Shown here piece after piece: positions 1 through 64,000 of a stretch of 64,000 bases of DNA. The notes under the pieces are model-generated. The model had not been told where the DNA came from and made no database searches. It saw nothing but the letters and a program-made list of their open reading frames with translations. How positions within the stretch are numbered: the first letter of the stretch is position 1; each line of letters opens with the position of its first letter. The translations under genes and the position numbers were made by a program. The DNA comes from Streptomyces sp. NBC_00536. GTDB taxonomy: Bacteria; Actinomycetota; Actinomycetes; Streptomycetales; Streptomycetaceae. The DNA lies in NCBI RefSeq assembly GCF_036346295.1, contig NZ_CP107820.1, positions 62,001-126,000 of the forward strand. The letters run 5' to 3'.

Positions 1-51
1 GGGCGTCCAGTCCGCCGGACGGGGCGGGGCGAGCAGGGTGGGTGCGTCCAT
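1..51 (-). CDS. 5' end of an unknown protein, cut by left edge
   Basis: An ATG at 51-49 on the minus strand is preceded by a good ribosome site, GGAGG (complement of 62-66), ten bases upstream. The 17 visible codons read MDAPTLLAPPRPADWTP and stay open to the left edge. Nothing can be said about function. The call rests only on the ribosome site, the open frame and its codon bias. The gene would run in the same direction as the phosphopantetheinyl transferase at 249-1001, about 200 bp downstream of it. Confidence 0.4.
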   Translation of the reverse strand, partial: MDAPTLLAPPRPADWTP

Positions 52-248
52 GACGGCATGACCTCCGTGAGGGTGGTGTGGTCCGTGAGGGTGATCGCGT
101 ACGGATGTGAGCGCGTGCGGGATGGGAGCGCGTGCGGGTGGGGGCCCGTACGCGTGATCACGTGCGGGTGCGGGCCCGTACGGACGAACGGCCGGAGCCG
201 GGGCCGCGGGCCGGTGAGGACGGGGCCGTGGCCCGGGAGGCGGGCCGG

Positions 249-1001
249 TCAGGATGCGGTCGGGGTGCCCAGCGGGAGGGCCCAGCACAGGACGCCCCGC
301 GGGAGCTTGCGGACGCTCACCCGCAGCCGCAGGGCGGGGCGGCTCGGGGCATGGGCCAGGAATCCGTCGGCGTCCGCGGTGAGCAACAGGTCGCGCAGGC
401 CCCGCAGTTCGGGGCCGAGGTGCGGGCTGAGGGCCTTGTACGCGGCCTCCTTGGCGGAGTACATCGCGAGCAGCCGCTGCTCCGCCGCGTCCCCCGCCTC
501 GTGCAGCGCGGCCGTCTCGGCCCCGCGCAGCACCAGGTGGGCCGCCCGCAGGGGCGGGCCGGTCAGCTCCAGGTCGACGCCCAGCGAGGAGAACCGCTCC
601 GAGGGCCCGGCCACGGCCACGGCGACCCCGTCGGAGTGGCTGATCGACGCCGAGATCCCGGCGGGCAGGAGCGGGCGCGACCCCTCGAACAGCACCGCGT
701 CGGCGGTCAGTCCCGCCGCGCGCAGCGCACGGTGCAGTGCGCCACGGCCGATCAGGAAGTCGGCCCGGCGCCGGGGCGGCATGTCCTTCGCCATCCGGCG
801 CTCGGCCTCGCGCACCGCCACGGGCGGCCCCTCGTGGACGGAACAGGTGCCGAAGCCGAGCCCCGGTTCGCGCGGCCTGGAGTCCGCCAGGGCGCGCGGC
901 AGTGTCAGTCGGGTCCTCAGCGGGGTCCCCATGGTCAGCACGACTGCCTTCCCCGTTCCTGTCGTTCCCGCATTGCGCTCCGGCAACTGGGCGAACCGCA
1001 T
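249..1001 (-). CDS. 4'-phosphopantetheinyl transferase, Sfp/EntD type
   Basis: This 250-residue protein should transfer the phosphopantetheine arm of coenzyme A to a serine of carrier proteins, making them active in polyketide or nonribosomal peptide synthesis. The family signature is visible: SISHSDG at about residues 119-125, the Mg-binding GVDLE at 141-145 and SAKEAAYK at 182-189. The length suits the Sfp group, though the first 30 residues look unconserved. The ATG at 1001 follows AAGGGGAG. It has no close co-directional partner downstream. Two carrier proteins in this window, the NRPS T domain near 10.9 kb and the stand-alone carrier at 48.3 kb, are plausible substrates by inference. Family assignment is secure, substrate is not. 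Confidence 0.9.
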   Translation of the reverse strand: MRFAQLPERNAGTTGTGKAVVLTMGTPLRTRLTLPRALADSRPREPGLGFGTCSVHEGPPVAVREAERRMAKDMPPRRRADFLIGRGALHRALRAAGLTADAVLFEGSRPLLPAGISASISHSDGVAVAVAGPSERFSSLGVDLELTGPPLRAAHLVLRGAETAALHEAGDAAEQRLLAMYSAKEAAYKALSPHLGPELRGLRDLLLTADADGFLAHAPSRPALRLRVSVRKLPRGVLCWALPLGTPTAS

Positions 1002-1246
1002 GCCGCTGCTCCCCTTGTACGATGCTCGGGTAACCGTGTTCCTTCGAGGAGGAAGAGGCCGCGCGGCGCGGATGCACTCCCGCGGGACCGAATTTCTTTT
1101 CCCGGAGGGGGCGGGGCGAGCCGTATCGGGGCTGGCTCGATACGCTATTGCGCCCGGTCGCTCCGATCGGGTAATCCGAAGTGCTTGACCAGGCAGGGGG
1201 ATGCTGCGAGCCTCTCTCCCATACGAATCAGAGGGGGCGGTTTCCA

Positions 1247-1753
1247 GTGACTGGTCCGCTGCACAGCGACTGGCCGGCAGTCGAAATCGATCCGCTCCGC
1301 CGCCTGAAGGTCATCGCCTCCGCATCGAAGTACCCGAGTTACGGCGAGCGTCTTTTCGACGCTCCTCTCGATGCCCTGTGGGCCGTCGCGTCCGATCTGG
1401 AACGGGAACTCCCGCATATCGTCCCGGGGCTGCGTTCCTTTGCCGTCACCGGATCCGAAGGATCCGGAAAGGACCGGCTGACGGGGCGGGCCGTCAGCGT
1501 TCTGGGCCACGGCGAGCACTTCGACATCGTGCTGCGACCGGGCTGGTGCCTCATGCAGAGCAAGGTGCTGGTCGGCGGCATGGCCGCCGTGGCCGAGGGC
1601 GAGCGCACCCGCTTCGCCTTCTACAGCAGCCTGCGCTTCCCCGGGGGCCGGTTCGTCGACCGCGTGCGCCAGCCGCGGGCGGAACAACGGACCGGCATGC
1701 TCTTCGACCGCTTGCAGCGGCGCCTGGACGCCCGCTCACCGGACGCCCGCTGA
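1247..1753 (+). CDS. SRPBCC (START-like) protein, copy 1
   Basis: A 168-residue protein with the N-terminal motif DPLRRLKVIASASKYPSYGE, a DAPLDALWAVASDLERELPH segment typical of SRPBCC/polyketide-cyclase-like folds, and a later PGWCLMQSKVLVGGMAAVAE block. SRPBCC proteins form a hydrophobic ligand pocket; no ligand can be named. The GTG at 1247 is chosen because GAGGGGG (1231-1237) precedes it and because the predicted start then lines up with the paralogue at 4965-5513. It converges on a sigma factor gene ending 13 bp away. The paralogue is likewise paired with a sigma factor. The stop codon lies inside a 15-bp tandem repeat. Confidence 0.75.
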   Translation: MTGPLHSDWPAVEIDPLRRLKVIASASKYPSYGERLFDAPLDALWAVASDLERELPHIVPGLRSFAVTGSEGSGKDRLTGRAVSVLGHGEHFDIVLRPGWCLMQSKVLVGGMAAVAEGERTRFAFYSSLRFPGGRFVDRVRQPRAEQRTGMLFDRLQRRLDARSPDAR

Positions 1754-1770
1754 CTGGACGCCCGCTCACT
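1726..1770. repeat. 15-bp tandem repeat, three copies, over two stop codons
   Basis: The unit GGACGCCCGCTCACC occurs three times head to tail (1726-1740, 1741-1755, 1756-1770) with two variant positions. It contains the TGA stop of the SRPBCC gene (1751-1753) and the last codons of the convergent sigma-factor gene. The unit is a multiple of three, so copy-number change keeps both frames and only alters the C-termini. Confidence 0.85.
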
Positions 1771-2302
1771 CCCAAGCGGAACGGAATGACCGGCGTGCCC
1801 GGAACAGCCGGGACCTGACCGTCCCCACCGGTACCACGAGGATCCTCGCGACCTCCTGTTCGTCCAGGCCGTCGATGTGCCGCAGGGTCAGCACCACCCG
1901 GTGTTCGGGTGCGAGGCGCCCCATCACGTCGGCGATGTCCGAGGCGAGCTGGAGGTCTTCCAGCGCCGGCTTCTCGTCCCAGTCCGCGGGCTGGGGGCCC
2001 TGCCGCTGACGCTGCTTGGCGTACTTGAGCGCCTCCCGGACGGCGATGGACCGGACCCACCCGAGGAACGCGGCCGGGGCCTTCAGCTGGCCGAGGTTGC
2101 GGAACACCGCGATGAGCGCCTCCTGCGCCGCGTCCGCGGCGTCCTGGAGCGCCACCGGTCCGCAGATCCGGCCGACGTACGGTGCGACGACGCCGAGGAG
2201 TTCGTCCATGGCCAGCGCATCGCCCCGCTGCGCGCCTTCCACGAGCCGGGCCAATTCCTCCATGTCCCAGCCGGTCGTCCGCGCGACTTCGATTTCGGCC
2301 AC
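1766..2302 (-). CDS. Sigma-70 family (ECF-like) sigma factor, copy 1
   Basis: The protein has sigma region 2 (AYVGRICGP..DAADAAQEALIAVF..LGWVRSIAVREAL) and region 4 (MGRLAPEHRVVLTLRHIDGL..VGTVRSRLFRARRSFR), the layout of a small group-4 sigma factor that would direct RNA polymerase to its own promoters. I start it at GTG 2302 behind GGGGGC; an in-frame ATG at 2407 exists, but the 35 extra codons are AT-rich and look untranslated. No anti-sigma factor gene is nearby; the convergent neighbour is an SRPBCC protein instead. A paralogous pair lies at 4360-5513. The upstream carboxylesterase reads the same way, 292 bp off. Confidence 0.85.
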   Translation of the reverse strand: MAEIEVARTTGWDMEELARLVEGAQRGDALAMDELLGVVAPYVGRICGPVALQDAADAAQEALIAVFRNLGQLKAPAAFLGWVRSIAVREALKYAKQRQRQGPQPADWDEKPALEDLQLASDIADVMGRLAPEHRVVLTLRHIDGLDEQEVARILVVPVGTVRSRLFRARRSFRSAWE

Positions 2303-2594
2303 TGCGCCCCCATTGTCGGTATTCGTATCGCCGGACGGGGGCGGCGCCAAACCGTGCGATTGTTCAATGCCCAACAAAAGATGTCTGGAGCATGAAATGT
2401 GGAACATATAGAGCGCTGCTTATGATTAACCCGTGAGTAACCTTCTGCGGACAGCCGTATTGAGGTCATTCAACCCCCGTCGCGACCAAAATCCGGCCAT
2501 GCGCAGCAGCAGCCACCCTAACATCAGGAAGTTGACCTGTTCCAAACAACTTCCGCGATCTGAGACGGCCGCCGCTCCTGCGCGGGAAAGGCGT

Positions 2595-4139
2595 TTACCG
2601 CGGTTCCAGCGCAGTGAAGGAGTGGTTCCGCCACACCTTCCGGGAGGCCGCCACCGGGTCCCCCAGCAGAGCGTCTTCGCAGTCGAAAACCTTCGACAGC
2701 CGGTCCGCCGCCCGGTATCCGGGCCAGCCCGGATCTCCGTACAGGGCGAACCTCGCCCAGGCCGACTGCATCCGCTCCGAGAGCGCGCCGGCCGCCGCCG
2801 GAGCGCTCTCCCCCAGCATCTGCCGGGCGAGCGGAGCGTCCAGGGTCCCGAACACCAGCGGTACGTCCAGACCGTGACAGGCACCCAGCCGCCCCCCGGA
2901 CACCGGGGCCGGCCAGCGCAGTTCGTAGGCGTACGCCACACCGCCCGCCGCCACCTGGGCCTCCAGCAGCTGCACCGTCGGCATCCGGCACATCCAGTCG
3001 GACATCACCGTCTCGTACAGCTCCTCGGCGCCCGCCCCCGGGTAGGCCCGGCGGTACGCGCTCCCCCCGCCGCCGCCCGGCCCGAACACCCGCAGGGCCG
3101 TGTCCGCCCGGTCGCCACTCACCTCGCCGAACTCCCCGCGCTTGGCCATGAACAGCCGGTACTCGTCCCGGTTGTGACCGAACATCAGGGCCAGGTCACG
3201 GGCCGCCCCCTGGGCGACCGCCTCCCACGGGGTGCGCGGCAGCGACTCCCCGTCGACCACCGGCGAGAACACGGTCTCCGCGTGCGCCACCGTGCCCCAC
3301 TGCTCCGCGTGTTCGCCCCGCGCGGCGAACACCTGGTCCGCGGCCCGCACGAGCAAGTGCGGATCAGTGTCCCGGAGCGCCCGCGCCGTGGCCGGAGCGC
3401 CCACGCGGGCGCCCACGGCCCCGGCGATCCGCGAGGCCAGCTCCGGGGTGAAGTACGAGCCGGGCACGCTCTGCGCCACCGCCTGGTGGAAGAGCCCCGC
3501 GGCCGCGGGCATCGCCAGCAGGGCCGCGATCGACCCGGCTCCGGCGGACTCGCCGAACAGCGTCACGTCGTCCGGTGCGCCGCCGAAGGCCGCGATGTTC
3601 TCCCGCACCCACCGCAGGGCCGCGATCTGGTCGAGCAGGCCGCGGTTGGCCGGGGCTCCGGCGAGCTGCCCGAACCCCTCCATCCCCACCCGGTAGTTGA
3701 AGGTCACCACCACCACGTCCCGGCGGGCGAGGCGCGCCCCGTCGTACACCGGGTCCGCCGCGCTGCCGAACACGTAGGCGCCGCCGTGGAACCACACCAT
3801 CACGGGCAGTGCGACGGACCCGAGCGCCGGAGACCACACGTTGACCGTCAGACAGTCCGGAGCCCGGTCGACCGCCGCCCCGCCGGCGCCGCCCGCAGCC
3901 GCCCGCGGGCTCATCCGGTCGTACTGCGGCGGTGGCGGCCCGAACTCCAGCGCCGGCCGGACCCCGTCCCACGGCGCCGCCGGCTCCGGCGCGGCGAAGC
4001 GCAGCGCGCCGAAGGGCGGGCGCGCGTAGGGGATGCCCCGGAAGACGGCGATCCCGTCCTCGACCCGGCCCCGCACCACGCCCTGACCGGTGCGCACCTC
4101 GGGATGACGTTCCTTCTCCACTGTCCTCGGCCCCTTCAC
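2595..4139 (-). CDS. Type-B carboxylesterase
   Basis: A roughly 510-residue alpha/beta hydrolase of the carboxylesterase/para-nitrobenzyl esterase family, hydrolysing carboxylic esters. Visible: FRGIPYARPPFGALRF near the N-terminus, the oxyanion-hole HGGAYVFG at about 115, the nucleophile motif GESAGAGS at about 195-202, and the catalytic-histidine region ACHGLDVPLVFG at about 420. No signal peptide, so probably cytoplasmic. The start is uncertain: GTG 4139 and GTG 4119 lie in a 19-bp tandem duplication (4122-4159), each copy containing a GAGG-like ribosome site. It sits between two sigma-factor/SRPBCC pairs and is divergent from the second; a role linked to them is an inference. Confidence 0.9.
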   Translation of the reverse strand: MKGPRTVEKERHPEVRTGQGVVRGRVEDGIAVFRGIPYARPPFGALRFAAPEPAAPWDGVRPALEFGPPPPQYDRMSPRAAAGGAGGAAVDRAPDCLTVNVWSPALGSVALPVMVWFHGGAYVFGSAADPVYDGARLARRDVVVVTFNYRVGMEGFGQLAGAPANRGLLDQIAALRWVRENIAAFGGAPDDVTLFGESAGAGSIAALLAMPAAAGLFHQAVAQSVPGSYFTPELASRIAGAVGARVGAPATARALRDTDPHLLVRAADQVFAARGEHAEQWGTVAHAETVFSPVVDGESLPRTPWEAVAQGAARDLALMFGHNRDEYRLFMAKRGEFGEVSGDRADTALRVFGPGGGGGSAYRRAYPGAGAEELYETVMSDWMCRMPTVQLLEAQVAAGGVAYAYELRWPAPVSGGRLGACHGLDVPLVFGTLDAPLARQMLGESAPAAAGALSERMQSAWARFALYGDPGWPGYRAADRLSKVFDCEDALLGDPVAASRKVWRNHSFTALEPR

Positions 4140-4159
4140 GTGTCCTCGGCCCCTTCACG
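4122..4159. repeat. 19-bp perfect tandem duplication at esterase start
   Basis: TGTCCTCGGCCCCTTCACG is present twice head to tail (4122-4140 and 4141-4159). In esterase orientation each copy carries a start-like GTG and GAGGAC, so the duplication has doubled the translation-start region. It makes the exact esterase start ambiguous. Confidence 0.85.
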
Positions 4160-4204
4160 GCTCCGGCGGCATGTCCGACACCAGGGAAGAGGCCGTCCGG
4201 GCTC

Positions 4205-4263
4205 CGGACACTCCCCCGGTCTCCGATTCCTGCGAGCAAATGGGCGGACCGATGGAGTGTCCG
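4205..4263. promoter_or_regulatory. Long-range inverted repeat between esterase and sigma gene
   Basis: CGGACACTCC (4205-4214) and its exact complement GGAGTGTCCG (4254-4263) are separated by 39 bp in the divergent intergenic region of the esterase and sigma-factor copy 2. The spacing suits two operator half-sites or a looped site rather than a hairpin. No regulator can be assigned from sequence. Confidence 0.4.
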
Positions 4264-4359
4264 CTCTGTTTTGCGCCTCTGTCCCTATGAAGCACCGTGC
4301 GGTCTGCGCCGCCTGCGTGCGGACGGAGCGATGCCCCACGCGACGGAGGAGAGCGGCAG

Positions 4360-4968
4360 ATGAGAGCAGTCGACACAGCGGCCCGGCGTCAGGAGCCGGA
4401 CACGCCACGGCCGAAGGAGCCCGACCCCGGACGCGCCCGCCCGTCCGCGGTCGGCCCGGAGGCCGGGCCCTGGGAGCCCGCCGCCCGGCTGGTGCGCGCC
4501 GCCCAGGCCGGTGACGTGCTGGCCGTCAACGACCTGATCACCCTGCTGACCCCGTACGTCAGCCGGCTCTGCCGCCCGATCGCCCTCGCCGACAGTGCGG
4601 ACGCGGTACAGGAGTCCCTGATCGCCGTCTTCCAGGGCCTGCCCCGGCTGAAGGACCCGACCGCCCTGTACGGCTGGGTCCGCACCATCACCGTGCGCGA
4701 GGCGGTGCGGGTCGCGCGGCGGGCCCGACGGGAGACCCCGTGGGGCGAGTTCGACGACGTACCCGGCCCGCGCGACACGGAACTGGCCTGCGAGGTCCAC
4801 GACGTCCTGCGCCGGATGTCCGCCGAGCACCGCGCGGTGCTGACGCTGCGCGAACTCGAAGGGCTGGACGAACGCGCGGCCAGCGATGCCCTGAACATCC
4901 CCTGTGGCACGGTGAAGTCGAGACTGCACCGGGCCCGCAACAGCTTTCGGAAGGCGTGGACACGATGA
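4360..4968 (+). CDS. Sigma-70 family (ECF-like) sigma factor, copy 2
   Basis: A 202-residue small sigma factor. After a Pro/Glu-rich N-terminus of about 45 residues come region 2 (YVSRLCRPIALADSADAVQE..LIAVFQGL..LYGWVRTITVREAV) and region 4 (LRRMSAEHRAVLTLRELEGL..IPCGTVKSRLHRARNSFRKAW). The ATG at 4360 follows GGAGGAGAG at a proper distance; an upstream in-frame start at 4297 has no ribosome site. The stop overlaps the start of the SRPBCC paralogue by ATGA, so the two are translationally coupled. Together they are a second copy of the pair at 1247-2302. No anti-sigma gene is seen. Confidence 0.88.
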   Translation: MRAVDTAARRQEPDTPRPKEPDPGRARPSAVGPEAGPWEPAARLVRAAQAGDVLAVNDLITLLTPYVSRLCRPIALADSADAVQESLIAVFQGLPRLKDPTALYGWVRTITVREAVRVARRARRETPWGEFDDVPGPRDTELACEVHDVLRRMSAEHRAVLTLRELEGLDERAASDALNIPCGTVKSRLHRARNSFRKAWTR

Positions 4969-5513
4969 CCACCGGCTGGCCCACGACAGAACTCGACCCC
5001 GTCCGGCGGCTGCGCGTCATGGCCGCCGGGCTGGGCGCCGTCATGTACGTGGAGGAGTACGTCGACGCTCCTCCCGAAGCCGTGTGGGACGTGGCGGGCG
5101 ACCTGGAGGGGGAGCTGCCCCACCTGGTGCCGACCCTCCGGGCGTTCCGCATGCTCCCGGGCCACCGGTCCGGGGGGCTCGGGGGGCCCGGGCACGGGCG
5201 GGGCTGGGGCTGGGCGCACGGTCCCCTCGGCTACCGGGCCCGGTTCGACGTCCTGCTCCAGCCCGGCTACTGCCTGATGCAGAGCAGGCGGGTGATCGGC
5301 GGGATGGCCGCGGTCGCGGAGGGCGACGGCACGCGGTTCGCGGTGCTCGGCGGCGTACGGGGTGGCGGTTACGAGGCCAGGGCGCTGCGCGCGCTGTGCG
5401 CCCTGGGGGATGACCGCGGGCGGCGCATGATCGCCCGGGCCCGGCGGCGTATCGACGCCCGTGCCGAGGGCCGTAACCAGGCCCGTGACGAGGGCCGTTC
5501 GCAGGGCTCCTGA
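4965..5513 (+). CDS. SRPBCC (START-like) protein, copy 2
   Basis: A 182-residue paralogue of the 1247-1753 product, matching it in the DPVRRLRVMAAGLGA N-terminus, the DAPPEAVWDVAGDLEGELPH segment and the PGYCLMQSRRVIGGMAAVAE block. A Gly-rich insertion (about residues 65-85) is specific to this copy and the C-terminus is an Arg/Glu-rich tail with an imperfect repeat. The ATG overlaps the sigma-factor stop by four bases (ATGA). Close coupling to a sigma factor in both copies suggests the SRPBCC protein senses a hydrophobic ligand or otherwise acts with the sigma factor; this is inference. Confidence 0.75.
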   Translation: MTTGWPTTELDPVRRLRVMAAGLGAVMYVEEYVDAPPEAVWDVAGDLEGELPHLVPTLRAFRMLPGHRSGGLGGPGHGRGWGWAHGPLGYRARFDVLLQPGYCLMQSRRVIGGMAAVAEGDGTRFAVLGGVRGGGYEARALRALCALGDDRGRRMIARARRRIDARAEGRNQARDEGRSQGS

Positions 5514-5580
5514 GGCGGCGGCAGGATCCCGGCGGGACGCGCGGGCCGGCCTGGAAGGGCGGCGGCTGCGCCGGGCGTCT

Positions 5581-5740
5581 CGGGGCTCCGCCCCGAACCC
5601 CGCTCCTCAAACGCCGGAGGGGCTGGTTTTGCTCCGCCGTCGGAGGGTGCGGCTCGACCGCCCGAGGGGCTGGATTTGGCCCCGCCGTCGGAGGGTGTGC
5701 GGCTCGCCCGCCCGAGGGGCTGGATATGGCCCCGCCGGGA
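5581..5740. repeat. Hairpin plus three degenerate ~50-bp repeats
   Basis: The 251-bp gap 5514-5764 starts with a short hairpin, CGGGGC-TCC-GCCCCG at 5581-5595, then a segment with CGGAGGGGCTGG-type cores at about 5614, 5661 and 5711, each followed by a CTCCGCC- or CCCCGCC-type block. Hairpin plus GGAGGGGCTG segments of this kind are dispersed between genes in many Streptomyces genomes. It probably ends transcription of the sigma/SRPBCC operon; no gene is seen here. Confidence 0.6.
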
Positions 5741-5764
5741 AGGGGTGCGCGGCCGGGTCGGCGG

Positions 5765-6424
5765 TCAGCCGGCCCGGCGGGGCGGGGGTCGGCGGCGTGG
5801 GGGGAGGTCCCGGGCCGGGTCGCGGACGGTCCGTATCGCCGTCGTGACGAGCAGCGCGGTGCCGGCGAGCAGGAAGCCGGCCTCCCACCACCACATCAGG
5901 TCGCGCTTGGTCCCGAGGAGCGGGCCGACCACGCCGTCCGGCGAGTAGACGACCGTGAGGTGCGCTCCGTGCGGCGCGGGGCAAGGACCGGTCCCGGGGA
6001 GGTGCTCGTCGGCGCCGTTGGGCAGGTCGATCCAGCACTGCCCGTACGTCATCCCGTGCGCGCCGGTGGCCGTGGAGGAGTAGGCGACCGTGGCCGTGCC
6101 CTGTGCTCCGGCGACGGCGAGGAAGGCGTCCGGTGCGTGCACTCCGCCGACGACCATGAGGAGGCCGCCGGCCCAGTAGGCCGTCCTGGTCCGGCGGGGT
6201 ACGGGCCCGCCCCCGTAGACGATCTTGCGCAGTACCCACGCATACAGCGCCCACAGCGCGAGGAGGCCGAAGACGATGCCCACGCCGAGGTCGAACATCG
6301 TGAGCCCGGTCGTGCTCACCACGGCCACGACCACGATCACGCCCCACGCCACGGCCATCCGCCGCGGGCCGGGAACGCGCCCCGCAGCCGGGGCCCGCAC
6401 CGGCTGCTTGCGTCCGCCGCTCAT
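5765..6424 (-). CDS. Small integral membrane protein
   Basis: A 219-residue protein with four likely membrane segments: MAVAWGVIVVVAVVSTTGL and GIVFGLLALWALYAWVL near the N-terminus, TAYWAGGLLMVVGGVH in the middle and EAGFLLAGTALLVTTAI near the C-terminus. An extracytoplasmic stretch between the third and fourth segments holds a conserved-looking QCWIDLPNGADEHLPG sequence with a Cys and ends in YSPDGVVGPLLGTKRDL. The tail is Arg/Pro-rich. I do not recognise a family with a known function. It follows the DUF3224 gene by 5 bp in the same direction, so the two are probably co-transcribed. Confidence 0.65.
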   Translation of the reverse strand: MSGGRKQPVRAPAAGRVPGPRRMAVAWGVIVVVAVVSTTGLTMFDLGVGIVFGLLALWALYAWVLRKIVYGGGPVPRRTRTAYWAGGLLMVVGGVHAPDAFLAVAGAQGTATVAYSSTATGAHGMTYGQCWIDLPNGADEHLPGTGPCPAPHGAHLTVVYSPDGVVGPLLGTKRDLMWWWEAGFLLAGTALLVTTAIRTVRDPARDLPPRRRPPPRRAG

Positions 6425-6429
6425 CCCGC

Positions 6430-6837
6430 TCAGCCGAGCTCGTAGTCGAACCACATGCGGTGCGTGCCATCGGCGTCGACGGCCATCCCGCCCGCGCCGG
6501 TGATGCCGGCCAGCTCGCCGGTGCCGCTGGAGGGCACGATGGTGAAGAACTCCGCGGTGCGGTCGGCCCCGGAGGTGGTCGCCGAGTGCGCGAAGTTGAA
6601 GGAACCTTCGCGGCCCGCCAGCGAGCCTTCGAAGGACTCCATGGCCACATAGGTGCCGACCCCGGTCGACTGGTCGAACGCGGCGGTGAACAGGGTCGCC
6701 GAGCGCCCCGCGACCTCCCCCTCGAAGTGCTTCTCCATCGTCGCGACGCCCACCGGCATCCCGGTGGACACGGCCGGTTCCGGCCGCAACTCGGCGGGGG
6801 TGAATCCTGTGACGGTGAACGTTGCCGTAGCTCTCAT
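6430..6837 (-). CDS. DUF3224 domain protein
   Basis: A 135-residue protein fitting the DUF3224 family: it starts MRATATFTVTGFTPAEL, has EGEVAGRSATLFTAAFD and YVAMESFEGSLAGREGSFNFAHS blocks, and ends with the typical GITGAGGMAVDADGTHRMWF. The family is a small beta-barrel resembling allene-oxide-cyclase folds with no established reaction. No signal peptide is seen. The stop is five bases from the start of the membrane protein gene at 5765-6424, suggesting one transcript. Confidence 0.85.
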   Translation of the reverse strand: MRATATFTVTGFTPAELRPEPAVSTGMPVGVATMEKHFEGEVAGRSATLFTAAFDQSTGVGTYVAMESFEGSLAGREGSFNFAHSATTSGADRTAEFFTIVPSSGTGELAGITGAGGMAVDADGTHRMWFDYELG

Positions 6838-6927
6838 GTACCGACGGTACCGAGGGGGTCTGACAACGACCGCCGACGCGGGTCCGGGAGGACGGCCGCT
6901 GCCCGGGCGCCGGTGGACCGGGCGGGG

Positions 6928-7365
6928 CTAGGACGAGGTCAGCGACGACACCTCGATGGCGGCCGGGTCGGCGTCGGTCCGGTGCCACAGCTGGCCGGTC
7001 TCGGACCGGCGGGCCAGTCCGAAGCCGGCGAGTGCCCGCAGGTGCCTGACCACGGTGGGCGCCGTGAACCCGGCGGCGATGCACAGCTCCGCGACGCTCG
7101 CCCCCGCAGGCCCGGAGCCCCGTAGGCCCTGCCAGGTGCGCGCGGCGGGCAGCCCCAGGCCACCGCTGCTCACCGGGACCGTGAACACGGGGGCCGGACC
7201 GGTGTCCTCCACGGACCTCGTGGAGGACACGACCTCCATGGCCTGCGCGGCCGGTGACCGCCGCTTGCGGGGCGAACTGCCCGGCAGCCGCAGTGGCGCC
7301 CGGCCCACCGGGCGGGGTGTCCGGTTCACCTCACGGTGCTTGCGGCCCTTCTGACGACGGCTCAT
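6928..7365 (-). CDS. Winged-helix DNA-binding protein
   Basis: A 145-residue protein. The first 50 residues are basic (MSRRQKGRKHREVNRTPRP..PRKRRS) and probably disordered. The C-terminal part reads GPAGASVAELCIAAGFTAPTVVRHLRALAGFGLARRSETGQLWHRT, a winged helix-turn-helix like ArsR/MarR-type regulators or replication-initiator-type domains. No effector domain or metal-binding cysteine pattern is visible. The ATG at 7365 is chosen because it starts the basic segment; a longer frame upstream has no good ribosome site. It stands alone, with short gaps to both neighbours. Confidence 0.6.
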   Translation of the reverse strand: MSRRQKGRKHREVNRTPRPVGRAPLRLPGSSPRKRRSPAAQAMEVVSSTRSVEDTGPAPVFTVPVSSGGLGLPAARTWQGLRGSGPAGASVAELCIAAGFTAPTVVRHLRALAGFGLARRSETGQLWHRTDADPAAIEVSSLTSS

Positions 7366-7453
7366 CCCCGTCTCGTCCCTTCCTCGGTGGTGATGACACG
7401 GAGGGAACGAGTGAGCGGCGGGCAAGTGACTGTCGGCGGGGCGCCCTCCCGTT

Positions 7454-8800
7454 TCACCCCCGCGCGTTTCGCCCCCGCGCGCGACGGCGCCCGCGCACCA
7501 CCAGCCAGCCCGCGCCCCCCGCCACGGCCGCCGCCCCGGCTCCGATCGCGCTCCAGCCCAGCACGCCCGGACCGGAGGCCGAGCCGGAACCCGATCCGGA
7601 ACCGGAACCGGACGACGCTCCCGCCGCCCCGCCCTTCGCCTTGGCGCCGCCACCCGCCGCGGCCTGGTCGAGGGTGCCGACCGGGGTGGCCTTGCCGACC
7701 GCCGCGAAGCCCCAGTCGAGCAGTGCGCGCATCTCGGTGTAGACCTGGTCGCGCTTGTTGTCCTGGGGGTTCATCACGGTCACCACGATGGTGTGCCCGT
7801 CCCGCTGGGCCGCTTCGGCCAGGGTGTTCCCCGCGTTCGTGGTGTAGCCGTTCTTGCCGCCGATCAGGCCCGGGTACGGGGCCACGCCGTCGGCGCCGGA
7901 CAGCATGCGGTTGGTGTTGCTGATCCCGAACGGCTTGTCCTTGCCGGGTCCGGCGGGCCCACCGGGGAACTGCGCCGACGCGGTCGAGCAGTACTCCTTG
8001 AAGTCCTTGTCCCTCATGCCCTGTCGCAGGAAGAGCGTGAGGTCGTACGCCGAGGAGACCTGGCCGGGGGCGTCGTAGCCGTCGGGGCTGCGCACGCTCG
8101 TGTCACCGGCGCCCAGTTCCGTGGCACGCCGCTGCATGTCGGCGACGGTCTTCTCGACGCCGCCGTTCATCGCCGCGAGCACGTGCACCGCGTCGTTGCC
8201 CGAGCGCAGGAACACCCCGCGCCACAGGTCGGGTACCTGGTACGTCCCCCCGGGCACGATGCCGACCGCGCTGCTGCCGTCGCCCATCCCCTTGAGGTCC
8301 TCGGGCGTCACCGTACGGCTCCCGTCGTGCGGCACCGCGGGCAGCACCGTGTCCGCGAAGAGCATCTTCAAGGTGCTGGCCGGGGGGAGCTGCCAGTGGG
8401 CGTTCCGTGCCCCGAGCACCTGGCCGGTGTCCGCGTCCGCCACCACCCAGGACAGCGCCGACAGCCCCGCCGGAAGGTTCGGGGCGCCCGCGCCCACCTG
8501 GTCGCCGGGACTGCCGAGCCGCTCGCCGCCCACCTTCGACATCTGCGCGGGCGGCTCCTTGCGCGCCGCACCACCGGGCGCCCCGGACGCCCCGGACGCC
8601 CCTGACGCACCGGGCGTGGGCGTCACCGGCGTCAGGGGAGCGCTCGCGTGCGCGGGCGCGACGCCCGCGCAGGCCACGAGCGCGGTCGCCGCCAGGGCCA
8701 CCAGGGCGCGCCGGGTCCGCGGCCGCGGCGCCCCCGGACCCCGGTCGGCGCGTGTCACGAGGGGCGCGGCCGCGGCCGACACCTCGGTTGTGGCCGTCAT
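7454..8800 (-). CDS. D-alanyl-D-alanine carboxypeptidase (peptidase S11)
   Basis: A 448-residue penicillin-binding protein 5/DacA-like enzyme that trims the terminal D-alanine of peptidoglycan stem peptides outside the membrane. The three active-site motifs are present: STLK at about 139-142, SGN at about 199, and KNG (the usual KTG/KNG) at about 314. An N-terminal segment RRALVALAATALVACAGVAPAHA is the signal/anchor, and a C-terminal helix (GWSAIGAGAAAVAGGAGWLVV) before an Arg-rich tail should anchor it to the membrane. A Gly/Ser-rich linker precedes that helix. ATG 8800 follows AAGGGA. It lies 26 bp downstream of the lipoprotein hydrolase gene, likely one operon. Confidence 0.9.
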   Translation of the reverse strand: MTATTEVSAAAAPLVTRADRGPGAPRPRTRRALVALAATALVACAGVAPAHASAPLTPVTPTPGASGASGASGAPGGAARKEPPAQMSKVGGERLGSPGDQVGAGAPNLPAGLSALSWVVADADTGQVLGARNAHWQLPPASTLKMLFADTVLPAVPHDGSRTVTPEDLKGMGDGSSAVGIVPGGTYQVPDLWRGVFLRSGNDAVHVLAAMNGGVEKTVADMQRRATELGAGDTSVRSPDGYDAPGQVSSAYDLTLFLRQGMRDKDFKEYCSTASAQFPGGPAGPGKDKPFGISNTNRMLSGADGVAPYPGLIGGKNGYTTNAGNTLAEAAQRDGHTIVVTVMNPQDNKRDQVYTEMRALLDWGFAAVGKATPVGTLDQAAAGGGAKAKGGAAGASSGSGSGSGSGSASGPGVLGWSAIGAGAAAVAGGAGWLVVRGRRRARGRNARG

Positions 8801-8826
8801 CGGCACGTCCCTTCCCCCGGGCACGG

Positions 8827-9966
8827 TCACTGCGCGGCGACCGGACCGCGCATCCGGTCGCTCATCCACTTCAGGTCACCGCCGTTGAACAGGGTGTCCG
8901 TGTACTTGTAGCCGTCGTGGCCGCCCTCGAAGGAGGTCACCCGGGTCTCTATCGGGCCCTTGGTGATCTCCTGGCGGAGCTTGTCGAGCGCCGCGACCTC
9001 CTGCTTCGGCTCCTTCGTGCCCATGATGAAGGAGATGTGGACCTTGAGGCCGGTCGTGGGGCCGGTCGAGGGGCCGGTCGTGGCACCGGTCGAAGGGCTG
9101 CTCTTGGGCGTGCTCTTGGGGCTGCTCTTGGAGCCGGCCTTGGCGCTGCTCGACGGGCTGCTCGTGGGGCCGCCCGCCCCGCCGCTCTTCTTGATCAGCT
9201 GTTCGGCCAGCCAGGACGGGCTGTTCTCCTGCTTCTCCTTCGCATGGCCGTTCCACAGCGGCGAGTCGGGCGCCGCGTCCGGACCGCCCGCGATCGCCAC
9301 GCTGAACCGGTCGGGGTACTGGAGCACCATCTTCATGCCCACGTAGCCGCCGGAGGAGGAACCGAAGAAGCCCCAGCCCTTCGGGTCGGCGTACGTACGG
9401 AAGTTCTCCCGCACCAGGTCGGGGACGTCATCCGAGATCCAGGTGCCCATCTTCGGCTGCCCCGGTATGTCACTGCCGTCGTAGTACGTGTCCTTGTCCG
9501 CGTTCAGGACCGGCATGATCACGATGAACGGCAGGCTCTCACCCTTGTCGGCGGCCTCCCCGATCCGCTCCTGCAGACGGAACTCCTTGGAGAAGAAGTA
9601 GTTGGTCGGGTAGCCCACGGCGCCCGGCAGGGCCATCAGGACGGGGAAGGCACTGTTCTTGTACTCGGGCCGGTCGTACTGCTTCGGCACCCAGGCCCAC
9701 ACCCGGCCGGTGAAACCGGACTTCGGCCCCTTCAGGTCGACGTGCACCACCCGGGTCCCGTCCGCCAGCGTCCGCTGCGGGTCCCACGAACGCGGGTTGG
9801 TCGGCATCCGGACATCACTGGCGGCCTTGCTCTCCCCGGGCTTCGCCGACTGCCCGGAATCCTTCGGCGCGAAGGAGACGGGATCGCCGTCGCTGGAACA
9901 GCCGGACAGCGCCGCGACGGCGGACAGGACGAGGGCCGCGCAGAGCGTGGCGGAACGGTGTTTCAC
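8827..9966 (-). CDS. Lipoprotein alpha/beta hydrolase, esterase-D-like
   Basis: A 379-residue protein with a lipoprotein signal ending in the lipobox LSGC (Cys22), so it should be anchored on the outer face of the membrane. The body resembles the putative-esterase/mycolyltransferase family: GRVWAWVPKQYD, a PVLMALPGAVGYPTNYF segment and the nucleophile motif GFFGSSSGGYVG at about 200. The histidine is probably in FEGGHDGYKY near the end. A Ser/Pro/Thr/Gly/Lys-rich insertion of about 45 residues (about 257-300) interrupts the domain before the last strands. The reaction is unknown. It is next to the lipstatin-like operon, but an unrelated cell-envelope role with the downstream carboxypeptidase is equally likely. 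Confidence 0.8.
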   Translation of the reverse strand: MKHRSATLCAALVLSAVAALSGCSSDGDPVSFAPKDSGQSAKPGESKAASDVRMPTNPRSWDPQRTLADGTRVVHVDLKGPKSGFTGRVWAWVPKQYDRPEYKNSAFPVLMALPGAVGYPTNYFFSKEFRLQERIGEAADKGESLPFIVIMPVLNADKDTYYDGSDIPGQPKMGTWISDDVPDLVRENFRTYADPKGWGFFGSSSGGYVGMKMVLQYPDRFSVAIAGGPDAAPDSPLWNGHAKEKQENSPSWLAEQLIKKSGGAGGPTSSPSSSAKAGSKSSPKSTPKSSPSTGATTGPSTGPTTGLKVHISFIMGTKEPKQEVAALDKLRQEITKGPIETRVTSFEGGHDGYKYTDTLFNGGDLKWMSDRMRGPVAAQ

Positions 9967-10047
9967 TCGGACTCCGGGGCAGACGTACGGTTCTCGAACA
10001 CGGATCTCGAACGGATCTCGCTGCTATAGATCGATACGGCGACATAT

Positions 10048-10063
10048 CGGTTCCATCGAACCG
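10048..10063. terminator. Possible weak hairpin after the beta-lactone operon
   Basis: CGGTTC (10048-10053) and GAACCG (10058-10063) form a 6-bp stem with a 4-base loop 31 bp downstream of the formyltransferase stop. It is the only hairpin I see before the next gene. The short stem makes a terminator role uncertain. Confidence 0.3.
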
Positions 10064-10093
10064 TCACGAAGAAGAGCGGACCCGCGGACGCCG

Positions 10094-10774
10094 TCAGCGG
10101 AGTTCGGCCACCGCCCGGGCCACTTCGGGGGCGTGGGGCGCGAAGGGGCCGAGGTCGGTGGCGCGGGGGTAGGACGGGTGGTCGCGGAAGTCCGCGAGGC
10201 GGGCCAGGGCGCGGGCGCCGTAGTAGGCGGAGGGCGCGGGCGGGCGGGGGGTGGCGGCGGGCGGGGCGGGCGTGCCCGTGGCCACGTACGGGAGGTGCTC
10301 CTCGAAGAGCCGCTGGCAGGCCCGGATGCCCCGGAGCATGACCTGGTGGTGGCGGTCCTCGGGGGTGAGGGGGAAGCGGCGCTCGGCGAGCACCGGGCCG
10401 GTGTCGATGCCCGCGTCGACCTCGTGGAGGGTGGCGCCGTACTCCGGGTCGCCGTGCAGCAGGGCGAAGAGGAGCGCGACGGAGGGCAGTCCGCGGTGCT
10501 GCGGCAGCAGGCCGTTGTGGACGTTGAGGATGCGCAGGCCCCGGGAGAGCAGGGGCGCCCGGAAGATCCGCCGGTTGTTGAGCGACCAGACGATGCCGTC
10601 GGTGCAGGCGGCCGCGAGGGTGTCGGCGTGCGCGTTGACGTCGGGGGCGGCCAGGTGCGGGGCCCCGGCCGCGTCAAGCGGGTCCGTGGAGCAGACGAGG
10701 TCGACGGGGTGACCCTCGGCGAGGGCGTGGCGCACGGCCCGGTGGAGCAGGGCGCCGTCTCCGATGAAGATCAC
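10094..10774 (-). CDS. lstF: Formyltransferase, LstF-like
   Basis: A 226-residue protein of the methionyl-tRNA formyltransferase/GART-type fold. It begins VIFIGDGALLHRAV and has the active-site region ILNVHNGLLPQHRGLPSVA and the following GATLHEVDAGIDTGPVLA, holding the Asn-His-Asp set of N10-formyl-tetrahydrofolate-dependent transferases. The expected role is N-formylation of the amino-acid side arm of a lipstatin-type beta-lactone. The GTG at 10774 overlaps the NRPS stop by four bases (GTGA), so it is the last, coupled cistron of the operon. The C-terminal third is Pro/Ala-rich. Symbol assigned by gene order with the published lipstatin operon. Confidence 0.85.
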   Translation of the reverse strand: MIFIGDGALLHRAVRHALAEGHPVDLVCSTDPLDAAGAPHLAAPDVNAHADTLAAACTDGIVWSLNNRRIFRAPLLSRGLRILNVHNGLLPQHRGLPSVALLFALLHGDPEYGATLHEVDAGIDTGPVLAERRFPLTPEDRHHQVMLRGIRACQRLFEEHLPYVATGTPAPPAATPRPPAPSAYYGARALARLADFRDHPSYPRATDLGPFAPHAPEVARAVAELR

Positions 10775-13700
10775 GCGGGTACCTCTTCCCGGGCGGCCTC
10801 GATGTGGGTACATATCTGATCAACCGTCACTTCGCGGACCAGGGACTCCAGTCGGCTCATGAAGTGGTCGGCCTGGGCCTGGTTCAGCAGGTCCGAGGAG
10901 ACCGCGGTGAGCATCTCGATCAGGGCGAGGGAGTCGCCGCCGAGGTCCTGGAAGTCCGCGCCGGGGGCCAGGGCGGTGGCGGTGTCCGTGCCGAGGATCG
11001 CGGCCCAGTGTCCGGCCACTCGTTCCCGGAGGGGTGCGGGTGCGGGTGCGGGTGCGGGGTCCTGGTTGCCGAACGGGTCGGGGAGCGCGTCGAGGTCGGC
11101 CTTGCCCGTCACCGTGCTGGGGATCTCGTCCACGAGGACGAGATGCGCCGGGACCAGGTGGGCGGGCAGTCTGCCGGTCAGCCCGGCGCGGAGGAGGGCG
11201 GGGAGGTCCTTGCACGAGTCCGGGCCGGGGGCGCGGGGGACTACGTACGCGCACAGCGCCGGGGCGGTGGTGGGGGTGCGGCGGCGGGCGGTGACCACGG
11301 CGCGGCGCACGGCGGGGTGGGCCTCCAGCGCGGCGACGGTCTCGGCGGGTTCGACCCGGTGTCCGGCGATCTTGAGCTGCCCGTCCGCGCGCCCGGCGAA
11401 CTCGATGGCGCCGCCCGGGAGGCGCCGTCCCAGGTCGCCCGTGCGGTAGCCGCGGGTGCCGTCGGGGAGGGTGAGGAAGGGGGACGGGCCGTCGGCCACC
11501 AGGTAACCGCGGGCGACCTGGGGGCCGGTGACGACGATTTCACCGCTCTGCCCTGGGTCCAACGCCCCCGTGCCGTCCGGTGCGACGAGGTCGACGCGGG
11601 CGTACGGGCCCGGCGTGCCCAGCGGGATCGTCGCGGCGCCCCCGTCGAGGTCGCCGTCGTCGACGACGTGGGCGAGGCAGGCGACGGTGGCCTCGGTGGG
11701 CCCGTAGCCGTTGATGATCCGGCAGTCCGCTCCGAAGGCGGTGCGTGCCGCGCGTACGGCGGCCGGGGTGAGCGTCTCGCCGCCGAGCAGCAGGGTGCGT
11801 ACGGCCCCGCCCGGGGTCAGCAGCGGCAGGTGGGACGGGGTCAGGGCGAGGGTGTCGGCCCGGTGTTCGGTGACGAGGCGGCGCAGCGCGGCGCGCGAGG
11901 GGGCGCCGGGTGCGAGGACGGCCGTACCGCCCGCGAGGAGGGGGAGGAACAACGGGAAGCAGGAGATGTCGAAGGCGTAGGAGGAGACGAAACCGAAGCG
12001 GGTGGTGTCCGTGACCCGGCAGAGGGCCGTCATCCAGCGGACGAAGCCGACGAGGCTGCCGTGCTCGATCTGTACGCCCTTGGGCCGGCCGGTGGAGCCG
12101 GAGGTGTGCATGACGTACGCGAGGTCCCCGGCGGCGGGGCCGGGTCCGGGCGGCGGGGAGCCGTCGGGCAGGGCGGGCACGTCCTCGGCGGCGAGCACCG
12201 GGCACGGCACGAACCGGGCCAGCCGCTCCGTGAAGTGACGCTGGGTCAGGCAGAGCCGTGCGCCGGAGGCCCGCAGGACCTCCTCGATCCGCGCGTCGGG
12301 GTGGGCGGGGTCCAGCGGCAGGTAGGCGGCGCCCGCCTTGAGGATGCCCCACAGGGCGGTGACCCCGGCCGGTGAGCGGTCGACGACCAGGGCGACCGGA
12401 TCTTCCCGGCCGATGCCGCGGTCGCGCAGCGCGGTGGCAACGGCGTCGGAGCGGCGGTCGAGTGCGGCGTACGTGAGCGGGCCCTCGGGGCCGTCGAGGG
12501 CGCAGGCGTGCGGTGTACGGGCGGCCCGCGCCCGGAAGAGGTCCACGACGGTGTCCGCGCCGGTGGGTCCGGGGTCCGGCACCGGGGCGGGGGCGGGTGC
12601 GGCGGCCGCCGTGGCGGGGGCGGGGGCGGACCCGGCCCGAACGCCGTTCCCGGCGGCGGGGGTTGAACTGGTTGCCGGGGCGGGCGCGGCAGCCGCCGGG
12701 GCGGAAGCGGAGGCCGCGCCGGGGCGGGGGCTCCGGGCGGGGTCCGAGCCGGAACCCGGGCCGGAGCCGGAACCCGGGGCCGGGGCCGGTGTCGGTGTCG
12801 GTGTCGGTGTCGGGGCCGAGGCCAGGGCCGGGCCCGAGGCCGGGACGGCCGGCTTGACGGGCGCGGGCGCGGTGGCGGGCGCGGGCGCGGTGGCGGTGCG
12901 GACCAGTGCGGACGGCATCGCGGCCGGGCCGGTCAGGTGGGTCAGGGTGGCGTCGAGGAGGCGGGCCGCGCGGTCGGCGAGCCCGGGGCCGCCACGGACG
13001 CCGATCGTCACCTCGGTCCGGGCGGTGCCGTCCGCTCCGGTGCCGGTCTCGGCGGCGACCAGCGAGAGCGGCACCAGCGGCGCGTGGACGGGCAGCGCGT
13101 GGACGGCAGTGGCGGTGAACCCGCCGCCCTGGTACTCGTACAGGTCCAGGCGGCCCAGGTGGGAGACGACGGCGGTGGCCAAGTGCCGGTCGGTACGGGC
13201 CGCGACGGCCTGGGCGGCCCGCAGCAGCAAGGCGGTGGCGGCCCCCGGGAGCCGGGCCGCCGCGCTCTCGAAGCCGGTGGCGCACTCGCGGCCCTCGGCG
13301 AGGGCCGTCAGCAGGCGGGTGTGCGCGACGGTCCACTCCGTGCCCGGGTGCAGGTCGAGGAAGAGGGGCAGGGTGAGGTTGCCGGTGGCGGCGAGGTCGG
13401 GATCGTAGCGGCGCAGGTCGGCCGGGACCATGACCCGGGCGGAGCGCCCGGTGGTGTCGGCGAGGGCCTGGGCGAGGCGGGCGGTCAGGGCCGGGTGGTG
13501 ACCGGGCAGGGTCCGGCGCAGCCAGTGGGTGTGCCCTGCGCCTGCGGCGGCGCCCCGGCCCTCGCGGGGCAGGGGGGACGGGCGGTCCAGGGGCGGGGTG
13601 GGGCGGCGGGCGGTGCAGCCCAGGCGGCGCAGGAGCGCGTGGTCGGTCTCCGGGGACAGTGCGGGGCGGGCGAGCTCGCCGCGCAGCGCGCGGAAGACCT

Positions 13701-14736
13701 CCCGGACCCAGAGCAGGGCGCCGTGACCGTCCATCAGCGCGTGGGAGGCGCTGAAGACGAGGGTGGAGCGGGCCGGGTCCAGGCCGGGCACGACCAGGAC
13801 CTCGCAGCCGGGCGGGTCGGCGGGGTGGGTGTGCCCGGTGAGCACCGCCGCATCGAGGACGCCGTCGTACGGGTCCGCGGGGGCGGCGTACCGCAGGCCC
13901 GGCGGCGGCCCCTCGGCCCGCCACTCGGCCCCGGTGCGCACGAGCCGTGACCCGGGGCAGGACTCGGCGGCCCGGGCGAGCGCGGCCCGCAAGTGCGCGG
14001 GCTCGGGCACACCGTCGCCCTCGATGACGATCCGCAGGGCCATGGCCCCGCGCGGGTCCCCGGCGGCGAGGTAGAGCCGCTCGGTGGCGGACACGGGGCG
14101 CCGGTACCAGTGCCCTACCGGGCCGGGTGCGGGGGGAGCGTGCTCGGTCTGGGCCGGGGTCGGGGTCGGGGCCGGGCCCGAAGCCGGAGCCGAGGTCGGA
14201 GCCGGAGCCGGAGCCGGGGCAGAGGCCTGGGCCTGGCCAGACGCCTGGGCCGGAACCGGAGTCGAGGCCGGAGCCGGGGCCAGGGTTGAGGCCGGAGCCG
14301 GGGCAGGGGACGGGGTCGGGGCCGAGGTCGGGGCCGGGGCCAGGCCCGAAGCCCGAGCCGAGGTCGGAGCCGGAGCCGGGGCAGAGGCCTGGGCCTGGCC
14401 AGACGCCTGGGCCGGAACCGGAGTCGAGGCCGGAGCCGGGGCAGGGGACGGGGTCGGGGATGAAGCCGGGGCCGGGGCCGGGGCCGCGGGCGCGGGCGGC
14501 GCCGAAGCCGGGGCCGGGGCCGGAGCCGGGGCCGGAGCCGAGGCCGGGGCCGGAGTCGAGGCCGGGGCCGGAGCCGAGGCCGGGGCCGGAGCCGAGGCCA
14601 AGACCGGAGCCGAGGCCAAGACCGGAGCCGAGGCCAAGACCGGACCCGGCTCCGAGGTCGGGGCCGAGCCAGAGGCCTGGGCAGAGGCCTGGGCGCGGGT
14701 CTGAGCCCGGGTCGGGGGCGGGGGCTGGTTGGTCAT
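10771..14736 (-). CDS. lstE: NRPS with C-A-T domains and Ala/Pro-rich linkers, LstE-like
   Basis: A 1,321-residue single-module synthetase. Residues 1-204 are an Ala/Pro/Ser/Thr low-complexity tract. A condensation-like domain follows, with HALMDGHG at 332-339 (only the second His of HHxxxDG is kept). A second Ala/Pro/Gly/Ser tract covers about 613-725. The adenylation domain has HTSGSTGRPKGV near 875, GYGPTEATV, YRTGDLG and GRADGQLKIAGHRVEP, and a carrier domain with LGGDSLALIEML near 1265 ends the protein. By analogy with LstE it should load an amino acid (leucine in lipstatin) and esterify it to the hydroxyl of the fatty chain. ATG 14736 overlaps the reductase stop. No thioesterase domain is present. 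Confidence 0.9.
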   Translation of the reverse strand: MTNQPPPPTRAQTRAQASAQASGSAPTSEPGPVLASAPVLASAPVLASAPAPASAPAPASTPAPASAPAPAPAPAPASAPPAPAAPAPAPASSPTPSPAPAPASTPVPAQASGQAQASAPAPAPTSARASGLAPAPTSAPTPSPAPAPASTLAPAPASTPVPAQASGQAQASAPAPAPAPTSAPASGPAPTPTPAQTEHAPPAPGPVGHWYRRPVSATERLYLAAGDPRGAMALRIVIEGDGVPEPAHLRAALARAAESCPGSRLVRTGAEWRAEGPPPGLRYAAPADPYDGVLDAAVLTGHTHPADPPGCEVLVVPGLDPARSTLVFSASHALMDGHGALLWVREVFRALRGELARPALSPETDHALLRRLGCTARRPTPPLDRPSPLPREGRGAAAGAGHTHWLRRTLPGHHPALTARLAQALADTTGRSARVMVPADLRRYDPDLAATGNLTLPLFLDLHPGTEWTVAHTRLLTALAEGRECATGFESAAARLPGAATALLLRAAQAVAARTDRHLATAVVSHLGRLDLYEYQGGGFTATAVHALPVHAPLVPLSLVAAETGTGADGTARTEVTIGVRGGPGLADRAARLLDATLTHLTGPAAMPSALVRTATAPAPATAPAPVKPAVPASGPALASAPTPTPTPTPAPAPGSGSGPGSGSDPARSPRPGAASASAPAAAAPAPATSSTPAAGNGVRAGSAPAPATAAAAPAPAPVPDPGPTGADTVVDLFRARAARTPHACALDGPEGPLTYAALDRRSDAVATALRDRGIGREDPVALVVDRSPAGVTALWGILKAGAAYLPLDPAHPDARIEEVLRASGARLCLTQRHFTERLARFVPCPVLAAEDVPALPDGSPPPGPGPAAGDLAYVMHTSGSTGRPKGVQIEHGSLVGFVRWMTALCRVTDTTRFGFVSSYAFDISCFPLFLPLLAGGTAVLAPGAPSRAALRRLVTEHRADTLALTPSHLPLLTPGGAVRTLLLGGETLTPAAVRAARTAFGADCRIINGYGPTEATVACLAHVVDDGDLDGGAATIPLGTPGPYARVDLVAPDGTGALDPGQSGEIVVTGPQVARGYLVADGPSPFLTLPDGTRGYRTGDLGRRLPGGAIEFAGRADGQLKIAGHRVEPAETVAALEAHPAVRRAVVTARRRTPTTAPALCAYVVPRAPGPDSCKDLPALLRAGLTGRLPAHLVPAHLVLVDEIPSTVTGKADLDALPDPFGNQDPAPAPAPAPLRERVAGHWAAILGTDTATALAPGADFQDLGGDSLALIEMLTAVSSDLLNQAQADHFMSRLESLVREVTVDQICTHIEAAREEVPA
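12545..12900 (-). repeat. Low-complexity Ala/Pro/Gly/Ser-coding tract between C and A domains
   Basis: This part of the NRPS gene encodes a C-A interdomain linker of about 115 residues made almost only of Ala, Pro, Gly, Ser and Thr, including short PT-type and GS-type runs (GTGTCG hexamers at about 12790-12818). Normal C-A linkers in NRPSs are much shorter and folded. Confidence 0.8.
14130..14712 (-). repeat. Minisatellite-like Ala/Pro-coding tract at the NRPS N-terminus
   Basis: A tract of about 580 bp built of GCCGGGGCC/GCCGGAGCC-type hexamers encodes the Ala/Pro-rich first 200 residues of the NRPS. Inside it, a segment of about 90 bp containing AGAGGCCTGGGCCTGG occurs twice, at about 14187-14281 and 14355-14443. 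After a one-hexamer difference the copies are offset by 162 bp, an exact number of codons. GAGGCCAAGACCGGAGCC-type units repeat at 14590-14640. All changes seem to be in whole codons, so the frame is kept. Confidence 0.8.
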
Positions 14737-15818
14737 CGGGTGGGGGTCCCTTGCTGGGGGTGCGGGGTGTGTGGGGTGGTGGGGTGGGACCAGGGCTGGG
14801 GGCCGCCCAACGAGTGGATCCAGGGGAGGAGTTCGGCCAGGCCGGCGCGCTGGGTGCGCGGGGGTGCGTAGCCGAGGTCGCGGCGGGCGGCGGTGGTGTC
14901 GTAGGTGGTGGAGCGGGTGAGGAGGGCCAGGGAGTAGCGGCTGAGAGGGGGAGCGCTCTTGCGGCTGGTGGCGGGGCGCAGTCGCCAGAGGGTTTCGAGC
15001 GTGGCGGCCAGGGCTCGGCCGGCCGCGAGCGGGATGCGGGGTGTGGGCGGGGCGCAGCCGAGGGCCGCGCCGACCCGGGTCAGGAAGGGCCACAGGTCGG
15101 TGACCTCGTCGTCCGCGACGAAGTACGCCTTGCCGCCGACGCGTTCGGCGGGGGCGGTCGCGGCCCGCAGGCAGGCGTCGACCGCGTTGTCGCTGTGGCA
15201 CAGGGAGACCAGGACGCGTTTGCCGCCGGAGAGGTCGGGGAGGCGGCCCGCGTGCATCGCGCCGATCAGGGTCGGCAGGAAGCCCGCGTGGTCGCGGATG
15301 CCCCAGATGCCGCGCGGGCGCAGCGCGCAGGTGGTGAACTCCGGTGTGTGCGCGGCGAGTACGTTCTGCTCGGCGCGGGCCTTGGTCGCGCTGTAGGGGT
15401 GCAGGAAGCGGGTGGGGTACGGGACGCTCTCGTCGAGGCCGAGCCGGTCGCCCTCGCGGACCCGCATCAGCGCGCTGGGGCTGGAGACGAAGACGAAGCG
15501 GTGGGCTCCCGCGGCCCGGGCCGCCGTGAGCAGGTGCCGGGTCCCGGCGACGTTCGCCTCGTGGAACTGCGCGTACGTGCCGCGGTCGACGACGCGGGCG
15601 GCGCTGTGCAGGACGACGTCCTGGCCCTCGGCCGCCGCGCGCAGCGAGGCGGGGTCGCCGAGGTCGCCGACGGCGAGGTCGAGTCCGGGCAGGGAGCGCA
15701 GCCGCGCGGTGTCGGAGCCCTGGCGCACCAGCGCCCGTACGGTGTGCCCCTCGCGCAGGCAGGCGTCGGCGAGGTGGCCGCCGAGGAAGCCGGTGGCTCC
15801 GGTGATCAGGATGTTCAC
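14733..15818 (-). CDS. lstD: NAD(P)-dependent 3-beta-HSD/OleD-like reductase, LstD-like
   Basis: A 361-residue extended short-chain dehydrogenase. It starts VNILITGATGFLGGHLADA, with the Rossmann GxxGxxG motif, and keeps VSSPSAL and YSATKARAEQ (YxxxK) for catalysis. OleD reduces the beta-keto group of a 2-alkyl-3-ketoalkanoic acid to the beta-hydroxy acid used for beta-lactone closure; the LstD homologue is thought to do the same. GTG 15818 overlaps the OleC-like stop (GTGA) and the stop overlaps the NRPS start (ATGA), so translation is coupled on both sides. The C-terminal 25 residues are His/Pro/Thr-rich. Confidence 0.9.
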   Translation of the reverse strand: MNILITGATGFLGGHLADACLREGHTVRALVRQGSDTARLRSLPGLDLAVGDLGDPASLRAAAEGQDVVLHSAARVVDRGTYAQFHEANVAGTRHLLTAARAAGAHRFVFVSSPSALMRVREGDRLGLDESVPYPTRFLHPYSATKARAEQNVLAAHTPEFTTCALRPRGIWGIRDHAGFLPTLIGAMHAGRLPDLSGGKRVLVSLCHSDNAVDACLRAATAPAERVGGKAYFVADDEVTDLWPFLTRVGAALGCAPPTPRIPLAAGRALAATLETLWRLRPATSRKSAPPLSRYSLALLTRSTTYDTTAARRDLGYAPPRTQRAGLAELLPWIHSLGGPQPWSHPTTPHTPHPQQGTPTR

Positions 15819-17836
15819 AGGGACCGCCACCAGGTGGCGCCGTAGAGCATCGTGAGCGCGATGGTGGCCGCGCGGCCGTGGCCCGCGGCGCGGGCGCGGG
15901 GCAGGGCGAGGGGGATCTGGACGGCGTGCCCGACGGTGCTGAGGACGGCGTCGGCCCACCACAGCCAGTGGAGGAGGGGGATGTCGGGGGCGCCCGCGGT
16001 GGCCGCCCAGACGGCGCCGCCCAGCAGGTACGCCCATCCCGCGAGCGGGACGAGCCGCGCGGCGCGGGCGAACGTGGCCTGGTGTGGCGCGAGTTGCCGC
16101 TCGGCCCAGCGGGACAGTTCCTCGCGGCCGATCTTGGCGTTGTGCCGGATGTCCACGGGGAAGGCTGGGTGGCGCAGGAACTCCTCGATCGGTTCCGTCG
16201 GGGCGTGGGCGGCGGCCAGTACGCGCAGTTCGGCGGTCAGCGCCTGCCAGGCGGCGGTGTCGAGGGGGTGCGCGGTTTCCACGCAGATGACGGGGCGCCG
16301 CGGCCCAAAGGGCTCCGTGCCGGTGCGCACGCCCACGAGGGCGGTGCGGCGGACCAGCGGGTGGGCGTTGAAGACGCCTTCGCAGCGCACGGTGTGCAGG
16401 TCCTGGCCGTCGGTGCGCACCCGTTGTGCCTTGCGTCCGCAGAACCACAGGTGGCCGTCGGCGTCGAGGTAGCCGAGGTCACCGGTGCGGTGCCAGACGC
16501 GGGTGGCGCCGACCCCGCCGGGCGGGTCCTCGTACGTCTTGTGCAGGGCGTCGGCGCGGGGATCGCCGTGGTAGCGGGGGCTGACGGACTCGCCCGCGAC
16601 GAGGATCTCGCCGACGCGCCCCGCGGGCAGGGACGGTGTGCCGGGGAGCAGCCGCGGGAGCGGGCCGTCGGTGACGGGGGCGATGCGGACCAGGGTGCCG
16701 GGGACGGGGCGGCCGACGCAGGTGCCCGCGCCTTCGGCGCTGCGGGCCGCCCGCTCGCCCAGGATGTCCTCGGACTCGATGGAGGTGATGGGGAGGACTT
16801 CGGTCGCCCCGTAGGTGACGTGGACGCGCGCCTTCTCGTCGAGGACCGCGCGCAGCCGGGCGACGACCGCGTCGGGTACGGGCGCGCCGCCGGAGACCAC
16901 GCAGCGCAGGTCGGGGAGCGGGTGCTCGCCGTCGCGGGCGGTGAGGTGGTCGGCGAGGTTGCGCAGCAGGGCGGGCGAGGCGAAGACGGTGGTGACGGCG
17001 AACCGTTCCAGCGCGTCCACCAGCAGCGCCGGGTCCGCCTGGGCGACCTTGGCCGGGGCCAGCGGGGCGAGGACGAGCGTGGAACCGTAGACCAGGTCGA
17101 GCAGCCCGTAGAACGGGAGGGTGACGAGCGAGGTGTCGTCGCGGGTCCGGCCGTGGGCGGCCTCGATCTGGCGGGCGATCGAGAGGGCCATCCGGTGGGT
17201 GTACTCGACTCCCTTGGCGGGGCCGGTGCTTCCGGTGGTGAACCCGATCATCAGCAGGTCGTCGCCGCCGACGGGAGCGGGCGCACGGCGCGGTCCGGGG
17301 AGGGCGCGCAGCCGCGCGAGCGTATGTGCGCCGAGGCTGCCGAGGAAGCCGCGGCCGAGCGTGACGGGGATCCGTACGGCGGCGAAGGTGCGGCGGCCCA
17401 GGACGCGCACCAGGTGGGCGAGCGGGGGGCCGATGAACGCCTCGGCGCCGACGGCCCGGTAGCAGTGGAGCATGCGGCGCAAGCCCATGCCGGGGTCGAC
17501 GACGACGGGGACGGCGCCGAGCCGGAAGAGCGCGAACGCCAGGGCGAAGAGCTCGGGTCCGGGTGGTGCCATCAGGACCGTCCGGGTGCCCCGGGTGATC
17601 CCGGCCCGGGCCAGGCCGTGGGCGAGGTCTTCCACCGAACGCTGTAACTCCCCGTAGGAGACGGTGCGGTAGCGGGGGCGGCCGTCCGGCTCGCGGGCGC
17701 CGGGCTCGGGGTGGATGACGGCGGCCCGGTCGGGGAAGGCGGCGGCATTGCGGGCGAGGTGGTCGGCGAGGCCCCCGGGGGCGAGGTCCACCTTCGGGTC
17801 CGGGTTCACCTTGATGTTCACGTCCACGCCGGTCAC
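15815..17836 (-). CDS. lstC: OleC-like acyl-adenylating enzyme, LstC-like, with a TTA codon
   Basis: A 673-residue member of the OleC branch of AMP-dependent ligases. Motifs: FTTGSTGPAKGVEYTH, VTYGATEVLP, HRTGDLGYLD, FCGRKAQRVRTDG, and the OleC-like C-terminal PVDIRHNAKIGREELSRWAER. OleC converts beta-hydroxy acids to beta-lactones using ATP; the lipstatin homologue is an acyl-CoA-synthetase-like enzyme of the same group. About 85 C-terminal residues form hydrophobic segments (WAYLLGGAVWAATAG and others), suggesting membrane association. GTG 17836 overlaps the preceding stop (GTGA). Codon 64 is TTA (complement of 17645-17647), read in Streptomyces by the bldA tRNA. Confidence 0.9.
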   Translation of the reverse strand: MTGVDVNIKVNPDPKVDLAPGGLADHLARNAAAFPDRAAVIHPEPGAREPDGRPRYRTVSYGELQRSVEDLAHGLARAGITRGTRTVLMAPPGPELFALAFALFRLGAVPVVVDPGMGLRRMLHCYRAVGAEAFIGPPLAHLVRVLGRRTFAAVRIPVTLGRGFLGSLGAHTLARLRALPGPRRAPAPVGGDDLLMIGFTTGSTGPAKGVEYTHRMALSIARQIEAAHGRTRDDTSLVTLPFYGLLDLVYGSTLVLAPLAPAKVAQADPALLVDALERFAVTTVFASPALLRNLADHLTARDGEHPLPDLRCVVSGGAPVPDAVVARLRAVLDEKARVHVTYGATEVLPITSIESEDILGERAARSAEGAGTCVGRPVPGTLVRIAPVTDGPLPRLLPGTPSLPAGRVGEILVAGESVSPRYHGDPRADALHKTYEDPPGGVGATRVWHRTGDLGYLDADGHLWFCGRKAQRVRTDGQDLHTVRCEGVFNAHPLVRRTALVGVRTGTEPFGPRRPVICVETAHPLDTAAWQALTAELRVLAAAHAPTEPIEEFLRHPAFPVDIRHNAKIGREELSRWAERQLAPHQATFARAARLVPLAGWAYLLGGAVWAATAGAPDIPLLHWLWWADAVLSTVGHAVQIPLALPRARAAGHGRAATIALTMLYGATWWRSL

Positions 17837-18696
17837 CACCCCTCGGGGGTGTAGCTCGCGCAGACCACGGTGGGGCCCGCGCCGACGCTGACGAAGAGCA
17901 GCCGGTCGCAGTCCCGGGGCCGTCCGGCGTCCAGCGCCCGGAGGTAGCCGAGGACCGGCGCGGCGGTGTGCGGCTCGCCCTCACCCTCCCACTCCGCCTC
18001 CCCCGCATCCGCGGCGGGCGGTCCGATGACCAGGGTGCGGGCGAGGTCGAGGCCGAACTCCCGCGCGTAGTCGGCGACCGCGGTGGCGGCCAGCGCGCTC
18101 CGCCGGGCGCCGTGGCCCGGCTCGCGCCGGACGGTGATCAGGGAGCGGCCGCCGCTGCCCATGCGGGCGGTGTCGAGGTAGCCCTCGGCGCCCACCGGGC
18201 CCTCGGGCGCGTAGTGGCGTACGGGACCGAATCCGCTGCCGGGGTCGGCGCCGCGCTGCAGCAGCCAGGCGCCCGCCAGGTCGGCGTACGGGTAGTCCGG
18301 GTCACGGCGCGCGTCGCCGCCGGGGTGTACGTCGGCGGCGGTGATCAGGAGGCGTTCGGTGCTGCCGGTGTCGAGGAGGGACTGGCCGACCTGTACGGCG
18401 GCCAGCACCCCGCAGGCGCCGTTCATGAGGTCGAAGGAGAAGGCCGGGGCGGGGTCGGCGAGGTAGTCCAGGCTGATGCCCGCTTCCTTCTGGACCATGG
18501 CGGCGAGGGCCGGTTCGAAGGTGTTGGACTCGCGGTAGACGCCGACGTTGACGAGGACACCGACGGCGGCCGGGGACAGCCCCGCGCGGGTCAGGCAGTC
18601 CCGGGCGGCGCGGCCCGCGAGGGCAACGGTGGTGGACCCTGCCGTGCTTCCGGCGTCCGGGGACGCGGTGACGGCAGTGGTGATGACCATGCCCAT
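17833..18696 (-). CDS. lstB: Short KAS-III-like subunit, LstB-like
   Basis: A 287-residue thiolase-fold protein, shorter than the usual 320-350 residues of KAS III. A cysteine in FDLMNGACGVLAAVQ (about Cys95) takes the active-site position, and a glutamate in NTFEPALAAMVQ (about Glu61) sits where OleA/LstB proteins supply a subunit-bridging acid. The usual His and Asn motifs of the C-terminal half are not recognisable. In lipstatin biosynthesis LstA and LstB act as a heterodimer that condenses two acyl-CoAs without decarboxylation; the same is inferred here. The start is 3 bp after the LstA-like stop and its own stop overlaps the ligase start. Confidence 0.85.
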   Translation of the reverse strand: MGMVITTAVTASPDAGSTAGSTTVALAGRAARDCLTRAGLSPAAVGVLVNVGVYRESNTFEPALAAMVQKEAGISLDYLADPAPAFSFDLMNGACGVLAAVQVGQSLLDTGSTERLLITAADVHPGGDARRDPDYPYADLAGAWLLQRGADPGSGFGPVRHYAPEGPVGAEGYLDTARMGSGGRSLITVRREPGHGARRSALAATAVADYAREFGLDLARTLVIGPPAADAGEAEWEGEGEPHTAAPVLGYLRALDAGRPRDCDRLLFVSVGAGPTVVCASYTPEGW

Positions 18697-18699
18697 GGC

Positions 18700-19761
18700 T
18701 CAGACCCCCATGTTCGTGATCGTGGCGGACAGGGCGCCGGTGACCACGCCGGAGGCGGCGGGGACCAGCAGGAAGGTGGCGCCGGGGCGGGCGGTGCCCG
18801 CCCGCAGGTGCTCGCGCAGGGTGAGGAAGTGCGAGGTGGTGGCGGTGTTGCCGAAGCGCTCCACGGTCGCGAGGGAGGTGGGCATCGGCGCGCCGAACTC
18901 CCGCTCGCCGGTGGCGTTGACGTAGTCGATGAAGCGGGTGCCCACCTGGTGCTGGATCACGTAGTCGAAGTCCTCCGCCGCGAAGTCGCGGCCGGCCTTG
19001 GCCAGCAGGTCCCCGTGGAAGCGGGGCCACAGGGCGAGGCGGTCCTTGTCGTGCATCTTCTTGTTGTCCGTGTACAGGGCGATGCCCTCGGTGCGGTCGC
19101 TGGGCATGCCCATGCACAGGTGGGAGTACTCGGAGCAGGTCAGCATCTCGACGTAGTGGATCCGGTCGGCCTCGTCGGTGGCCCGGTCCAGGATCACGGC
19201 GGCTCCCGAGTCGCCCACGGAGAGCGAGGCGAACTGCGGGTCGTAGGAGTCGCTCAGCTCGCGGGCGGCGGTGTCGGCGACCCGGGTCGCCTGCTCGCCG
19301 CTGACGACCAGTCCGGTGCGGACGGCCCCGGAGCGGATCATCCGGTCGAGGACGTAGACGCCGGTCATCATGCCCGCGCAGGCGTTGGAGACGTCGAAGT
19401 GGATCGCGGACCGGGCGCCCAGTTCCCGGGCGAGCGAGCCGGCGAAGGACGGTTCGAAGGCGAAGCGCCCGCCGTCCTTGAAGCGGGTGATGGACGCCGA
19501 TATGACGACGTCCAGGTCGGCGGCTCCGTAGCGGGAGACGGCGAGGGCGTCGCGCGCGGCCGACAGCGCCATCCCGAAGGAGTCCTCGGCCGTCTCTGAG
19601 TCGGGGTCGGCGACGCGGCGTTCCACGACTCCGGTGATCCGCTCGACGTCCACGCCGTGCAGGCTCTCGGTGCGTCCGATCAGGTCGCGGGTGGTCAGCG
19701 TGCGCTCCGGTATGTGGGCCCCGAGGGCCTCCAACCGGCTGCCGCGCTCGGTCGTACTCAC
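18700..19761 (-). CDS. lstA: KAS-III/OleA-like acyl condensing enzyme, LstA-like
   Basis: A 353-residue thiolase-fold enzyme with the full Cys-His-Asn triad: Cys128 in FDVSNACAGMMTGVY, His in YVIQHQVGTRF and Asn in RFGNTATTSHFLTL. A FEPSFAGSL glutamate (about 103) matches the conserved OleA acid. It should catalyse head-to-head Claisen condensation of two fatty acyl chains to a 2-alkyl-3-keto acid, the first step of lipstatin-type beta-lactones, probably with the next gene product. GTG 19761 follows GGAG by six bases. It is the first gene of the operon; the 496-bp upstream gap contains several palindromes. Confidence 0.9.
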   Translation of the reverse strand: MSTTERGSRLEALGAHIPERTLTTRDLIGRTESLHGVDVERITGVVERRVADPDSETAEDSFGMALSAARDALAVSRYGAADLDVVISASITRFKDGGRFAFEPSFAGSLARELGARSAIHFDVSNACAGMMTGVYVLDRMIRSGAVRTGLVVSGEQATRVADTAARELSDSYDPQFASLSVGDSGAAVILDRATDEADRIHYVEMLTCSEYSHLCMGMPSDRTEGIALYTDNKKMHDKDRLALWPRFHGDLLAKAGRDFAAEDFDYVIQHQVGTRFIDYVNATGEREFGAPMPTSLATVERFGNTATTSHFLTLREHLRAGTARPGATFLLVPAASGVVTGALSATITNMGV

Positions 19762-19878
19762 GTGTGTCTCCAGGCTGAACGAGCGTGCGCGGACGCCGTC
19801 GTACGGGCAGCACGAGCTGCCGCGGCGGCCGCGCGGGAGGGGTGGGGTGGGGGGTGCTTCCTGGTGACAGAAAGCGAA

Positions 19879-19895
19879 GTTACCGTAACGTACGG
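19879..19895. promoter_or_regulatory. Overlapping palindromes upstream of the lstA homologue
   Basis: GTTAC-C-GTAAC (19879-19889) overlaps CCGTA-ACG-TACGG (19883-19895). They lie about 120 bp upstream of the first gene of the operon, a usual distance for an operator or activator site in Streptomyces. The cognate regulator is unknown. Confidence 0.45.
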
Positions 19896-19977
19896 ACTTC
19901 ACGACCCCGGCCCGGAGCGGCCCAAAATCGGGCCAGTGCGATGAATACCGGCCAATCGGCCTTTAGTTGTCATTACG

Positions 19978-19996
19978 CCAAAGGCCAGGCCTTTGG
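19978..19996. promoter_or_regulatory. 19-bp perfect palindrome
   Basis: CCAAAGGCC-A-GGCCTTTGG is symmetric about base 19987. A related GGCC-AATC-GGCC element lies just upstream (19950-19961). It could be a dimeric regulator's operator or a compact hairpin; no T-run follows on either strand. Confidence 0.45.
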
Positions 19997-20170
19997 ACCC
20001 GTTTGACGACCGGGGCGTACCGGGGCTTCGGCCCCGCCCTCCCGGCCGACCGGAACCGGACACGCCCGAACGGGCCGCCGCTCCTCGAAAACCTGTCCGG
20101 AATCACCTGGTCCGCCTTGACCGTTCCCTGGCGTGAGCGAATGACCGGCCGCAGGCACTTGACCCCGTCG

Positions 20171-20206
20171 GCTAACACCATTAGCTTAATGGCAATGAAG
20201 GTTAGC
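20171..20206. promoter_or_regulatory. Probable TetR-type operator cluster
   Basis: Two overlapping inverted repeats, GCTAA-N5-TTAGC (20171-20185) and CCATTA-GCT-TAATGG (20178-20192), and a further GTTAGC (20201-20206) that complements the first GCTAAC, lie 52-87 bp before the hydrolase start. Position and symmetry suit autoregulation by the TetR protein encoded by the second gene of that operon. Confidence 0.5.
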
Positions 20207-20257
20207 CCGCAGGGCGGCAGCAGGCAGTCCGCGGAATCTCCGGAAGAGGGCAGGGCG

Positions 20258-21124
20258 ATGACCGAGTTCCTGAAGACCGACGGCGGACAGCTCGCGTACG
20301 ACGTCACGGGCGAGGGACCGCTGGTCGTACTGGCGAACGGAATGGGCGACAACCGGGGCTCCTACGGCGAACTGGCCGCGCTCCTGGCCGGCGCCGGATA
20401 CCGGGTCGCCCGCACGGATCTGCGGGGGCACGGCGAGTCGGACGCCGGGTGGGCCTCGTACACCCGTACCGACGTGGCGGGCGACCTGCTCGCGCTCGTC
20501 CGGCACCTCGGAGGCGGCCCCGCCGTCCTCGTCGGGCACTCCTTCGCGGGCGGCGCCGCCACCATCGCGGCGGCCGACGAGCCCGGGCTGGTCAGCGCGG
20601 TCGTCGAGATCAGCCCCTTCACCCGGGTCCAGAAGACCGACCTCGGCGCGCTCGTCACACAGGGGCACCACCGCAAGGGCATCCTGCTGCTCATGGGGGC
20701 GTGCGCGCTGCGCAGCGTGGGACTGTGGAAGCGGTACCTGCGCCACGCGCACCCGGAGATGCCCGCCGCCGCGCTCGACGCGCGCATCGGCTCCCTGGAA
20801 GCCGACCTGCGCAGGCCCGGGCGGATGGCCGTGGTCTCCGCGATGGGGATGTCCGCGCCGACCGACGCGGGGGCGCGACTGGACGGCGTCCGGTGCCCGG
20901 CGCTGATCGTCGAGGGCACCCTCGACCCCGACTGGGCCGACCCCCGGGCCGAGGGCGAGGGCATCGTGGCCGAACTGCCCGCGGGGGTGGGGCGGCTGGC
21001 GATGATCGAGGGCGCGGGTCACTACGCGCACGCCCAGTTCCCCGCCGAGACCGCCGCCGCGATCCTGGACTTCCTGGGCTCCACGGGCTCCCTGGGCTTC
21101 CCGAAGGACGGCGCCCGTGGCTAG
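20258..21124 (+). CDS. Alpha/beta hydrolase
   Basis: A 288-residue single-domain alpha/beta hydrolase. The oxyanion region is LVVLANGMGDNRGSYGEL, the nucleophile motif is VGHSFAGGAA at about 94-99, the acid is likely in IVEGTLDPDW and the histidine in IEGAGHYAHAQFP. The substrate is unknown; haloperoxidase- or esterase-like activity is possible. No signal peptide is seen. ATG 20258 begins the conserved MTEFLKTDGGQLAYDV segment; the longer frame upstream covers the operator region and is non-coding. It overlaps the TetR gene start by 8 bp, so the pair forms an operon divergent from the beta-lactone operon. Confidence 0.88.
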   Translation: MTEFLKTDGGQLAYDVTGEGPLVVLANGMGDNRGSYGELAALLAGAGYRVARTDLRGHGESDAGWASYTRTDVAGDLLALVRHLGGGPAVLVGHSFAGGAATIAAADEPGLVSAVVEISPFTRVQKTDLGALVTQGHHRKGILLLMGACALRSVGLWKRYLRHAHPEMPAAALDARIGSLEADLRRPGRMAVVSAMGMSAPTDAGARLDGVRCPALIVEGTLDPDWADPRAEGEGIVAELPAGVGRLAMIEGAGHYAHAQFPAETAAAILDFLGSTGSLGFPKDGARG

Positions 21125-21707
21125 GGCGGCCCTCTCGACGGAGGCCGTGGTCGACATCGCGCTGCGGCTCATCGACGAAGGCACCGGGGGCGCCGGGGGT
21201 ACGGACTCCGGGCCCGCCGCGCTGACCTTGTCCGAGGTGGCCGCGCGGGCGGGAGTGCGTACGCCGTCGCTCTACAAGCACGTACGCGGCCTGGCCGAGC
21301 TGCGCGACCTCGTATCGGCGCGGATCATGAACGAAATGGCGGACGAGGTCGGTGCCGCCGTCCTCGGCCGCTCCTCCGACGAGGCCGTCCGCGCCCTGAT
21401 GACGGCCTGGCGCGCCTACGCCCGCCGCCACCCCCACCGCTACGCGGCGCTCGTCCAGCGCCCCGAACCCGGGACCGCCGAGGCGGGGGCGCGGCTGGTC
21501 GCCATCATGCTGGCCACGCTGCGCGCATACGGACTGGAGGACTCCGCCGCGATCCACGCGGCCCGCTGCCTGCGGGCGGTCGTCCACGGGTTCGCGGCGC
21601 TGGAGACCGGGGGCGCCTTCGAACTGCCGGAGAAGCTGGACGACACGTACGACCTGCTGGTGCACATGGTCGTCTCGGGCCTGCACACGCCGCGCGAGAC
21701 GGACTAG
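21117..21707 (+). CDS. TetR/AcrR-family regulator with WHG-type C-domain
   Basis: A 196-residue regulator. The N-terminal helix-turn-helix is LTLSEVAARAGVRTPSLYKHVRGLAELRDLV (about 37-67). The C-terminal ligand domain contains MTAWRAYARRHPHRYAAL and ends with RAVVHGFAALETGGAFELP, typical of the WHG/TetR_C group. It starts within the last codons of the alpha/beta hydrolase gene, so it probably represses its own operon through the palindromes at 20171-20206. Divergence from the lstA homologue leaves open control of that operon too. It converges with the glycosyltransferase gene, overlapping it by 4 bp. Confidence 0.88.
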   Translation: MARAALSTEAVVDIALRLIDEGTGGAGGTDSGPAALTLSEVAARAGVRTPSLYKHVRGLAELRDLVSARIMNEMADEVGAAVLGRSSDEAVRALMTAWRAYARRHPHRYAALVQRPEPGTAEAGARLVAIMLATLRAYGLEDSAAIHAARCLRAVVHGFAALETGGAFELPEKLDDTYDLLVHMVVSGLHTPRETD

Positions 21708-22972
21708 GGCGTCTTTTTCAGCAGCAGGCGCGCGGCCAGCGCCGCACCGTCGGTGCGGATCGCGGTGGCCACGGCCGCCGCGCGGGTCCGGGTCCCGGGG
21801 CTGAGGGCCGTGCTGAGCGCGGCGGACAGGGAGTCCACGGTCGGGGCAGGGTCGTGGTGGGCCGCGCCGATGCCCAGCTCGGCCACCCGGGCCGCCCAGC
21901 GCGGCTGGTCCACGATCCGGGGCAGCACGACCTGGGGCGCACCGGCCCGGGCGGCCGTCGTCGTGGTGCCCGCGCCGCCGTGGTGCACGACGGCGGCCAC
22001 CCGGCGGAAGAGGGCCTGCTGGTTGACCTCGCCGACGGCGAAGCAGTCGTCCCGGTCGTCGACCGGGGCCAGTTCGGCCCAGCCGCGGGCCAGCAGCACG
22101 CGGCGGCCGAGCGCCCGGCCCGCCTCGACGGCCACCCGGGCGATCTCCCGCGGAGCGTGCGCGGCCATGCTGCCGAAGCCGACGTACAGCGGTGGTTCAC
22201 CCGCGTCCAGGAACGCCTCCAGGTCGGCGGGCAGCGGCCGGTCGTCGGGCAGGATCCACGCCCCGGTCCGCACCGGGTCGAGGCCGTCCACGACGTCGGG
22301 CGCGGGCCACAGCGTCGGATCCGCCGCGAGCCACGGGCGGTCGGTGAAGACGTGGTCGCGTACGCCCGTCACCGGCGGCAGCGGCGGCAGGCCGATCGCC
22401 GCGCGGTGTCCGGCCAGCGCCTCGCCGTACAGCGCGTCGACCCGCTGGGCGTCCTGCTCCCACAGCGCCTCGTTCCCGGTCTCGTCGTTCCCGGTCTCGT
22501 CGTTCCCGGTCTCGTCGTTCCCTGTCTCGTCCCGCGGGGACGCCGTGCCCGGCCGGGTGGCCGGGGGGAAGTCCCGCGAGGGCAGCCCGCAGGTGTGGAA
22601 GCAGGCGTACACATAGCGGATGCCGAGCTTCTCGGCGACGTCCCGCGCCCCCGCCGGCATCAGGCCGCCGGCCAGCAGTACGTCGCATCCCGCGGCCGCC
22701 TCCGTGAGCGTGGCGAACCGCGCGGCGACCAGCTCGGGCGCGAGCCGGAACGCGTCCTTCGCCGTCGGCGGCTTCGGCCCCGAGACCACCGAACGCACCG
22801 ACGGCCCGAGCGGCACCAGCGGTACGCCGACCCGCGCCAGCAGCGCCGCGAACTCCTCGTCCGGCGGCGCGCACACCGACGCCCCCGCACCCGCTTCCCG
22901 CAGCGCCACCGCCAGCGCCGCCAGCGGTTCGACGTCCCCCCGCGATCCCCAGCCAGACAACAGCACACGCAT
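21704..22972 (-). CDS. Family-1 (MGT/UGT-type) glycosyltransferase
   Basis: A 422-residue GT-B glycosyltransferase of the natural-product/macrolide group. It begins MRVLLSGWGSRGDVEPLAALA, the acceptor-domain start typical of the family, and has the nucleotide-sugar motif HHGGAGTTTTAARAGAPQVV with PRIVDQPRWAARV near the C-terminus. Sugar and acceptor are unknown; glycosylation of a xenobiotic or macrolide-type compound is usual for this group. A repeat-coded insertion of four DETGN units (about residues 147-167) sits in a loop. The start is strongly supported by the conserved N-terminus. No biosynthetic partner is adjacent. Confidence 0.9.
   Translation of the reverse strand: MRVLLSGWGSRGDVEPLAALAVALREAGAGASVCAPPDEEFAALLARVGVPLVPLGPSVRSVVSGPKPPTAKDAFRLAPELVAARFATLTEAAAGCDVLLAGGLMPAGARDVAEKLGIRYVYACFHTCGLPSRDFPPATRPGTASPRDETGNDETGNDETGNDETGNEALWEQDAQRVDALYGEALAGHRAAIGLPPLPPVTGVRDHVFTDRPWLAADPTLWPAPDVVDGLDPVRTGAWILPDDRPLPADLEAFLDAGEPPLYVGFGSMAAHAPREIARVAVEAGRALGRRVLLARGWAELAPVDDRDDCFAVGEVNQQALFRRVAAVVHHGGAGTTTTAARAGAPQVVLPRIVDQPRWAARVAELGIGAAHHDPAPTVDSLSAALSTALSPGTRTRAAAVATAIRTDGAALAARLLLKKTP
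22472..22531. repeat. 15-bp in-frame tandem repeat, four copies
   Basis: GTTCCCGGTCTCGTC repeats four times (22472-22531, the last copy with one change) inside the glycosyltransferase gene and encodes the peptide DETGN four times. The unit is a whole number of codons, so copy-number variation would only lengthen or shorten an acidic loop. Confidence 0.9.
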
Positions 22973-23069
22973 GGCGCGACTCCTCGTTTCCGCAGGTCAT
23001 GGCTTTGCGCCAGCGATTGTGCGGTATGGCTGGGGCCTTGCCGCAAGCCCCCCGGTGAGCTATATGTTG

Positions 23070-23102
23070 AAGAGGGCGAGGAGCTGAACTCCTCGCCCTC
23101 TT
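23070..23102 (-). terminator. Strong hairpin after the lipase gene
   Basis: A perfect 14-bp stem, AAGAGGGCGAGGAG (23070-23083) and its complement (23089-23102), closes a 5-base loop 27 bp downstream of the lipase stop on the minus strand. It is the obvious terminator of the lipase gene and separates it from the glycosyltransferase, whose start is about 100 bp further on. Confidence 0.8.
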
Positions 23103-23128
23103 GTCTGTTCGTCTGTGTCTTCGCCGTC

Positions 23129-24019
23129 TCAGCCCGGGGAGCCGACGGCGCAGATCAGGATCGGGGTCGCGCGGCTCGGGTCGAGCGCGTTGCGGACCAG
23201 GTGCCAGACGTTGAGGTCGTACGCCTCCCCGATGTGGCCCACCGGGTCGAGCGGGCAGGAGTCCTGCACGTAGCGGTTGTCGACGCCCGGCTCGCGGACG
23301 AACGCCGTCTCGGTCGGGGTGACGAGTTCGTCGTAGCGGGACGAGATGACCGTGTACGCGATACCGGGTTGCGCCACCGGGCCGTCGTTGAGGGCCACGA
23401 TGGCGGGCCCGCCCGGGAACTCGTCGGACAGGACCGGGATGCCGAGCGTGGCCGCGATGTGGTCGAGGGTGCCGCGGCCGAGGACCTTGTCGCCGAGGTC
23501 GACCAGGCGCGCGGCGTCCGTGCCGTGGGTCGGGGGCGCGATGGCGACGACGGCCTTGATGTGCGACTGGATGCCCTGCATCTTCGCGAGGTACAGGGCC
23601 TGCAGGCCGCCCTCGGAGTGGCCGACGACGCTGACCTTGGCGGCGCCGGTGGCGGCGCGCACCCGCTCGACGTACTCCTTGATCTCCAGGTTGGAGACGG
23701 CCACCGGCTTCAGGCCGCCGACCAGCGGGAAGCCGTCGTAGGCGCCGTAGGTGAGGGCGAAGGTGCAGTAGCCGCGGGCGGCGAGGTCGGCCTGGAGGTA
23801 GTTGAGGTCCTCGTACCAGGTCGCGAAGGTGCCGTGGAGGAGGACCACCGGCTCCGGGTGGGCCGAACTCGGGCGGCAGGAGAAGTCGTTGATGCCGGCG
23901 GAGGCCGAGGCCGAGGGGGCTGCGGCTTGAGCCGGGGCCGCCGTGGCCGCCAGGGTGAGCACCAGCGGGAGGGCGGCCCGGGCGAGCCACCTGCGGACGG
24001 GACGTGCGGTCACTGTCAT
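23129..24019 (-). CDS. Secreted triacylglycerol lipase (alpha/beta hydrolase)
   Basis: A 296-residue secreted lipase. The signal peptide is MTVTARPVRRWLARAALPLVLTLAATAAPAQA, with an AQA cleavage site. The mature enzyme has PVVLLHGTFATWYEDLNYLQ, the nucleophile motif VVGHSEGGLQALY, an ISSRYDELVTP acid region and VGHIGEAYDLNVWHLV for the histidine. Two Cys pairs could form disulfides. It matches actinobacterial class-2-type lipases acting on glycerides outside the cell. ATG 24019 follows GGAGAG. It is divergent from the PucR regulator at 24161 and is a conceivable target of the lipase inhibitor made by the nearby operon (inference). Confidence 0.9.
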   Translation of the reverse strand: MTVTARPVRRWLARAALPLVLTLAATAAPAQAAAPSASASAGINDFSCRPSSAHPEPVVLLHGTFATWYEDLNYLQADLAARGYCTFALTYGAYDGFPLVGGLKPVAVSNLEIKEYVERVRAATGAAKVSVVGHSEGGLQALYLAKMQGIQSHIKAVVAIAPPTHGTDAARLVDLGDKVLGRGTLDHIAATLGIPVLSDEFPGGPAIVALNDGPVAQPGIAYTVISSRYDELVTPTETAFVREPGVDNRYVQDSCPLDPVGHIGEAYDLNVWHLVRNALDPSRATPILICAVGSPG

Positions 24020-24160
24020 CGCAACTCTCCTGAGGGGGTGAACCGTTCTGGTCGGACTGCACAGAATGCTCCGGCCGGGACCCCCTGTCCCCTGGCGGTA
24101 CGCGCAGAAAGCTTCCACCCGCGTTTGTGCACGGTGACAAGGCACGGTGACAATGCGCGC

Positions 24161-25432
24161 ATGGACGAGTCCGGATTCGCCGCCGCGCTGCTGCCCAGGG
24201 TCGGGGAGATCGCCGCGGCGACCGTCGCCCGCCTGACCGCCGAGATACCCGCCTACCGGCTGCTGCCCGACAGCGTGATCGACGGGGACCTCCTCGCCAA
24301 CACCGAGGCGGTGCTGCGGCTCTTCCTCACCAGCCTCGCCGAGGGACGGCTCCCGGCCGCGCCCGAACTGGCCGCGCCCGTCGCGTGGGGGGCCGAACGG
24401 GCCCGGGACGGCGTGCCGCTGGAGGCGGTGCTGCGGGTGTACTCGCTGGGCGCGGGCGAGGCGTGGAAGCTGGCGCTGGCCGCGACGCAGAGCAGCGACT
24501 CCGCGGAGTCCGGGATCGATCCGTACCTGCTCGGCACCCGGCTGCTCGGCTTCCTCGGCGAGGTGATGCCGAAGGTCGCCGAGGCGTACGTACGCGAACA
24601 GGCCGATCTGGACTGGGAGCAGCGCGAGCACGGACGCAACCTGGCCGACGTCCTGCTCGCCGGGCGCCCGGCCCGGCGGGCGGCGGAGCGGTACGGGCGC
24701 ACGCTCGCGGAGCGGTACGAGGTGGTCGTCTTCCGGCTGCCCGACGCGCAGGGCGGTGCGCAGGGCGGCGCGGCCACGGGGATCCTGCGCGCCGTACGGA
24801 CCGAACTCGACCGGAATCCGGAGGTGCTGGCCACGCTCAAGGGCGAGGGCGGGGTGCTGCTCGTACCGGTGTCGGAGGAGGCCGGGGGCGATCCGGCACA
24901 GCGCGGCAAGCGGCCACCCCAGCCGCAGCCTCAACCGTGCCCTGCGCGTCGGCTGCTCGCGCGGCTCGACGCGGCGACCGAGCTGCGCTGCATCGCGGCG
25001 GCCGCCACCGCGCCGGGCCACGCGGCGGTCGCGCAGGCGCACACGGAGGCCTGTGAGGTGCTGGCGCTGGCCGAGTCCCTGGGGCGGGCCCCCGGGCTGT
25101 ACCGGCTGGCCGACCTGGCGGTGGAGTACCAGCTCGTCCAGCCGGGCCCGGCCCGCGACGCCCTGGTCGCGACCCTGGCACCACTGGCGGACCAGCCCCA
25201 TCTCCTGGACACCCTGCGGGAGTTCATCGCGTCGGGCTACCGCCGCGCGGAGGCCGCGCAGGCCCTCACCGTGCACCGCAACACCCTCACCTACCGCCTC
25301 GCCCGGATCCACCTCCTGACCGGCCACGACGCCACCGACCCGGCCGACGCCCGCAGACTGACCGCCGCCCTGACGGCCCACGACGCGGCCCGCGGCGCCG
25401 CACCGGGCACCGCACCCGCCCCGGGGGCGTAG
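24161..25432 (+). CDS. PucR/CdaR-family transcriptional regulator
   Basis: A 423-residue regulator. An N-terminal all-helical sensing part (about 1-160) is followed by a GGDEF-like middle region, and the C-terminal helix-turn-helix of the PucR_2 type reads LREFIASGYRRAEAAQALTVHRNTLTYRLARI (about 350-382). A QPQPQPQP run lies in the middle linker. The ATG at 24161 is taken from the MDESGFAAALLPRVGEIAA family-like start. It is divergent from the secreted lipase with a 141-bp shared promoter region, which suggests lipase control. Ligand unknown. Confidence 0.85.
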   Translation: MDESGFAAALLPRVGEIAAATVARLTAEIPAYRLLPDSVIDGDLLANTEAVLRLFLTSLAEGRLPAAPELAAPVAWGAERARDGVPLEAVLRVYSLGAGEAWKLALAATQSSDSAESGIDPYLLGTRLLGFLGEVMPKVAEAYVREQADLDWEQREHGRNLADVLLAGRPARRAAERYGRTLAERYEVVVFRLPDAQGGAQGGAATGILRAVRTELDRNPEVLATLKGEGGVLLVPVSEEAGGDPAQRGKRPPQPQPQPCPARRLLARLDAATELRCIAAAATAPGHAAVAQAHTEACEVLALAESLGRAPGLYRLADLAVEYQLVQPGPARDALVATLAPLADQPHLLDTLREFIASGYRRAEAAQALTVHRNTLTYRLARIHLLTGHDATDPADARRLTAALTAHDAARGAAPGTAPAPGA

Positions 25433-25581
25433 GGCCCCCGTCGCGGTCCGAACGACAGGCGAACGTCAAGCTGCCGTCATGGAGGTGGCGCCCCCGGGCT
25501 CCAAGGATGTGGTGCATCGGAAGGGGCGAGAACAGGGGCCAGCCCGGCACCCGTCGCCCCGCACCGGCAGAAGGAAGTCTC

Positions 25582-25998
25582 ATGTACATCGGGAAGAAGC
25601 TCGCCGCGACCACGGCGCTGATCGGCGCCCTGACCATGGGGGCAGTGGCCGCCGCCCCGGCGGGCGCCGCCCCGCAGACCGCCAACTCGCCGGCGAGGGT
25701 CATGGACGTGGGGATCCGGCTGAGCACCAATAACAACGTGGGTGTGTACGGGTGGTACTTCAACATCGACAACGCCCACAAAGTCGCCTATGACCTCTCC
25801 CCGCGGTCGCATGACGGGATCGACGTCGACTGCTACAGCGAGCTGGGGGCGAACCTGGGCTACGGGACCCTCTGGTACCACACCTACGCCGAGTACCACA
25901 ACGACGCCGGGTGGTCGCAGCACGTCTACGGGTGGACCTACGCCCCCTACGTGGACAACGGCGCCGCCAAGGGCAGTCTTCGCAACTGCGGGTACTAG
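25582..25998 (+). CDS. Small secreted protein of unknown function
   Basis: A 138-residue exported protein. The signal peptide is MYIGKKLAATTALIGALTMGAVAAAPAGA. The mature part is rich in Tyr, Trp, Asn and Gly (VYGWYFNIDNAHKVAYDL, YGTLWYHTYAEYHNDAGWSQ) and has two Cys that could pair. I do not recognise a named family; similar small secreted actinobacterial proteins are usually hypothetical. The ATG at 25582 follows AAGGAAG. It stands alone between the PucR regulator and the NB-ARC/TPR regulator, on the same strand. Confidence 0.75.
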   Translation: MYIGKKLAATTALIGALTMGAVAAAPAGAAPQTANSPARVMDVGIRLSTNNNVGVYGWYFNIDNAHKVAYDLSPRSHDGIDVDCYSELGANLGYGTLWYHTYAEYHNDAGWSQHVYGWTYAPYVDNGAAKGSLRNCGY

Positions 25999-26136
25999 CC
26001 TCCGAAGCCCCTGAGCAGGGCCCGCCGCCCGCCCTCCCCCTGGCCAGAACTGCTGTTGATCCCGCACAGCCCACTGACCGAGAATGGTCCGACTGCCGTG
26101 TGCCTGTTCGGCGGCAGACCATTTCCGGGGGGAAAA

Positions 26137-28830
26137 GTGGGCGCTGGCACCTTTGGGGAGCTTCTGCGCGACTGCCGGCTCTCGGCCGGCTGGACGCAGG
26201 ACGAACTGGCCGACCGTTCGGGAGTCTCGGCCCACTCGATCAGCGTGCTGGAGGCCGGGCGCCGACAACCGCGGCTCTCCTCCGTGAGCTGTCTCTCCGA
26301 GGCCCTCTCGCTCGATCCGCGCCGCCGCGAACAGTTACTCGCGGCGGCGCGCACCGTTTCCGCCCCGGCCCACGCGGCCGTCGCCCCCGAAGCGGGGCGG
26401 CAACGCCCCGACGCGCCCAGCCAACTCCCGTACGACACCGGGCTGTTCACCGGCCGCGCCCGGGAGCTCGACCAGCTGCTGGCGCTGGCCGGGTCGGCGC
26501 CCGCGGGCAGTTCCTCCGGCGTGGTGGCGATCTCGGCGATCGACGGCACGGGCGGTGTGGGCACGTCCGCGCTGGCCATCCGCGCCGGGCACCGGGCGCG
26601 GGCCCGGTTCCCCGACGGGCAGCTCTTCCTGGACCTGGGCGGCCACACGGCCGGGATCCCCCCGGTCGCCCCCGCCGATGCCCTGGACTGGCTGCTGCGT
26701 TCGCTGGGCGTACCGCCGCAGCAGATACCAGAGGAACTGAGCACCCGCGCCGCCCTGTACCGGGAGCGGCTCGCCGGCACCCGTACCCTGATCGTCCTCG
26801 ACAACGCCGCGAGCGGCGCGCAGGTACGCCCGCTCCTGCCGGGCGCGCCCGGCTGCCTGGTCCTGATCACCAGCCGCAGGCGGCTGACCGGCCTCGACGA
26901 TGCGCACAGCCTGGCCATCGACGTACTCCCGGAGGCGGACGCGGTGGCGCTGCTGCGCGAAGCCGCGGGCCCCGGCCGCGTCCCCGCCGGCCATCCGGCG
27001 GCCGGCGAGCTGGTCCGGCTCTGCGGCCACCTGCCGCTGGCGATCCGCATCGCCGCCGCGCTGCTGCGCCACCACCGCGGCCCGGGCCCGGAGGACCTGG
27101 TGGACCTGGTGGACCGGCTCCGCGACGAGCACCGGCGCCCGGCCCATCTGACGGACGAGAACCGCGGCCTGACCGCCGTCTTCGCCACCTCCTTCGCCGC
27201 CCTCGCCCCCGAGGAACAGGACCTGCTGCGGCTGCTGGGCCTCTTCCCCGGCCACGACGTCGACACCTACGCCGTCGCCGCCCTGGCCGGCACCGACCAC
27301 CCCACGGCGGAGCGGCTGCTGGAATCCCTGCTCCACCACGACCTGCTGGTCCAGCGCACCCCGGGGCGCTACCTCTTCCACGACCTCGTCGGTCTCCACG
27401 CCCGGTCGCCGGCCGAAAATCCGACTGCGGACCCGGCCCGGGGGACGGAGGGCGACGCCCCGCTGCGCAGGCTCGCCGGGTACTACAAGCACGCCGCCGC
27501 GCGGGCCAACGAGCACCTGGCACGCCGTACGCGCCCCGGTCGCCGCCCGGAGCCGGAGCAGGCGGCCCAGGCCGCTCTCCCCGTCCTCCCCGCGCTGAAC
27601 GACCGTACCCAGGCCCTGGCCTGGATGCGCGGCGAGCAGCGGAACCTGCTCTCGCTCCTCGGCCACCCCGCCCTGGCGGCCCTCCCCTCCTTCACCGTGT
27701 CGGTCTCCACCGACCTGGCGGCCTTTCTCCTGCTGGAGGGGCGCTGGGACCAGGCCGCCGCGCTGCACCGGTCCGCGGCGACCGCGGCGGCAGCCGCCGG
27801 TGACCGGAAGGCGGACACGCTGTGCGACCTGGCCCGGGCCCGGCACGCGGACGGCGACCACCAGGCCGCCGCGGAGCTGTACGAGCGGGCCCTGGCGATC
27901 CACCAGGAACTGGGCGACCAGCACGGCGAGGCCAACGACCTGCACGAACTCGGCCGCATCCGGCTGCTCACCGGGGACGTCAAGGAGGCCGCCTGGCTGC
28001 ACGAACGGGCCCTGGCTGCCTTCCGGGCCCTCGGCGACCGGCTCGGCGAGGCCCGCGTGCTGTGCGATCTGGGCCGGGCCCGGCACTCCTCGGGCGACTC
28101 CCCCGGCGCGGTCGAGCTGACCTCGCAGGTGCTCGCCCTCTACCGGACCATGGGAGACCGCCGCGGCGAGGCCGCCGCCCTGCACGACCTGGCCCACATC
28201 CTGGACGACATGGGCGACCGGAACAGCGCCGGGGAGTTCTACCAGGAGGCGCTGACGATCCACGAGGCCCTCAACAGCGTGCAGGGCATGGCCGACACCC
28301 TGCGCGGGCTGGGCCGGATCCGGCACGCCGCCGGTGACCACCGCGGCGCGGCCGCACTGCACCAGCGCTCCCTGGACGCCTGCCGGAAGGCGGGCAGCCG
28401 CCAGGGTGAGGCCGACTCCCTGCTCGGCCTGGGCCGGGCCCACGACGCACTGGGGGACAGCCGCGACGCCATCGCGCTCCACCAGCAGGCACTGGCGCTC
28501 TACCAGGAGACCGGCAGCCGTCTCGGCGAGACCGACTCCCTGCTCGGCCTCGGAGCCCTGACCGAGCGGACGGCGGACCCGCGCGCGGCGCTGACGCTCC
28601 ACCGGCAGGCCCTGGCACTCGCCCGCGACACCCGCAGCCCGCACCACGAGGCGCGCGCCCTGGAAGGCACCGCCCGCTGCGCCCTCGCCCTCGGCGACCG
28701 CGCCGCCGCCCTGGCAGACCTGGAGGACGCCGTCGCCCTCTACCGCCGACTGGGCTCCCCCGCCGCCGCGCACGCCGCCGCCCGCCTCGCCGCCCTGCGA
28801 CAGACCGGTGCCGAGCCCGACGCGTCGTAG
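26137..28830 (+). CDS. XRE/NB-ARC/TPR regulator with TTA codon and altered Walker A
   Basis: An 897-residue STAND-type regulator. An XRE-type helix-turn-helix (FGELLRDCRLSAGWTQDELADRSGVSAHSI and on, about 6-60) is followed by an NB-ARC ATPase (about 100-400) and about eight tetratricopeptide-like repeats (about 560-880, such as HQAAAELYERALAIHQELGD). AfsR-like regulators use the NB-ARC/TPR part for ATP-dependent oligomerisation. The P-loop reads GTGGVGTSAL, with Thr in place of the catalytic Lys. GTG 26137 follows GGGGGGAAAA. Codon 67 is TTA (26335-26337), so translation should need bldA. Targets are unknown and no biosynthetic gene is directly adjacent. Confidence 0.88.
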   Translation: MGAGTFGELLRDCRLSAGWTQDELADRSGVSAHSISVLEAGRRQPRLSSVSCLSEALSLDPRRREQLLAAARTVSAPAHAAVAPEAGRQRPDAPSQLPYDTGLFTGRARELDQLLALAGSAPAGSSSGVVAISAIDGTGGVGTSALAIRAGHRARARFPDGQLFLDLGGHTAGIPPVAPADALDWLLRSLGVPPQQIPEELSTRAALYRERLAGTRTLIVLDNAASGAQVRPLLPGAPGCLVLITSRRRLTGLDDAHSLAIDVLPEADAVALLREAAGPGRVPAGHPAAGELVRLCGHLPLAIRIAAALLRHHRGPGPEDLVDLVDRLRDEHRRPAHLTDENRGLTAVFATSFAALAPEEQDLLRLLGLFPGHDVDTYAVAALAGTDHPTAERLLESLLHHDLLVQRTPGRYLFHDLVGLHARSPAENPTADPARGTEGDAPLRRLAGYYKHAAARANEHLARRTRPGRRPEPEQAAQAALPVLPALNDRTQALAWMRGEQRNLLSLLGHPALAALPSFTVSVSTDLAAFLLLEGRWDQAAALHRSAATAAAAAGDRKADTLCDLARARHADGDHQAAAELYERALAIHQELGDQHGEANDLHELGRIRLLTGDVKEAAWLHERALAAFRALGDRLGEARVLCDLGRARHSSGDSPGAVELTSQVLALYRTMGDRRGEAAALHDLAHILDDMGDRNSAGEFYQEALTIHEALNSVQGMADTLRGLGRIRHAAGDHRGAAALHQRSLDACRKAGSRQGEADSLLGLGRAHDALGDSRDAIALHQQALALYQETGSRLGETDSLLGLGALTERTADPRAALTLHRQALALARDTRSPHHEARALEGTARCALALGDRAAALADLEDAVALYRRLGSPAAAHAAARLAALRQTGAEPDAS

Positions 28831-28855
28831 CCGGAGGTGGCCTCGTAGCCGGGCT

Positions 28856-29674
28856 TCACCTCGCCGTCTGCGGATACGGGGACACCGGGAGGAGGGTGGG
28901 GCGTTTCGCGGTGCGGTCGGTGCCGGAGGAGCGGCCGCGGAGGCGGCGGGTGAGCCAGGGGGTCAGGAAGGCGGTGGCCCAGCGGAGTTCGGAGGTGAGG
29001 GTGCGGGGGCCGGGGGGCGGGCCGGGCAGGGGGCGGGTCCAGGAGTCGTCGGTGCCCGGCAGGCCGAGGGCGTGGGCGACGGCGGCGGCGATCAGGGCGT
29101 GGCCGCGCGGGCTCGCGTGCAGGCGGTCGGGGCTCCACAAGCGGGGGTCGGTCACCACGGGGTGCCGGGCGGTGTCGGCGACGGCCACGCCGCGGCGGTC
29201 GGCGGCCAGCCGGATCCGGGCGTTGAGGGCAGTGACGCGGGGGCCGAGCGGGCGGGCGAGCGGGACGAGCCGGCCGATGTCGGGGAAGGTGACGGTCGCG
29301 ACCCGGGCGCCCGCCCCGGTGAGCGCCGCGAACATCGCCTCCAGGTGAGCGGCGGTCTCGTCCGGGTCGAAGCGGGGCCGCAGCAGGTCGTTGACCCCGG
29401 CGACGACGGTGGCCAGGTCGGGGCGCAGGGCGAGGGCGGGAGCGAGCTGCTCCGCCCTGACCTGGCCCGCGAGGCGCCCGCGTATCGCCAGGTTGGCGTA
29501 CAGGACGCCGGGGCCGGGGTGGTGGAGGGCGAGGTGCTCGGCGAAGCGGTCGGCGCAGCCGCGCAGTCCGGTGGTGTCGTCGCCGTCGCCGAGTCCTTCG
29601 GTCTGGCTGTCGCCGAGGGCCACGAAGCGCAGTGGGGACGGGAACCGGTCCTCGGTCATGGTCGTTTCAGCCAT
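28856..29674 (-). CDS. SGNH/GDSL-family hydrolase
   Basis: A 272-residue SGNH esterase/lipase-like enzyme. Block I is FVALGDSQTEGLGD (catalytic Ser), block III is VVAGVNDLLRP (Asn), and block V is LWSPDRLHASPRGHALIAAA (Asp-x-x-His). No signal peptide is present, so it is probably cytoplasmic. The natural ester substrate is unknown. The start overlaps the end of the PadR gene by 8 bp, so the two are co-transcribed, and PadR may control it. The C-terminal 70 residues are Arg/Pro-rich. Confidence 0.88.
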   Translation of the reverse strand: MAETTMTEDRFPSPLRFVALGDSQTEGLGDGDDTTGLRGCADRFAEHLALHHPGPGVLYANLAIRGRLAGQVRAEQLAPALALRPDLATVVAGVNDLLRPRFDPDETAAHLEAMFAALTGAGARVATVTFPDIGRLVPLARPLGPRVTALNARIRLAADRRGVAVADTARHPVVTDPRLWSPDRLHASPRGHALIAAAVAHALGLPGTDDSWTRPLPGPPPGPRTLTSELRWATAFLTPWLTRRLRGRSSGTDRTAKRPTLLPVSPYPQTAR

Positions 29675-30230
29675 GCTCGGGCTGCCGATCGCGCAGGACG
29701 GTGATGGTGCGCTCGTACCAGTCCCGGTTGGCGCGCTCGAAGTCGAGGCCGCGCAGGCAGGTCAGGTACGGGCCGATGCGGTCGCCGTGGCGCAGGAACT
29801 CCTCTTCGGTGCGCCCGGCCCGCATCTTCCACAGCATCGCCTCGAAGAGTTCGATCTTGGCGGCGGCGAAGATGGCCCGTTCGGTGAGCTGGGTGATCAG
29901 GGCGTCGGTGTCGACGTGGTCGGCGGCCTGGACCTTGACGACGAGGTCGTCGCGCATGAAGGACGGCTTGGTGGCGGCGGCCGTGAAGCGGTCCAGTTCG
30001 GCCAGGCCGGCCGGGGTGACCTGGAACAGTCGCTTGTTGGGGCGGGTGTCCTGGACGACCTCGCGGCCCGCGATCAGGCCTTCCTGTTCCAGCTTGGCGA
30101 GTTCGACGTAGAGCTGCTGCGGGAGGGCGTGCCAGAAGTTCGCCACCCCCATGTCGAACGCCTTGGCCAGTTGGTAGCCGCTCAGTTCCTCGTCGAGCAG
30201 CGCCGCCAGTACGGCGTGGCGCAGTGCCAT
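29667..30230 (-). CDS. PadR-family regulator, copy 1
   Basis: A 187-residue PadR/Vir regulator: winged helix MALRHAVLAALLDEELSGYQLAKAF..FWHALPQQLYVELAKLEQEGLI at the N-terminus and the helical Vir-type C-terminal dimerisation region. It overlaps the SGNH hydrolase gene and is divergent from a SnoaL-like gene at 30337. The intergenic space has CATAGTCA (30288-30295) and TGACTATG (30318-30325), a perfect inverted repeat that is the likely operator for both directions. The ATG at 30230 follows GGAAGGAGG. Confidence 0.9.
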   Translation of the reverse strand: MALRHAVLAALLDEELSGYQLAKAFDMGVANFWHALPQQLYVELAKLEQEGLIAGREVVQDTRPNKRLFQVTPAGLAELDRFTAAATKPSFMRDDLVVKVQAADHVDTDALITQLTERAIFAAAKIELFEAMLWKMRAGRTEEEFLRHGDRIGPYLTCLRGLDFERANRDWYERTITVLRDRQPEHG

Positions 30231-30287
30231 CGGGCTGCCGCCTCCTTCCCTGTAAGCCTCTGGTCACGGGGCATGACCTTGCACCAT

Positions 30288-30325
30288 CATAGTCAAGAAA
30301 TTGAGTAATCAGATGAGTGACTATG
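30288..30325. promoter_or_regulatory. Probable PadR operator
   Basis: CATAGTCA-N22-TGACTATG is a perfect inverted repeat in the 106-bp divergent gap between padR copy 1 and the SnoaL-like gene. The right arm ends 11 bp before the SnoaL ATG, so binding would block translation initiation or early transcription. Confidence 0.55.
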
Positions 30326-30336
30326 AAGGAGACGCT

Positions 30337-30777
30337 ATGACCACCGGGACCACCGTGGACCGCTTCCGTGCCGCCGTCGACCGCCGGGACCTCGCCGCGC
30401 TGGAGGACCTGTTCACCGAGGACGTCCGGCTCTACAGCCCCGTGAAGTTCACGCCGTTCGAGGGCCGTCCGATGGTGATGGGCCTCTTCGGGGTGCTGCT
30501 GCGGACCTTCGAGGACTTCCGTTACGTCGGCCGGCTCGACGGGTCCGGACTGACCGGGGCCGACGGGGCCGAGGCCCCGGCGGCGGTGCTGGTCTTCCGG
30601 GCCACCGTCGACGGCAAGGAGATCCACGGGATCGATCTGCTGCACCTGGACGCGCAGGAACGGATCAAGGAGTTCACCGTGATGGTCCGGCCGCAGTCGG
30701 CGGTGCAGACGCTGGGCCGGGCGGTCCTCGCCGGCCTGGTCGCGGACGGCCTCGCCCCGGCGCCGGTCGCGGACTGA
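30337..30777 (+). CDS. SnoaL-like (NTF2-fold) protein
   Basis: A 146-residue protein with the start VDRFRAAVDRRDLAALEDLFTEDVRLYSPVKFTPFEGRPMV typical of SnoaL-like/nuclear-transport-factor-2 domains, and a C-terminal DAQERIKEFTVMVRP strand. This cone-shaped fold binds small hydrophobic molecules; some members are cyclases or isomerases, many are of unknown function. The ATG at 30337 follows AAGGAG. It is divergent from padR copy 1 and so probably repressed by it. The TGACATGTCA doublet that controls the next gene follows 41 bp after its stop. Confidence 0.85.
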   Translation: MTTGTTVDRFRAAVDRRDLAALEDLFTEDVRLYSPVKFTPFEGRPMVMGLFGVLLRTFEDFRYVGRLDGSGLTGADGAEAPAAVLVFRATVDGKEIHGIDLLHLDAQERIKEFTVMVRPQSAVQTLGRAVLAGLVADGLAPAPVAD

Positions 30778-30817
30778 CGCACCCGCACCACCACACCCAC
30801 CCACCCACATTCCACTA

Positions 30818-30857
30818 TTGACATGTCATGACTAGACGTTCTACTTTTGACATGTCA
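30818..30857 (+). promoter_or_regulatory. Promoter with twin GACATGTC operators, locus 1
   Basis: TGACATGTCA occurs at 30819-30828 and 30848-30857, 29 bp apart. Between and over them lies a likely promoter: -35 TTGACA (30818-30823), an 18-bp spacer and -10 TACTTT (30842-30847), facing the membrane-protein gene at 30928. The same elements in the same spacing precede the paralogous gene at 57767-58324. The -35 lies in one operator and the -10 abuts the other, which suits repression. Confidence 0.7.
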
Positions 30858-30927
30858 GGCCAGGAAGGTTTCACGAAGGCAGGCCCGGCACCCACCGCAC
30901 ACCCCTCCAGCGAGAAGAGACCCGGCC

Positions 30928-31557
30928 GTGAAGTCGAACCCGCTCCTCAGCTTCGTCCCGTGGATCGCCTTCTCCGAGGCGGCCGGCAACGGTCTCGCAC
31001 CCCAGTGGTCGGCGGCCCTCGCCGCGCTCGTCTCCCTGGCCATCGCGAGCCCGGCGCTGGTGCGCGGCAAGGTGATGCTGCTCGACGCGATGGGTGTGGT
31101 GACCTTCGCGGGGCTCTCGGTGGCGGCATGGCTCGGCGGGCACGGCGCGGAGGGGTTCGTCACCGACTACGGCCGGACGGTCGCGACCGCCGTGCTGGCG
31201 GTGCTGATCTTCCTGACCCTTCCGTTCATGCCCTTCACCGAGCAGTACGCCCGCCAGGAGGTCCCCGCGGCGGCCTGGACGTCCCCCGTCTTCAAGAAGA
31301 CGAACCGGCTGTTCTCCGCCGCGTGGGGCGGTGTGTTCGCGCTGATGACCGTGGCCCACCTGATCGCTCTCGCCGCGCCCTCGAACGGCGACCTGAACTG
31401 GATCTGCAACTGGGGCGTGCCGATCGGCTCCGTCGTCCTGATGTTCAAGTTCATGAAGCGCTACCGCGCCGAGCACACCCCGGCCCAGGGCGCCGGGACC
31501 GCCGGGACCGCCGGACTCACCGCCAAGCAGGACCAGTACGCCCAGTACGCGAAGTAA
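30928..31557 (+). CDS. Small membrane protein, paralogue A
   Basis: A 209-residue protein with five or six predicted membrane segments (FVPWIAFSEAAGNGLAPQW, AALAALVSLAIASPALV, LLDAMGVVTFAGLSVAAWL, VATAVLAVLIFLTLPFMPF, FALMTVAHLIALAAP, GVPIGSVVLMFKFM). It is paralogous to the product of 57767-58324, sharing the FVPWI/FLPWI start and overall layout. Function unknown. GTG 30928 follows AGAAGAG. The C-terminus is a polar tail with short GTAG and QYA repeats. Its promoter carries twin GACATGTC sites, implying control by a PadR-type repressor. Confidence 0.75.
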   Translation: MKSNPLLSFVPWIAFSEAAGNGLAPQWSAALAALVSLAIASPALVRGKVMLLDAMGVVTFAGLSVAAWLGGHGAEGFVTDYGRTVATAVLAVLIFLTLPFMPFTEQYARQEVPAAAWTSPVFKKTNRLFSAAWGGVFALMTVAHLIALAAPSNGDLNWICNWGVPIGSVVLMFKFMKRYRAEHTPAQGAGTAGTAGLTAKQDQYAQYAK

Positions 31558-31655
31558 GCCCAGTACCCCCAGCTGACCCGGTAGGCCCGTGACGGGCGCC
31601 TCCGCCGCACGTTGTGTGGGGGGACGGGGTGCGGCCGTAAGGGGAGGACGGGGCG

Positions 31656-33647
31656 ATGGCGGGGGCGGGCATGGGCAGGCGCATGGGCAGGCGGCGGTTT
31701 CTGACGGCCGCGGGGACAGTCGGGGTCAAGGCGCTCACCGGGACCGCGGTCGCGGGCAGCGCGGCGGGGCTCGACCGGGTCAGCGCGGCCGGGTACGTCG
31801 ACGTACAGCTGCTGAACATCACCGATCTGCACGGGTACCTGAGCGCGCCCCCGGCCCGGGACGCGGTGATCGCGGGGGCGGACGGGGCGACGTACACCGT
31901 CGGCGGGGTCGCCTACATGGCCACGCATCTGCAGCGGCTGCGGGCCGGGTGGGCGAACTCCTTCTTCTTCGCTCCGGGCGATCTGTTCTCGGGGTGGGAG
32001 TTCCCCGCCTTCAGCCTGTCGGACGAGCCGACGATCGAGGCGCTGAACCGGCTGGGGCTGAACTTCGCGACCGCCGGGAACCACGAGTTCGACCGGACGC
32101 CCGGCTTCCTGGTGGAGCACATGCAGCGCGGCGCGGGCGCCGGGGTCGAGGGGGCGGGGATCACCCACTCCTTCCCGGACTCGGCGGGACGGCCCTTCCA
32201 CGGCGCGGACTTCCGTTACTACAGCGCGAACGTGACGGCCACGGGCCAGGACGGTACGGGCGGTACGGGCGGTACGGAGGCGCCCGTACTGCCCCCGTAC
32301 CACGTCGAGTGGGTGAGCGCGCCGGGCGGGCGGCGGCTGCCGATCGGGTTCATCCACCTGACCGCGCTGGGCACGGAAGGGTTCCCGAACTCCTTCCAGC
32401 CCGGCCTGCGGACGGCGGACGAGGTGGCCACCGCCGACCGGTGCGCGGCGCTGCTGAAGGCGCAGGGCGTCAACGCCATCGTGCTGAGCATGCACGACGG
32501 GGCGGTGGCCGGGGACGCCTTCGACTCGGGGACCGCGCCGAGCGGTCCGGCGTACGAGCTGGCGCTGCGGGTGTCGGCGGACATCGACGCGATCGTGACC
32601 GGGCACTGGCACCGGGCCTTCACCATGATGCTGCCGGACCCGGCCGGACGGCCGCGGCCGTTTGTGGAGGCGGGCTGTCACGGGCAGATCGTCAACGAGA
32701 TCACGCTGCGGCTCGATCCGGACACGGGCGCGGTGGTCCGCGAGCTGACCACCTCGACCAATCACCCCAACACCCGTGACGTGCCCGCCGATCCGGGGCT
32801 GCGGGAGGTGGTGGACCACTGGGAGGGGTACGCGCGCCAGCGGGCCGGCCTGACCATCGGGCGCCAGCGGGCCCCCTTCCAGCGGCGGCTCTCGGCGGCC
32901 GGGGAGAGCACGATGGGGAACCTGGTGGCCGACTGGGCGCTGTGGGCGGCCGGGCAGGCGCCGGACCCCTTCGACACCAGCCCCAGGCCCGTGCCCGCCC
33001 CTGCTCCCGCCGACCTGGCGCTGATCGCGCTCGCGCCGCGGCTGGGCCGCAGCGTGATCAACACGGACCTGGTGGCGGCGCCCGGAGAGGACATCGTCAC
33101 CTTCGAACGGGCCTGGCGGGCGGTGGGGTACGGGAACCCCCTCGTCACGGCCTCGGTCAGCGGGGCGCAGCTGCACGACGCGCTGGAGCAGCAGTGGGCG
33201 CCGGACGCGCGGGGCGCCCTGACCTACGCGCCGCTCGCGGTGTCGGCGAACGTCCGCTACTCCTTCGACCCGGACCGCCCCGCCGGGGACCGGGTCGCGC
33301 CCGCGGACGTCCTGATCGGCGGCGCGGCGCTGCGGCCGGAGGCGGTGTACCGGGTGGTGACCACGTCGTACACGCTGACCGGGCAGGACGGCTACCCGGC
33401 GCTGGGCGGATTCCGCGAACCGGTGCGGCACCGGCGGGACATGGAGAGCTTCACCGCGTACGTCGCCTCGCTCGGCACCCTGGAAGCCGCACCGACGGGC
33501 CGGGTGACCGCGAAGGGCGGGGCCTCGGTCCTGCCGGGCCGGGCGGGCCGGCTGATGCCGCTCGACGCACCGGTGACGGAGCTGCCGACGCCCGTCGCGG
33601 CGGCGGAGGAAGCCGCCCGCGACACGGGCCGACGGCCGGTCTGCTGA
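31656..33647 (+). CDS. Tat-exported 5'-nucleotidase/metallophosphatase
   Basis: A 663-residue exported enzyme. The twin-arginine signal is MGRRRFLTAAGTVGVKALTG. The calcineurin-like phosphoesterase domain has LLNITDLHGYL, SFFFAPGDLFSG, GNHEFDRTPGF (about 141) and DAIVTGHWHRAF (about 313), which bind the metal pair. The C-terminal 5'-nucleotidase domain follows (STMGNLVADWAL and the YRVVTTSYTLTGQDGYPAL end). It should release phosphate from extracellular nucleotides or sugar nucleotides. ATG 31656 follows GGGGAGG. The stop lies at the start of a four-copy 15-bp tandem repeat. Confidence 0.9.
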   Translation: MAGAGMGRRMGRRRFLTAAGTVGVKALTGTAVAGSAAGLDRVSAAGYVDVQLLNITDLHGYLSAPPARDAVIAGADGATYTVGGVAYMATHLQRLRAGWANSFFFAPGDLFSGWEFPAFSLSDEPTIEALNRLGLNFATAGNHEFDRTPGFLVEHMQRGAGAGVEGAGITHSFPDSAGRPFHGADFRYYSANVTATGQDGTGGTGGTEAPVLPPYHVEWVSAPGGRRLPIGFIHLTALGTEGFPNSFQPGLRTADEVATADRCAALLKAQGVNAIVLSMHDGAVAGDAFDSGTAPSGPAYELALRVSADIDAIVTGHWHRAFTMMLPDPAGRPRPFVEAGCHGQIVNEITLRLDPDTGAVVRELTTSTNHPNTRDVPADPGLREVVDHWEGYARQRAGLTIGRQRAPFQRRLSAAGESTMGNLVADWALWAAGQAPDPFDTSPRPVPAPAPADLALIALAPRLGRSVINTDLVAAPGEDIVTFERAWRAVGYGNPLVTASVSGAQLHDALEQQWAPDARGALTYAPLAVSANVRYSFDPDRPAGDRVAPADVLIGGAALRPEAVYRVVTTSYTLTGQDGYPALGGFREPVRHRRDMESFTAYVASLGTLEAAPTGRVTAKGGASVLPGRAGRLMPLDAPVTELPTPVAAAEEAARDTGRRPVC

Positions 33648-33697
33648 GGGCCGGTCTACTGAGGGCGGGTCTGCCGAGGGCCGGTCCGCTGAGGGCG
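33638..33697. repeat. 15-bp tandem repeat, four copies, over a stop codon
   Basis: Units of GGTCTGCTGAGGGCC type run from 33638 to 33697 (33638, 33653, 33668, 33683) with a few substitutions. The first holds the stop codon of the 5'-nucleotidase, and the array fills the gap to the convergent MarR gene. Confidence 0.85.
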
Positions 33698-33701
33698 GAG
33701 G

Positions 33702-34100
33702 TCAGTTCCGGGACAGGTGGCGGGCGAGCACGTCGAGGGCGTCGGCGACCTCCCTGAGCTGCTCGGGGGCAGGGTTCCCGAGAGCCGCGGCGAGGGCGTC
33801 CTCGATGGTGGTGGACCGGACCTCGGCCACCCGGCCAGACACCTCGGGGGCCTGACGGACCAGCAGGCGGCGCCGGTCATCGGGGTCGGGGGCGGTGATG
33901 ACGGCGCCCGCTTCCTTGAGCCGGGCGACGGCGGTGGAGACCTGACTCTGCGGCAGCCCGGTGCGGGCGGCGATCTCCCCCACGGCGCTGTCGGGGTGCG
34001 CGGACACGTCGCTGGCCACGATGAGGACGGACCGGACGCTGCCGCCGTGGCGCAGCTCTCCCCCCTCGGGCTGGGGCATGGCCCCTTCGCCGATCTTCAT
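33702..34100 (-). CDS. MarR-family regulator, N-terminus probably truncated
   Basis: A 132-residue protein with the MarR winged helix: VSAHPDSAVGEIAARTGLPQSQVSTAVARLKEAGAV and the wing DPDDRRRLLV. The C-terminal helices end DALDVLARHLSRN. It starts at ATG 34100, only about 10 bp from where a truncated MFS gene on the other strand begins, so there is no room for a normal promoter. The frame stays open upstream for RDLGRTL, which looks like part of the original N-terminus. I infer that its 5' end and promoter were deleted together with the 5' end of the divergent transporter gene. Confidence 0.6.
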   Translation of the reverse strand: MKIGEGAMPQPEGGELRHGGSVRSVLIVASDVSAHPDSAVGEIAARTGLPQSQVSTAVARLKEAGAVITAPDPDDRRRLLVRQAPEVSGRVAEVRSTTIEDALAAALGNPAPEQLREVADALDVLARHLSRN

Positions 34101-34109
34101 GAGGGTGCG

Positions 34110-35198
34110 GCCCAGATCGCGATCCCGGACATGATGAGCGGCCTCGGCGCCACGCTCGACCAGACGCTCTGGGTGGTCAGCGGCTACGCCCTGACCCTCT
34201 CGGCCCTGATCATCACGGCGAGCCGGCTCGGCGACCTGCACGGTCCACGGACCCTGTTCGCCGCGGGACTCACGGTGTTCACCCTGGCCGGCATCGGCTG
34301 GCGCTGGATCTTCCTCGTGAACGTGCCGATCGGCATCGCGGCGCTCGCCCTGACGTTCCTGGTGGTCCCGGACATCCGGACCTCCCGCGCCCACCGCTTC
34401 GACCTGACCGGTGTCCTGCTCTCCGGCGCCGCCCTGTTCTGCCTGGCCTTCGGTCTCCAGGAGGGGCAGAACCACCACTGGGGGGCCGGGATATGGGTGC
34501 TGCTGGCCGCCGGGGCGACCCTGGCCGCCGGGTTCCTGTTCCACCAGAGCCGCCGTCAGGACCGCGAGCCGCTGATCCCCTTCGCCCTCTTCCGGGACCG
34601 CAACTTCACCGCGATGACGGCGCTGGTCGGCCTGATCTCGGTCGCCATGCTGGGGCTGGTGCTGCCGTTCAACCTCTACCTCCAGTCCGTACTGGGGCTC
34701 AGCGCCATCAAGGCGGGCCTGGTCCTCGCCCCCTCCTCGCTGGTGTCGATGACGGTGGGGCCCTTCGCAGGGCGGCTTGCCGACCGGATCGGCGGCAAGT
34801 ACGTCCTGCTCGCCGGGGTCGCCTGCTACGGCGCGGGCATCGTCGCCATCGCCCCGATGTCCACGGAGGCCATGCGCCACGTGCCACCGCACCTGGCCGG
34901 CGCCGCCTCCGGGGTCAACAACACGGTCCGGCAGATCGGTTCGGTGGTGGGCGCGGCCGCGGTCGGCGCGCTGCTCCAGGGCCGCCTCGCCGCGGAGCTG
35001 GCCACCGGCAAGACCTACGCGGTCGCCTTCACCGCCACCCTGCACACCACCGCGATCCTGCCGATCGCCGTCCTGATCGCCGGAGCGGCCGTCTGCCTCA
35101 TGCTCCGCGACCGGGTCACGGCCCCGGCCGCACCGGCCGCCGAGGCCGCCCCCGTTGGGGGTGCTCGGACCGGCCAACCCGCCGCACTCTCACGGTAA
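34110..35198 (+). pseudogene. Remnant of a DHA2-type MFS drug transporter
   Basis: The frame encodes a 14-TM-type MFS efflux protein but begins inside the first membrane segment (IAIPDMMSGLGATLDQTLWVVSGY) without a start codon. A second lesion joins LFAAGLTVFTLA directly to GWRWIFLVNVPIG, losing about 60-70 residues (segments 3-5, including the usual antiporter motif). From there to the C-terminus (LRDRVTAPAAP) it looks intact. With no start, no promoter and missing helices it cannot make a working transporter. The junction lies against the MarR gene at 33702-34100, the usual divergent partner of such transporters. Confidence 0.75.
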
Positions 35199-35282
35199 TC
35201 CTAAGATATGGCCTGTTTGTCTTGATTGAGTAATCTTGGGCGTTTTGCTAGAAATTGCTCGGTCTGCGGGCCAGAGTGTGGA

Positions 35283-35303
35283 TTCCCGGCAGCAAGCCGG
35301 GAA
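35283..35303 (+). promoter_or_regulatory. Leader hairpin of the lamin-tail protein gene
   Basis: TTCCCGGC-AGCAA-GCCGGGAA forms an 8-bp stem 28 bp upstream of the ATG at 35331, in an AT-richer leader (35200-35280) that probably carries the promoter. It may stabilise the mRNA or end a short upstream transcript. It does not match a riboswitch class I know. Confidence 0.4.
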
Positions 35304-35330
35304 CCCGCACGTTCTTGAGGTGACATCTCC

Positions 35331-35810
35331 ATGTCTGCTTCGCGCACCACTCGTCGCGTCTTCGCCACCGTCGTGGCCTCCGTCGCCGTCCTCGGCACCG
35401 CCGCCCTCCCGGCCGCGGCCTCCACCGGTGGCCACGACCACGGTCACGGTACGGGCAAGCACTCCACCGTCATGATCGGCCAGGTGCAGCACGAAAGCCC
35501 CGGCCGCGACGACCGCACCAACCGCAGCCTCAACGGCGAGTGGGTCGAGGTGAAGAACACCGGCAAGAAGCCGGTCAACCTGCGCGGTTACACGCTCACC
35601 GACAAGCAGGGCAACACCTACCGCTTCCACGGCATGACCCTCGCCGGTCACTCCAGCGTCAAGGTGCACACCGGCAGGGGCAAGAACACCGCCCACGACG
35701 TGTACCAGAACCGGACCCACCACGTCTGGGACAAGCGCGACTCGGCCACCCTGCGCAACGACCACAACCGCATTCTCGACAGCAAGTCCTGGGGCAAGAA
35801 GGGCCGTTAG
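35331..35810 (+). CDS. Secreted lamin-tail-domain (LTD) protein
   Basis: A 159-residue exported protein. The signal peptide is MSASRTTRRVFATVVASVAVLGTAALPAAAS. A short His-rich segment (GGHDHGHGTGKH) follows, then a lamin-tail domain with NGEWVEVKNTGKKPVNLRGYTLTD and HHVWDKRDSATLRNDHNRILDS. LTD domains in bacteria are Ig-like modules often found in secreted nucleases or surface proteins; here it is alone, so a binding role is more likely than catalysis. The His-rich segment could bind metal. Transcription probably ends at the very strong hairpin 35833-35884. Confidence 0.88.
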   Translation: MSASRTTRRVFATVVASVAVLGTAALPAAASTGGHDHGHGTGKHSTVMIGQVQHESPGRDDRTNRSLNGEWVEVKNTGKKPVNLRGYTLTDKQGNTYRFHGMTLAGHSSVKVHTGRGKNTAHDVYQNRTHHVWDKRDSATLRNDHNRILDSKSWGKKGR

Positions 35811-35832
35811 TCCCGCCAGTCCAGCCGCAGTC

Positions 35833-35884
35833 CACCACGCGCCGGGCCCCCGCCCCTTCAGGGACGGGGGCCCGGCGCGTGGTG
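35833..35884 (+). terminator. Very strong hairpin terminator
   Basis: A perfect 20-bp GC-rich stem (35833-35852 with 35865-35884) closes a 12-base loop 23 bp after the stop of the lamin-tail gene. There is no T-run, as is common in Streptomyces. Confidence 0.85.
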
Positions 35885-35997
35885 CTGCATCCGCCGGGCG
35901 TCAAGCCGCGCGATGCCCTCCCTTTATCTCGGCCGTACATCCTGAGGACGCCGCGCCGCCGATCCCCGGGCGCGCCCCCTTCCTCCGGAGGTTCCTG

Positions 35998-36483
35998 ATG
36001 CCCCGTCGCCTCACCGCCATGCTCGTCCCGGCCGTCACCGCCGTCACCGCGCTCGTCGCCCTCGCGGGGCCCGCGTCCGCGGCCCCGGCCGACAAGCCGC
36101 AGGTGCTGAGCAGTTGGACGCAGACCAGCGCGGCGAGCTACAACGCGTGGCTGTCGGCCCGCGGGAACCAGGGCGCCTGGGCGGCGTACGGCTTCGACTG
36201 GTCGACCGACTACTGCTCCTCCTCCCCCGACAACCCGTTCGGATTCCCCTTCGCGACGTCCTGCGCGCACCACGACTTCGGCTACCGCAACTACAAGGCG
36301 GCCGGCACCTTCGCCGCGAACAAGTCCCGGCTCGACGACATGCTGTACGCCGACCTCAAGCGGGTCTGCTCCGCCTACTCGGGCGTGAAGAAGGCCTCCT
36401 GCGACTCCACCGCCTGGACCTACTACCAGGCGGTCAAGGCCTTCGGGAACTCCCCGGCGGTCGACGGCGGCGCCGCGGCCTGA
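35998..36483 (+). CDS. Secreted prokaryotic phospholipase A2
   Basis: A 161-residue exported enzyme that hydrolyses the sn-2 ester of phospholipids with Ca2+. The signal peptide is MPRRLTAMLVPAVTAVTALVALAGPASA. The mature part has SARGNQGAWAAYGFDWSTDYC for calcium binding and the catalytic CAHHDFGYRNY (His-Asp pair), as in the S. violaceoruber enzyme. Four Cys fit two disulfides. Length agrees with the family. ATG 35998 follows GGAGG. It is a single gene between a strong terminator and a lipoprotein gene. Confidence 0.93.
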   Translation: MPRRLTAMLVPAVTAVTALVALAGPASAAPADKPQVLSSWTQTSAASYNAWLSARGNQGAWAAYGFDWSTDYCSSSPDNPFGFPFATSCAHHDFGYRNYKAAGTFAANKSRLDDMLYADLKRVCSAYSGVKKASCDSTAWTYYQAVKAFGNSPAVDGGAAA

Positions 36484-36576
36484 CAGCCCACCGCCTGACG
36501 CCCCGGAACCGGCGGACCGGTCGGCACGTCCCTACCGTGCCGACCACCGCCGTGCTCCGAAGGGGGACCGAGGACG

Positions 36577-37224
36577 ATGCGCCGTACCGTCGCCACCACC
36601 ACGATCACCGCGACCGCCGCCGTGCTGCTCGCCGGATGCGGGACCGCGCCCGGCCGCGGGGGCGGGCCCGCCGCCATCGCGCCGGTCGCCAGCGCGAACG
36701 CGCCCTGTCCCGTATCCCGCAACGAGCCCGGCGCCGGGCAGGCCCCGCCGACCACGATCGACGGCACGCCCGCCAACACCCCCGAAGGGACGCGCCTTTC
36801 GCAGGCCATCGGGGAACAGGGCCGCGGCGCCTTCGCCGACGTCTACTCCACCCAGGTCACCGACTCACCGCCGGGCCGGGTGGCGCTCTGCGTCACCGAC
36901 CTGGCCCGGGGCCGTCTCCTGGTCCTGGCCGCCCACCGGGCGGACCCGGGCGCCGATCCGGCCCGCGCCGACCTCTACCTCGCCCGCTTCACGCACAAGG
37001 ACCTGGTGGCCGCGGCGGGGCGGATCGTCCGACTGCGCGACGCGCTGCCGGTCTACGCCGCCTACCCGAGCGGCGACGCGAACGGCGTCTACGTGCTCAC
37101 GAGTGCCGAGGGCGTCGCCTCCGCGGAGTTCAAGTCCCGGCTGGAGCGCGCCGCGGGCGAAGGCATCTCCGTCACCCTGACCGAGGGCGCCCCCACGAGT
37201 GCGACGACGCCGTCCCCGCGGTAG
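36577..37224 (+). CDS. Lipoprotein of unknown function
   Basis: A 215-residue protein with a lipoprotein signal ending in the lipobox LLAGC (Cys21), so it should be anchored outside the membrane. The mature part begins with a Gly/Pro-rich linker, then a mixed alpha/beta domain (GAFADVYSTQVTDSPPGRVALCVTD, ARADLYLARFTHKDLVAAAGRI, GDANGVYVLTSAEG). I do not recognise the family. A 12-bp tandem repeat (37237-37280) follows the stop. It is 93 bp downstream of the phospholipase gene and may be co-transcribed. Confidence 0.7.
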   Translation: MRRTVATTTITATAAVLLAGCGTAPGRGGGPAAIAPVASANAPCPVSRNEPGAGQAPPTTIDGTPANTPEGTRLSQAIGEQGRGAFADVYSTQVTDSPPGRVALCVTDLARGRLLVLAAHRADPGADPARADLYLARFTHKDLVAAAGRIVRLRDALPVYAAYPSGDANGVYVLTSAEGVASAEFKSRLERAAGEGISVTLTEGAPTSATTPSPR

Positions 37225-37236
37225 CACGGGACGAAA

Positions 37237-37280
37237 CGCTTGAGGAACCGCTTGAGGAACCGCTTGAGAAGCGCTTGAGG
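37237..37280. repeat. 12-bp tandem repeat after the lipoprotein gene
   Basis: CGCTTGAGGAAC occurs at 37237-37248 and 37249-37260, with degraded copies up to 37280. It lies 13 bp after the lipoprotein stop. Confidence 0.75.
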
Positions 37281-37403
37281 AGCGGTCGAGGCGGGGACGG
37301 TGGCCGCTGGAGCCGACCGCTCCCCCGGGGGCCCGCACCCGTATGATCGCCCTGACTTGACGATCTGATGACCTGTCGATGACCACGAGCAGGGGGAAAT
37401 CAC

Positions 37404-37904
37404 GTGGAGACCGCCCGTCTGGCCTCGCTCATCGCCGCCACCGTCACCATGGGACTGGTCAGCGGGCTGTTCTACGCCTTCGCCGTCGCGGTGATGCCGG
37501 GGCTCAAGCGCTCCGACGACCGCACGCTCATCACGGTCATGCAGCGGATCAACGTGGCCATCCTCAACGGATGGTTCGTCCTCGGCTACATCGGCGCCTT
37601 CCTCTTCACCGCGCTGGCCCTGGGCCTGCACCTGACCTCCGACGGGCACGACCTGCTGGTCCCGCTGGGCGGGGCGCTGACCTGCTACATCCTGTCGATG
37701 GGCGTGACGAACCGAGTGAACATCCCGCTGAACAACGCGCTGGAGAAGGCGGGCCCGGTCGAGCGGATCGCGGACCCGGGCGCCGTGCGCCGTGCCTTCG
37801 AGGGGCCCTGGGTGCGCGCCAACGTATGGCGGACGCTGCTGTGCACGGCGGCGCTGGGGTTCCTGGCGTGGGCGCTGGTGCTGCACGGAACCGCCACCGC
37901 CTGA
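37404..37904 (+). CDS. DUF1772 membrane protein, copy 1
   Basis: A 166-residue four-helix membrane protein of the DUF1772 (anthrone-oxygenase-like) family: LVSGLFYAFAVAVMPGLKRSDDRTLITVMQRIN at the N-terminus, the conserved VNIPLNNALEKAG loop, and a WVRANVWRTLLCTAALGFLAWAL last helix. A few relatives are linked to anthrone oxidation in aromatic polyketide pathways; most are uncharacterised. GTG 37404 follows AGGGGGAAA. It lies tail to tail with a paralogue, 45 bp apart. Confidence 0.85.
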   Translation: METARLASLIAATVTMGLVSGLFYAFAVAVMPGLKRSDDRTLITVMQRINVAILNGWFVLGYIGAFLFTALALGLHLTSDGHDLLVPLGGALTCYILSMGVTNRVNIPLNNALEKAGPVERIADPGAVRRAFEGPWVRANVWRTLLCTAALGFLAWALVLHGTATA

Positions 37905-37949
37905 GGCAGAAGCTGCCGGCGATGGCGGTGGCGGTTCGGCGTACGGCGG

Positions 37950-38543
37950 TCAGCGGGTGGCGCGGCCGTACAGGAGCAGGGCACGGGAGAGAGCCGTGAG
38001 GGCGACCGTGCACAGCAGGGTGCGCACGATGTTGGTGGAGACCCAGGTGGTCTTGAACTTTTCGACGATCGAGAAGTCGGTCATCTTCAGGGCGTCGCCG
38101 GCGTCGGCCAGCTCGTTGTTCAGCGGGATGTTGACGCTGAAGGTGATCAGCAGGACGACGAAGTAGGCGACGGCCGCGGCGGCGACCCAGATCGCCACGT
38201 TGCGGCGGCCCTTGCGGAACTCGACGATCGCCGAGACGACCGCCGCCACCAGCGCGAGCATGAAGGCCATGCCGAAGACGGGGCTGCCGTCGATGACCGA
38301 GTTGAAGTTCTGCATCGCCGTGACGTAGGTCCGGTCGTCCGCCTTGGCCAGGCCCGGCATCACCGAGACGTCGAAGGCGAAGAACAGACCCGCCATCAGT
38401 CCGACGAGGACGGTCGAGACGAGGAGCAGGACGGTGGGGAACTTGCCGCGCTCGGCAGCCGCCACAGGTGCGGGCTGGCCCGCGTACGGCTGCTGCTGCG
38501 GCTGCTGGTACTGGTTCGGGCTACCGGCCGGATTGTGGGTCAT
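37950..38543 (-). CDS. DUF1772 membrane protein, copy 2
   Basis: A 197-residue paralogue of the previous gene, with an extra 35-residue Gln/Pro/Tyr-rich cytoplasmic N-terminus (NQYQQPQQQPYAGQP). It keeps LMAGLFFAFDVSVMPGLAKADDRTYVTAMQNFN, the VNIPLNNELADAG loop and TTWVSTNIVRTLLCTVAL. Four membrane helices are predicted. The ATG at 38543 is chosen because the conserved region and the polar head begin there. It converges with copy 1; inverted duplication is likely. Function is unknown. Confidence 0.85.
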   Translation of the reverse strand: MTHNPAGSPNQYQQPQQQPYAGQPAPVAAAERGKFPTVLLLVSTVLVGLMAGLFFAFDVSVMPGLAKADDRTYVTAMQNFNSVIDGSPVFGMAFMLALVAAVVSAIVEFRKGRRNVAIWVAAAAVAYFVVLLITFSVNIPLNNELADAGDALKMTDFSIVEKFKTTWVSTNIVRTLLCTVALTALSRALLLYGRATR

Positions 38544-38636
38544 GGGTGCGTCCTTTGGTGGTGGTCGGAGGTGCTGCCTGCCCTCGGCTCGGACATCCGA
38601 TCGTGGCATCCCCCGGGACCCCCGGCCATGGCGTTT

Positions 38637-38671
38637 CCACCGGCCCTCAAGCGTTCTTCGAGGGCCGGTGG
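38637..38671 (-). terminator. Hairpin terminator after ahcY
   Basis: CCACCGGCCCTC (38637-38648) and its exact complement (38660-38671) form a 12-bp stem with an 11-base loop, 25 bp past the ahcY stop. It ends the methyl-cycle unit before the DUF1772 gene that reads the same way. Confidence 0.8.
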
Positions 38672-38696
38672 CGTTTTCTGTTCGGCTGCGGCGGAA

Positions 38697-40121
<1,425 letters not shown>

Positions 40122-41120
40122 CTACTCCGTGATGGTGGTGGCTGGGGTGCCGGAAGGGAGGGCCTGGCGCGCGTCCAGGTCCAGGTCCAGGTTCTGATGG
40201 ATCTCTAGAGTCGCGGTGGACTTGTTGAGGGTGATGTAGTGCAGGCCGGGCGCCCCTTCGGCGAGCAGCCGCTCCGCCATCCGGGTGGCGTACTCGACGC
40301 CGATGCGGTGGCCGTCGCCGGGGCTGTCCTTGGCCGCTTCGAGGCGCCGGGCGAGGTCTGCGGGGAAGCGGGCGTCGCTCAGTTCGGAGAAGCGCTGGAT
40401 CTGCCGGAAGTCGGTCGCGGGCATGATCTCGGGGATGACCGGGGTCAGGCAGCCCACCGAGCACAGCCGGTCGCGCAGCCGCAGGTAGTCCTCGACGTGG
40501 AAGAACATCTGGGTGATGGCGTAGTCCGCGCCCGCCCGGCACTTGGCGGCGAAGTGCCGGATGTCCTCGTCCCAGGAGGGCGAGCGGGGGTGGCGCTCGG
40601 GGAACGCCGCCACGCCGACCGTGAAGTCCCCCAACTGCCGGATGAGCGATACCAGTTCATGGGCGTGGGTTAGTCCGTCGGGGTGCGCCGTCCAGTCCCC
40701 CTTGGGGTCGCCGGGCGGGTCGCCGCGCAGGGCCAGCACGTCACGGATGCCCGCGTCGGCGTACTGCCCGATGATGTGGCGCAGCTCGGCCACCGAGTGC
40801 CCGACGGCGGTGAGGTGGGCGACCGGGCGCAGCGTGGTCTCGGCGGCGATGCGCTTGGTGACCTCGACGGTCCGGTCCCGGGAGGAGCCGCCCGCGCCGT
40901 AGGTGACGGAGACGAAGGAGGGCGCGAAGGGCTCGATCCGGCGGATGGCGTTCCACAGGATGCGTTCCCCCGCGTCCGTCTTCGGCGGGAAGAACTCGAA
41001 GGAGAAGCTCTGCCGGCCCTGGGCCAGCAGTTCGCGGACGCCAAGCGTGGCCGGGGCGGACGTGCGGGGGCGTTCGGCGGGGGCGGTGAGGGCCGCTGTA
41101 GCGGTCAGGGTGGCCGGCAT
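40122..41120 (-). CDS. metF: Methylenetetrahydrofolate reductase
   Basis: A 332-residue flavoprotein reducing 5,10-methylenetetrahydrofolate to 5-methyltetrahydrofolate, the methyl donor of MetH. Signature blocks: [69 protein letters not shown] and [15 protein letters not shown]. It lies 14 bp after metH and 6 bp before ahcY, so it is part of one methyl-cycle transcript. The first 25 residues (Ala/Thr-rich) are outside the conserved fold. Confidence 0.96.
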
Positions 41121-41134
41121 GTCTGTCTCCTTTC

Positions 41135-44100
41135 TCAGCGTGCGTTGAAGTACTTCGCTTCGGGGTGGTGGATGACGATCGCGTCGGTGGACTGTTCGGG
41201 GTGGAGCTGGAACTCCTCGGAGAGGTGGACCCCGATGCGTTCCGGCTGGAGCAGCTCGGCGATCTTGGCCCGGTCCTCCAGGTCGGGGCAGGCCCCGTAC
41301 CCGAGGGAGAAGCGCGCGCCCCGGTACTTCAGGTCGAACATGTCCTCCACGCGGGCGGGGTCCTCGCCCGCGTAGCCGAGTTCGGCGCGGACCCGGGCGT
41401 GCCAGTACTCGGCCATGGCCTCGGCGAGCTGGACGGACAGGCCGTGCAGTTCGAGGTAGTCGCGGTAGGCGTCGGCGGCGAACAGCTTGGCGGTGGCCTC
41501 ACCGATCTTCGAGCCGACCGTGACGACCTGGAGCCCGATCACATCAGTCTCCCCCGACTCTTCGGGGCGGAAGAAGTCGGCGAGGCACAGGCGGCGGCCG
41601 CGGCGCTGGCGGGGGAAGGTGAACCGGGTCCGCTCGTTGCCCTGGTCGTCCAGGATGATCAGGTCATCGCCCTTGGACACGCACGGGAAGTAGCCGTAGA
41701 CCACGGCCGCTTCCAGAAGGTTCTCCGTGTGCAGCTTGTCGAGCAGTCCGCGCAGCCGCGGGCGGCCCTCGCTCTCGACCAGTTCCTCGTACGTCGCCCC
41801 GCCCGCCCGGGCCTGCTTGAGCCCCCACTGCCCCTTGAACAGCGCGCCCTCGTCCAGCCAGGACGCGTAGTCCTTCAGCGGAATCCCCTTGACCACCCGA
41901 GTCCCCCAGAACGGCGGGGCCGGGATCCGGTTGTCGATGGCTACGTCGGAGCGTACGGATCCCAGCTCGGGGATGTCCTCGATCTCCACCTCGGGCACCG
42001 CTTCCCGCTTGGCCACGCGGCGCTGCTTGAGGGGCGGGAGTTCCGCTCCGGCGACGCCCCGCTTGATGCCCATGAGGGCGTCCATGAGGCGCAGGCCTTC
42101 GAAGGCGTCGCGGGCGTAGCGGACTTCGCCTTCGTAGATTTCGTGGAGGTCCTGTTCGACGTAGGCGCGGGTCAGGGCGGCGCCGCCGAGGATGACGGGG
42201 TAGTCGGCGGCCAGCTTGCGCTGGTTCAGCTCCTGGAGGTTCTCCTTCATGATCACCGTGGACTTCACCAGCAGCCCCGACATCCCGATCACGTCCGCGC
42301 GGTGCTCGACCGCCGCCTCCAAAATCGCCGAGACCGGCTGCTTGATCCCGATGTTGACCACGTTGTAGCCGTTGTTCGACAAAATGATGTCGACCAGGTT
42401 CTTCCCGATGTCATGAACATCCCCGCGGACCGTGGCCAGCACGATCGTGCCCTTCCCGTCCGCGTCGGTCTTCTCCATGTGCGGCTCCAGATACGCCACC
42501 GCCGTCTTCATCACCTCCGCCGACTGGAGGACGAACGGGAGCTGCATCTGACCGGAGCCGAACAGCTCACCAACGACCTTCATGCCCTCCAGCAGGGTGT
42601 CGTTGACGATGTCCAGGGCGGGGCGGCTCTCCAGAGCCTCGTCCAGGTCCCTCTCCAGGCCGTTCTTCTCGCCGTCGATGATCCGCCGCTGCAACCGCTC
42701 GTCCAGCGGCAGGGCGAGGAGCTCCTCCGCCCGCCCCGCCTTCAACGACTTCGTGTTCACACCCTCGAACAGGGCCATCAGCTTCTGCAGCGGGTCATAC
42801 CCCTCCGCACGCCGGTCATAGATCAGGTCGAGAGCGGTGGTGACCTGCTCCTCGTCAAACCGCGCGATCGGGAGGATCTTCGACGCATGCACGATCGCCG
42901 AGTCCAGGCCCGCCTTGACGCACTCGTCCAGGAAGACGGAGTTCAGCAGGACGCGGGCGGCCGGGTTCAGGCCGAAGGAAATGTTCGACAGGCCGAGGGT
43001 GGTCTGGACGTCGGGGTGGCGGCGCTTCAGCTCACGGATCGCCTCGATCGTCGCGATACCGTCACCCCGCGACTCCTCCTGACCCGTGCAGATCGTAAAG
43101 GTGAGGGTGTCGATGAGGATGTCCGACTCCCGGATCCCCCAGTTCCCCGTCAGATCCGCGATCAGCCGCTGCGCGATCGCCACCTTGTGCTCGACCGTCC
43201 GCGCCTGACCCTGCTCATCGATCGTCAACGCGATCAACGCCGCACCATGCTCCTGCGCCAGCCGCGTCACCTGCGCGAACCGCGACTCCGGACCATCCCC
43301 GTCCTCGTAGTTCACCGAGTTGATCACCGCACGCCCGCCCAGACGCTCCAAACCCGCCTTGATCACGGGAACCTCGGTCGAGTCCAGAACGATCGGCAGC
43401 GTCGACGCCGTCGCGAACCTGCCCGCCAGCTCATCCATGTCCGCCACACCATCCCGGCCGACATAGTCCACACACAGATCCAGCATGTGCGCACCCTCAC
43501 GGATCTGGTCCCGGACCATCTCCACACAGTCGTCCCAACGCGCCTCCAGCATCGCGTCCCGGAACTTCTTCGACCCGTTCGCGTTCGTCCGCTCACCGAT
43601 CGCCATGAACGCGAGGTCCTGACGGAACGGAACCGTCTGGTAGAGGGACGAGGCACCCGGCTCGGGGGCGGGTTCGCGCCCGGTGATGGCCGCGCCCCGG
43701 ACCCGCTCGACCACCTGGCGCAGGTGCTCGGGCGTCGTACCGCAGCAGCCGCCGACCAGCGAAAGACCGTACTCGCGGACGAACGACTCCTGGGCGTCGG
43801 CGAGTTCTTCGGCCGAGAGCGGGTAGTGGGCGCCGTCCTTGGTCAGCACGGGCAGGCCGGCGTTGGGCATGCAGGAAATCGGGATACGGGCGTTGCGCGC
43901 GAGGTAGCGCAGGTGCTCGCTCATCTCCGCCGGGCCCGTCGCGCAGTTCAGCCCGATCATGTCGACGCCCAGCGGCTCCAGCGAGGTCAGGGCCGCGCCG
44001 ATCTCCGAACCCAGCAGCATCGTGCCGGTCGTCTCCACCGTCACCGAGCAGATCAGCGGCACCGACACACCCAGCGCGTCCATCGCCCGCCGCGCACCGA

Positions 44101-44671
44101 TGATCGAGGACTTCGTCTGCAGCAGATCCTGCGTCGTCTCCACCAGCAGCGCGTCCGCACCACCCGTGATCAGACCCTCGGCGTTGATCTGGTAGGCATC
44201 GCGGATGGTGGAGTACCGGATGTGGCCCAGGGTGGGGAGCTTCGTACCCGGGCCCATGGAGCCCAGCACCCAGCGCTGCTGACCGGTCGATGCCGTGAAC
44301 TCGTCCGCGACCTCGCGGGCGATCCGCGCGCCCGACTCCGACAGCTCGAAGTTCCGGTCGAGGATCTCGTATTCGGCGAGCGCGGCGTGGTTCGCGCCGA
44401 AGGTGTTCGTCTCGACGCAGTCCACGCCCACCGAGAAGTAGGCCTCGTGCACCGAGCGCACGATGTCGGGGCGCGTCACGTTCAGGACCTCGTTGCAGCC
44501 CTCCAGCTGCTGGAAGTCCTCCATGGTCGGGTCCTGCTCCTGGAGCATGGTGCCCATGGCGCCGTCCGCGACCACCACCCGGGTGGCCAGCGCCCGGCGC
44601 AGGGCGTCCGCGCGCTCCTGCGCGGTCATGCGTGTCTGCGCGGTCATGCGTCCCTGCGCGTCCGTCGTCAT
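41135..44671 (-). CDS. metH: Cobalamin-dependent methionine synthase
   Basis: A 1,178-residue MetH that methylates homocysteine using 5-methyltetrahydrofolate and B12. Domains in order: homocysteine-binding ([14 protein letters not shown], zinc ligands in GLNCATGP and VGGCCGTTP), pterin-binding ([25 protein letters not shown]), cobalamin-binding ([19 protein letters not shown] with the base-off His) and C-terminal activation domain ([14 protein letters not shown]). The ATG at 44671 overlaps the kinase stop by ATGA. Short repeats ([11 protein letters not shown]) occur in the N-terminus. No B12 riboswitch is seen, as the gene is internal to the operon. Confidence 0.97.
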
Positions 44672-45648
44672 GTCAGCCGTCCCAGTTCCGGTGCGAGCAG
44701 GTCGGCGGTGCGGTCGCCGTACACCGCGCGGACGGTGTCGACGAGGGCCGCGGGCCGGACCTCGTACGACTGCGAGCCCACCGCGGCGAGGACGAGGGCG
44801 GACATCGCGCAGCCCAGCTGCGCCGCGGTCTCCAGCGGCAGGTGCCAGCTGACGGCGGCCAGGAAACCGGAGCGGAAGGCGTCGCCGACGCCGGTGGGGT
44901 CCTCGGGCGTGATGCCAGGGACGGCGCGCACGGTGATCGTCGGGTCGCCCTGGCGGTCGATGCGGACGCCCTGGGCGCCGAGGGTGGTGACCCAGGTGCC
45001 GACCCGGTCGAGGACGTCGGAGTGGCTCCACTCGGCGCGTTCGCGCAGCAGGGCGGACTCGTACTCGTTGGTGAACAGCCAGGCCGCGCCGTCCACCAGG
45101 GTGCGCACCTGGGCGCCGGAGAGGCGGGCGAGCTGCTGGGAGGGGTCGGCGGCGAAGGGGATGCCCAGCGCGCGAGCCTGGTCGGTGTGGTGGACCATCG
45201 CCGCCGGGTCGTTCGGGGAGACGAGGATCAGATCGAGGGGGGCGCGGGCGTGCAGGGCGCGCAGGTCGATCCGGTCGGCCTCGGCCATGGCGCCCGCGTA
45301 GAACGAGGCGATCTGGTTCGAGTCCTGGTCGGTCATGCACATGAAGCGGGCGGTCTGGCGGTCGTCGGAGACGTACACCGCGCTGGTGTCGACGCCGTGG
45401 TCCTTGAGCCAGACCTCGTACTCGGCGAAGTCGGCGCCGACGGCGCCCGCGAGGAGCGGGGCGAGGCCCAGTCCGCCGAGCCCGTAGGAGATGTTGGCCG
45501 CCACTCCGCCCCGCCGGACCTCCAGCGTGTCGACGAGGAAGGACAACGAGACGTGTTCCAGCTGGTCGGGGAGCAGCTGGTCGACGAACCGGCCCGGGAA
45601 GGCCATGAGGTGATCTGTGGCGATGGATCCGGTCACCGCGATACGCAC
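44668..45648 (-). CDS. PfkB-family kinase, probable adenosine kinase
   Basis: A 326-residue ribokinase-like enzyme. Motifs: RRGGVAANISYGLGGLGL near the N-terminus and the anion-hole/catalytic-base signature EDPTGVGDAFRSGFLAA near 253-269. Its place between metK and metH, with ahcY in the same unit, fits an adenosine kinase that removes the adenosine released by AhcY; actinobacterial adenosine kinases belong to this family. The GTG at 45648 follows AGGAG. It overlaps metH by four bases and lies 81 bp after metK. Substrate is inferred from context. Confidence 0.88.
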   Translation of the reverse strand: MRIAVTGSIATDHLMAFPGRFVDQLLPDQLEHVSLSFLVDTLEVRRGGVAANISYGLGGLGLAPLLAGAVGADFAEYEVWLKDHGVDTSAVYVSDDRQTARFMCMTDQDSNQIASFYAGAMAEADRIDLRALHARAPLDLILVSPNDPAAMVHHTDQARALGIPFAADPSQQLARLSGAQVRTLVDGAAWLFTNEYESALLRERAEWSHSDVLDRVGTWVTTLGAQGVRIDRQGDPTITVRAVPGITPEDPTGVGDAFRSGFLAAVSWHLPLETAAQLGCAMSALVLAAVGSQSYEVRPAALVDTVRAVYGDRTADLLAPELGRLT

Positions 45649-45729
45649 GTGGACTCCTGTGAGCTGATCTCGATGTCGGCGGGGCGAAGGGCGAAGGGCG
45701 AAGGGGGCGATACGAGTGAGGCGGGGTGC

Positions 45730-46938
45730 TCAGAGGCCGGCGGCGGCCTTGAGGGCCTCGGCGCGGTCGGTGCGCTCCCAGGTGAAGTCGGGGAGTTCGC
45801 GGCCGAAGTGGCCGTAGGCGGCGGTCTGCGCGTAGATCGGGCGCAGCAGGTCGAGGTCGCGGATGATCGCGGCGGGGCGGAGGTCGAAGACCTGGGAGAT
45901 GGCCTCTTCGATGCGGTCGGAGGGCACGGTGTGGGTGCCGAAGGTCTCGACGAAGAGACCGACGGGCTCGGCCTTGCCGATCGCGTAGGCGACCTGGACC
46001 TCGCAGCGGGTCGCGAGACCGGCGGCGACGACGTTCTTGGCGACCCAGCGCATGGCGTAGGCGGCCGAGCGGTCGACCTTGGACGGGTCCTTGCCGGAGA
46101 AGGCGCCGCCGCCGTGACGGGCCATGCCACCGTAGGTGTCGATGATGATCTTGCGGCCGGTGAGGCCGGCATCGCCCATCGGGCCGCCGATCTCGAAGCG
46201 CCCGGTCGGGTTGACCAGCAGCCGGTAGCCCTCGGTGTCCAGCTTGATGCCGTCCTCGGCCAGCTGCCCCAGGACGTGCTCGACGACGAGTTCGCGGATG
46301 TCGGGGGTCAGCAGCGCGTCGAGGTCGATGTCGGCGGCGTGCTGGGTGGAGACGACGACGGTGTCCAGGCGGACCGCCTTGTCGCCGTCGTACTCGATGG
46401 TGACCTGGGTCTTGCCGTCGGGGCGCAGGTAGGGGATCGCGCCGTTCTTGCGGACCTCGGAGAGGCGGCGCGAGAGCTTGTGGGCCAGGTGGATCGGGAG
46501 TGGCATCAGCTCCGGGGTCTCGTCGCAGGCGTAGCCGAACATCAGGCCCTGGTCGCCCGCGCCCTGCTTGTCCAGCTCGTCCTCATCGCCCTCGACCCGG
46601 CTCTCGTACGCCGTGTCCACGCCCTGCGCGATGTCCGGGGACTGCGCGCCGATGGAGACCGAGACGCCGCAGGAGGCACCGTCGAAGCCCTTGCTGGAGG
46701 AGTCGTAGCCGATCTCCAGGATCTTCTCGCGGACGATGGCCGCGATCGGGGCGTACGCCTGGGTCGTCACTTCACCGGCTATGTGGACCAGGCCCGTGGT
46801 GATCAGCGTCTCGACGGCCACGCGGGAGGCGGGGTCCTCCCGAAGCAGGGCGTCGAGGATGGCGTCGCTGATCTGGTCGGCGATCTTGTCGGGGTGGCCC
46901 TCGGTGACGGACTCCGAGGTGAACAGGCGGCGGGACAT
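45730..46938 (-). CDS. metK: S-adenosylmethionine synthetase
   Basis: A 402-residue MetK making SAM from methionine and ATP. Clear motifs: [44 protein letters not shown], the P-loop-like [19 protein letters not shown] and [11 protein letters not shown]. Length is normal. ATG 46938 follows AGGAG. It is the first gene of the methyl-cycle unit; the 224-bp upstream gap to the aromatase gene contains the palindrome TGATGCATCA (47127-47136) but no SAM riboswitch that I can recognise. Confidence 0.97.
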
Positions 46939-47126
46939 GTCACTCCTGATGGCTGTTGGGTACGTACGGTCGGGTGCGGGAAAGGGGTCGGCGGGTGGGC
47001 GGGCGGGCCGGGGTCGGACAAAGAGAATCGGGTGAAGAGAGGTGTCCCCGATCGATCTTGTGCCATGGCGGAAGCGGGAGGCGAGCCGCGCCCGGATACC
47101 CCCGACACGTTCGTGACATCGGAATC

Positions 47127-47136
47127 TGATGCATCA
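47127..47136. promoter_or_regulatory. Palindrome upstream of metK
   Basis: TGATGCATCA, a 10-bp perfect palindrome, lies 189 bp upstream of metK and 27 bp after the aromatase stop. It may be a regulator site for the methyl-cycle unit; evidence is symmetry and position only. Confidence 0.25.
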
Positions 47137-47162
47137 TCAGCACCGATCCGGGCGCGGGCGCC

Positions 47163-48149
47163 TCAGAGGCTGCGGATCGCGGACTCGGCATGCCGCTTGG
47201 CCAGTTGGAGGACGGACAGGCTCTCGCGGCCGAGCGTCGCGCGTACGTGGGCGCGCGCCCGGGGCAGGTCGGCCGCCGGCCCCAGCACCCGCTCGACGTC
47301 CGCCGCGCGCAGCAGCACGCTGTGCTGGGAGATCACCGTCACGCCCGTCTCGTCGGGCAGTACGGACCACTCCCCGGTGTGTGCCTCGATCAGCGGCGGT
47401 GTCCTCGTCTGCTTGTGGACGATCCGGGAGGCGTGCGGGAAACAGATCCGTACGGACTCGGTGGCCTGCGGGGGTCCGCCGCCCTCGGCGCGGGTCTCCA
47501 TGCGGAGGCACTGCACCCCGGGGACGTCCTCCCGGACCTCCGCGCGGGCGACGTGCGGGACCCGGCCGGGCCAGTCGGCCACCCCGTACAGGAAGTCGTA
47601 GACCAGCTCGGCCGGGCCGTGCACCCGGACGGAGTCCTCGAAGCCGAGCAGCAGCCCGTCGATTTCGCGCCACCGCTCGGCATTCTCCTTGAGCTGTTCC
47701 AGCTCGGCCCGGCTGTTGGTGTCGGTCGCGAGCAGCAGCCAGGCGACGTCGCCCGGCGGGCCGGCAGCCACGGTGAACTCGTGCTCCAGGCGCAGCCTGC
47801 TGCGCCCGGCGCCACACGGCTCGACGGTCCAGGTCCCGGCCATGCTGACGGCGGGCGCGGCGGACCCGGCGAACCCTGCGGACCCGGCGGGAAGTTCCTG
47901 GAGGAACTCGATCCGCGTCCGCGCGCTGTCCAGGGTGCGGTGCGAGAGCGCCGATCTGACGCTCCCGTTGGCGGTGAACCACATCCGGAACCGGTCGATG
48001 ACCCCGTCGAAATCCAGCCGCTCGACATGGATGCTCGATGGCGCGATCAACGGCCACTGCGTGGTGTCCGCGATCAGCCCGTAGACCACTCCGGCCGGCG
48101 CGGTCACGTCGATCTCGTACGACGCGCGGTGCACTCGCTCACCCGACAT
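47163..48149 (-). CDS. Di-domain aromatase/cyclase (SRPBCC)
   Basis: A 328-residue protein of two SRPBCC domains, about 1-160 (HRASYEIDVTAPAGVVYGLIADTTQWP) and 161-328 (EDSVRVHGPAELVYDFLYGVADWPGRVPH), the layout of type II polyketide aromatase/cyclases that fold and dehydrate poly-beta-keto chains. The linker ENAERWREIDGLLLGFE is typical. No ketosynthase or chain-length factor is nearby in this window. It follows the carrier protein gene by 129 bp in the same direction, then metK follows on the same strand. Either a relic or an accessory enzyme for a pathway encoded elsewhere. Confidence 0.85.
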   Translation of the reverse strand: MSGERVHRASYEIDVTAPAGVVYGLIADTTQWPLIAPSSIHVERLDFDGVIDRFRMWFTANGSVRSALSHRTLDSARTRIEFLQELPAGSAGFAGSAAPAVSMAGTWTVEPCGAGRSRLRLEHEFTVAAGPPGDVAWLLLATDTNSRAELEQLKENAERWREIDGLLLGFEDSVRVHGPAELVYDFLYGVADWPGRVPHVARAEVREDVPGVQCLRMETRAEGGGPPQATESVRICFPHASRIVHKQTRTPPLIEAHTGEWSVLPDETGVTVISQHSVLLRAADVERVLGPAADLPRARAHVRATLGRESLSVLQLAKRHAESAIRSL

Positions 48150-48278
48150 CGGCTCAACCTCCCTGACCTGTGCCCCGACCCTCCTCCCCGCCGCCGGAGG
48201 GCTACCGGAAGTGCGCTTGAGGAAGGGTCGGGACGGGTCGGGACGGCATGGCCGGATTTCGCTGGCATCAGGTGCCCA

Positions 48279-48560
48279 TCAGGTGCTCCGGCCCTGTTCG
48301 ATCCGGACCGCCACGGCCTCGGCCAGCGTCGCGATCGTGGGGGTCTCGTAGATCTGGCGCAGCCGGAGTTCGACGCCGTAGGTGCGGGAGAGGTGGAGGA
48401 GCATGTGGTGGGCCGCCAGGGAGTCGCCGCCCAGCTCGAAGAAGCTGGCTTCCAGCGGGGGGTCGGTGATCTTGAGAAGGGTCGCCCAGACCGCGCGTAC
48501 CTCGTCCAGGACCGTGCGCAAGCCGTCGTGGTGTGTGAGGAACGTGAGCGAGGTGGTCAT
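48279..48560 (-). CDS. Stand-alone acyl/peptidyl carrier protein
   Basis: A 93-residue carrier protein with the phosphopantetheine site ELGGDSLAAHHML, followed by YGVELRLRQIYETPTIATLAEAV, which is more like NRPS/PCP-type carriers than fatty-acid ACPs. A serine-linked prosthetic group would be added by a phosphopantetheinyl transferase such as the one at 249-1001. ATG 48560 follows AAGGAGAT. It lies between the multicopper oxidase (136 bp upstream) and the aromatase/cyclase. No adenylation or ketosynthase partner is adjacent; the loading enzyme is unknown. Confidence 0.88.
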   Translation of the reverse strand: MTTSLTFLTHHDGLRTVLDEVRAVWATLLKITDPPLEASFFELGGDSLAAHHMLLHLSRTYGVELRLRQIYETPTIATLAEAVAVRIEQGRST

Positions 48561-48696
48561 TCTGATCTCCTTGCGGGGACACGTACGGACACATGTGAAG
48601 TCATGGGGGACACGGCTGGACATGGTCTGTGCTCGCCACTCTCGCGGCCCGTGCTCGTCCGGCCCTTGAGGGCACGTCGAGCCGCGCTGCGGCGGC

Positions 48697-50184
48697 CTAC
48701 CGGACCCGGAAGTTCGCCATCATCCCCATGGCCGAGTGGTCCAGCAGGTGGCAGTGGTAGACGTACGTCCCGCGGTACGAGGCGAAGGTCGCGTGCAGTG
48801 TGACGCTCTCCCCCGGGAACAGCCGGACGGTGTCCTTCAGCCCCGCCTCCGCCGGTCCGGCCGGGGCCCCGTTGCGCTCCAGCACCCGGAACTGGACCAG
48901 GTGCATGTGGAAGTTGTGCGGGATCAGCTTGTTGGCGTTGGTGACCGTCCAGACCTCCGACGTCCCGTAGGTGACGGTCTGGTCGATGCGGTTCGGATCG
49001 TAGACCTGGCCGTCCAGGAACCCCCGCGGTTCCTGGCGCCCGTCCTCGTCCATGCTCAGTACGATGCTGCGCTCGACCGCCGGCTTCGGCAGCGCGGCCA
49101 CGGCGGGCAGGGTGCGCAGGGTGTCCGGCACCCGGCTCGGGTCGGCGGCCGTGCGGACGACGTCGAAGCGCAGCACCTTGCCGACCTGGTCGGGGGTGCC
49201 GGGGCCCAGGGTGTTCTCCAGGACGATCCGGGTGCCGACCGGGTAGCGGGAGAAGTCGATGACCACGTCCGCGCGCTCCGCCGGGGAGAGCCCGATGGTG
49301 TCGGTCGGGAAGGGGTGTTCCAGCAGCCCGCCGTCCGATCCGATCTGGATCATCTGGCCGCCGTCGGACAGCTTCAGCTGGAAGAAGCGCATGTTGGAGG
49401 AGTTCAGCAGCCGGAAGCGGTACTTGCGGGCCGCGACCTCGACGTACGGGCTCGGGCGGCCGTTGGCGAGGATGGTGGTGCGGCCGAAGGCGTCGTCCAT
49501 GACGTAGACGAGCTGGCCGTAGGCGTCGAAGTGTGCGTCTCGCAGCGCGATGGGTATCTCGTACTGCCCGGAGGGGAGCGGCAGCGCGCGTTCCGTGTCG
49601 TCGGAGAGCAGGTAGGCGGCGGACAGGCCGCGGTAGACGTGCTCCGACTCCATGTGGTGGGCGTGGTCGTGGAACCAGAGCGGGGCGCCCGGCTGCTGGT
49701 TCGGGTAGGTGTAGGTGCGCGAGGTGCCCGGCCCGAAGGTGTCCATCGGGGAGCCGTCGTTCTCCTGGGTGACCGAGCCGCCGTGCAGGTGGACGGCGAC
49801 CGGCATGGAGAGCGTGTTGCGGTGGCGGACCACCACCTTGCGGCCGCTGCGCGCGCGCAGCACCGGTCCGGGGAAGCAGCCGTCGTACGTCAGGACCTTG
49901 GCCATGGCGCCGGGCAGGATCTCCCGTGACACCTCCTTGATCGTGACGGCGTAGGTGTCCTGCCCGCCCGCGGTCGAGACCGGGGTCAGCACCGGCAGGA
50001 CCGGCATCCGCACCGAGAACGGCGCCGGTACGGATACCGCGACCGCTCGGGGTTCGACGCCCGGCGCCGCGTCGGCGGCCTGAGCGGTACGGGCGTCGAG
50101 CATCGGCGTCAGCGCGCCGCCGGTGATCAGTCCGGCACCGGCCGCGGCCAGGGCGCCGCCGAGCACGCTGCGTCTGGTGACCAT
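48697..50184 (-). CDS. Tat-exported multicopper oxidase
   Basis: A 495-residue CotA/phenoxazinone-synthase/bilirubin-oxidase-type enzyme. The Tat signal is MVTRRSVLGGALAAAGAGL. All four copper sites are visible: HLHGG (about 131), WFHDHAHH (about 175), HNFHMHLVQF (about 420) and YHCHLLDHSAMGMM (about 480), so it should oxidise phenols or metal ions with O2. It heads the minus-strand group with the carrier protein and aromatase/cyclase, and is divergent from a PLP decarboxylase. Exported oxidases of this type can couple aminophenols; a biosynthetic role here is inference. Confidence 0.92.
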   Translation of the reverse strand: MVTRRSVLGGALAAAGAGLITGGALTPMLDARTAQAADAAPGVEPRAVAVSVPAPFSVRMPVLPVLTPVSTAGGQDTYAVTIKEVSREILPGAMAKVLTYDGCFPGPVLRARSGRKVVVRHRNTLSMPVAVHLHGGSVTQENDGSPMDTFGPGTSRTYTYPNQQPGAPLWFHDHAHHMESEHVYRGLSAAYLLSDDTERALPLPSGQYEIPIALRDAHFDAYGQLVYVMDDAFGRTTILANGRPSPYVEVAARKYRFRLLNSSNMRFFQLKLSDGGQMIQIGSDGGLLEHPFPTDTIGLSPAERADVVIDFSRYPVGTRIVLENTLGPGTPDQVGKVLRFDVVRTAADPSRVPDTLRTLPAVAALPKPAVERSIVLSMDEDGRQEPRGFLDGQVYDPNRIDQTVTYGTSEVWTVTNANKLIPHNFHMHLVQFRVLERNGAPAGPAEAGLKDTVRLFPGESVTLHATFASYRGTYVYHCHLLDHSAMGMMANFRVR

Positions 50185-50450
50185 GCGATGTCCTCCTGGA
50201 AGGGGTGGTGGGTCGGGGGATTCCGGGGTGCGGCACGGGCGGGATCCCGGTACCGGACACGGGTGCCGCACACGGGTGTCGCGCGGCGAGTGCACCAGAT
50301 GCCTCTCGCACATCACTGGAGCCCAGGTGGTGTGCGGGCGTCCGGCGTTGCGCGGGCCTTGCGTGGGCTCCGTATATCTGCTCGTGCGTACGTATGACCG
50401 CGTACGCACGACGCGTGCCGCAGAGCGCGGCCACCCGGGGGAGGCCCACC
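50185..50450. promoter_or_regulatory. Divergent promoter region with an 11-bp inverted repeat
   Basis: The 266-bp gap between multicopper oxidase and decarboxylase has no gene. Near its right end CGTGCGTACG (50383-50392) and its complement CGTACGCACG (50401-50410) face each other across 8 bp, extended by one further pair. A TATATC (about 50373-50378) just upstream could be a -10 for the decarboxylase operon, placing the repeat at the transcription start as an operator. Confidence 0.45.
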
Positions 50451-51881
50451 GTGGACCTGAACGATCTGCACGATCTGCGCGACTGGCTGCCGCGCGCCCT
50501 CGGGGTCGCCGAACGGTGGGGCGGCCAGTTCGGCCCGTACGAGACGCACGACGCCCACCGCGTCGGCCCCGACGCCTTCGACGAGGCCTTCGAGCGGCTC
50601 GCGAAGCGGATGGACCACAACTATCCGTTCTTCCACCCGCGTTACGCCGGACAGATGGTCAAGCCCCCGCACCCGGCGGCCGTCGTCGGCTATCTGACCG
50701 CCATGCTGTTCAACCCCAACAACCACGCCGCCGAGGGCGGGCCCGCGACCACCGAGATGGAACGCGAGGCGGTCGCCTCGCTCGCCGCCATGTTCGGCTT
50801 CGACGCGCACGTCGGGCACCTGACCACCAGCGGCACCATGGCCAACCTCGAAGCGCTCTACGTGGCGCGGCAGTTGCACCCGGACAAGGGGATCGCGTAC
50901 AGCAGCGAATGCCACTACACCCACGAGCGGATGTGCCACGTCCTGGGCGTCGAGGGCCACCGGATCCCGGTCGACGGGCACGGGCGGATCGACCTCGACG
51001 CGCTGGAGGACGCCCTGCGCACCGGGCGGATCGGCACCGTCGTCGTCACCACCGGCACCACCGGGCTCGGGACCGTCGACCCGGTCCACGAGGTGGTCGC
51101 GATCGCCCGCCGCCACGGGGTGCGCGTCCACGTCGACGCGGCGTACGGCGGCTTCTACGCCATCCTCGGCCGGGCCGGGGCCGAGGGCTTCGACCCGCGG
51201 CCCTGGCGGGCCATCGCGGAGTGCGACTCGGTGGTCGTCGACCCGCACAAGCACGGGCTCCAGCCCTACGGCTGCGGGGCGGTCCTCTTCCCCGACCCGC
51301 GCGCCGGACGGCACTTCGCCCACGACTCCCCGTACACCTACTTCACCGACGCCGACCTGCACCTCGGCGAGATCAGCCTGGAGTGCTCGCGGGCGGGCGC
51401 CGCCGCGTCCGCGCTGTGGCTGACCCTGGAACTGCTCCCGCTCACCCCGGACGGCTTCGGCTCGATCCTCGCCGCGAACCGGCGGGCCGCGCTGCGCTGG
51501 GCCGATCTGATCACCGAGTCGGCCGACCTGGAGCTGTACCAGCGCCCCGACCTCGACATCGTCACCTACTTCCCGGCGACGGCGGACGGATCGCTGTCCG
51601 CGATCGACGCCGCCTCGGACCGGCTGCTGCGCGACGGCATGACGGCGGAGGCCGACCCGGTCTTCCTGAGCGTGCTGCGCGCCGACGCCGATGCCTTCGT
51701 ACGGCGCCACCCGGGCGTGGTCCGCGACGCGGACGCGGCGCGCATCGTGCGCAGCGTCCTGATCAAGCCCGAGTCCGAGCACTACCTCCCGACCCTGCAC
51801 GCCCGCGTGTCGGCGCTGGCCGCGCACGGCCGCGGCGCCGGTGCCGGTGCCCGCACCGGAACTCGCATCCGCACCCTCTGA
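50451..51881 (+). CDS. PLP-dependent decarboxylase (group II)
   Basis: A 476-residue member of the pyridoxal-dependent decarboxylase family (glutamate/aromatic-amino-acid/DABA decarboxylases). Visible: HPRYAGQMVKPPHPAAVVGYL, FNPNNHAAEGGPATTEMERE, HLTTSGTMANLEAL, the VHVDAAYGGFY Asp for the pyridine nitrogen and the PLP lysine in VVDPHKHGLQPYGCGAV. Substrate is not clear. GTG 50451 follows GGGGGAGG; an upstream ATG at 50394 falls inside the inverted repeat. It heads an operon with a GNAT enzyme and an unknown protein, which could acylate and modify the resulting amine. Confidence 0.9.
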   Translation: MDLNDLHDLRDWLPRALGVAERWGGQFGPYETHDAHRVGPDAFDEAFERLAKRMDHNYPFFHPRYAGQMVKPPHPAAVVGYLTAMLFNPNNHAAEGGPATTEMEREAVASLAAMFGFDAHVGHLTTSGTMANLEALYVARQLHPDKGIAYSSECHYTHERMCHVLGVEGHRIPVDGHGRIDLDALEDALRTGRIGTVVVTTGTTGLGTVDPVHEVVAIARRHGVRVHVDAAYGGFYAILGRAGAEGFDPRPWRAIAECDSVVVDPHKHGLQPYGCGAVLFPDPRAGRHFAHDSPYTYFTDADLHLGEISLECSRAGAAASALWLTLELLPLTPDGFGSILAANRRAALRWADLITESADLELYQRPDLDIVTYFPATADGSLSAIDAASDRLLRDGMTAEADPVFLSVLRADADAFVRRHPGVVRDADAARIVRSVLIKPESEHYLPTLHARVSALAAHGRGAGAGARTGTRIRTL

Positions 51882-51892
51882 CCGGAGGACCC

Positions 51893-52504
51893 ATGTCCCA
51901 GTCATCACCCTTATCCTCTCGCCCGTTGACCCGCTCGACGCTCAGCCGCTCGACCCTCACCCACCTCTCCGCGCTCCTCGCCGATGCCTTCCACCAGGAC
52001 GGCCTGACCCGGTGGATGGTCCAGGACGAGCAGGAGCGCGCCGAACGGCTCCCCGGGTTCTTCCGGGCCTTCGTCGAACTGTGCGCCGACCACGGCGGGG
52101 TGCTCACCACCCCGGACGGCGACGCCGTCCTCCTCTTCCTGCCGCCGGGCGCCGAACCGGACGGGGCGCGGCTGGCGCAGGCCGCCGCGGCCCTCGGCCC
52201 GCACGCGCCGGCGCTGCACACCATCGCCGCGCTCCAGGAGGAACGGCATCCACACGGCCCGCCGCACTACTACGTCGCCTTCGCGGCGGTCCGCGCGGAC
52301 CGCCAGCGGGACGGCCTGGTGTCCGGGCTGGTGGCGCGGGTGATGGCCCGCGCGGACGCCGAGGGCGTCGGCATGTACACGGAGGCCAGCTCGCCCGGCG
52401 GCGAGGCGGCGAGCCGGCGCGCCGGGTTCGAACGGGTGGGACCGGAGATCGTCCTGCCGGAGGGCGGACCCGTCCTGCGGCCGATGTGGAGGGATGCCCG
52501 ATGA
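51893..52504 (+). CDS. GNAT-family acetyltransferase with TTA codon
   Basis: A 203-residue GNAT-like protein: LADAFHQDGLTRWMVQD at the start, PHYYVAFAAVRADRQRDGLVSGLVARVMARADAEG as the acetyl-CoA-binding region and ASRRAGFERVG near the end. It should acylate an amine, possibly the product of the upstream decarboxylase. ATG 51893 follows CGGAGGA. Codon 7 is TTA (51911-51913), the rare leucine codon read by the bldA tRNA, giving developmental control. It overlaps the next gene by ATGA. Confidence 0.82.
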   Translation: MSQSSPLSSRPLTRSTLSRSTLTHLSALLADAFHQDGLTRWMVQDEQERAERLPGFFRAFVELCADHGGVLTTPDGDAVLLFLPPGAEPDGARLAQAAAALGPHAPALHTIAALQEERHPHGPPHYYVAFAAVRADRQRDGLVSGLVARVMARADAEGVGMYTEASSPGGEAASRRAGFERVGPEIVLPEGGPVLRPMWRDAR

Positions 52505-53136
52505 GGGGCGACGACCTGATCATGTCGTGGACCTCGGGCGAGGTCGCCCGGGGCGAGGTTCCGGCGGAGCACATCGGTCCGCTGCTGCAAGTGCTCATGT
52601 GGAGCCGGGAGTTCCTGGTGTCCAGCCATCCCGAACTGGGCCGCACCGGGCCCGTGTGTCCGTACACGCAGCCTGCGCTGCGCAAGGACCTCTTCCACCT
52701 GGCGCTCCCGTCGGAGGACTGCGACGACCTCGCTTCGGCGGTGGACTCCCTGCGCACCCGGCACGCGGCGCTCTCGGAGGCGCTCTCCCCCGAGGACCGC
52801 GAACTGCTCACGATCCTCCTCGTCCTGCCGGGCTTCGACCCGACGGACTCGGTGGAGCTGGACGAGCTGCAGCGCAAGGCGAAGGACGAGTTCGTCGCGG
52901 AGGGCCTGATGATCGGCCAGTTCCACCCGGTGTGCGAGGAGCCCGGCCTCTACAACGAGTCCTTCCGCCCCCTGCGCTCCCCGCTGCCGCTGCTGGCGGT
53001 CCGCAAGCTCCTGGTCTTCGACCTGCCGTTCCTGGTCGGCGACGACCTCCACATGGACCACTACCTCCAGCGCTTCGCCCCGGCCATCCCGTCCCGCATC
53101 CGCGACCAGCTGGTCAGCCGCGTGGTGGCGGCCTGA
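52501..53136 (+). CDS. Uncharacterised protein, third gene of the decarboxylase operon
   Basis: A 211-residue soluble protein coupled to the GNAT gene by an ATGA overlap. The visible conserved-looking block is SSHPELGRTGPVCPYTQPALRKDLFHLA, with further FVAEGLMIGQFHPVCEEPGLYN and FRPLRSPLPLLAVRKLLVFDLPFL segments. The Cys and His residues in these blocks could form a catalytic or metal site. It resembles a family annotated as DUF6875, as far as I recall, but no function is known. Being in the operon, it probably modifies or handles the amine-derived product. Confidence 0.75.
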   Translation: MRGDDLIMSWTSGEVARGEVPAEHIGPLLQVLMWSREFLVSSHPELGRTGPVCPYTQPALRKDLFHLALPSEDCDDLASAVDSLRTRHAALSEALSPEDRELLTILLVLPGFDPTDSVELDELQRKAKDEFVAEGLMIGQFHPVCEEPGLYNESFRPLRSPLPLLAVRKLLVFDLPFLVGDDLHMDHYLQRFAPAIPSRIRDQLVSRVVAA

Positions 53137-53140
53137 CGGC

Positions 53141-53175
53141 CTGTTGGCTGTTGGCTGTTGGCTGTTGGCTGTTGG
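53141..53175. repeat. 7-bp tandem repeat, five copies
   Basis: CTGTTGG repeats five times without error from 53141 to 53175, 4 bp after the stop of the 52501-53136 gene. A perfect heptamer array of this kind is prone to slippage. Confidence 0.95.
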
Positions 53176-53194
53176 CCCAGGCACACGCCGACGC

Positions 53195-53220
53195 CCCCTC
53201 CCGCCGCCGGGCGGGAGGGG
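53195..53220. terminator. Bidirectional hairpin terminator
   Basis: CCCCTCCCGCC (53195-53205) pairs with GGCGGGAGGGG (53210-53220), an 11-bp stem with a 4-base loop, between the convergent decarboxylase operon and VOC gene (ends at 53239). Confidence 0.75.
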
Positions 53221-53238
53221 CGCGGGGTCAGTGCGGGA

Positions 53239-53976
53239 TCAGCGCGGGGTGAGAAGGCAGAACTCGTTGCCCTCCGGGTCGGCCAGCACCGCCCACGGCA
53301 CGTCGCCCTGCCCGAGGTCGACGTCGGTGGCACCGAGGGCCCGAAGCCGGTCGGCCTCGGCCGTGTGATCGTCACCGGCGTACGCGCGGAGGTCCAGGTG
53401 GATCCGGTTCTTCACGGTCTTCACGTCGGGCGTGCGGATGAATTCGAGGTACGGGCCGACCCCCTTGGCGGAGCGCAGCGCCGCCCGGTCGTCGGTCACC
53501 TCGTGCAGGGTCCAGTCCATCGCCTCTCCCCAGAACCGCGCCATGACCCGCGGATCCACACAGTCGACCACCACGGCGGCCATCGGCCCGGTGTCCCGGT
53601 ACATCTCCCGGGGCTCCAGCACACAGAACTCGTTGCCCTCCGGGTCGGCCAGCACCGTCCACGGGACCTCACCCTGCCCGAGGTCAGCATCGGTGGCACC
53701 GAGAGCCCGCAGCCGCGCGACCAACTCCGCCTGATGGGCGGCGGATTGGGTGGCGAGGTCGACGTGTACCCGGTTCTTCACCGTCTTGGGCTCCGGGACG
53801 CGAATGACGTCGACAAAGAGGGCGGAGGGGTCCGGATAGGGAAGCCCGACGGGCTCGACGTTGGTCACGCCGGGCCCCTCACTGTCGATGCCCCAGCCGA
53901 GCACCTCCGCCCAGAACCGGCCGACCGCCGAGTCGTCCCGGGCGTTCATCGCAATCTGCACAAGTCGTGTTGCCAT
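53239..53976 (-). CDS. Two-domain VOC (glyoxalase-fold) protein
   Basis: A 245-residue protein of two homologous glyoxalase-like domains. Each ends with nearly the same sequence, DLGQGEVPWTVLADPEGNEF (about 105-124) and DLGQGDVPWAVLADPEGNEF (about 222-241), and each has KNRVHVDL or KNRIHLDL with a metal-ligand His. This is the common actinobacterial group annotated as VOC family protein; reactions include dioxygenase, isomerase or drug-binding functions, none predictable here. The ATG at 53976 is chosen for the conserved MATRLVQIAMNARD start. It is transcribed alone. Confidence 0.88.
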   Translation of the reverse strand: MATRLVQIAMNARDDSAVGRFWAEVLGWGIDSEGPGVTNVEPVGLPYPDPSALFVDVIRVPEPKTVKNRVHVDLATQSAAHQAELVARLRALGATDADLGQGEVPWTVLADPEGNEFCVLEPREMYRDTGPMAAVVVDCVDPRVMARFWGEAMDWTLHEVTDDRAALRSAKGVGPYLEFIRTPDVKTVKNRIHLDLRAYAGDDHTAEADRLRALGATDVDLGQGDVPWAVLADPEGNEFCLLTPR

Positions 53977-54125
53977 GGAGCCGACCCTATCCATGCACCG
54001 ACCTGCGACGACAACCGTATTTCACCGACCTCCGGACGTCGGCCTTTCGGGTGACGACCGGACTCGGGGCCGGGGAGTCCGGGAGCGGTAGCGTCGGGGT
54101 GACGGATGACCCGGGGGGCCACGCC

Positions 54126-54671
54126 ATGAGCACAGCAGGGGTGAGTGACCCTGAACAGGCGCTGAAGTACGCCGTTCAGCACACCCAGGATGACCGCGCG
54201 GAGGTGGTCGAGGGTGTCATCCACACCAGGCGGTCACGGTCCTGGGACCACGCAGCCGCGACCGAGACCATCCGTGACCAGATCACGCCCCGGGTGGCGG
54301 AGCTGCGCTGCATCACGGGCTCCGGGAACCTCGATCTCCCCAAGTCCCAGAACTGGTACGTGCCCGACCTCGCCGTGGTGCCGGCCGAACTGGCCAGGGG
54401 CGGCGGGGCGCTCGTACCCGACCAGACGCTCCTCGTCGTCGAGGTGACCTCGGAGTCGAACGCCGAGACCGACCGCGTCGTCAAGCGCAAGCGGTACGCC
54501 GAGTACGGCGCACCGCTGTACCTGCTCGTCGACCGGGTCGAGCGGAGCGTGAGCCTGTTCTCCGAGCCCGGCCCGCTCGGCTACACGCGCGCCGACGGCC
54601 CTCACCCCTTCGGCGTCCCGGTCCGCCTGCCCGAACCGTTCGAGGTCGTACTCGACACCTCGGGTCTCTAG
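54126..54671 (+). CDS. Uma2-family (DUF820) putative endonuclease
   Basis: A 181-residue Uma2-family protein, a PD-(D/E)XK nuclease-like fold. The core is VEGVIHTRRSRSWDHA, NWYVPDLAVVPAELA (catalytic Asp), TLLVVEVTSESNAETDRVVKRKRYAEYGAPLYLLVDR (ExT..K pattern). These proteins are abundant in cyanobacteria and Streptomyces and rarely have a known role. ATG 54126 gives the usual start; longer frames overlap the promoter. Its stop codon and that of the convergent Rpf gene both lie in the arms of a hairpin. Confidence 0.88.
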   Translation: MSTAGVSDPEQALKYAVQHTQDDRAEVVEGVIHTRRSRSWDHAAATETIRDQITPRVAELRCITGSGNLDLPKSQNWYVPDLAVVPAELARGGGALVPDQTLLVVEVTSESNAETDRVVKRKRYAEYGAPLYLLVDRVERSVSLFSEPGPLGYTRADGPHPFGVPVRLPEPFEVVLDTSGL

Positions 54672-54692
54672 GGCCGGCGCTGTCGGGCCCTA
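54669..54692. terminator. Shared hairpin over two convergent stop codons
   Basis: TAGGGCC (54669-54675) and GGCCCTA (54686-54692) are exact complements. The first holds the Uma2 stop and the second, read on the minus strand, is the TAG stop of the Rpf-type gene, so one element can serve both transcripts. Confidence 0.5.
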
Positions 54693-55515
54693 CTCGAAGG
54701 AGAGGGTGCCCTGGCCGGGCTGGCTGAGGTAGTTCTGCCAGCCGGAGGAGAGGGGGAGGTTCGCGCCGAAGCTCGTACCGGAGCCGAGGTGGGTGGCTAC
54801 GGTGCCGTCGGTGCCCTGGATCACCAGGTCCGCCTTGCCGTCACCGTTGATGTCGGGGAAGGACAGCCGGCCCTGACCGGCCTGGCTCAGGTAGTTCTGC
54901 CAACCCGAGGACAGGGGGATGTTCGCGCCGAAGCTCGTGCCCGAGCCGAGGTGGGTCGCGATCGTGCCGTCAGTGCCCTGGATCACCAGGTCCGCCTTGC
55001 CGTCACCGTTGATGTCGGGGAAGGACAGGCGACCCTGGCCGGGCTGGCTCAGGTAGTTCTGCCAACCCGAGGAGAGCGGGAGGTTCGCGCCGAAGCTCGT
55101 ACCGGAGCCGAGGTGGGTCGCGATGGTCCCGTCAGTGCCCTGGATCACCAGGTCCGCCTTGCCGTCACCGTTGATGTCGGGGAAGGACAGGCGACCCTGG
55201 CCCGGCTGGCTCAGGTAGTTCTGCCAACCCGAGGACAGCGGCACGTTCGCACCGAAGCTCGTGCCCGAACCGTTGTTGAAACGGACGCCAATGGTGCCGT
55301 CCACGGCCTGGACCAGCAGGTCCTTGTTGCCATCGCCATTGATGTCCGCGTAATACAGACGCCCCTGACCCACACCGCCCAGGAAGTTCTGCCAGCCCGC
55401 ACTGACCGTGGTACTCGCACCGAAACTCGACCCCGACCCCGGACGCAGCCCGATCGTCCCGTCCGGGCTCAACACCATCAGATCCGCCTTGCCGTCACCC
55501 GTGACATCCGCGCGG
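54690..55515 (-). repeat. FG-GAP/VCBS cassette, copy 1
   Basis: The last ~825 bp of the Rpf-type gene are nearly identical to 55994-56819 in the NlpC/P60-type gene, at a constant offset of 1,304 bp. Within each copy, 162-bp (54-codon) units repeat head to tail; the tripled [15 protein letters not shown] core is seen at about 54830, 54992 and 55154. Confidence 0.92.
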
Positions 55516-55898
55516 GTGGGGGCGGGAGGGTACGGGTCCGTGTGGTCGTTGCCGAGTCCGGCCAGGGGGCCGCAGGTGGGCCACGCTCCGGGGCCCTGAG
55601 AGGCAAGCACCCTTTCGGCGGTGAGGATCTGCTGCTGCTTGGTGGCCAGGTCAGCGCGGGCGGCGTAGTTCGTTCCGCCGTAGGAATTCCAGGTGCTGGC
55701 GGTGAACTGCAGCCCGCCGTAGAAGCCGTTGCCGGTGTTGATGGACCAGTTGCCGCCGCTCTCGCAGCTGGCGACCTTGTCCCAGGTGGTGACGGACGCG
55801 GCCTGCGCGGTCGTCGCGGTGCCGAGGAGTAGTTGTAGGGCGAGCGGGGCAGCGGCGAGGGTGAATACGGCCTTGCGGGCGCGGGGCGATATGGACAC
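54690..55898 (-). CDS. Secreted Rpf-type transglycosylase with FG-GAP/VCBS repeats
   Basis: A 402-residue exported protein. The signal peptide [26 protein letters not shown] is followed by a resuscitation-promoting-factor domain (about 33-115): [20 protein letters not shown] with the catalytic Glu, and [21 protein letters not shown]. Rpf enzymes cleave peptidoglycan glycan strands and promote germination or regrowth. The rest is five FG-GAP/VCBS-like repeats of 54 residues ([19 protein letters not shown]), probably for substrate or wall binding. GTG 55898 follows GGGAAG. It lies just after the NlpC/P60 gene, separated by a strong hairpin, and shares its C-terminal half. Confidence 0.92.
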
Positions 55899-55948
55899 GG
55901 GATTCTTCCCATCAGAGAGCAGTGCGCGGAGTGGATCAGGGCATGGCG

Positions 55949-55985
55949 GTGCTCCGGGGGGACCGGGCCGGTCCCCCCGGAGCAC
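55949..55985 (-). terminator. Very strong hairpin between the two cell-wall hydrolase genes
   Basis: A perfect 17-bp stem (55949-55965 with 55969-55985) and a 3-base loop lie 9 bp after the stop of the NlpC/P60-type gene and 51 bp before the start of the Rpf-type gene. The two genes are therefore probably separate transcripts despite the short gap. Confidence 0.88.
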
Positions 55986-55993
55986 GTGTCGCG

Positions 55994-56819
55994 CTACTCG
56001 AAGGAGAGGGTGCCCTGGCCGGGCTGGCTCAGGTAGTTCTGCCAACCCGAGGACAGGGGGATGTTCGCGCCGAAGCTCGTGCCCGAGCCGAGGTGGGTGG
56101 CTACGGTGCCGTCGGTGCCCTGGATCACGAGGTCCGCTTTGCCGTCACCGTTGATGTCGGGGAAGGACAGGCGGCCCTGGCCGGGCTGGCTGAGGTAGTT
56201 CTGCCAGCCGGAGGAGAGCGGGATGTTCGCACCGAAGCTCGTACCCGAGCCCAGGTGGGTCGCGATCGTGCCGTCGGCGCCCTGGATCACCAGGTCGGCC
56301 TTACCGTCACCGTTGATGTCGGGGAAGGACAGCCGGCCCTGACCGGCCTGGCTCAGGTAGTTCTGCCAACCCGAGGACAGGGGGATGTTCGCACCGAAGC
56401 TCGTACCCGAGCCGAGGTGGGTCGCGATCGTCCCGTCAGTGCCCTGGATCACCAGGTCCGCTTTGCCATCACCGTTGATGTCAGGGAAGGACAGCCGGCC
56501 CTGACCCGGCTGGCTCAGATAGTTCTGCCAACCCGAGGACAGGGGAACGTTCGCGCCGAAGCTCGTGCCCGAACCGTTGTTGAAACGGACGCCGATGGTG
56601 CCGTCCACGGCCTGGACCAGCAGGTCCTTGTTGCCGTCGCCATTGATGTCCGCGTAATACAGGCGCCCCTGACCCGCACCGCCCAGGAAGTTCTGCCAGC
56701 CCGCACTGACCGTGGTACTCGCACCGAAACTCGACCCCGACCCCGGACGCAGCCCGATCGTCCCGTCCGGGCTCAACACCATCAGATCCGCCTTGCCGTC
56801 ACCCGTGATGTCCGCGCGG
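55994..56819 (-). repeat. FG-GAP/VCBS cassette, copy 2
   Basis: This is the second copy of the ~825-bp cassette, forming the C-terminal half of the NlpC/P60-type gene. In the first ~200 bp of the coding direction of the cassette (about 56615-56815 versus 55311-55511) I count only about five differences, including at synonymous positions. This suggests recent duplication or gene conversion. Confidence 0.92.
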
Positions 56820-57526
56820 GTGTTGGAGTCCTGGATGTTGTCGTAGCGGCGGGGGCTGAAGGTGCCGTGGCCGCTGTAGTAGGGGTAGGGGATGCTGTGG
56901 TGGACGGCGCCGCTGCTGCCGGACTCCTCCAGCGCGTCGTACGTGGAGTGGTCGGAGCTGGTCCATCCGTTGAAGAGGACCACGTGGCCGCTGGCGCCCG
57001 AGTCGGGGTTGAGGAGGATGTCACCCGGCTTGAGGGACTCCTTGGATATGGAGGAGGTGTAGTTCAGCAGGGTGCCGGTGGTCTCGCCCCAGTTGTTCCC
57101 GCTGGAGGAGCCGAGGTGCCAGGCCATGGAGACGAAGCCGGAACAGTCGGTGCGGTACGTGCCGTTGGCGTCGCTGCGGTAGCTGGTCATGCTGTACGGC
57201 ACGCCGGCGTCGACCCACGACTGGGCCCGGGAGATGACATCGGCCCTGCTGATGCTGCCGCCTGCCGAGGAGTCCGCGGTCAGGGTGGCGAAGGCGCCGA
57301 CCGGCCGGGGCGCTGCGGCCAACTGCGCCGCCGAGGCGGTCGTCGGGTTGGGCACGGTCGGGGTGAAGCGGGTCAGTAAGCCCTGGTTCGCCGTTCTGGA
57401 CGCGGTGGCGGCGGGCGGCGCCGGGGTGTCGGCGAAGGCCTGCCCCAGTGTCGTGGCGGTGACCGCACCGACGACGGCGACGGACAGGGCGAGGCGGGAC
57501 AAGGCGAGGCGACTGATCATGTTCAT
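55994..57526 (-). CDS. Secreted NlpC/P60-like amidase with FG-GAP/VCBS repeats
   Basis: A 510-residue exported protein. Signal peptide: [26 protein letters not shown]. The catalytic domain (about 85-225) has [15 protein letters not shown] with the nucleophile Cys, and [10 protein letters not shown] with the His, as in NlpC/P60 and amidase-like papain-fold peptidases cutting peptidoglycan stems. Five FG-GAP/VCBS-type repeats follow, nearly identical to those of the neighbouring Rpf-type protein. ATG 57526 follows AGGAG. The leader has three GTGCTTCCAC repeats and a perfect 11-bp stem hairpin (57576-57599). Confidence 0.9.
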
Positions 57527-57543
57527 GACATTCTCCTGGTGAG

Positions 57544-57599
57544 GTGGAAGCACGTGGAAGCACGTGGAAGCACAGGGGTTCTCCGGGTCCGGAGAACCC
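57544..57599 (-). promoter_or_regulatory. Leader with 10-bp triple repeat and hairpin
   Basis: GTGGAAGCAC occurs three times in tandem (57544-57573), directly followed by GGGTTCTCCGG-GT-CCGGAGAACCC (57576-57599), a perfect 11-bp stem. It lies 18-73 bp upstream of the NlpC/P60-type start. Could be a structured 5' leader controlling mRNA stability or translation, or operator sites. It does not match the c-di-AMP (ydaO) riboswitch pattern I know from other cell-wall hydrolase genes. Confidence 0.5.
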
Positions 57600-57732
57600 G
57601 GACCCGGGGCTGAACTGTGAGGGGGGCGAGCGGGATCGCTGTCGTACGGGCAGGGCGATCCGGCGGCGCGCGACTCATGGGTCGGGGCCGCCGGAGCCGG
57701 GCCGCCGGAGCCGGGGACCGGCTTCGGGACGT

Positions 57733-57751
57733 CGGCGCCGGTCCGGCGCCG
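57733..57751 (-). terminator. Hairpin after membrane protein paralogue B
   Basis: CGGCGCCG-GTC-CGGCGCCG is an 8-bp stem with a 3-base loop, 15 bp after the stop at 57767. Confidence 0.55.
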
Positions 57752-57766
57752 AGCGTCAGGTGCTGA

Positions 57767-58324
57767 CTAGCCCCTGGCCTGGGCCTTGGCCTGGGCGCTG
57801 GCGACGTAGCGCACGGTGAACAGCATGGGCACGACGAACCCGGCGGCCTGGACGAGCGTCGCCGTCGTGGAGTGACCCTGGCCGGCGTGGGCGAGGGCCG
57901 CGAGGGCGCCCGCCGTGATGGCGAAGGCGGCGGTCCACACGGTGGTGATGACCACGTTGATCCGGACGAAGGGCTTGAGGCTCCAGACCTCGGGCGGGGT
58001 GGTGCGCTTGGCGATGCCCAGCGTGAACGGCTTGCCCGCGAGGAGCGAGACCCCCGCGATGAGGGCCAGGGTGGCCGAGGAGAACGCCGCCGAGTAGGCG
58101 TGTACGGGGGAATGGGCATCCGCGAAGGCGACGGCCGCGAGGACCGCGAAGAAGACGGCCGAGCCGGCTTCCATGATCAGCGCGTCGAAGCCGACTCCCG
58201 TACGCCGCTGCTGGGCGATCACCGCCACCGCCACCAGCAGACCGGCGAGCGCCCCCCACTGCCACTGGGCGGACGGGACGACCGCGAAGACGATCCACGG
58301 AAGGAAGGTGCGTACGTACGACAT
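57767..58324 (-). CDS. Small membrane protein, paralogue B
   Basis: A 185-residue protein with six likely membrane segments (FLPWIVFAVVPSAQWQWGALAGLLVAVAVIA, FFAVLAAVAFADA, LALIAGVSLLAG, ITTVWTAAFAITAGALAAL, LVQAAGFVVPMLFTV). It is paralogous to the 30928-31557 product in length, start and layout; function unknown. It is divergent from padR copy 2, and the shared region holds two GACATGTC sites 29 bp apart with TTGACA and TAATTT promoter hexamers facing this gene. It is therefore very probably repressed by that PadR. Confidence 0.78.
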   Translation of the reverse strand: MSYVRTFLPWIVFAVVPSAQWQWGALAGLLVAVAVIAQQRRTGVGFDALIMEAGSAVFFAVLAAVAFADAHSPVHAYSAAFSSATLALIAGVSLLAGKPFTLGIAKRTTPPEVWSLKPFVRINVVITTVWTAAFAITAGALAALAHAGQGHSTTATLVQAAGFVVPMLFTVRYVASAQAKAQARG

Positions 58325-58368
58325 CGAAGGCCCCCGGGTTGCTGACGTTTCCTGTGACGTTCCTGTTC

Positions 58369-58408
58369 TGACATGTCGAAATTAGAACCTCCAGCCTCGA
58401 CATGTCAA
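58369..58408 (-). promoter_or_regulatory. Promoter with twin GACATGTC operators, locus 2
   Basis: GACATGTC occurs at 58370-58377 and 58399-58406, 29 bp apart. On the minus strand the order is TTGACA (-35, in the distal site), an 18-bp spacer ending in GTTC, TAATTT (-10), then the second site. This is the same arrangement as at 30818-30857. The sites lie between paralogue B and padR copy 2, so both genes should be under their control. Confidence 0.75.
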
Positions 58409-58430
58409 GAGTGGAAGGTAAGATGGCGGC

Positions 58431-58943
58431 ATGAGCCTTCGACACGCCCTCCTCGGACTCCTGTCAGAGCGCCCCGCCAGCGGCTACGACCTGCTGAAGC
58501 GCTTCGAGACATCCTTGGCCAACGTCTGGCCCGCCACACAGAGCCAGATGTACACAGAGCTGTCCAAGCTCGCCGACAACGGGCTGATCAGCGCCTCGGC
58601 CCAGGGCCCGCGCGGCCGCAAGGAGTACACCCTCACGGACGAGGGCCTGGCGGAGCTGCGCCACTGGCTGACGGAGATCAAGCCCACGCGCAACACCCGG
58701 AGCGACATCCTGCTGCGGGTCTTCTTCCTCAACGTGATCACGCCCGACCAGGCGCGGAGCTACCTCACCGAGCTGATGGAGCTGTCGGAGCAGGAACACG
58801 AGGCCTTGCGCCAACTGGCCGACTCCATCGACTGGGGCGACGACCCGCTGTCGGTGAACGGCAAGATCGCCCTGGAGTACGGCCTCCGCTTCAACGCGAT
58901 GCGCCGAGAGTGGGCCGCGTGGGCGGCCGACCAGATCCGCTAG
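58431..58943 (+). CDS. PadR-family regulator, copy 2
   Basis: A 170-residue PadR regulator with the N-terminal winged helix MSLRHALLGLLSERPASGYDLLKRFETSLANVWPATQSQMYTELSKL and wing GPRGRKEYTLTDEG, then a coiled dimerisation region (ITPDQARSYLTELMELSEQEHEALRQL). PadR repressors bind palindromes of the ATGT/ACAT type; the GACATGTC pair just upstream fits. I infer autoregulation plus repression of the divergent membrane gene, and of its paralogue at 30928, which has the same sites. ATG 58431 follows GGAAGG. Confidence 0.9.
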   Translation: MSLRHALLGLLSERPASGYDLLKRFETSLANVWPATQSQMYTELSKLADNGLISASAQGPRGRKEYTLTDEGLAELRHWLTEIKPTRNTRSDILLRVFFLNVITPDQARSYLTELMELSEQEHEALRQLADSIDWGDDPLSVNGKIALEYGLRFNAMRREWAAWAADQIR

Positions 58944-58958
58944 GCGGGTTTCAGAATT

Positions 58959-59885
58959 TCAGAATTCCGGCTCGCCCGCGCCCTCGCCCTCGCCCGCGCC
59001 CTCGCCCCGAAAGTGCCGCACGGCGAACTCCGCGAAGCAGCGGGCGGCCGTCGACTCGTAGGAATCCTCGTGCCGTACGAGTCGCAGTTCGCGGCGCGCG
59101 TCCGGTGAGGCCAGCCGCGCCCAGGCCACGATGTCCCGGGTCCCGGAGTCCCGCGCGACGGCCGGGACGAGGGCCACCCCCAGGCCCGCGGCGACCAGGT
59201 CGAGGACCGCGCCGGGTTCGTCCCCCTCGCACACGACCGTCGGCTGCACGCCCGCCTGTGCGAACAGCCCGTCGGCGAGCGTCCGTTGCCAGTGGCCCCG
59301 GCCGGGCGTGACGAACGGCTCCCCGTCCAGTTCCGTCACCTCGACCCGCTGCCGCCCGGCCAGCCGGTGACCGCGGGGCACCGCGAGCAGTACCTCCTCC
59401 GTCAGCAGCACCACCGCGCGCAGGGACGGACCGGCCACCGGCTGGGAAGCGAAACATACATCCGCCTCGCGGGTGCGCAGCTGGCGGGCCATCGCCTGGG
59501 CGGACGACTGCCGCAGCCGGACATCGACACCGGGATGAGCCGCGCGGAACCGGGCGAGCAGCCCGGTCAGGGTCAGGAGCGTCTCGCTCGCCACGGTGAC
59601 ACTGCCGCCGCCCCCGTCACCACGGCGCGCCGCGTCCGCCAGTTCGCGGCGCCCGTCCTCAAGCTCCGCCAGCGCCCGGTCCACGCGGCTCAAGAAGGCC
59701 GCGCCATGCCGGTTGAGGTGGATCCGGCGACCCCGGCGGTCGAAGAGCGGCACACCCAGCTCCGCCTCCAGCCGGGCGATCGTCCGGCTCACCGAAGGCT
59801 GGGCGACGCGCAGTTCGTCGGCCGCCCGGCTGATGTGCTCGTGGCGCGCGACGACCTGGAAGCAGCGCAACGACAGCAGATCCAC
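58959..59885 (-). CDS. LysR-family transcriptional regulator
   Basis: A 308-residue LysR regulator. The helix-turn-helix is LLSLRCFQVVARHEHISRAADELRVAQPSVSRTIARLEAEL, and the effector-binding domain runs from about 85 (VTVASETLLTLTGLLARF..). GTG 59885 is preferred, since it follows AAAGGGG and gives the usual DLLSLRCF start; further in-frame starts lie upstream to 59921. The C-terminus has an EGAGEGEGAGEPEF repeat tail. It is divergent from the AMP-ligase gene; nested inverted repeats lie between them. Confidence 0.9.
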   Translation of the reverse strand: MDLLSLRCFQVVARHEHISRAADELRVAQPSVSRTIARLEAELGVPLFDRRGRRIHLNRHGAAFLSRVDRALAELEDGRRELADAARRGDGGGGSVTVASETLLTLTGLLARFRAAHPGVDVRLRQSSAQAMARQLRTREADVCFASQPVAGPSLRAVVLLTEEVLLAVPRGHRLAGRQRVEVTELDGEPFVTPGRGHWQRTLADGLFAQAGVQPTVVCEGDEPGAVLDLVAAGLGVALVPAVARDSGTRDIVAWARLASPDARRELRLVRHEDSYESTAARCFAEFAVRHFRGEGAGEGEGAGEPEF

Positions 59886-59912
59886 CAGCCGCCCCTTTCC
59901 TATCCCCTTCAT

Positions 59913-59961
59913 ATCTCCCAAGGCATCGTCTCATGACCAAAACGGCCTTGGAGATCATGAG
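59913..59961. promoter_or_regulatory. Probable LysR operator region
   Basis: Two nested inverted repeats: ATCTCCCAAGGC (59913-59924) opposite GCCTTGGAGAT (59945-59955), which is complementary but for one extra base, and CTCATGA (59930-59936) opposite TCATGAG (59955-59961). They fill the gap between the LysR and AMP-ligase genes, the usual site for LysR binding to both promoters. Confidence 0.5.
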
Positions 59962-60053
59962 CGAGGTGCCCTTAGCCTCCGGAGAAGCCCCGGAGAAGCC
60001 TCCGGAGAAGAAGCACCCGCCTCCCTCCCCCTCCCCTTGAAGGAGTCACCGCC

Positions 60054-61649
60054 ATGCCCGGGAACCCGCCGCCCCCGTACGAGAGTTACGTGGACGCCCT
60101 GCTCGACACCCTCGCGCGCGCACCCGGACGTTCCGCGCTCACCACGGCGGACCGCACCCTCACCGCCGGGGATCTGCACGACGGCGTCCGCGGGGCGGCC
60201 ACGCTGATGGCGGCCCACGGCGTCACCCGCGCGAGCACCGTCGCACTCCTCACGGGCAACCACCCCGAAGCGCTCATCGCCCGGTACGCCGCGAACCTTC
60301 TCGGCGCCAGGGTCGTGCACCTCGGCCACGGCACGGCCCCCGCGGCACAGGCCGAGATCCTGGAGAGCACCGACCCCGCCCTGCTCCTCGTCGACCCCGG
60401 CGCCCGAACGGCGGCCGGGGCCGCCAGGAGCCGTGTGCCCGCCGTACTGACCCTGGCCCCCGGCCTGTTCACCGACAGCCCGCCCGCCGTACGCACACCC
60501 CCCGGCGCCGCCCGCGTCGGCGCCGCCCGCGCCGACGACGACTGGTGCCTCCGGTTCACCGGCGGCACCACCGGGACACCCAAACTCGTCCGGATGGCAC
60601 ACGGCCCCTACCGGCGGATCCTGGCCGCCCACGCCGCCCACCTCCCGTCCGGTCCCTCCGTACGGTTCCTCGCCTGCACCTCCCTCGCGCACATGGCCGG
60701 CATCATCGCCGACGCGACGCTCCTCGCCGGGGGCTCCGTCCTCCTGCATCCCGCCTTCGACCCGGCTGACGTCCTCGCGGCCGTCGAGCGGCACCGCATC
60801 ACCGACCTCTGGCTCCTGCCTCCCCTGCTGCACGAGCTGCTGGACCACCCGCACCTCGCCACCACCGACGTCTCCAGCCTCCGCCGCCTCTTCTACGGCG
60901 GCGCCCCCACGTCCGCCGCGCGCATGCGCCGGGCCGCCGAGGTCTTCGGCCCGGTGCTGCACGGCTCGTACGGCCAGACCGAGGCGGGCCCGATCACCGA
61001 AGTCCTGCCGCACGAACACGCGGTGACCGCGCCCGACGGCCGGATCACGCTCGGCCGCCCGCTGCCCGGAGTCGACATCGAGATCCGGAACACGGCAGGC
61101 ACCGCCCAGCCCCCCGGTGACACCGGCGAGATCCACGTCCGCACCCCCCTGATGATGAGCGGCTACTGGCGCCGGCCCGACCTCACCGCCGCGGTGCTGC
61201 GCGACGGCTGGCTCGCCACCGGGGACCTGGGATTCCTCGACGCCGATCACCACTTGCACCTGGTCGACCGGCTGAAGGACATCGTCATCGTGGTCGGCGG
61301 CCACGTGTACCCCGCCGAGGTGGAGCAGCTCCTGCTCACCCACCCCGCCGTCGCGCACTGCGCGGCCTTCGGGACGCGCGGCGCGCACGACACGGAGGAA
61401 CTCCATGTCGCCGTCGTCCCCGCCCCGGGTCACACCCCGCGGCCGGACCGGCTCGCGGAGTTCGTCACGGCCCGCATGGGCGCACTGTACGAGCCGAGCC
61501 GCGTCCACCTCGTGGACCGCCTGCCGCTCACCGAGGCGGGCAAACCGGACAAGAACCGGCTGCGCGCCACCCTACGCTCCGCCGTCCGGGGGAAGGTTGC
61601 GCCGGTAGAAGCTCCGGTACGCGCGGACCGAGGGGCCGTCAGCCGCTGA
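60054..61649 (+). CDS. AMP-dependent acyl ligase (class I adenylate-forming)
   Basis: A 531-residue adenylate-forming enzyme activating a carboxylic acid as acyl-AMP and probably acyl-CoA. Motifs: RFTGGTTGTPKLV, GSYGQTEAGPI, TGDLGFLDADHHLHLVDRLKDIVIVVGGHVYPAEVE, and the catalytic lysine region LTEAGKPDKNRL near the end. It is close to fatty-acyl or aryl-CoA ligases; the acid is unknown. ATG 60054 follows GAAGGAG. It is divergent from LysR, and its last 78 bp overlap the 3' end of the convergent Rieske gene. It may act with the Rieske and Baeyer-Villiger enzymes. Confidence 0.9.
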   Translation: MPGNPPPPYESYVDALLDTLARAPGRSALTTADRTLTAGDLHDGVRGAATLMAAHGVTRASTVALLTGNHPEALIARYAANLLGARVVHLGHGTAPAAQAEILESTDPALLLVDPGARTAAGAARSRVPAVLTLAPGLFTDSPPAVRTPPGAARVGAARADDDWCLRFTGGTTGTPKLVRMAHGPYRRILAAHAAHLPSGPSVRFLACTSLAHMAGIIADATLLAGGSVLLHPAFDPADVLAAVERHRITDLWLLPPLLHELLDHPHLATTDVSSLRRLFYGGAPTSAARMRRAAEVFGPVLHGSYGQTEAGPITEVLPHEHAVTAPDGRITLGRPLPGVDIEIRNTAGTAQPPGDTGEIHVRTPLMMSGYWRRPDLTAAVLRDGWLATGDLGFLDADHHLHLVDRLKDIVIVVGGHVYPAEVEQLLLTHPAVAHCAAFGTRGAHDTEELHVAVVPAPGHTPRPDRLAEFVTARMGALYEPSRVHLVDRLPLTEAGKPDKNRLRATLRSAVRGKVAPVEAPVRADRGAVSR

Positions 61650-62618
61650 CCACAGATCCTTGGCCACAGGCCGCCTCCACCGCAGGACATCCACATCCGA
61701 TGCGGCATTGCGGCGCACCAGGCGCCGCAGGAACGCCGCCCACAGCCGGTTGACCGGCCACAGCAGCCAGTCCGGTCCGAGCTTGCGTACGACGACGGCC
61801 CACATCGCGACCGTCAGGCCGGGCCCCACCGGACTCACGGCGGCGATCACGGTCAGCAGCGGTGGCCGGGGGTCCTCCTGCGGCTGTGACTGGGCGGTGA
61901 CCAGGGCCAGTGTCGGGCTCGCCATCGTGACCCGGGCGTAGGGGCGGAAGCGCTGGACCCGGGTGACGTTCGCGTCGACGGGCTGGATCATGAAGGAGAA
62001 GTGGCGGCCCTCGTCCCGCAGGGGAACGTACGCCATCGGCCCCGGCGCACCGTGTGCGCAGGGCCAGTGCGCGACGTCGGTGACGTGTTCGCTGACGGTG
62101 AGCAGGTCTGAGCGGCACACGTGCACCTCACCGGACACGTGCAGGTAGCGCCGGCGGTCCTGCGCGTGGTCGAGTTCGGTGAAGGGCCGCGCGGGGCCGG
62201 GCCCGTGCCAGAACCAGAGGCACCCGCTGTGCTCCACCACGGTCAGGCTGCGCTGCACGGCACGCGACGGGATGCGGCAGCCGCCGGGGATCTTCACGCA
62301 GCGGCCGGTGACGTCGAACTCCCAGGCGTGGAAGCCGCAGGTCAGGCTCTCCTCGCGGACGTATCCGCCCCGGGCCAGATGCGCCCCCATGTGACAGCAC
62401 TGGCTCTCGACCATGCCGACCTGTCCGCTGTCCGTCCTGAACAGCGCGTACTCGTACGACATGTAGGTGACCGGCACCACCTGTCCGCGCCGCAGGTCCC
62501 TGCTGAAGCGGGCGAAGTACCAGCCGGTGGGAGCGGTGACCGGCTCGGGATCGGCGCCCGGGGGCAGAAGGTGGTGGATTTCCCGTTCGTAAGGTCGCAC
62601 TCTCGGGCGCCGTTTCAT
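61572..62618 (-). CDS. Rieske non-haem iron oxygenase, KshA/steroid-desaturase-like
   Basis: A 348-residue oxygenase subunit. The Rieske [2Fe-2S] ligands are CCHMGAHL (Cys-x-His, about 74-76) and CGFHAWEFD (Cys-x-x-His, about 94-97), a spacing and context like 3-ketosteroid 9-alpha-hydroxylase (KshA) and cholesterol-7-desaturase-type enzymes. The mononuclear-iron part includes EHVTDVAHWPCAHG. It needs an external reductase, not seen here. ATG 62618 overlaps the Baeyer-Villiger gene stop by ATGA, so both are co-translated. The 3' end overlaps the convergent ligase gene by 78 bp. Confidence 0.88.
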   Translation of the reverse strand: MKRRPRVRPYEREIHHLLPPGADPEPVTAPTGWYFARFSRDLRRGQVVPVTYMSYEYALFRTDSGQVGMVESQCCHMGAHLARGGYVREESLTCGFHAWEFDVTGRCVKIPGGCRIPSRAVQRSLTVVEHSGCLWFWHGPGPARPFTELDHAQDRRRYLHVSGEVHVCRSDLLTVSEHVTDVAHWPCAHGAPGPMAYVPLRDEGRHFSFMIQPVDANVTRVQRFRPYARVTMASPTLALVTAQSQPQEDPRPPLLTVIAAVSPVGPGLTVAMWAVVVRKLGPDWLLWPVNRLWAAFLRRLVRRNAASDVDVLRWRRPVAKDLWSAADGPSVRAYRSFYRRNLPPDGGA

Positions 62619-64000
62619 GGCCGTGTTCCCTTCGCGGGCACCGTGCGGTCGTCGTCGTGCTGCGGCCTCGCCTGAGCGGGCAAGGGGGCGGGCAAGGGAG
62701 CGGGCAGGGATCCGTCCTTCCCGTACCAGGCGTAGGAACCGGGGTCGAAGCGGCCGAGCCGGCGCACCAGCCGCCCGGTGGACCACGGCCAGGCGAAGGT
62801 GTTCCGCCCGCCGGGGCTGAAGTAATAGCTGCTGCAGCCACCGGAGTTGTACACCGTGGTCCGCAACGCCTCCTGCACCGCCGTGTTGTGCGCGGCCTGC
62901 GCCTCCGGCCGGACCTCCAGGGCGCGGTGGCGGCCGTGGTCGAGGTGGGCCAGGGCGGCGGTGAGGTACGTCAGCTGGGCTTCCAGGACAGTGATCGCGG
63001 AGGTGGAGCCGCCGAGCAGATTGGGCCCGAGGAGGAGGAAGAGGTTGGGGAAGCCGCTGACGGTGGTGCCCAGGTACGCCTGCGGTGCGCCGTCCCAGGC
63101 CTCGTGCAGGGTCGTGCCCTTCGCGCCGTACAGGCTGCGGGCCAGCGGCAGCTCGCCGACGCCGAAGCCCGTGGCCGTGATGAGGACGTCGGTGCGCGCC
63201 ACGGTGCCGTCCGCGCCGACGACCTCGTTCCCGCGTACGGCGGTCACGGCGGTGGGGTGCAGGCGGACATGCGGCTGGGCCAGCGCGGGGTAGAAGGTGC
63301 TGGAGGTGAGGAGGCGCTTGCAGCCCAGCCGGTAGTCCGGCGTGAGCGCCCGGCGCAGGACCCGGTCCCGGACCGCGAGCCGCAGGTGCGCACGGGCACC
63401 GGCCTCGACGAGGCGGGCGACCCGAGGGTGGCGGAAGGCGAATCCGAAGCCCTCCTGCAGCGTGTACTGCCCGGCGCGCAAGGCACTGCGGGCACCGGGC
63501 AACCGGTCCAGGCCCCAGTTGAGCGCCGCCGGCACCGGCAGGTCGGGCTTGGGCAGCACCCACGGGGCGGTCCGCTGGAAGAGGTGCACGGCCGCCGCCC
63601 GGGCCGCGATGGCCGGCACGACCTGGACGGCGGAGGCGCCGGCCCCCACCACGGTCACGCGCCGCCCGGTCAGGTCGACGCCGTGGTCCCACTGGGCGGT
63701 GTGCATCACGGGCCCGGTGAAGTCCTCCAGCCCGGGAACGTCGAGGCGGCGCGGAACGTGCCACGGCCCGGTGGCCAGGACCAGTACCTCGGCGCTGTAG
63801 GGCCCGTCGCTGGTCTCCAGCAGCCAGCGCCCGGCCGCCGGATCCCACCGGGCTTCCCGTACGTGCACTCCGCAGCGCACGGCATCGCAGAGCCCGTGCT
63901 CCGCGGCCGTGGTCCGCAGATACGCATGGATCTCCTCCTGTCCGGCGAAGACCCTGCTCCAGGCGGCACCCGGGGTGAAGGAGTAGCTGTAGAGCGTCGA
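62615..64000 (-). CDS. Flavin Baeyer-Villiger-type monooxygenase, 5' end beyond window
   Basis: The visible 461 residues are the C-terminal part of a class B flavoprotein monooxygenase. The frame is open to the right edge, where STLYSYSFTPGAAWSRVFAG is the usual region after the FAD-binding segment. The type I Baeyer-Villiger fingerprint FxGxxxHxxxW is present as FTGPVMHTAQWDH, followed by the NADPH-binding VTVVGAGASAVQ and LITATGFGVGEL. It inserts oxygen next to a ketone or oxidises a hydroxylated ring. A PAPLPAPLPAQ repeat lies near the C-terminus. It precedes and overlaps the Rieske gene; together they suggest oxidation of a steroid- or terpenoid-like substrate. Confidence 0.9.
   Translation of the reverse strand, partial: STLYSYSFTPGAAWSRVFAGQEEIHAYLRTTAAEHGLCDAVRCGVHVREARWDPAAGRWLLETSDGPYSAEVLVLATGPWHVPRRLDVPGLEDFTGPVMHTAQWDHGVDLTGRRVTVVGAGASAVQVVPAIAARAAAVHLFQRTAPWVLPKPDLPVPAALNWGLDRLPGARSALRAGQYTLQEGFGFAFRHPRVARLVEAGARAHLRLAVRDRVLRRALTPDYRLGCKRLLTSSTFYPALAQPHVRLHPTAVTAVRGNEVVGADGTVARTDVLITATGFGVGELPLARSLYGAKGTTLHEAWDGAPQAYLGTTVSGFPNLFLLLGPNLLGGSTSAITVLEAQLTYLTAALAHLDHGRHRALEVRPEAQAAHNTAVQEALRTTVYNSGGCSSYYFSPGGRNTFAWPWSTGRLVRRLGRFDPGSYAWYGKDGSLPAPLPAPLPAQARPQHDDDRTVPAKGTRP

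Follow-up and report, generated by a model that had tools for sequence, protein, structure and literature searches.

The window analysed here is a 64,000-base stretch (bases 62001-126000) of contig C2, a 267,650-base contig in a Streptomyces genome of 9,153,806 bases and four contigs. Contig C2 is, by inference, probably a plasmid; a 19-kb stretch of the window partially matches 150 plasmid records, 124 of them from Streptomyces and none over more than 80% of its length. Two places in the window, referred to here as copy A and copy B, carry twin palindromes in front of a gene for a predicted membrane protein (memA and memB, respectively). The features considered are as follows.

30810 to 30837, no strand: copy A first putative operator, TTCCA-N5-GACATGTC-N5-TAGAC, an imperfect palindrome whose core overlaps the memA -35 box TTGACA (sequence, repeats, conserved columns)
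30818 to 30847, plus strand: predicted memA promoter TTGACA-N18-TACTTT, -35 at 30818-30823 and -10 at 30842-30847 (sequence and conservation in the memB promoters of relatives)
30839 to 30866, no strand: copy A second putative operator, TTCTA-N5-GACATGTC-N5-AGGAA, one base past the first, overlapping the memA -10 box and predicted transcription start
30928 to 31557, plus strand: memA, a predicted membrane protein of 209 aa, the target gene (sequence and close relatives)
57767 to 58324, minus strand: memB, a predicted membrane protein of 185 aa, divergent partner of padR_B (homologues lie beside PadR_B)
58360 to 58387, no strand: copy B memB-proximal putative operator, TTCCT-N5-GACATGTC-N5-TAGAA
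58379 to 58408, minus strand: predicted memB promoter TTGACA-N18-TAATTT, TTGACA at 58408-58403 and TAATTT at 58384-58379 (sequence and conservation)
58389 to 58416, no strand: copy B padR-proximal putative operator, CTCCA-N5-GACATGTC-N5-TGGAA, holding the predicted -35 boxes of both divergent promoters
58397 to 58424, plus strand: predicted padR_B promoter TCGACA-N16-TAAGAT, 6 bases before the ATG (promoter scan; TANNNT box in relatives)
58431 to 58943, plus strand: padR_B, a PadR regulator (PF03551 and PF10400), proposed repressor of memA, memB and itself

The twin palindromes of the initial annotation, 29 bp apart at both loci, are borne out: the core GACATGTC lies at 30820-30827 and 30849-30856 in copy A, and at 58370-58377 and 58399-58406 in copy B, with a start-to-start distance of 29 in each. 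The sites had been given as TGACATGTCA, which holds for both sites of copy A but not for copy B, where they read TGACATGTCG and CGACATGTCA. The window contains five GACATGTC cores, the fifth being a single copy at 46934, compared to a mean of 0.90 in 100 shuffles, of which 1 reached five. A genome-wide search, proposed earlier as a check, found exact GACATGTC-N18..24-GACATGTC pairs at copies A and B only, both just upstream of genes. The backwards control pattern of the doublet occurs at 0 places in the genome, and with up to 3 mismatches allowed at N21 the next genomic place beyond copies A and B has 2 mismatches. Chance, or a repeat unrelated to regulation, is scarcely credible as the source of exactly two doublets genome-wide, each just upstream of a gene, and of a doublet conserved across species, even though other genomes do contain doublets at different spacings, most of them at places without PadR_B (1 of 16 fetched loci of this kind, L012, lies beside a PadR_B homologue).

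The operator alignment (47 distinct rows comprising copy B and relatives, with copy A left out) indicates that each GACATGTC core centres a 28-bp imperfect palindrome, TTCCA-N5-GACATGTC-N5-TGGAA, extending in the best cases to ACATTCCA...TGGAATGT; the full unit is 65 bp. Since the 28-bp sites lie one base apart, the period is 29 bp (28 + 1). This spacing is not the "about three helical turns" of the initial annotation, as 29 bp amounts to 2.76 turns with 10.5 bp to the turn, and we rejected helical phasing as a general rule because spacings of 28, 30, 37, 52 and 53 bp exist too; the 29 bp fits end-to-end tiling of 28-bp sites together with the -35/-10 geometry. Among the loci looked at, padR is preceded at L218 by a tripled tile, in which three exact GACATGTC cores follow one another at intervals of 29 and 29 bp, and L297 has three degenerate cores. 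Apparent triple operators in L278, L282 and L284 were discarded as artefacts of a loose mismatch count.

The promoter TTGACA-N18-TACTTT facing the membrane gene at 30928 is present as described, and the same layout precedes the second gene, with TTGACA-N18-TAATTT on the minus strand and its sites 29 bp apart. The GTTC reported before the -10 box is also present but belongs to an operator arm (TTCTA). A generic sigma-70 scan called neither membrane-gene promoter, since TACTTT and TAATTT match TATAAT at 3 of 6 positions against a threshold of 4; the padR_B promoter was its sole call. Both membrane-gene promoters are predicted because TTGACA-N18-TAnnTT, in the direction of the membrane gene, is conserved across relatives in the operator alignment. 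Towards padR, 30 of 38 relatives have a TANNNT box 12-13 nt upstream of the padR start codon (background 0.3%), so the padR_B mRNA is probably leaderless, with its promoter under the operator on the memB -35 side, which overlaps the predicted padR_B -35 box. The padR-side -10 box reads TAAGAT in copy B and TGGGTG, and is thus gone, in copy A.

PadR_B has 170 aa and matches PF03551, the N-terminal winged-helix domain, at 52.5 bits (cut-off 27) and PF10400 at 48.1 bits (cut-off 22.4), as expected of subfamily 1, for which a size of about 180 aa and a large helical C-terminal domain are given (PMC3506622). Its best matches among solved chains are 5x11 and AphA (1yg2). PadR_B shares both domains with AphA and the PDB 5x11 PadR (subfamily 1, large C-terminal domain), while the target genes and the operator differ.

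We found that several actinomycete families have the 65-bp operator upstream of their padR_B homologues. In 79 PadR_B loci (the best 80 of 103, less 1 shortened match), we counted cores lying no more than 130 bp from the padR start and allowed each up to 1 mismatch. A pair spaced exactly 29 bp is present in 38 loci and a pair at another distance in 8; 23 loci carry one core and 10 carry none. The 33 loci with one or no core, which count against the PadR_B reading, comprise 27 mycobacterial loci, 3 from Streptacidiphilus, 1 from an unclassified actinomycete assembly and 2 from Streptomyces at 49-50% identity. A sequence model of the 65-bp unit (R1), built from 46 relatives with the window excluded, was run against 392 genomes of the genus; at E<=1e-7, and under stricter filters by which weak matches may be lost, it hits 59 places spread over 56 genomes. 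Each of the 57 hits in other genomes has a PadR_B homologue next to it (51-95% identity), and 56 of the 57 have a memB homologue there as well; the memB match at L297 spans 31 residues only, and padR is turned round at L290. The R1 matches at L295 and L298-L300 are too degenerate for the two-mismatch doublet count, yet lie beside PadR_B homologues. Across 199 genomes, 11 of the exact GACATGTC-N10..30-GACATGTC pairs have the N21 form. Two of them are those of the window, and the remaining 9 all lie between PadR_B and memB homologues. Two genomes hold a second memB/padR_B pair with its own doublet (L168, L279). Searched with R1 (E<=0.01) and with R2, a model of one operator alone, this genome gave copies A and B only, the next R2 match having an E of 1.03; these searches scored 150 of 921 and 150 of 1029 candidates, and a weak further site could be missed.

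The initial annotation had proposed a small undescribed regulon. Only two places were found in this genome, but the operator is old and shared and not a local invention; no description of operator or regulon was among the literature matches listed in an open-access search, which does not prove absence from print. Judged by its recurrence, padR_B/memB is a conserved actinomycete PadR unit. Our data thus offer a proposed operator, from sequence alone, for a widespread PadR subgroup of Streptomyces, Amycolatopsis and mycobacteria, one that matches no description found in that search.

Two sets of loci carry other arrangements. The mycobacterial PadR_B homologues L093, L096, L100, L105, L112 and L115 have no GACATGTC core, and GACATTCCA-N4-TGGAATGTC or a near form stands just before the start codon; this element reads as the operator arms in the form of a simple inverted repeat. 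Loci L014, L015 and L016 (genomes G133, G130 and G127; one other genus of the same order) hold a different GACATGTC doublet, spaced N23 or N24 and containing AACAAGTCTGCGCC. Neither PadR_B nor memB has a match in the flank fetched there, and this doublet is perhaps another regulator's site.

The usual neighbours of this PadR subgroup are a small membrane protein and a carotenoid oxygenase, which together with the proposed operator provides a handle toward its ligand. The oxygenase lies beside memB in 21 of 42 memB-bearing PadR_B loci (one a 63-residue fragment) and in 33 of 56 loci of the R1 set, and 3 of 3 tested belong to family PF03055. In 27 loci without memB, mostly mycobacterial and also from Actinosynnema and Kibdelosporangium, the oxygenase gene stops no more than 200 bp from padR and is itself the divergent gene; in the remaining memB-less PadR_B loci it lies farther off (8) or neither gene is there (3). 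No carotenoid oxygenase was found in the 64-kb window, and the flank fetched around the single PF03055 match in the genome (C1:7987049-7988359) lacks the operator as well as any PadR_B or memB homologue. Going by the neighbouring enzyme and by the habits of PadR proteins, our guess is a carotenoid-, stilbene- or other aromatic-derived ligand for PadR_B.

The predicted structure of memB is all helical (mean pLDDT 94.4), and fold searches gave no match standing out, which does not establish a new fold or a new function. For memA no Pfam family was found at E<=0.001. Aligned over 136 residues, memA and memB share 26% identity (E 5e-5), and an alignment of 66 family sequences that includes both has nine invariant columns. 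The gene 27 kb away had been termed a paralogue; memB does show the same layout, but with identity at 26% the label is weak. Over most of its length memA weakly matches the VC0807 family NF041646, at 26.4 bits against a cut-off of 65, and is hence not a member; memB has no match to NF041646 at E<=0.001. Genes distantly like memA lack the doublet in the fetched flank at 26 of 29 loci (L117-L145), and the 3 with a doublet (L141, L144, L145) are memB/PadR_B pairs.

Copy B is the 65-bp tiled operator beside PadR_B, and copy A is the operator without an adjoining PadR_B homologue. The nearest relatives of PadR_B and memA are from Streptomyces, those of memA at 91-92% identity occurring in Streptomyces sp. 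NPDC002138, NPDC098789 and G-G2. In the genus sample no close memA relative was found at E<=1e-40 in 391 other genomes, so the history of memA rests on G-G2, plasmids and protein records. On eight Streptomyces plasmids there is a memA relative at 68% identity (a ninth record, from Variovorax, is at 39%), and in all eight, by coordinates, a PadR 53-57% identical to PadR_B lies directly beside it. In all 4 plasmids read, of the S. goshikiensis type, memA and padR diverge across an N21 doublet with the cores GACAGGTC and GACCTGTC. Three PadR_A2 proteins, the presumed regulators of this memA module, form one group within the PadR_B family in the tree. PadR_A2 has WRATQ or WKATQ replacing WPATQ. 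A PadR_A2 protein search matched 71 of 394 genomes, and the best-scoring 29 loci other than its own have a core pair in 29 of 29. The spacing is 29 bp in 26 of them (a core with two mismatches in one case), 28 bp in 2 and 30 bp in 1, and 3 of the 29 repeat earlier operators. S. goshikiensis was not named among the 120 listed of 2437 hits that bear on the question whether PadR_B is also present there.

In Streptomyces sp. G-G2, PadR_B is 97% identical to that of the window, and the memA orthologue (91%) has a doublet directly in front, with one GACATGTC and one GACCTGTC core. On the other side of this doublet lies a short decayed padR start, whose first piece shares 80-87% identity with PadR_A2 and 80% with PadR_B, and whose second piece shares 73-80% with PadR_A2 and 45% with PadR_B. 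No padR_A2 remnant was found beside copy A in the window, where a SnoaL-like gene ends 42 bases before the first core, and the best PadR_A2 match in this genome is PadR_B, at 56%. Since nothing here is closer to PadR_A2 than PadR_B and G-G2 retains a decayed padR, copy A is best explained as an operator orphaned by the loss of memA's own padR, a loss that could be recent and that the initial annotation had missed. PadR_A (29667-30230) was rejected as a descendant of the lost regulator, being 32-36% identical to PadR_A2 and PadR_B alike and on a long separate branch.

Of the columns that are >=90% conserved, 35 of 35 carry the majority base in copy A and 34 of 35 in G-G2, while these two agree at 7 of 16 columns under 60% conserved and differ at 9; this is the main argument that a protein still reads copy A. 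The doublet might be a PadR_B operator at memB/padR_B only, with copy A a relic kept by recent descent or by overlap with the memA promoter. The absence of memA's own padR here and its decay in G-G2 would suit such a relic, and part of the conservation would be accounted for by TTGACA and the TAnnTT box by themselves; the cores may indeed have been kept partly through overlap with the promoter boxes. However, the columns kept include outer-arm parts beyond the -35 and -10 boxes, and the weak columns differ between the window and G-G2 at 9 of 16, which makes a relic improbable. The reader most likely to be present for copy A, acting in trans, is PadR_B as the available member of the family, and the proposal that one PadR controls both genes is supported, indirectly, by the shared 65-bp operator and its complete set of strong columns in copy A.

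A further candidate is another regulator, such as PadR_A, which starts about 0.6 kb from copy A, or a chromosomal PadR, as the genome has 8 PadR-like matches besides PadR_A and PadR_B (the nine, PadR_A included, are at 32-38% identity). PadR_A is 36% identical to PadR_B over 117 residues, and the divergent gap between its gene and the SnoaL-like gene (30337-30777) holds a different inverted repeat, making PadR_B the better candidate; with every doublet place found outside this genome by R1 going with a PadR_B homologue, binding of copy A by another regulator is very unlikely. The repeat in that gap, CCATCATAGTCA / TGACTATGAAGG, lies at 30284-30329 with 22 nt between its arms and is perhaps PadR_A's own operator.

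Taken together, these data make it quite probable that the doublets are operator-promoters of a PadR_B-type repressor, that copy A is orphaned and that PadR_B represses memA in trans. Two nearly abutting 28-bp palindromes would clamp a TTGACA-N18-TAnnTT promoter, one on the -35 box and the other on the -10 box and start. In copy B the operator on the -35 side would also cover the back-to-back padR_B promoter, such that PadR_B would repress both memB and itself. We infer that memA once stood in a divergent pair with its own padR, that this padR was lost in the present lineage, and that PadR_B, 27 kb away, now most likely represses memA in trans; its ligand would then release both membrane genes together. 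The different cores of the PadR_A2 operators mean that specificity is not fixed within the family, so cross-binding of copy A by PadR_B is not to be presumed. More tentatively, and with the odds somewhat against it, regulatory capture may have proceeded in steps: a memA module with PadR_A2 and GACAGGTC/GACCTGTC operators would have lost its repressor, and the orphan would have shifted through a half-changed state like that of G-G2 to two GACATGTC cores, as in operators of the paralogous PadR_B, which would now run memA in trans through a new type of PadR operator. The direction of the core changes is not established, and the plasmid lineage may be the changed one. A correlation between core and recognition helix, in which GACGTGTC and GACCTGTC cores go mostly with SQVYGEL, was rejected as a specificity rule, as it follows the tree and has exceptions on both sides (L038, L056 and L072 with such cores and not SQV; L225 and L233-L235 with SQV and GACATGTC). 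At memA, repressor loss, a remnant in a relative and a kept operator are all visible, which renders rewiring to a paralogous repressor testable.

PadR regulators beside their targets are already familiar (PMC5428041, PMC6624303, PMC3506622). PadR/padC is a PadR-family repressor with an adjacent target. LmrR is a winged-helix PadR repressor adjacent to its target lmrCD that also sits on its own promoter (PMC5428041), and one operator serving both ladR and mdrL is thought possible (PMC6624303). Both systems resemble the present one in having a winged-helix PadR with its target beside it; the tiled pair of 28-bp palindromes, the GACATGTC core and one target 27 kb away set it apart. The canonical PadR box is given as ATGT-N8-ACAT (PMC5428041), with a spacer of 8-10 (PMC3506622). 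This ATGT-N8-ACAT box, at up to one mismatch, was not found in either operator region, and three N10 PadR-type boxes with 1 mismatch lie in the operator regions. LmrR is reported to place two dimers on each operator (PMC5428041). It belongs to subfamily 2 and has an N10 box, whereas PadR_B is of subfamily 1. By analogy, overlapping PadR_B dimers are conceivable, and the tiled 29-bp sites may represent a new PadR operator type, possibly held by such dimers.

Elsewhere in the window, at about 38,700-46,960, a stretch matching metH, ahcY, metK, metF and a carbohydrate kinase is 81-86% identical in 20 listed of 150 plasmid records and represents a plasmid-borne methionine / S-adenosylmethionine set.
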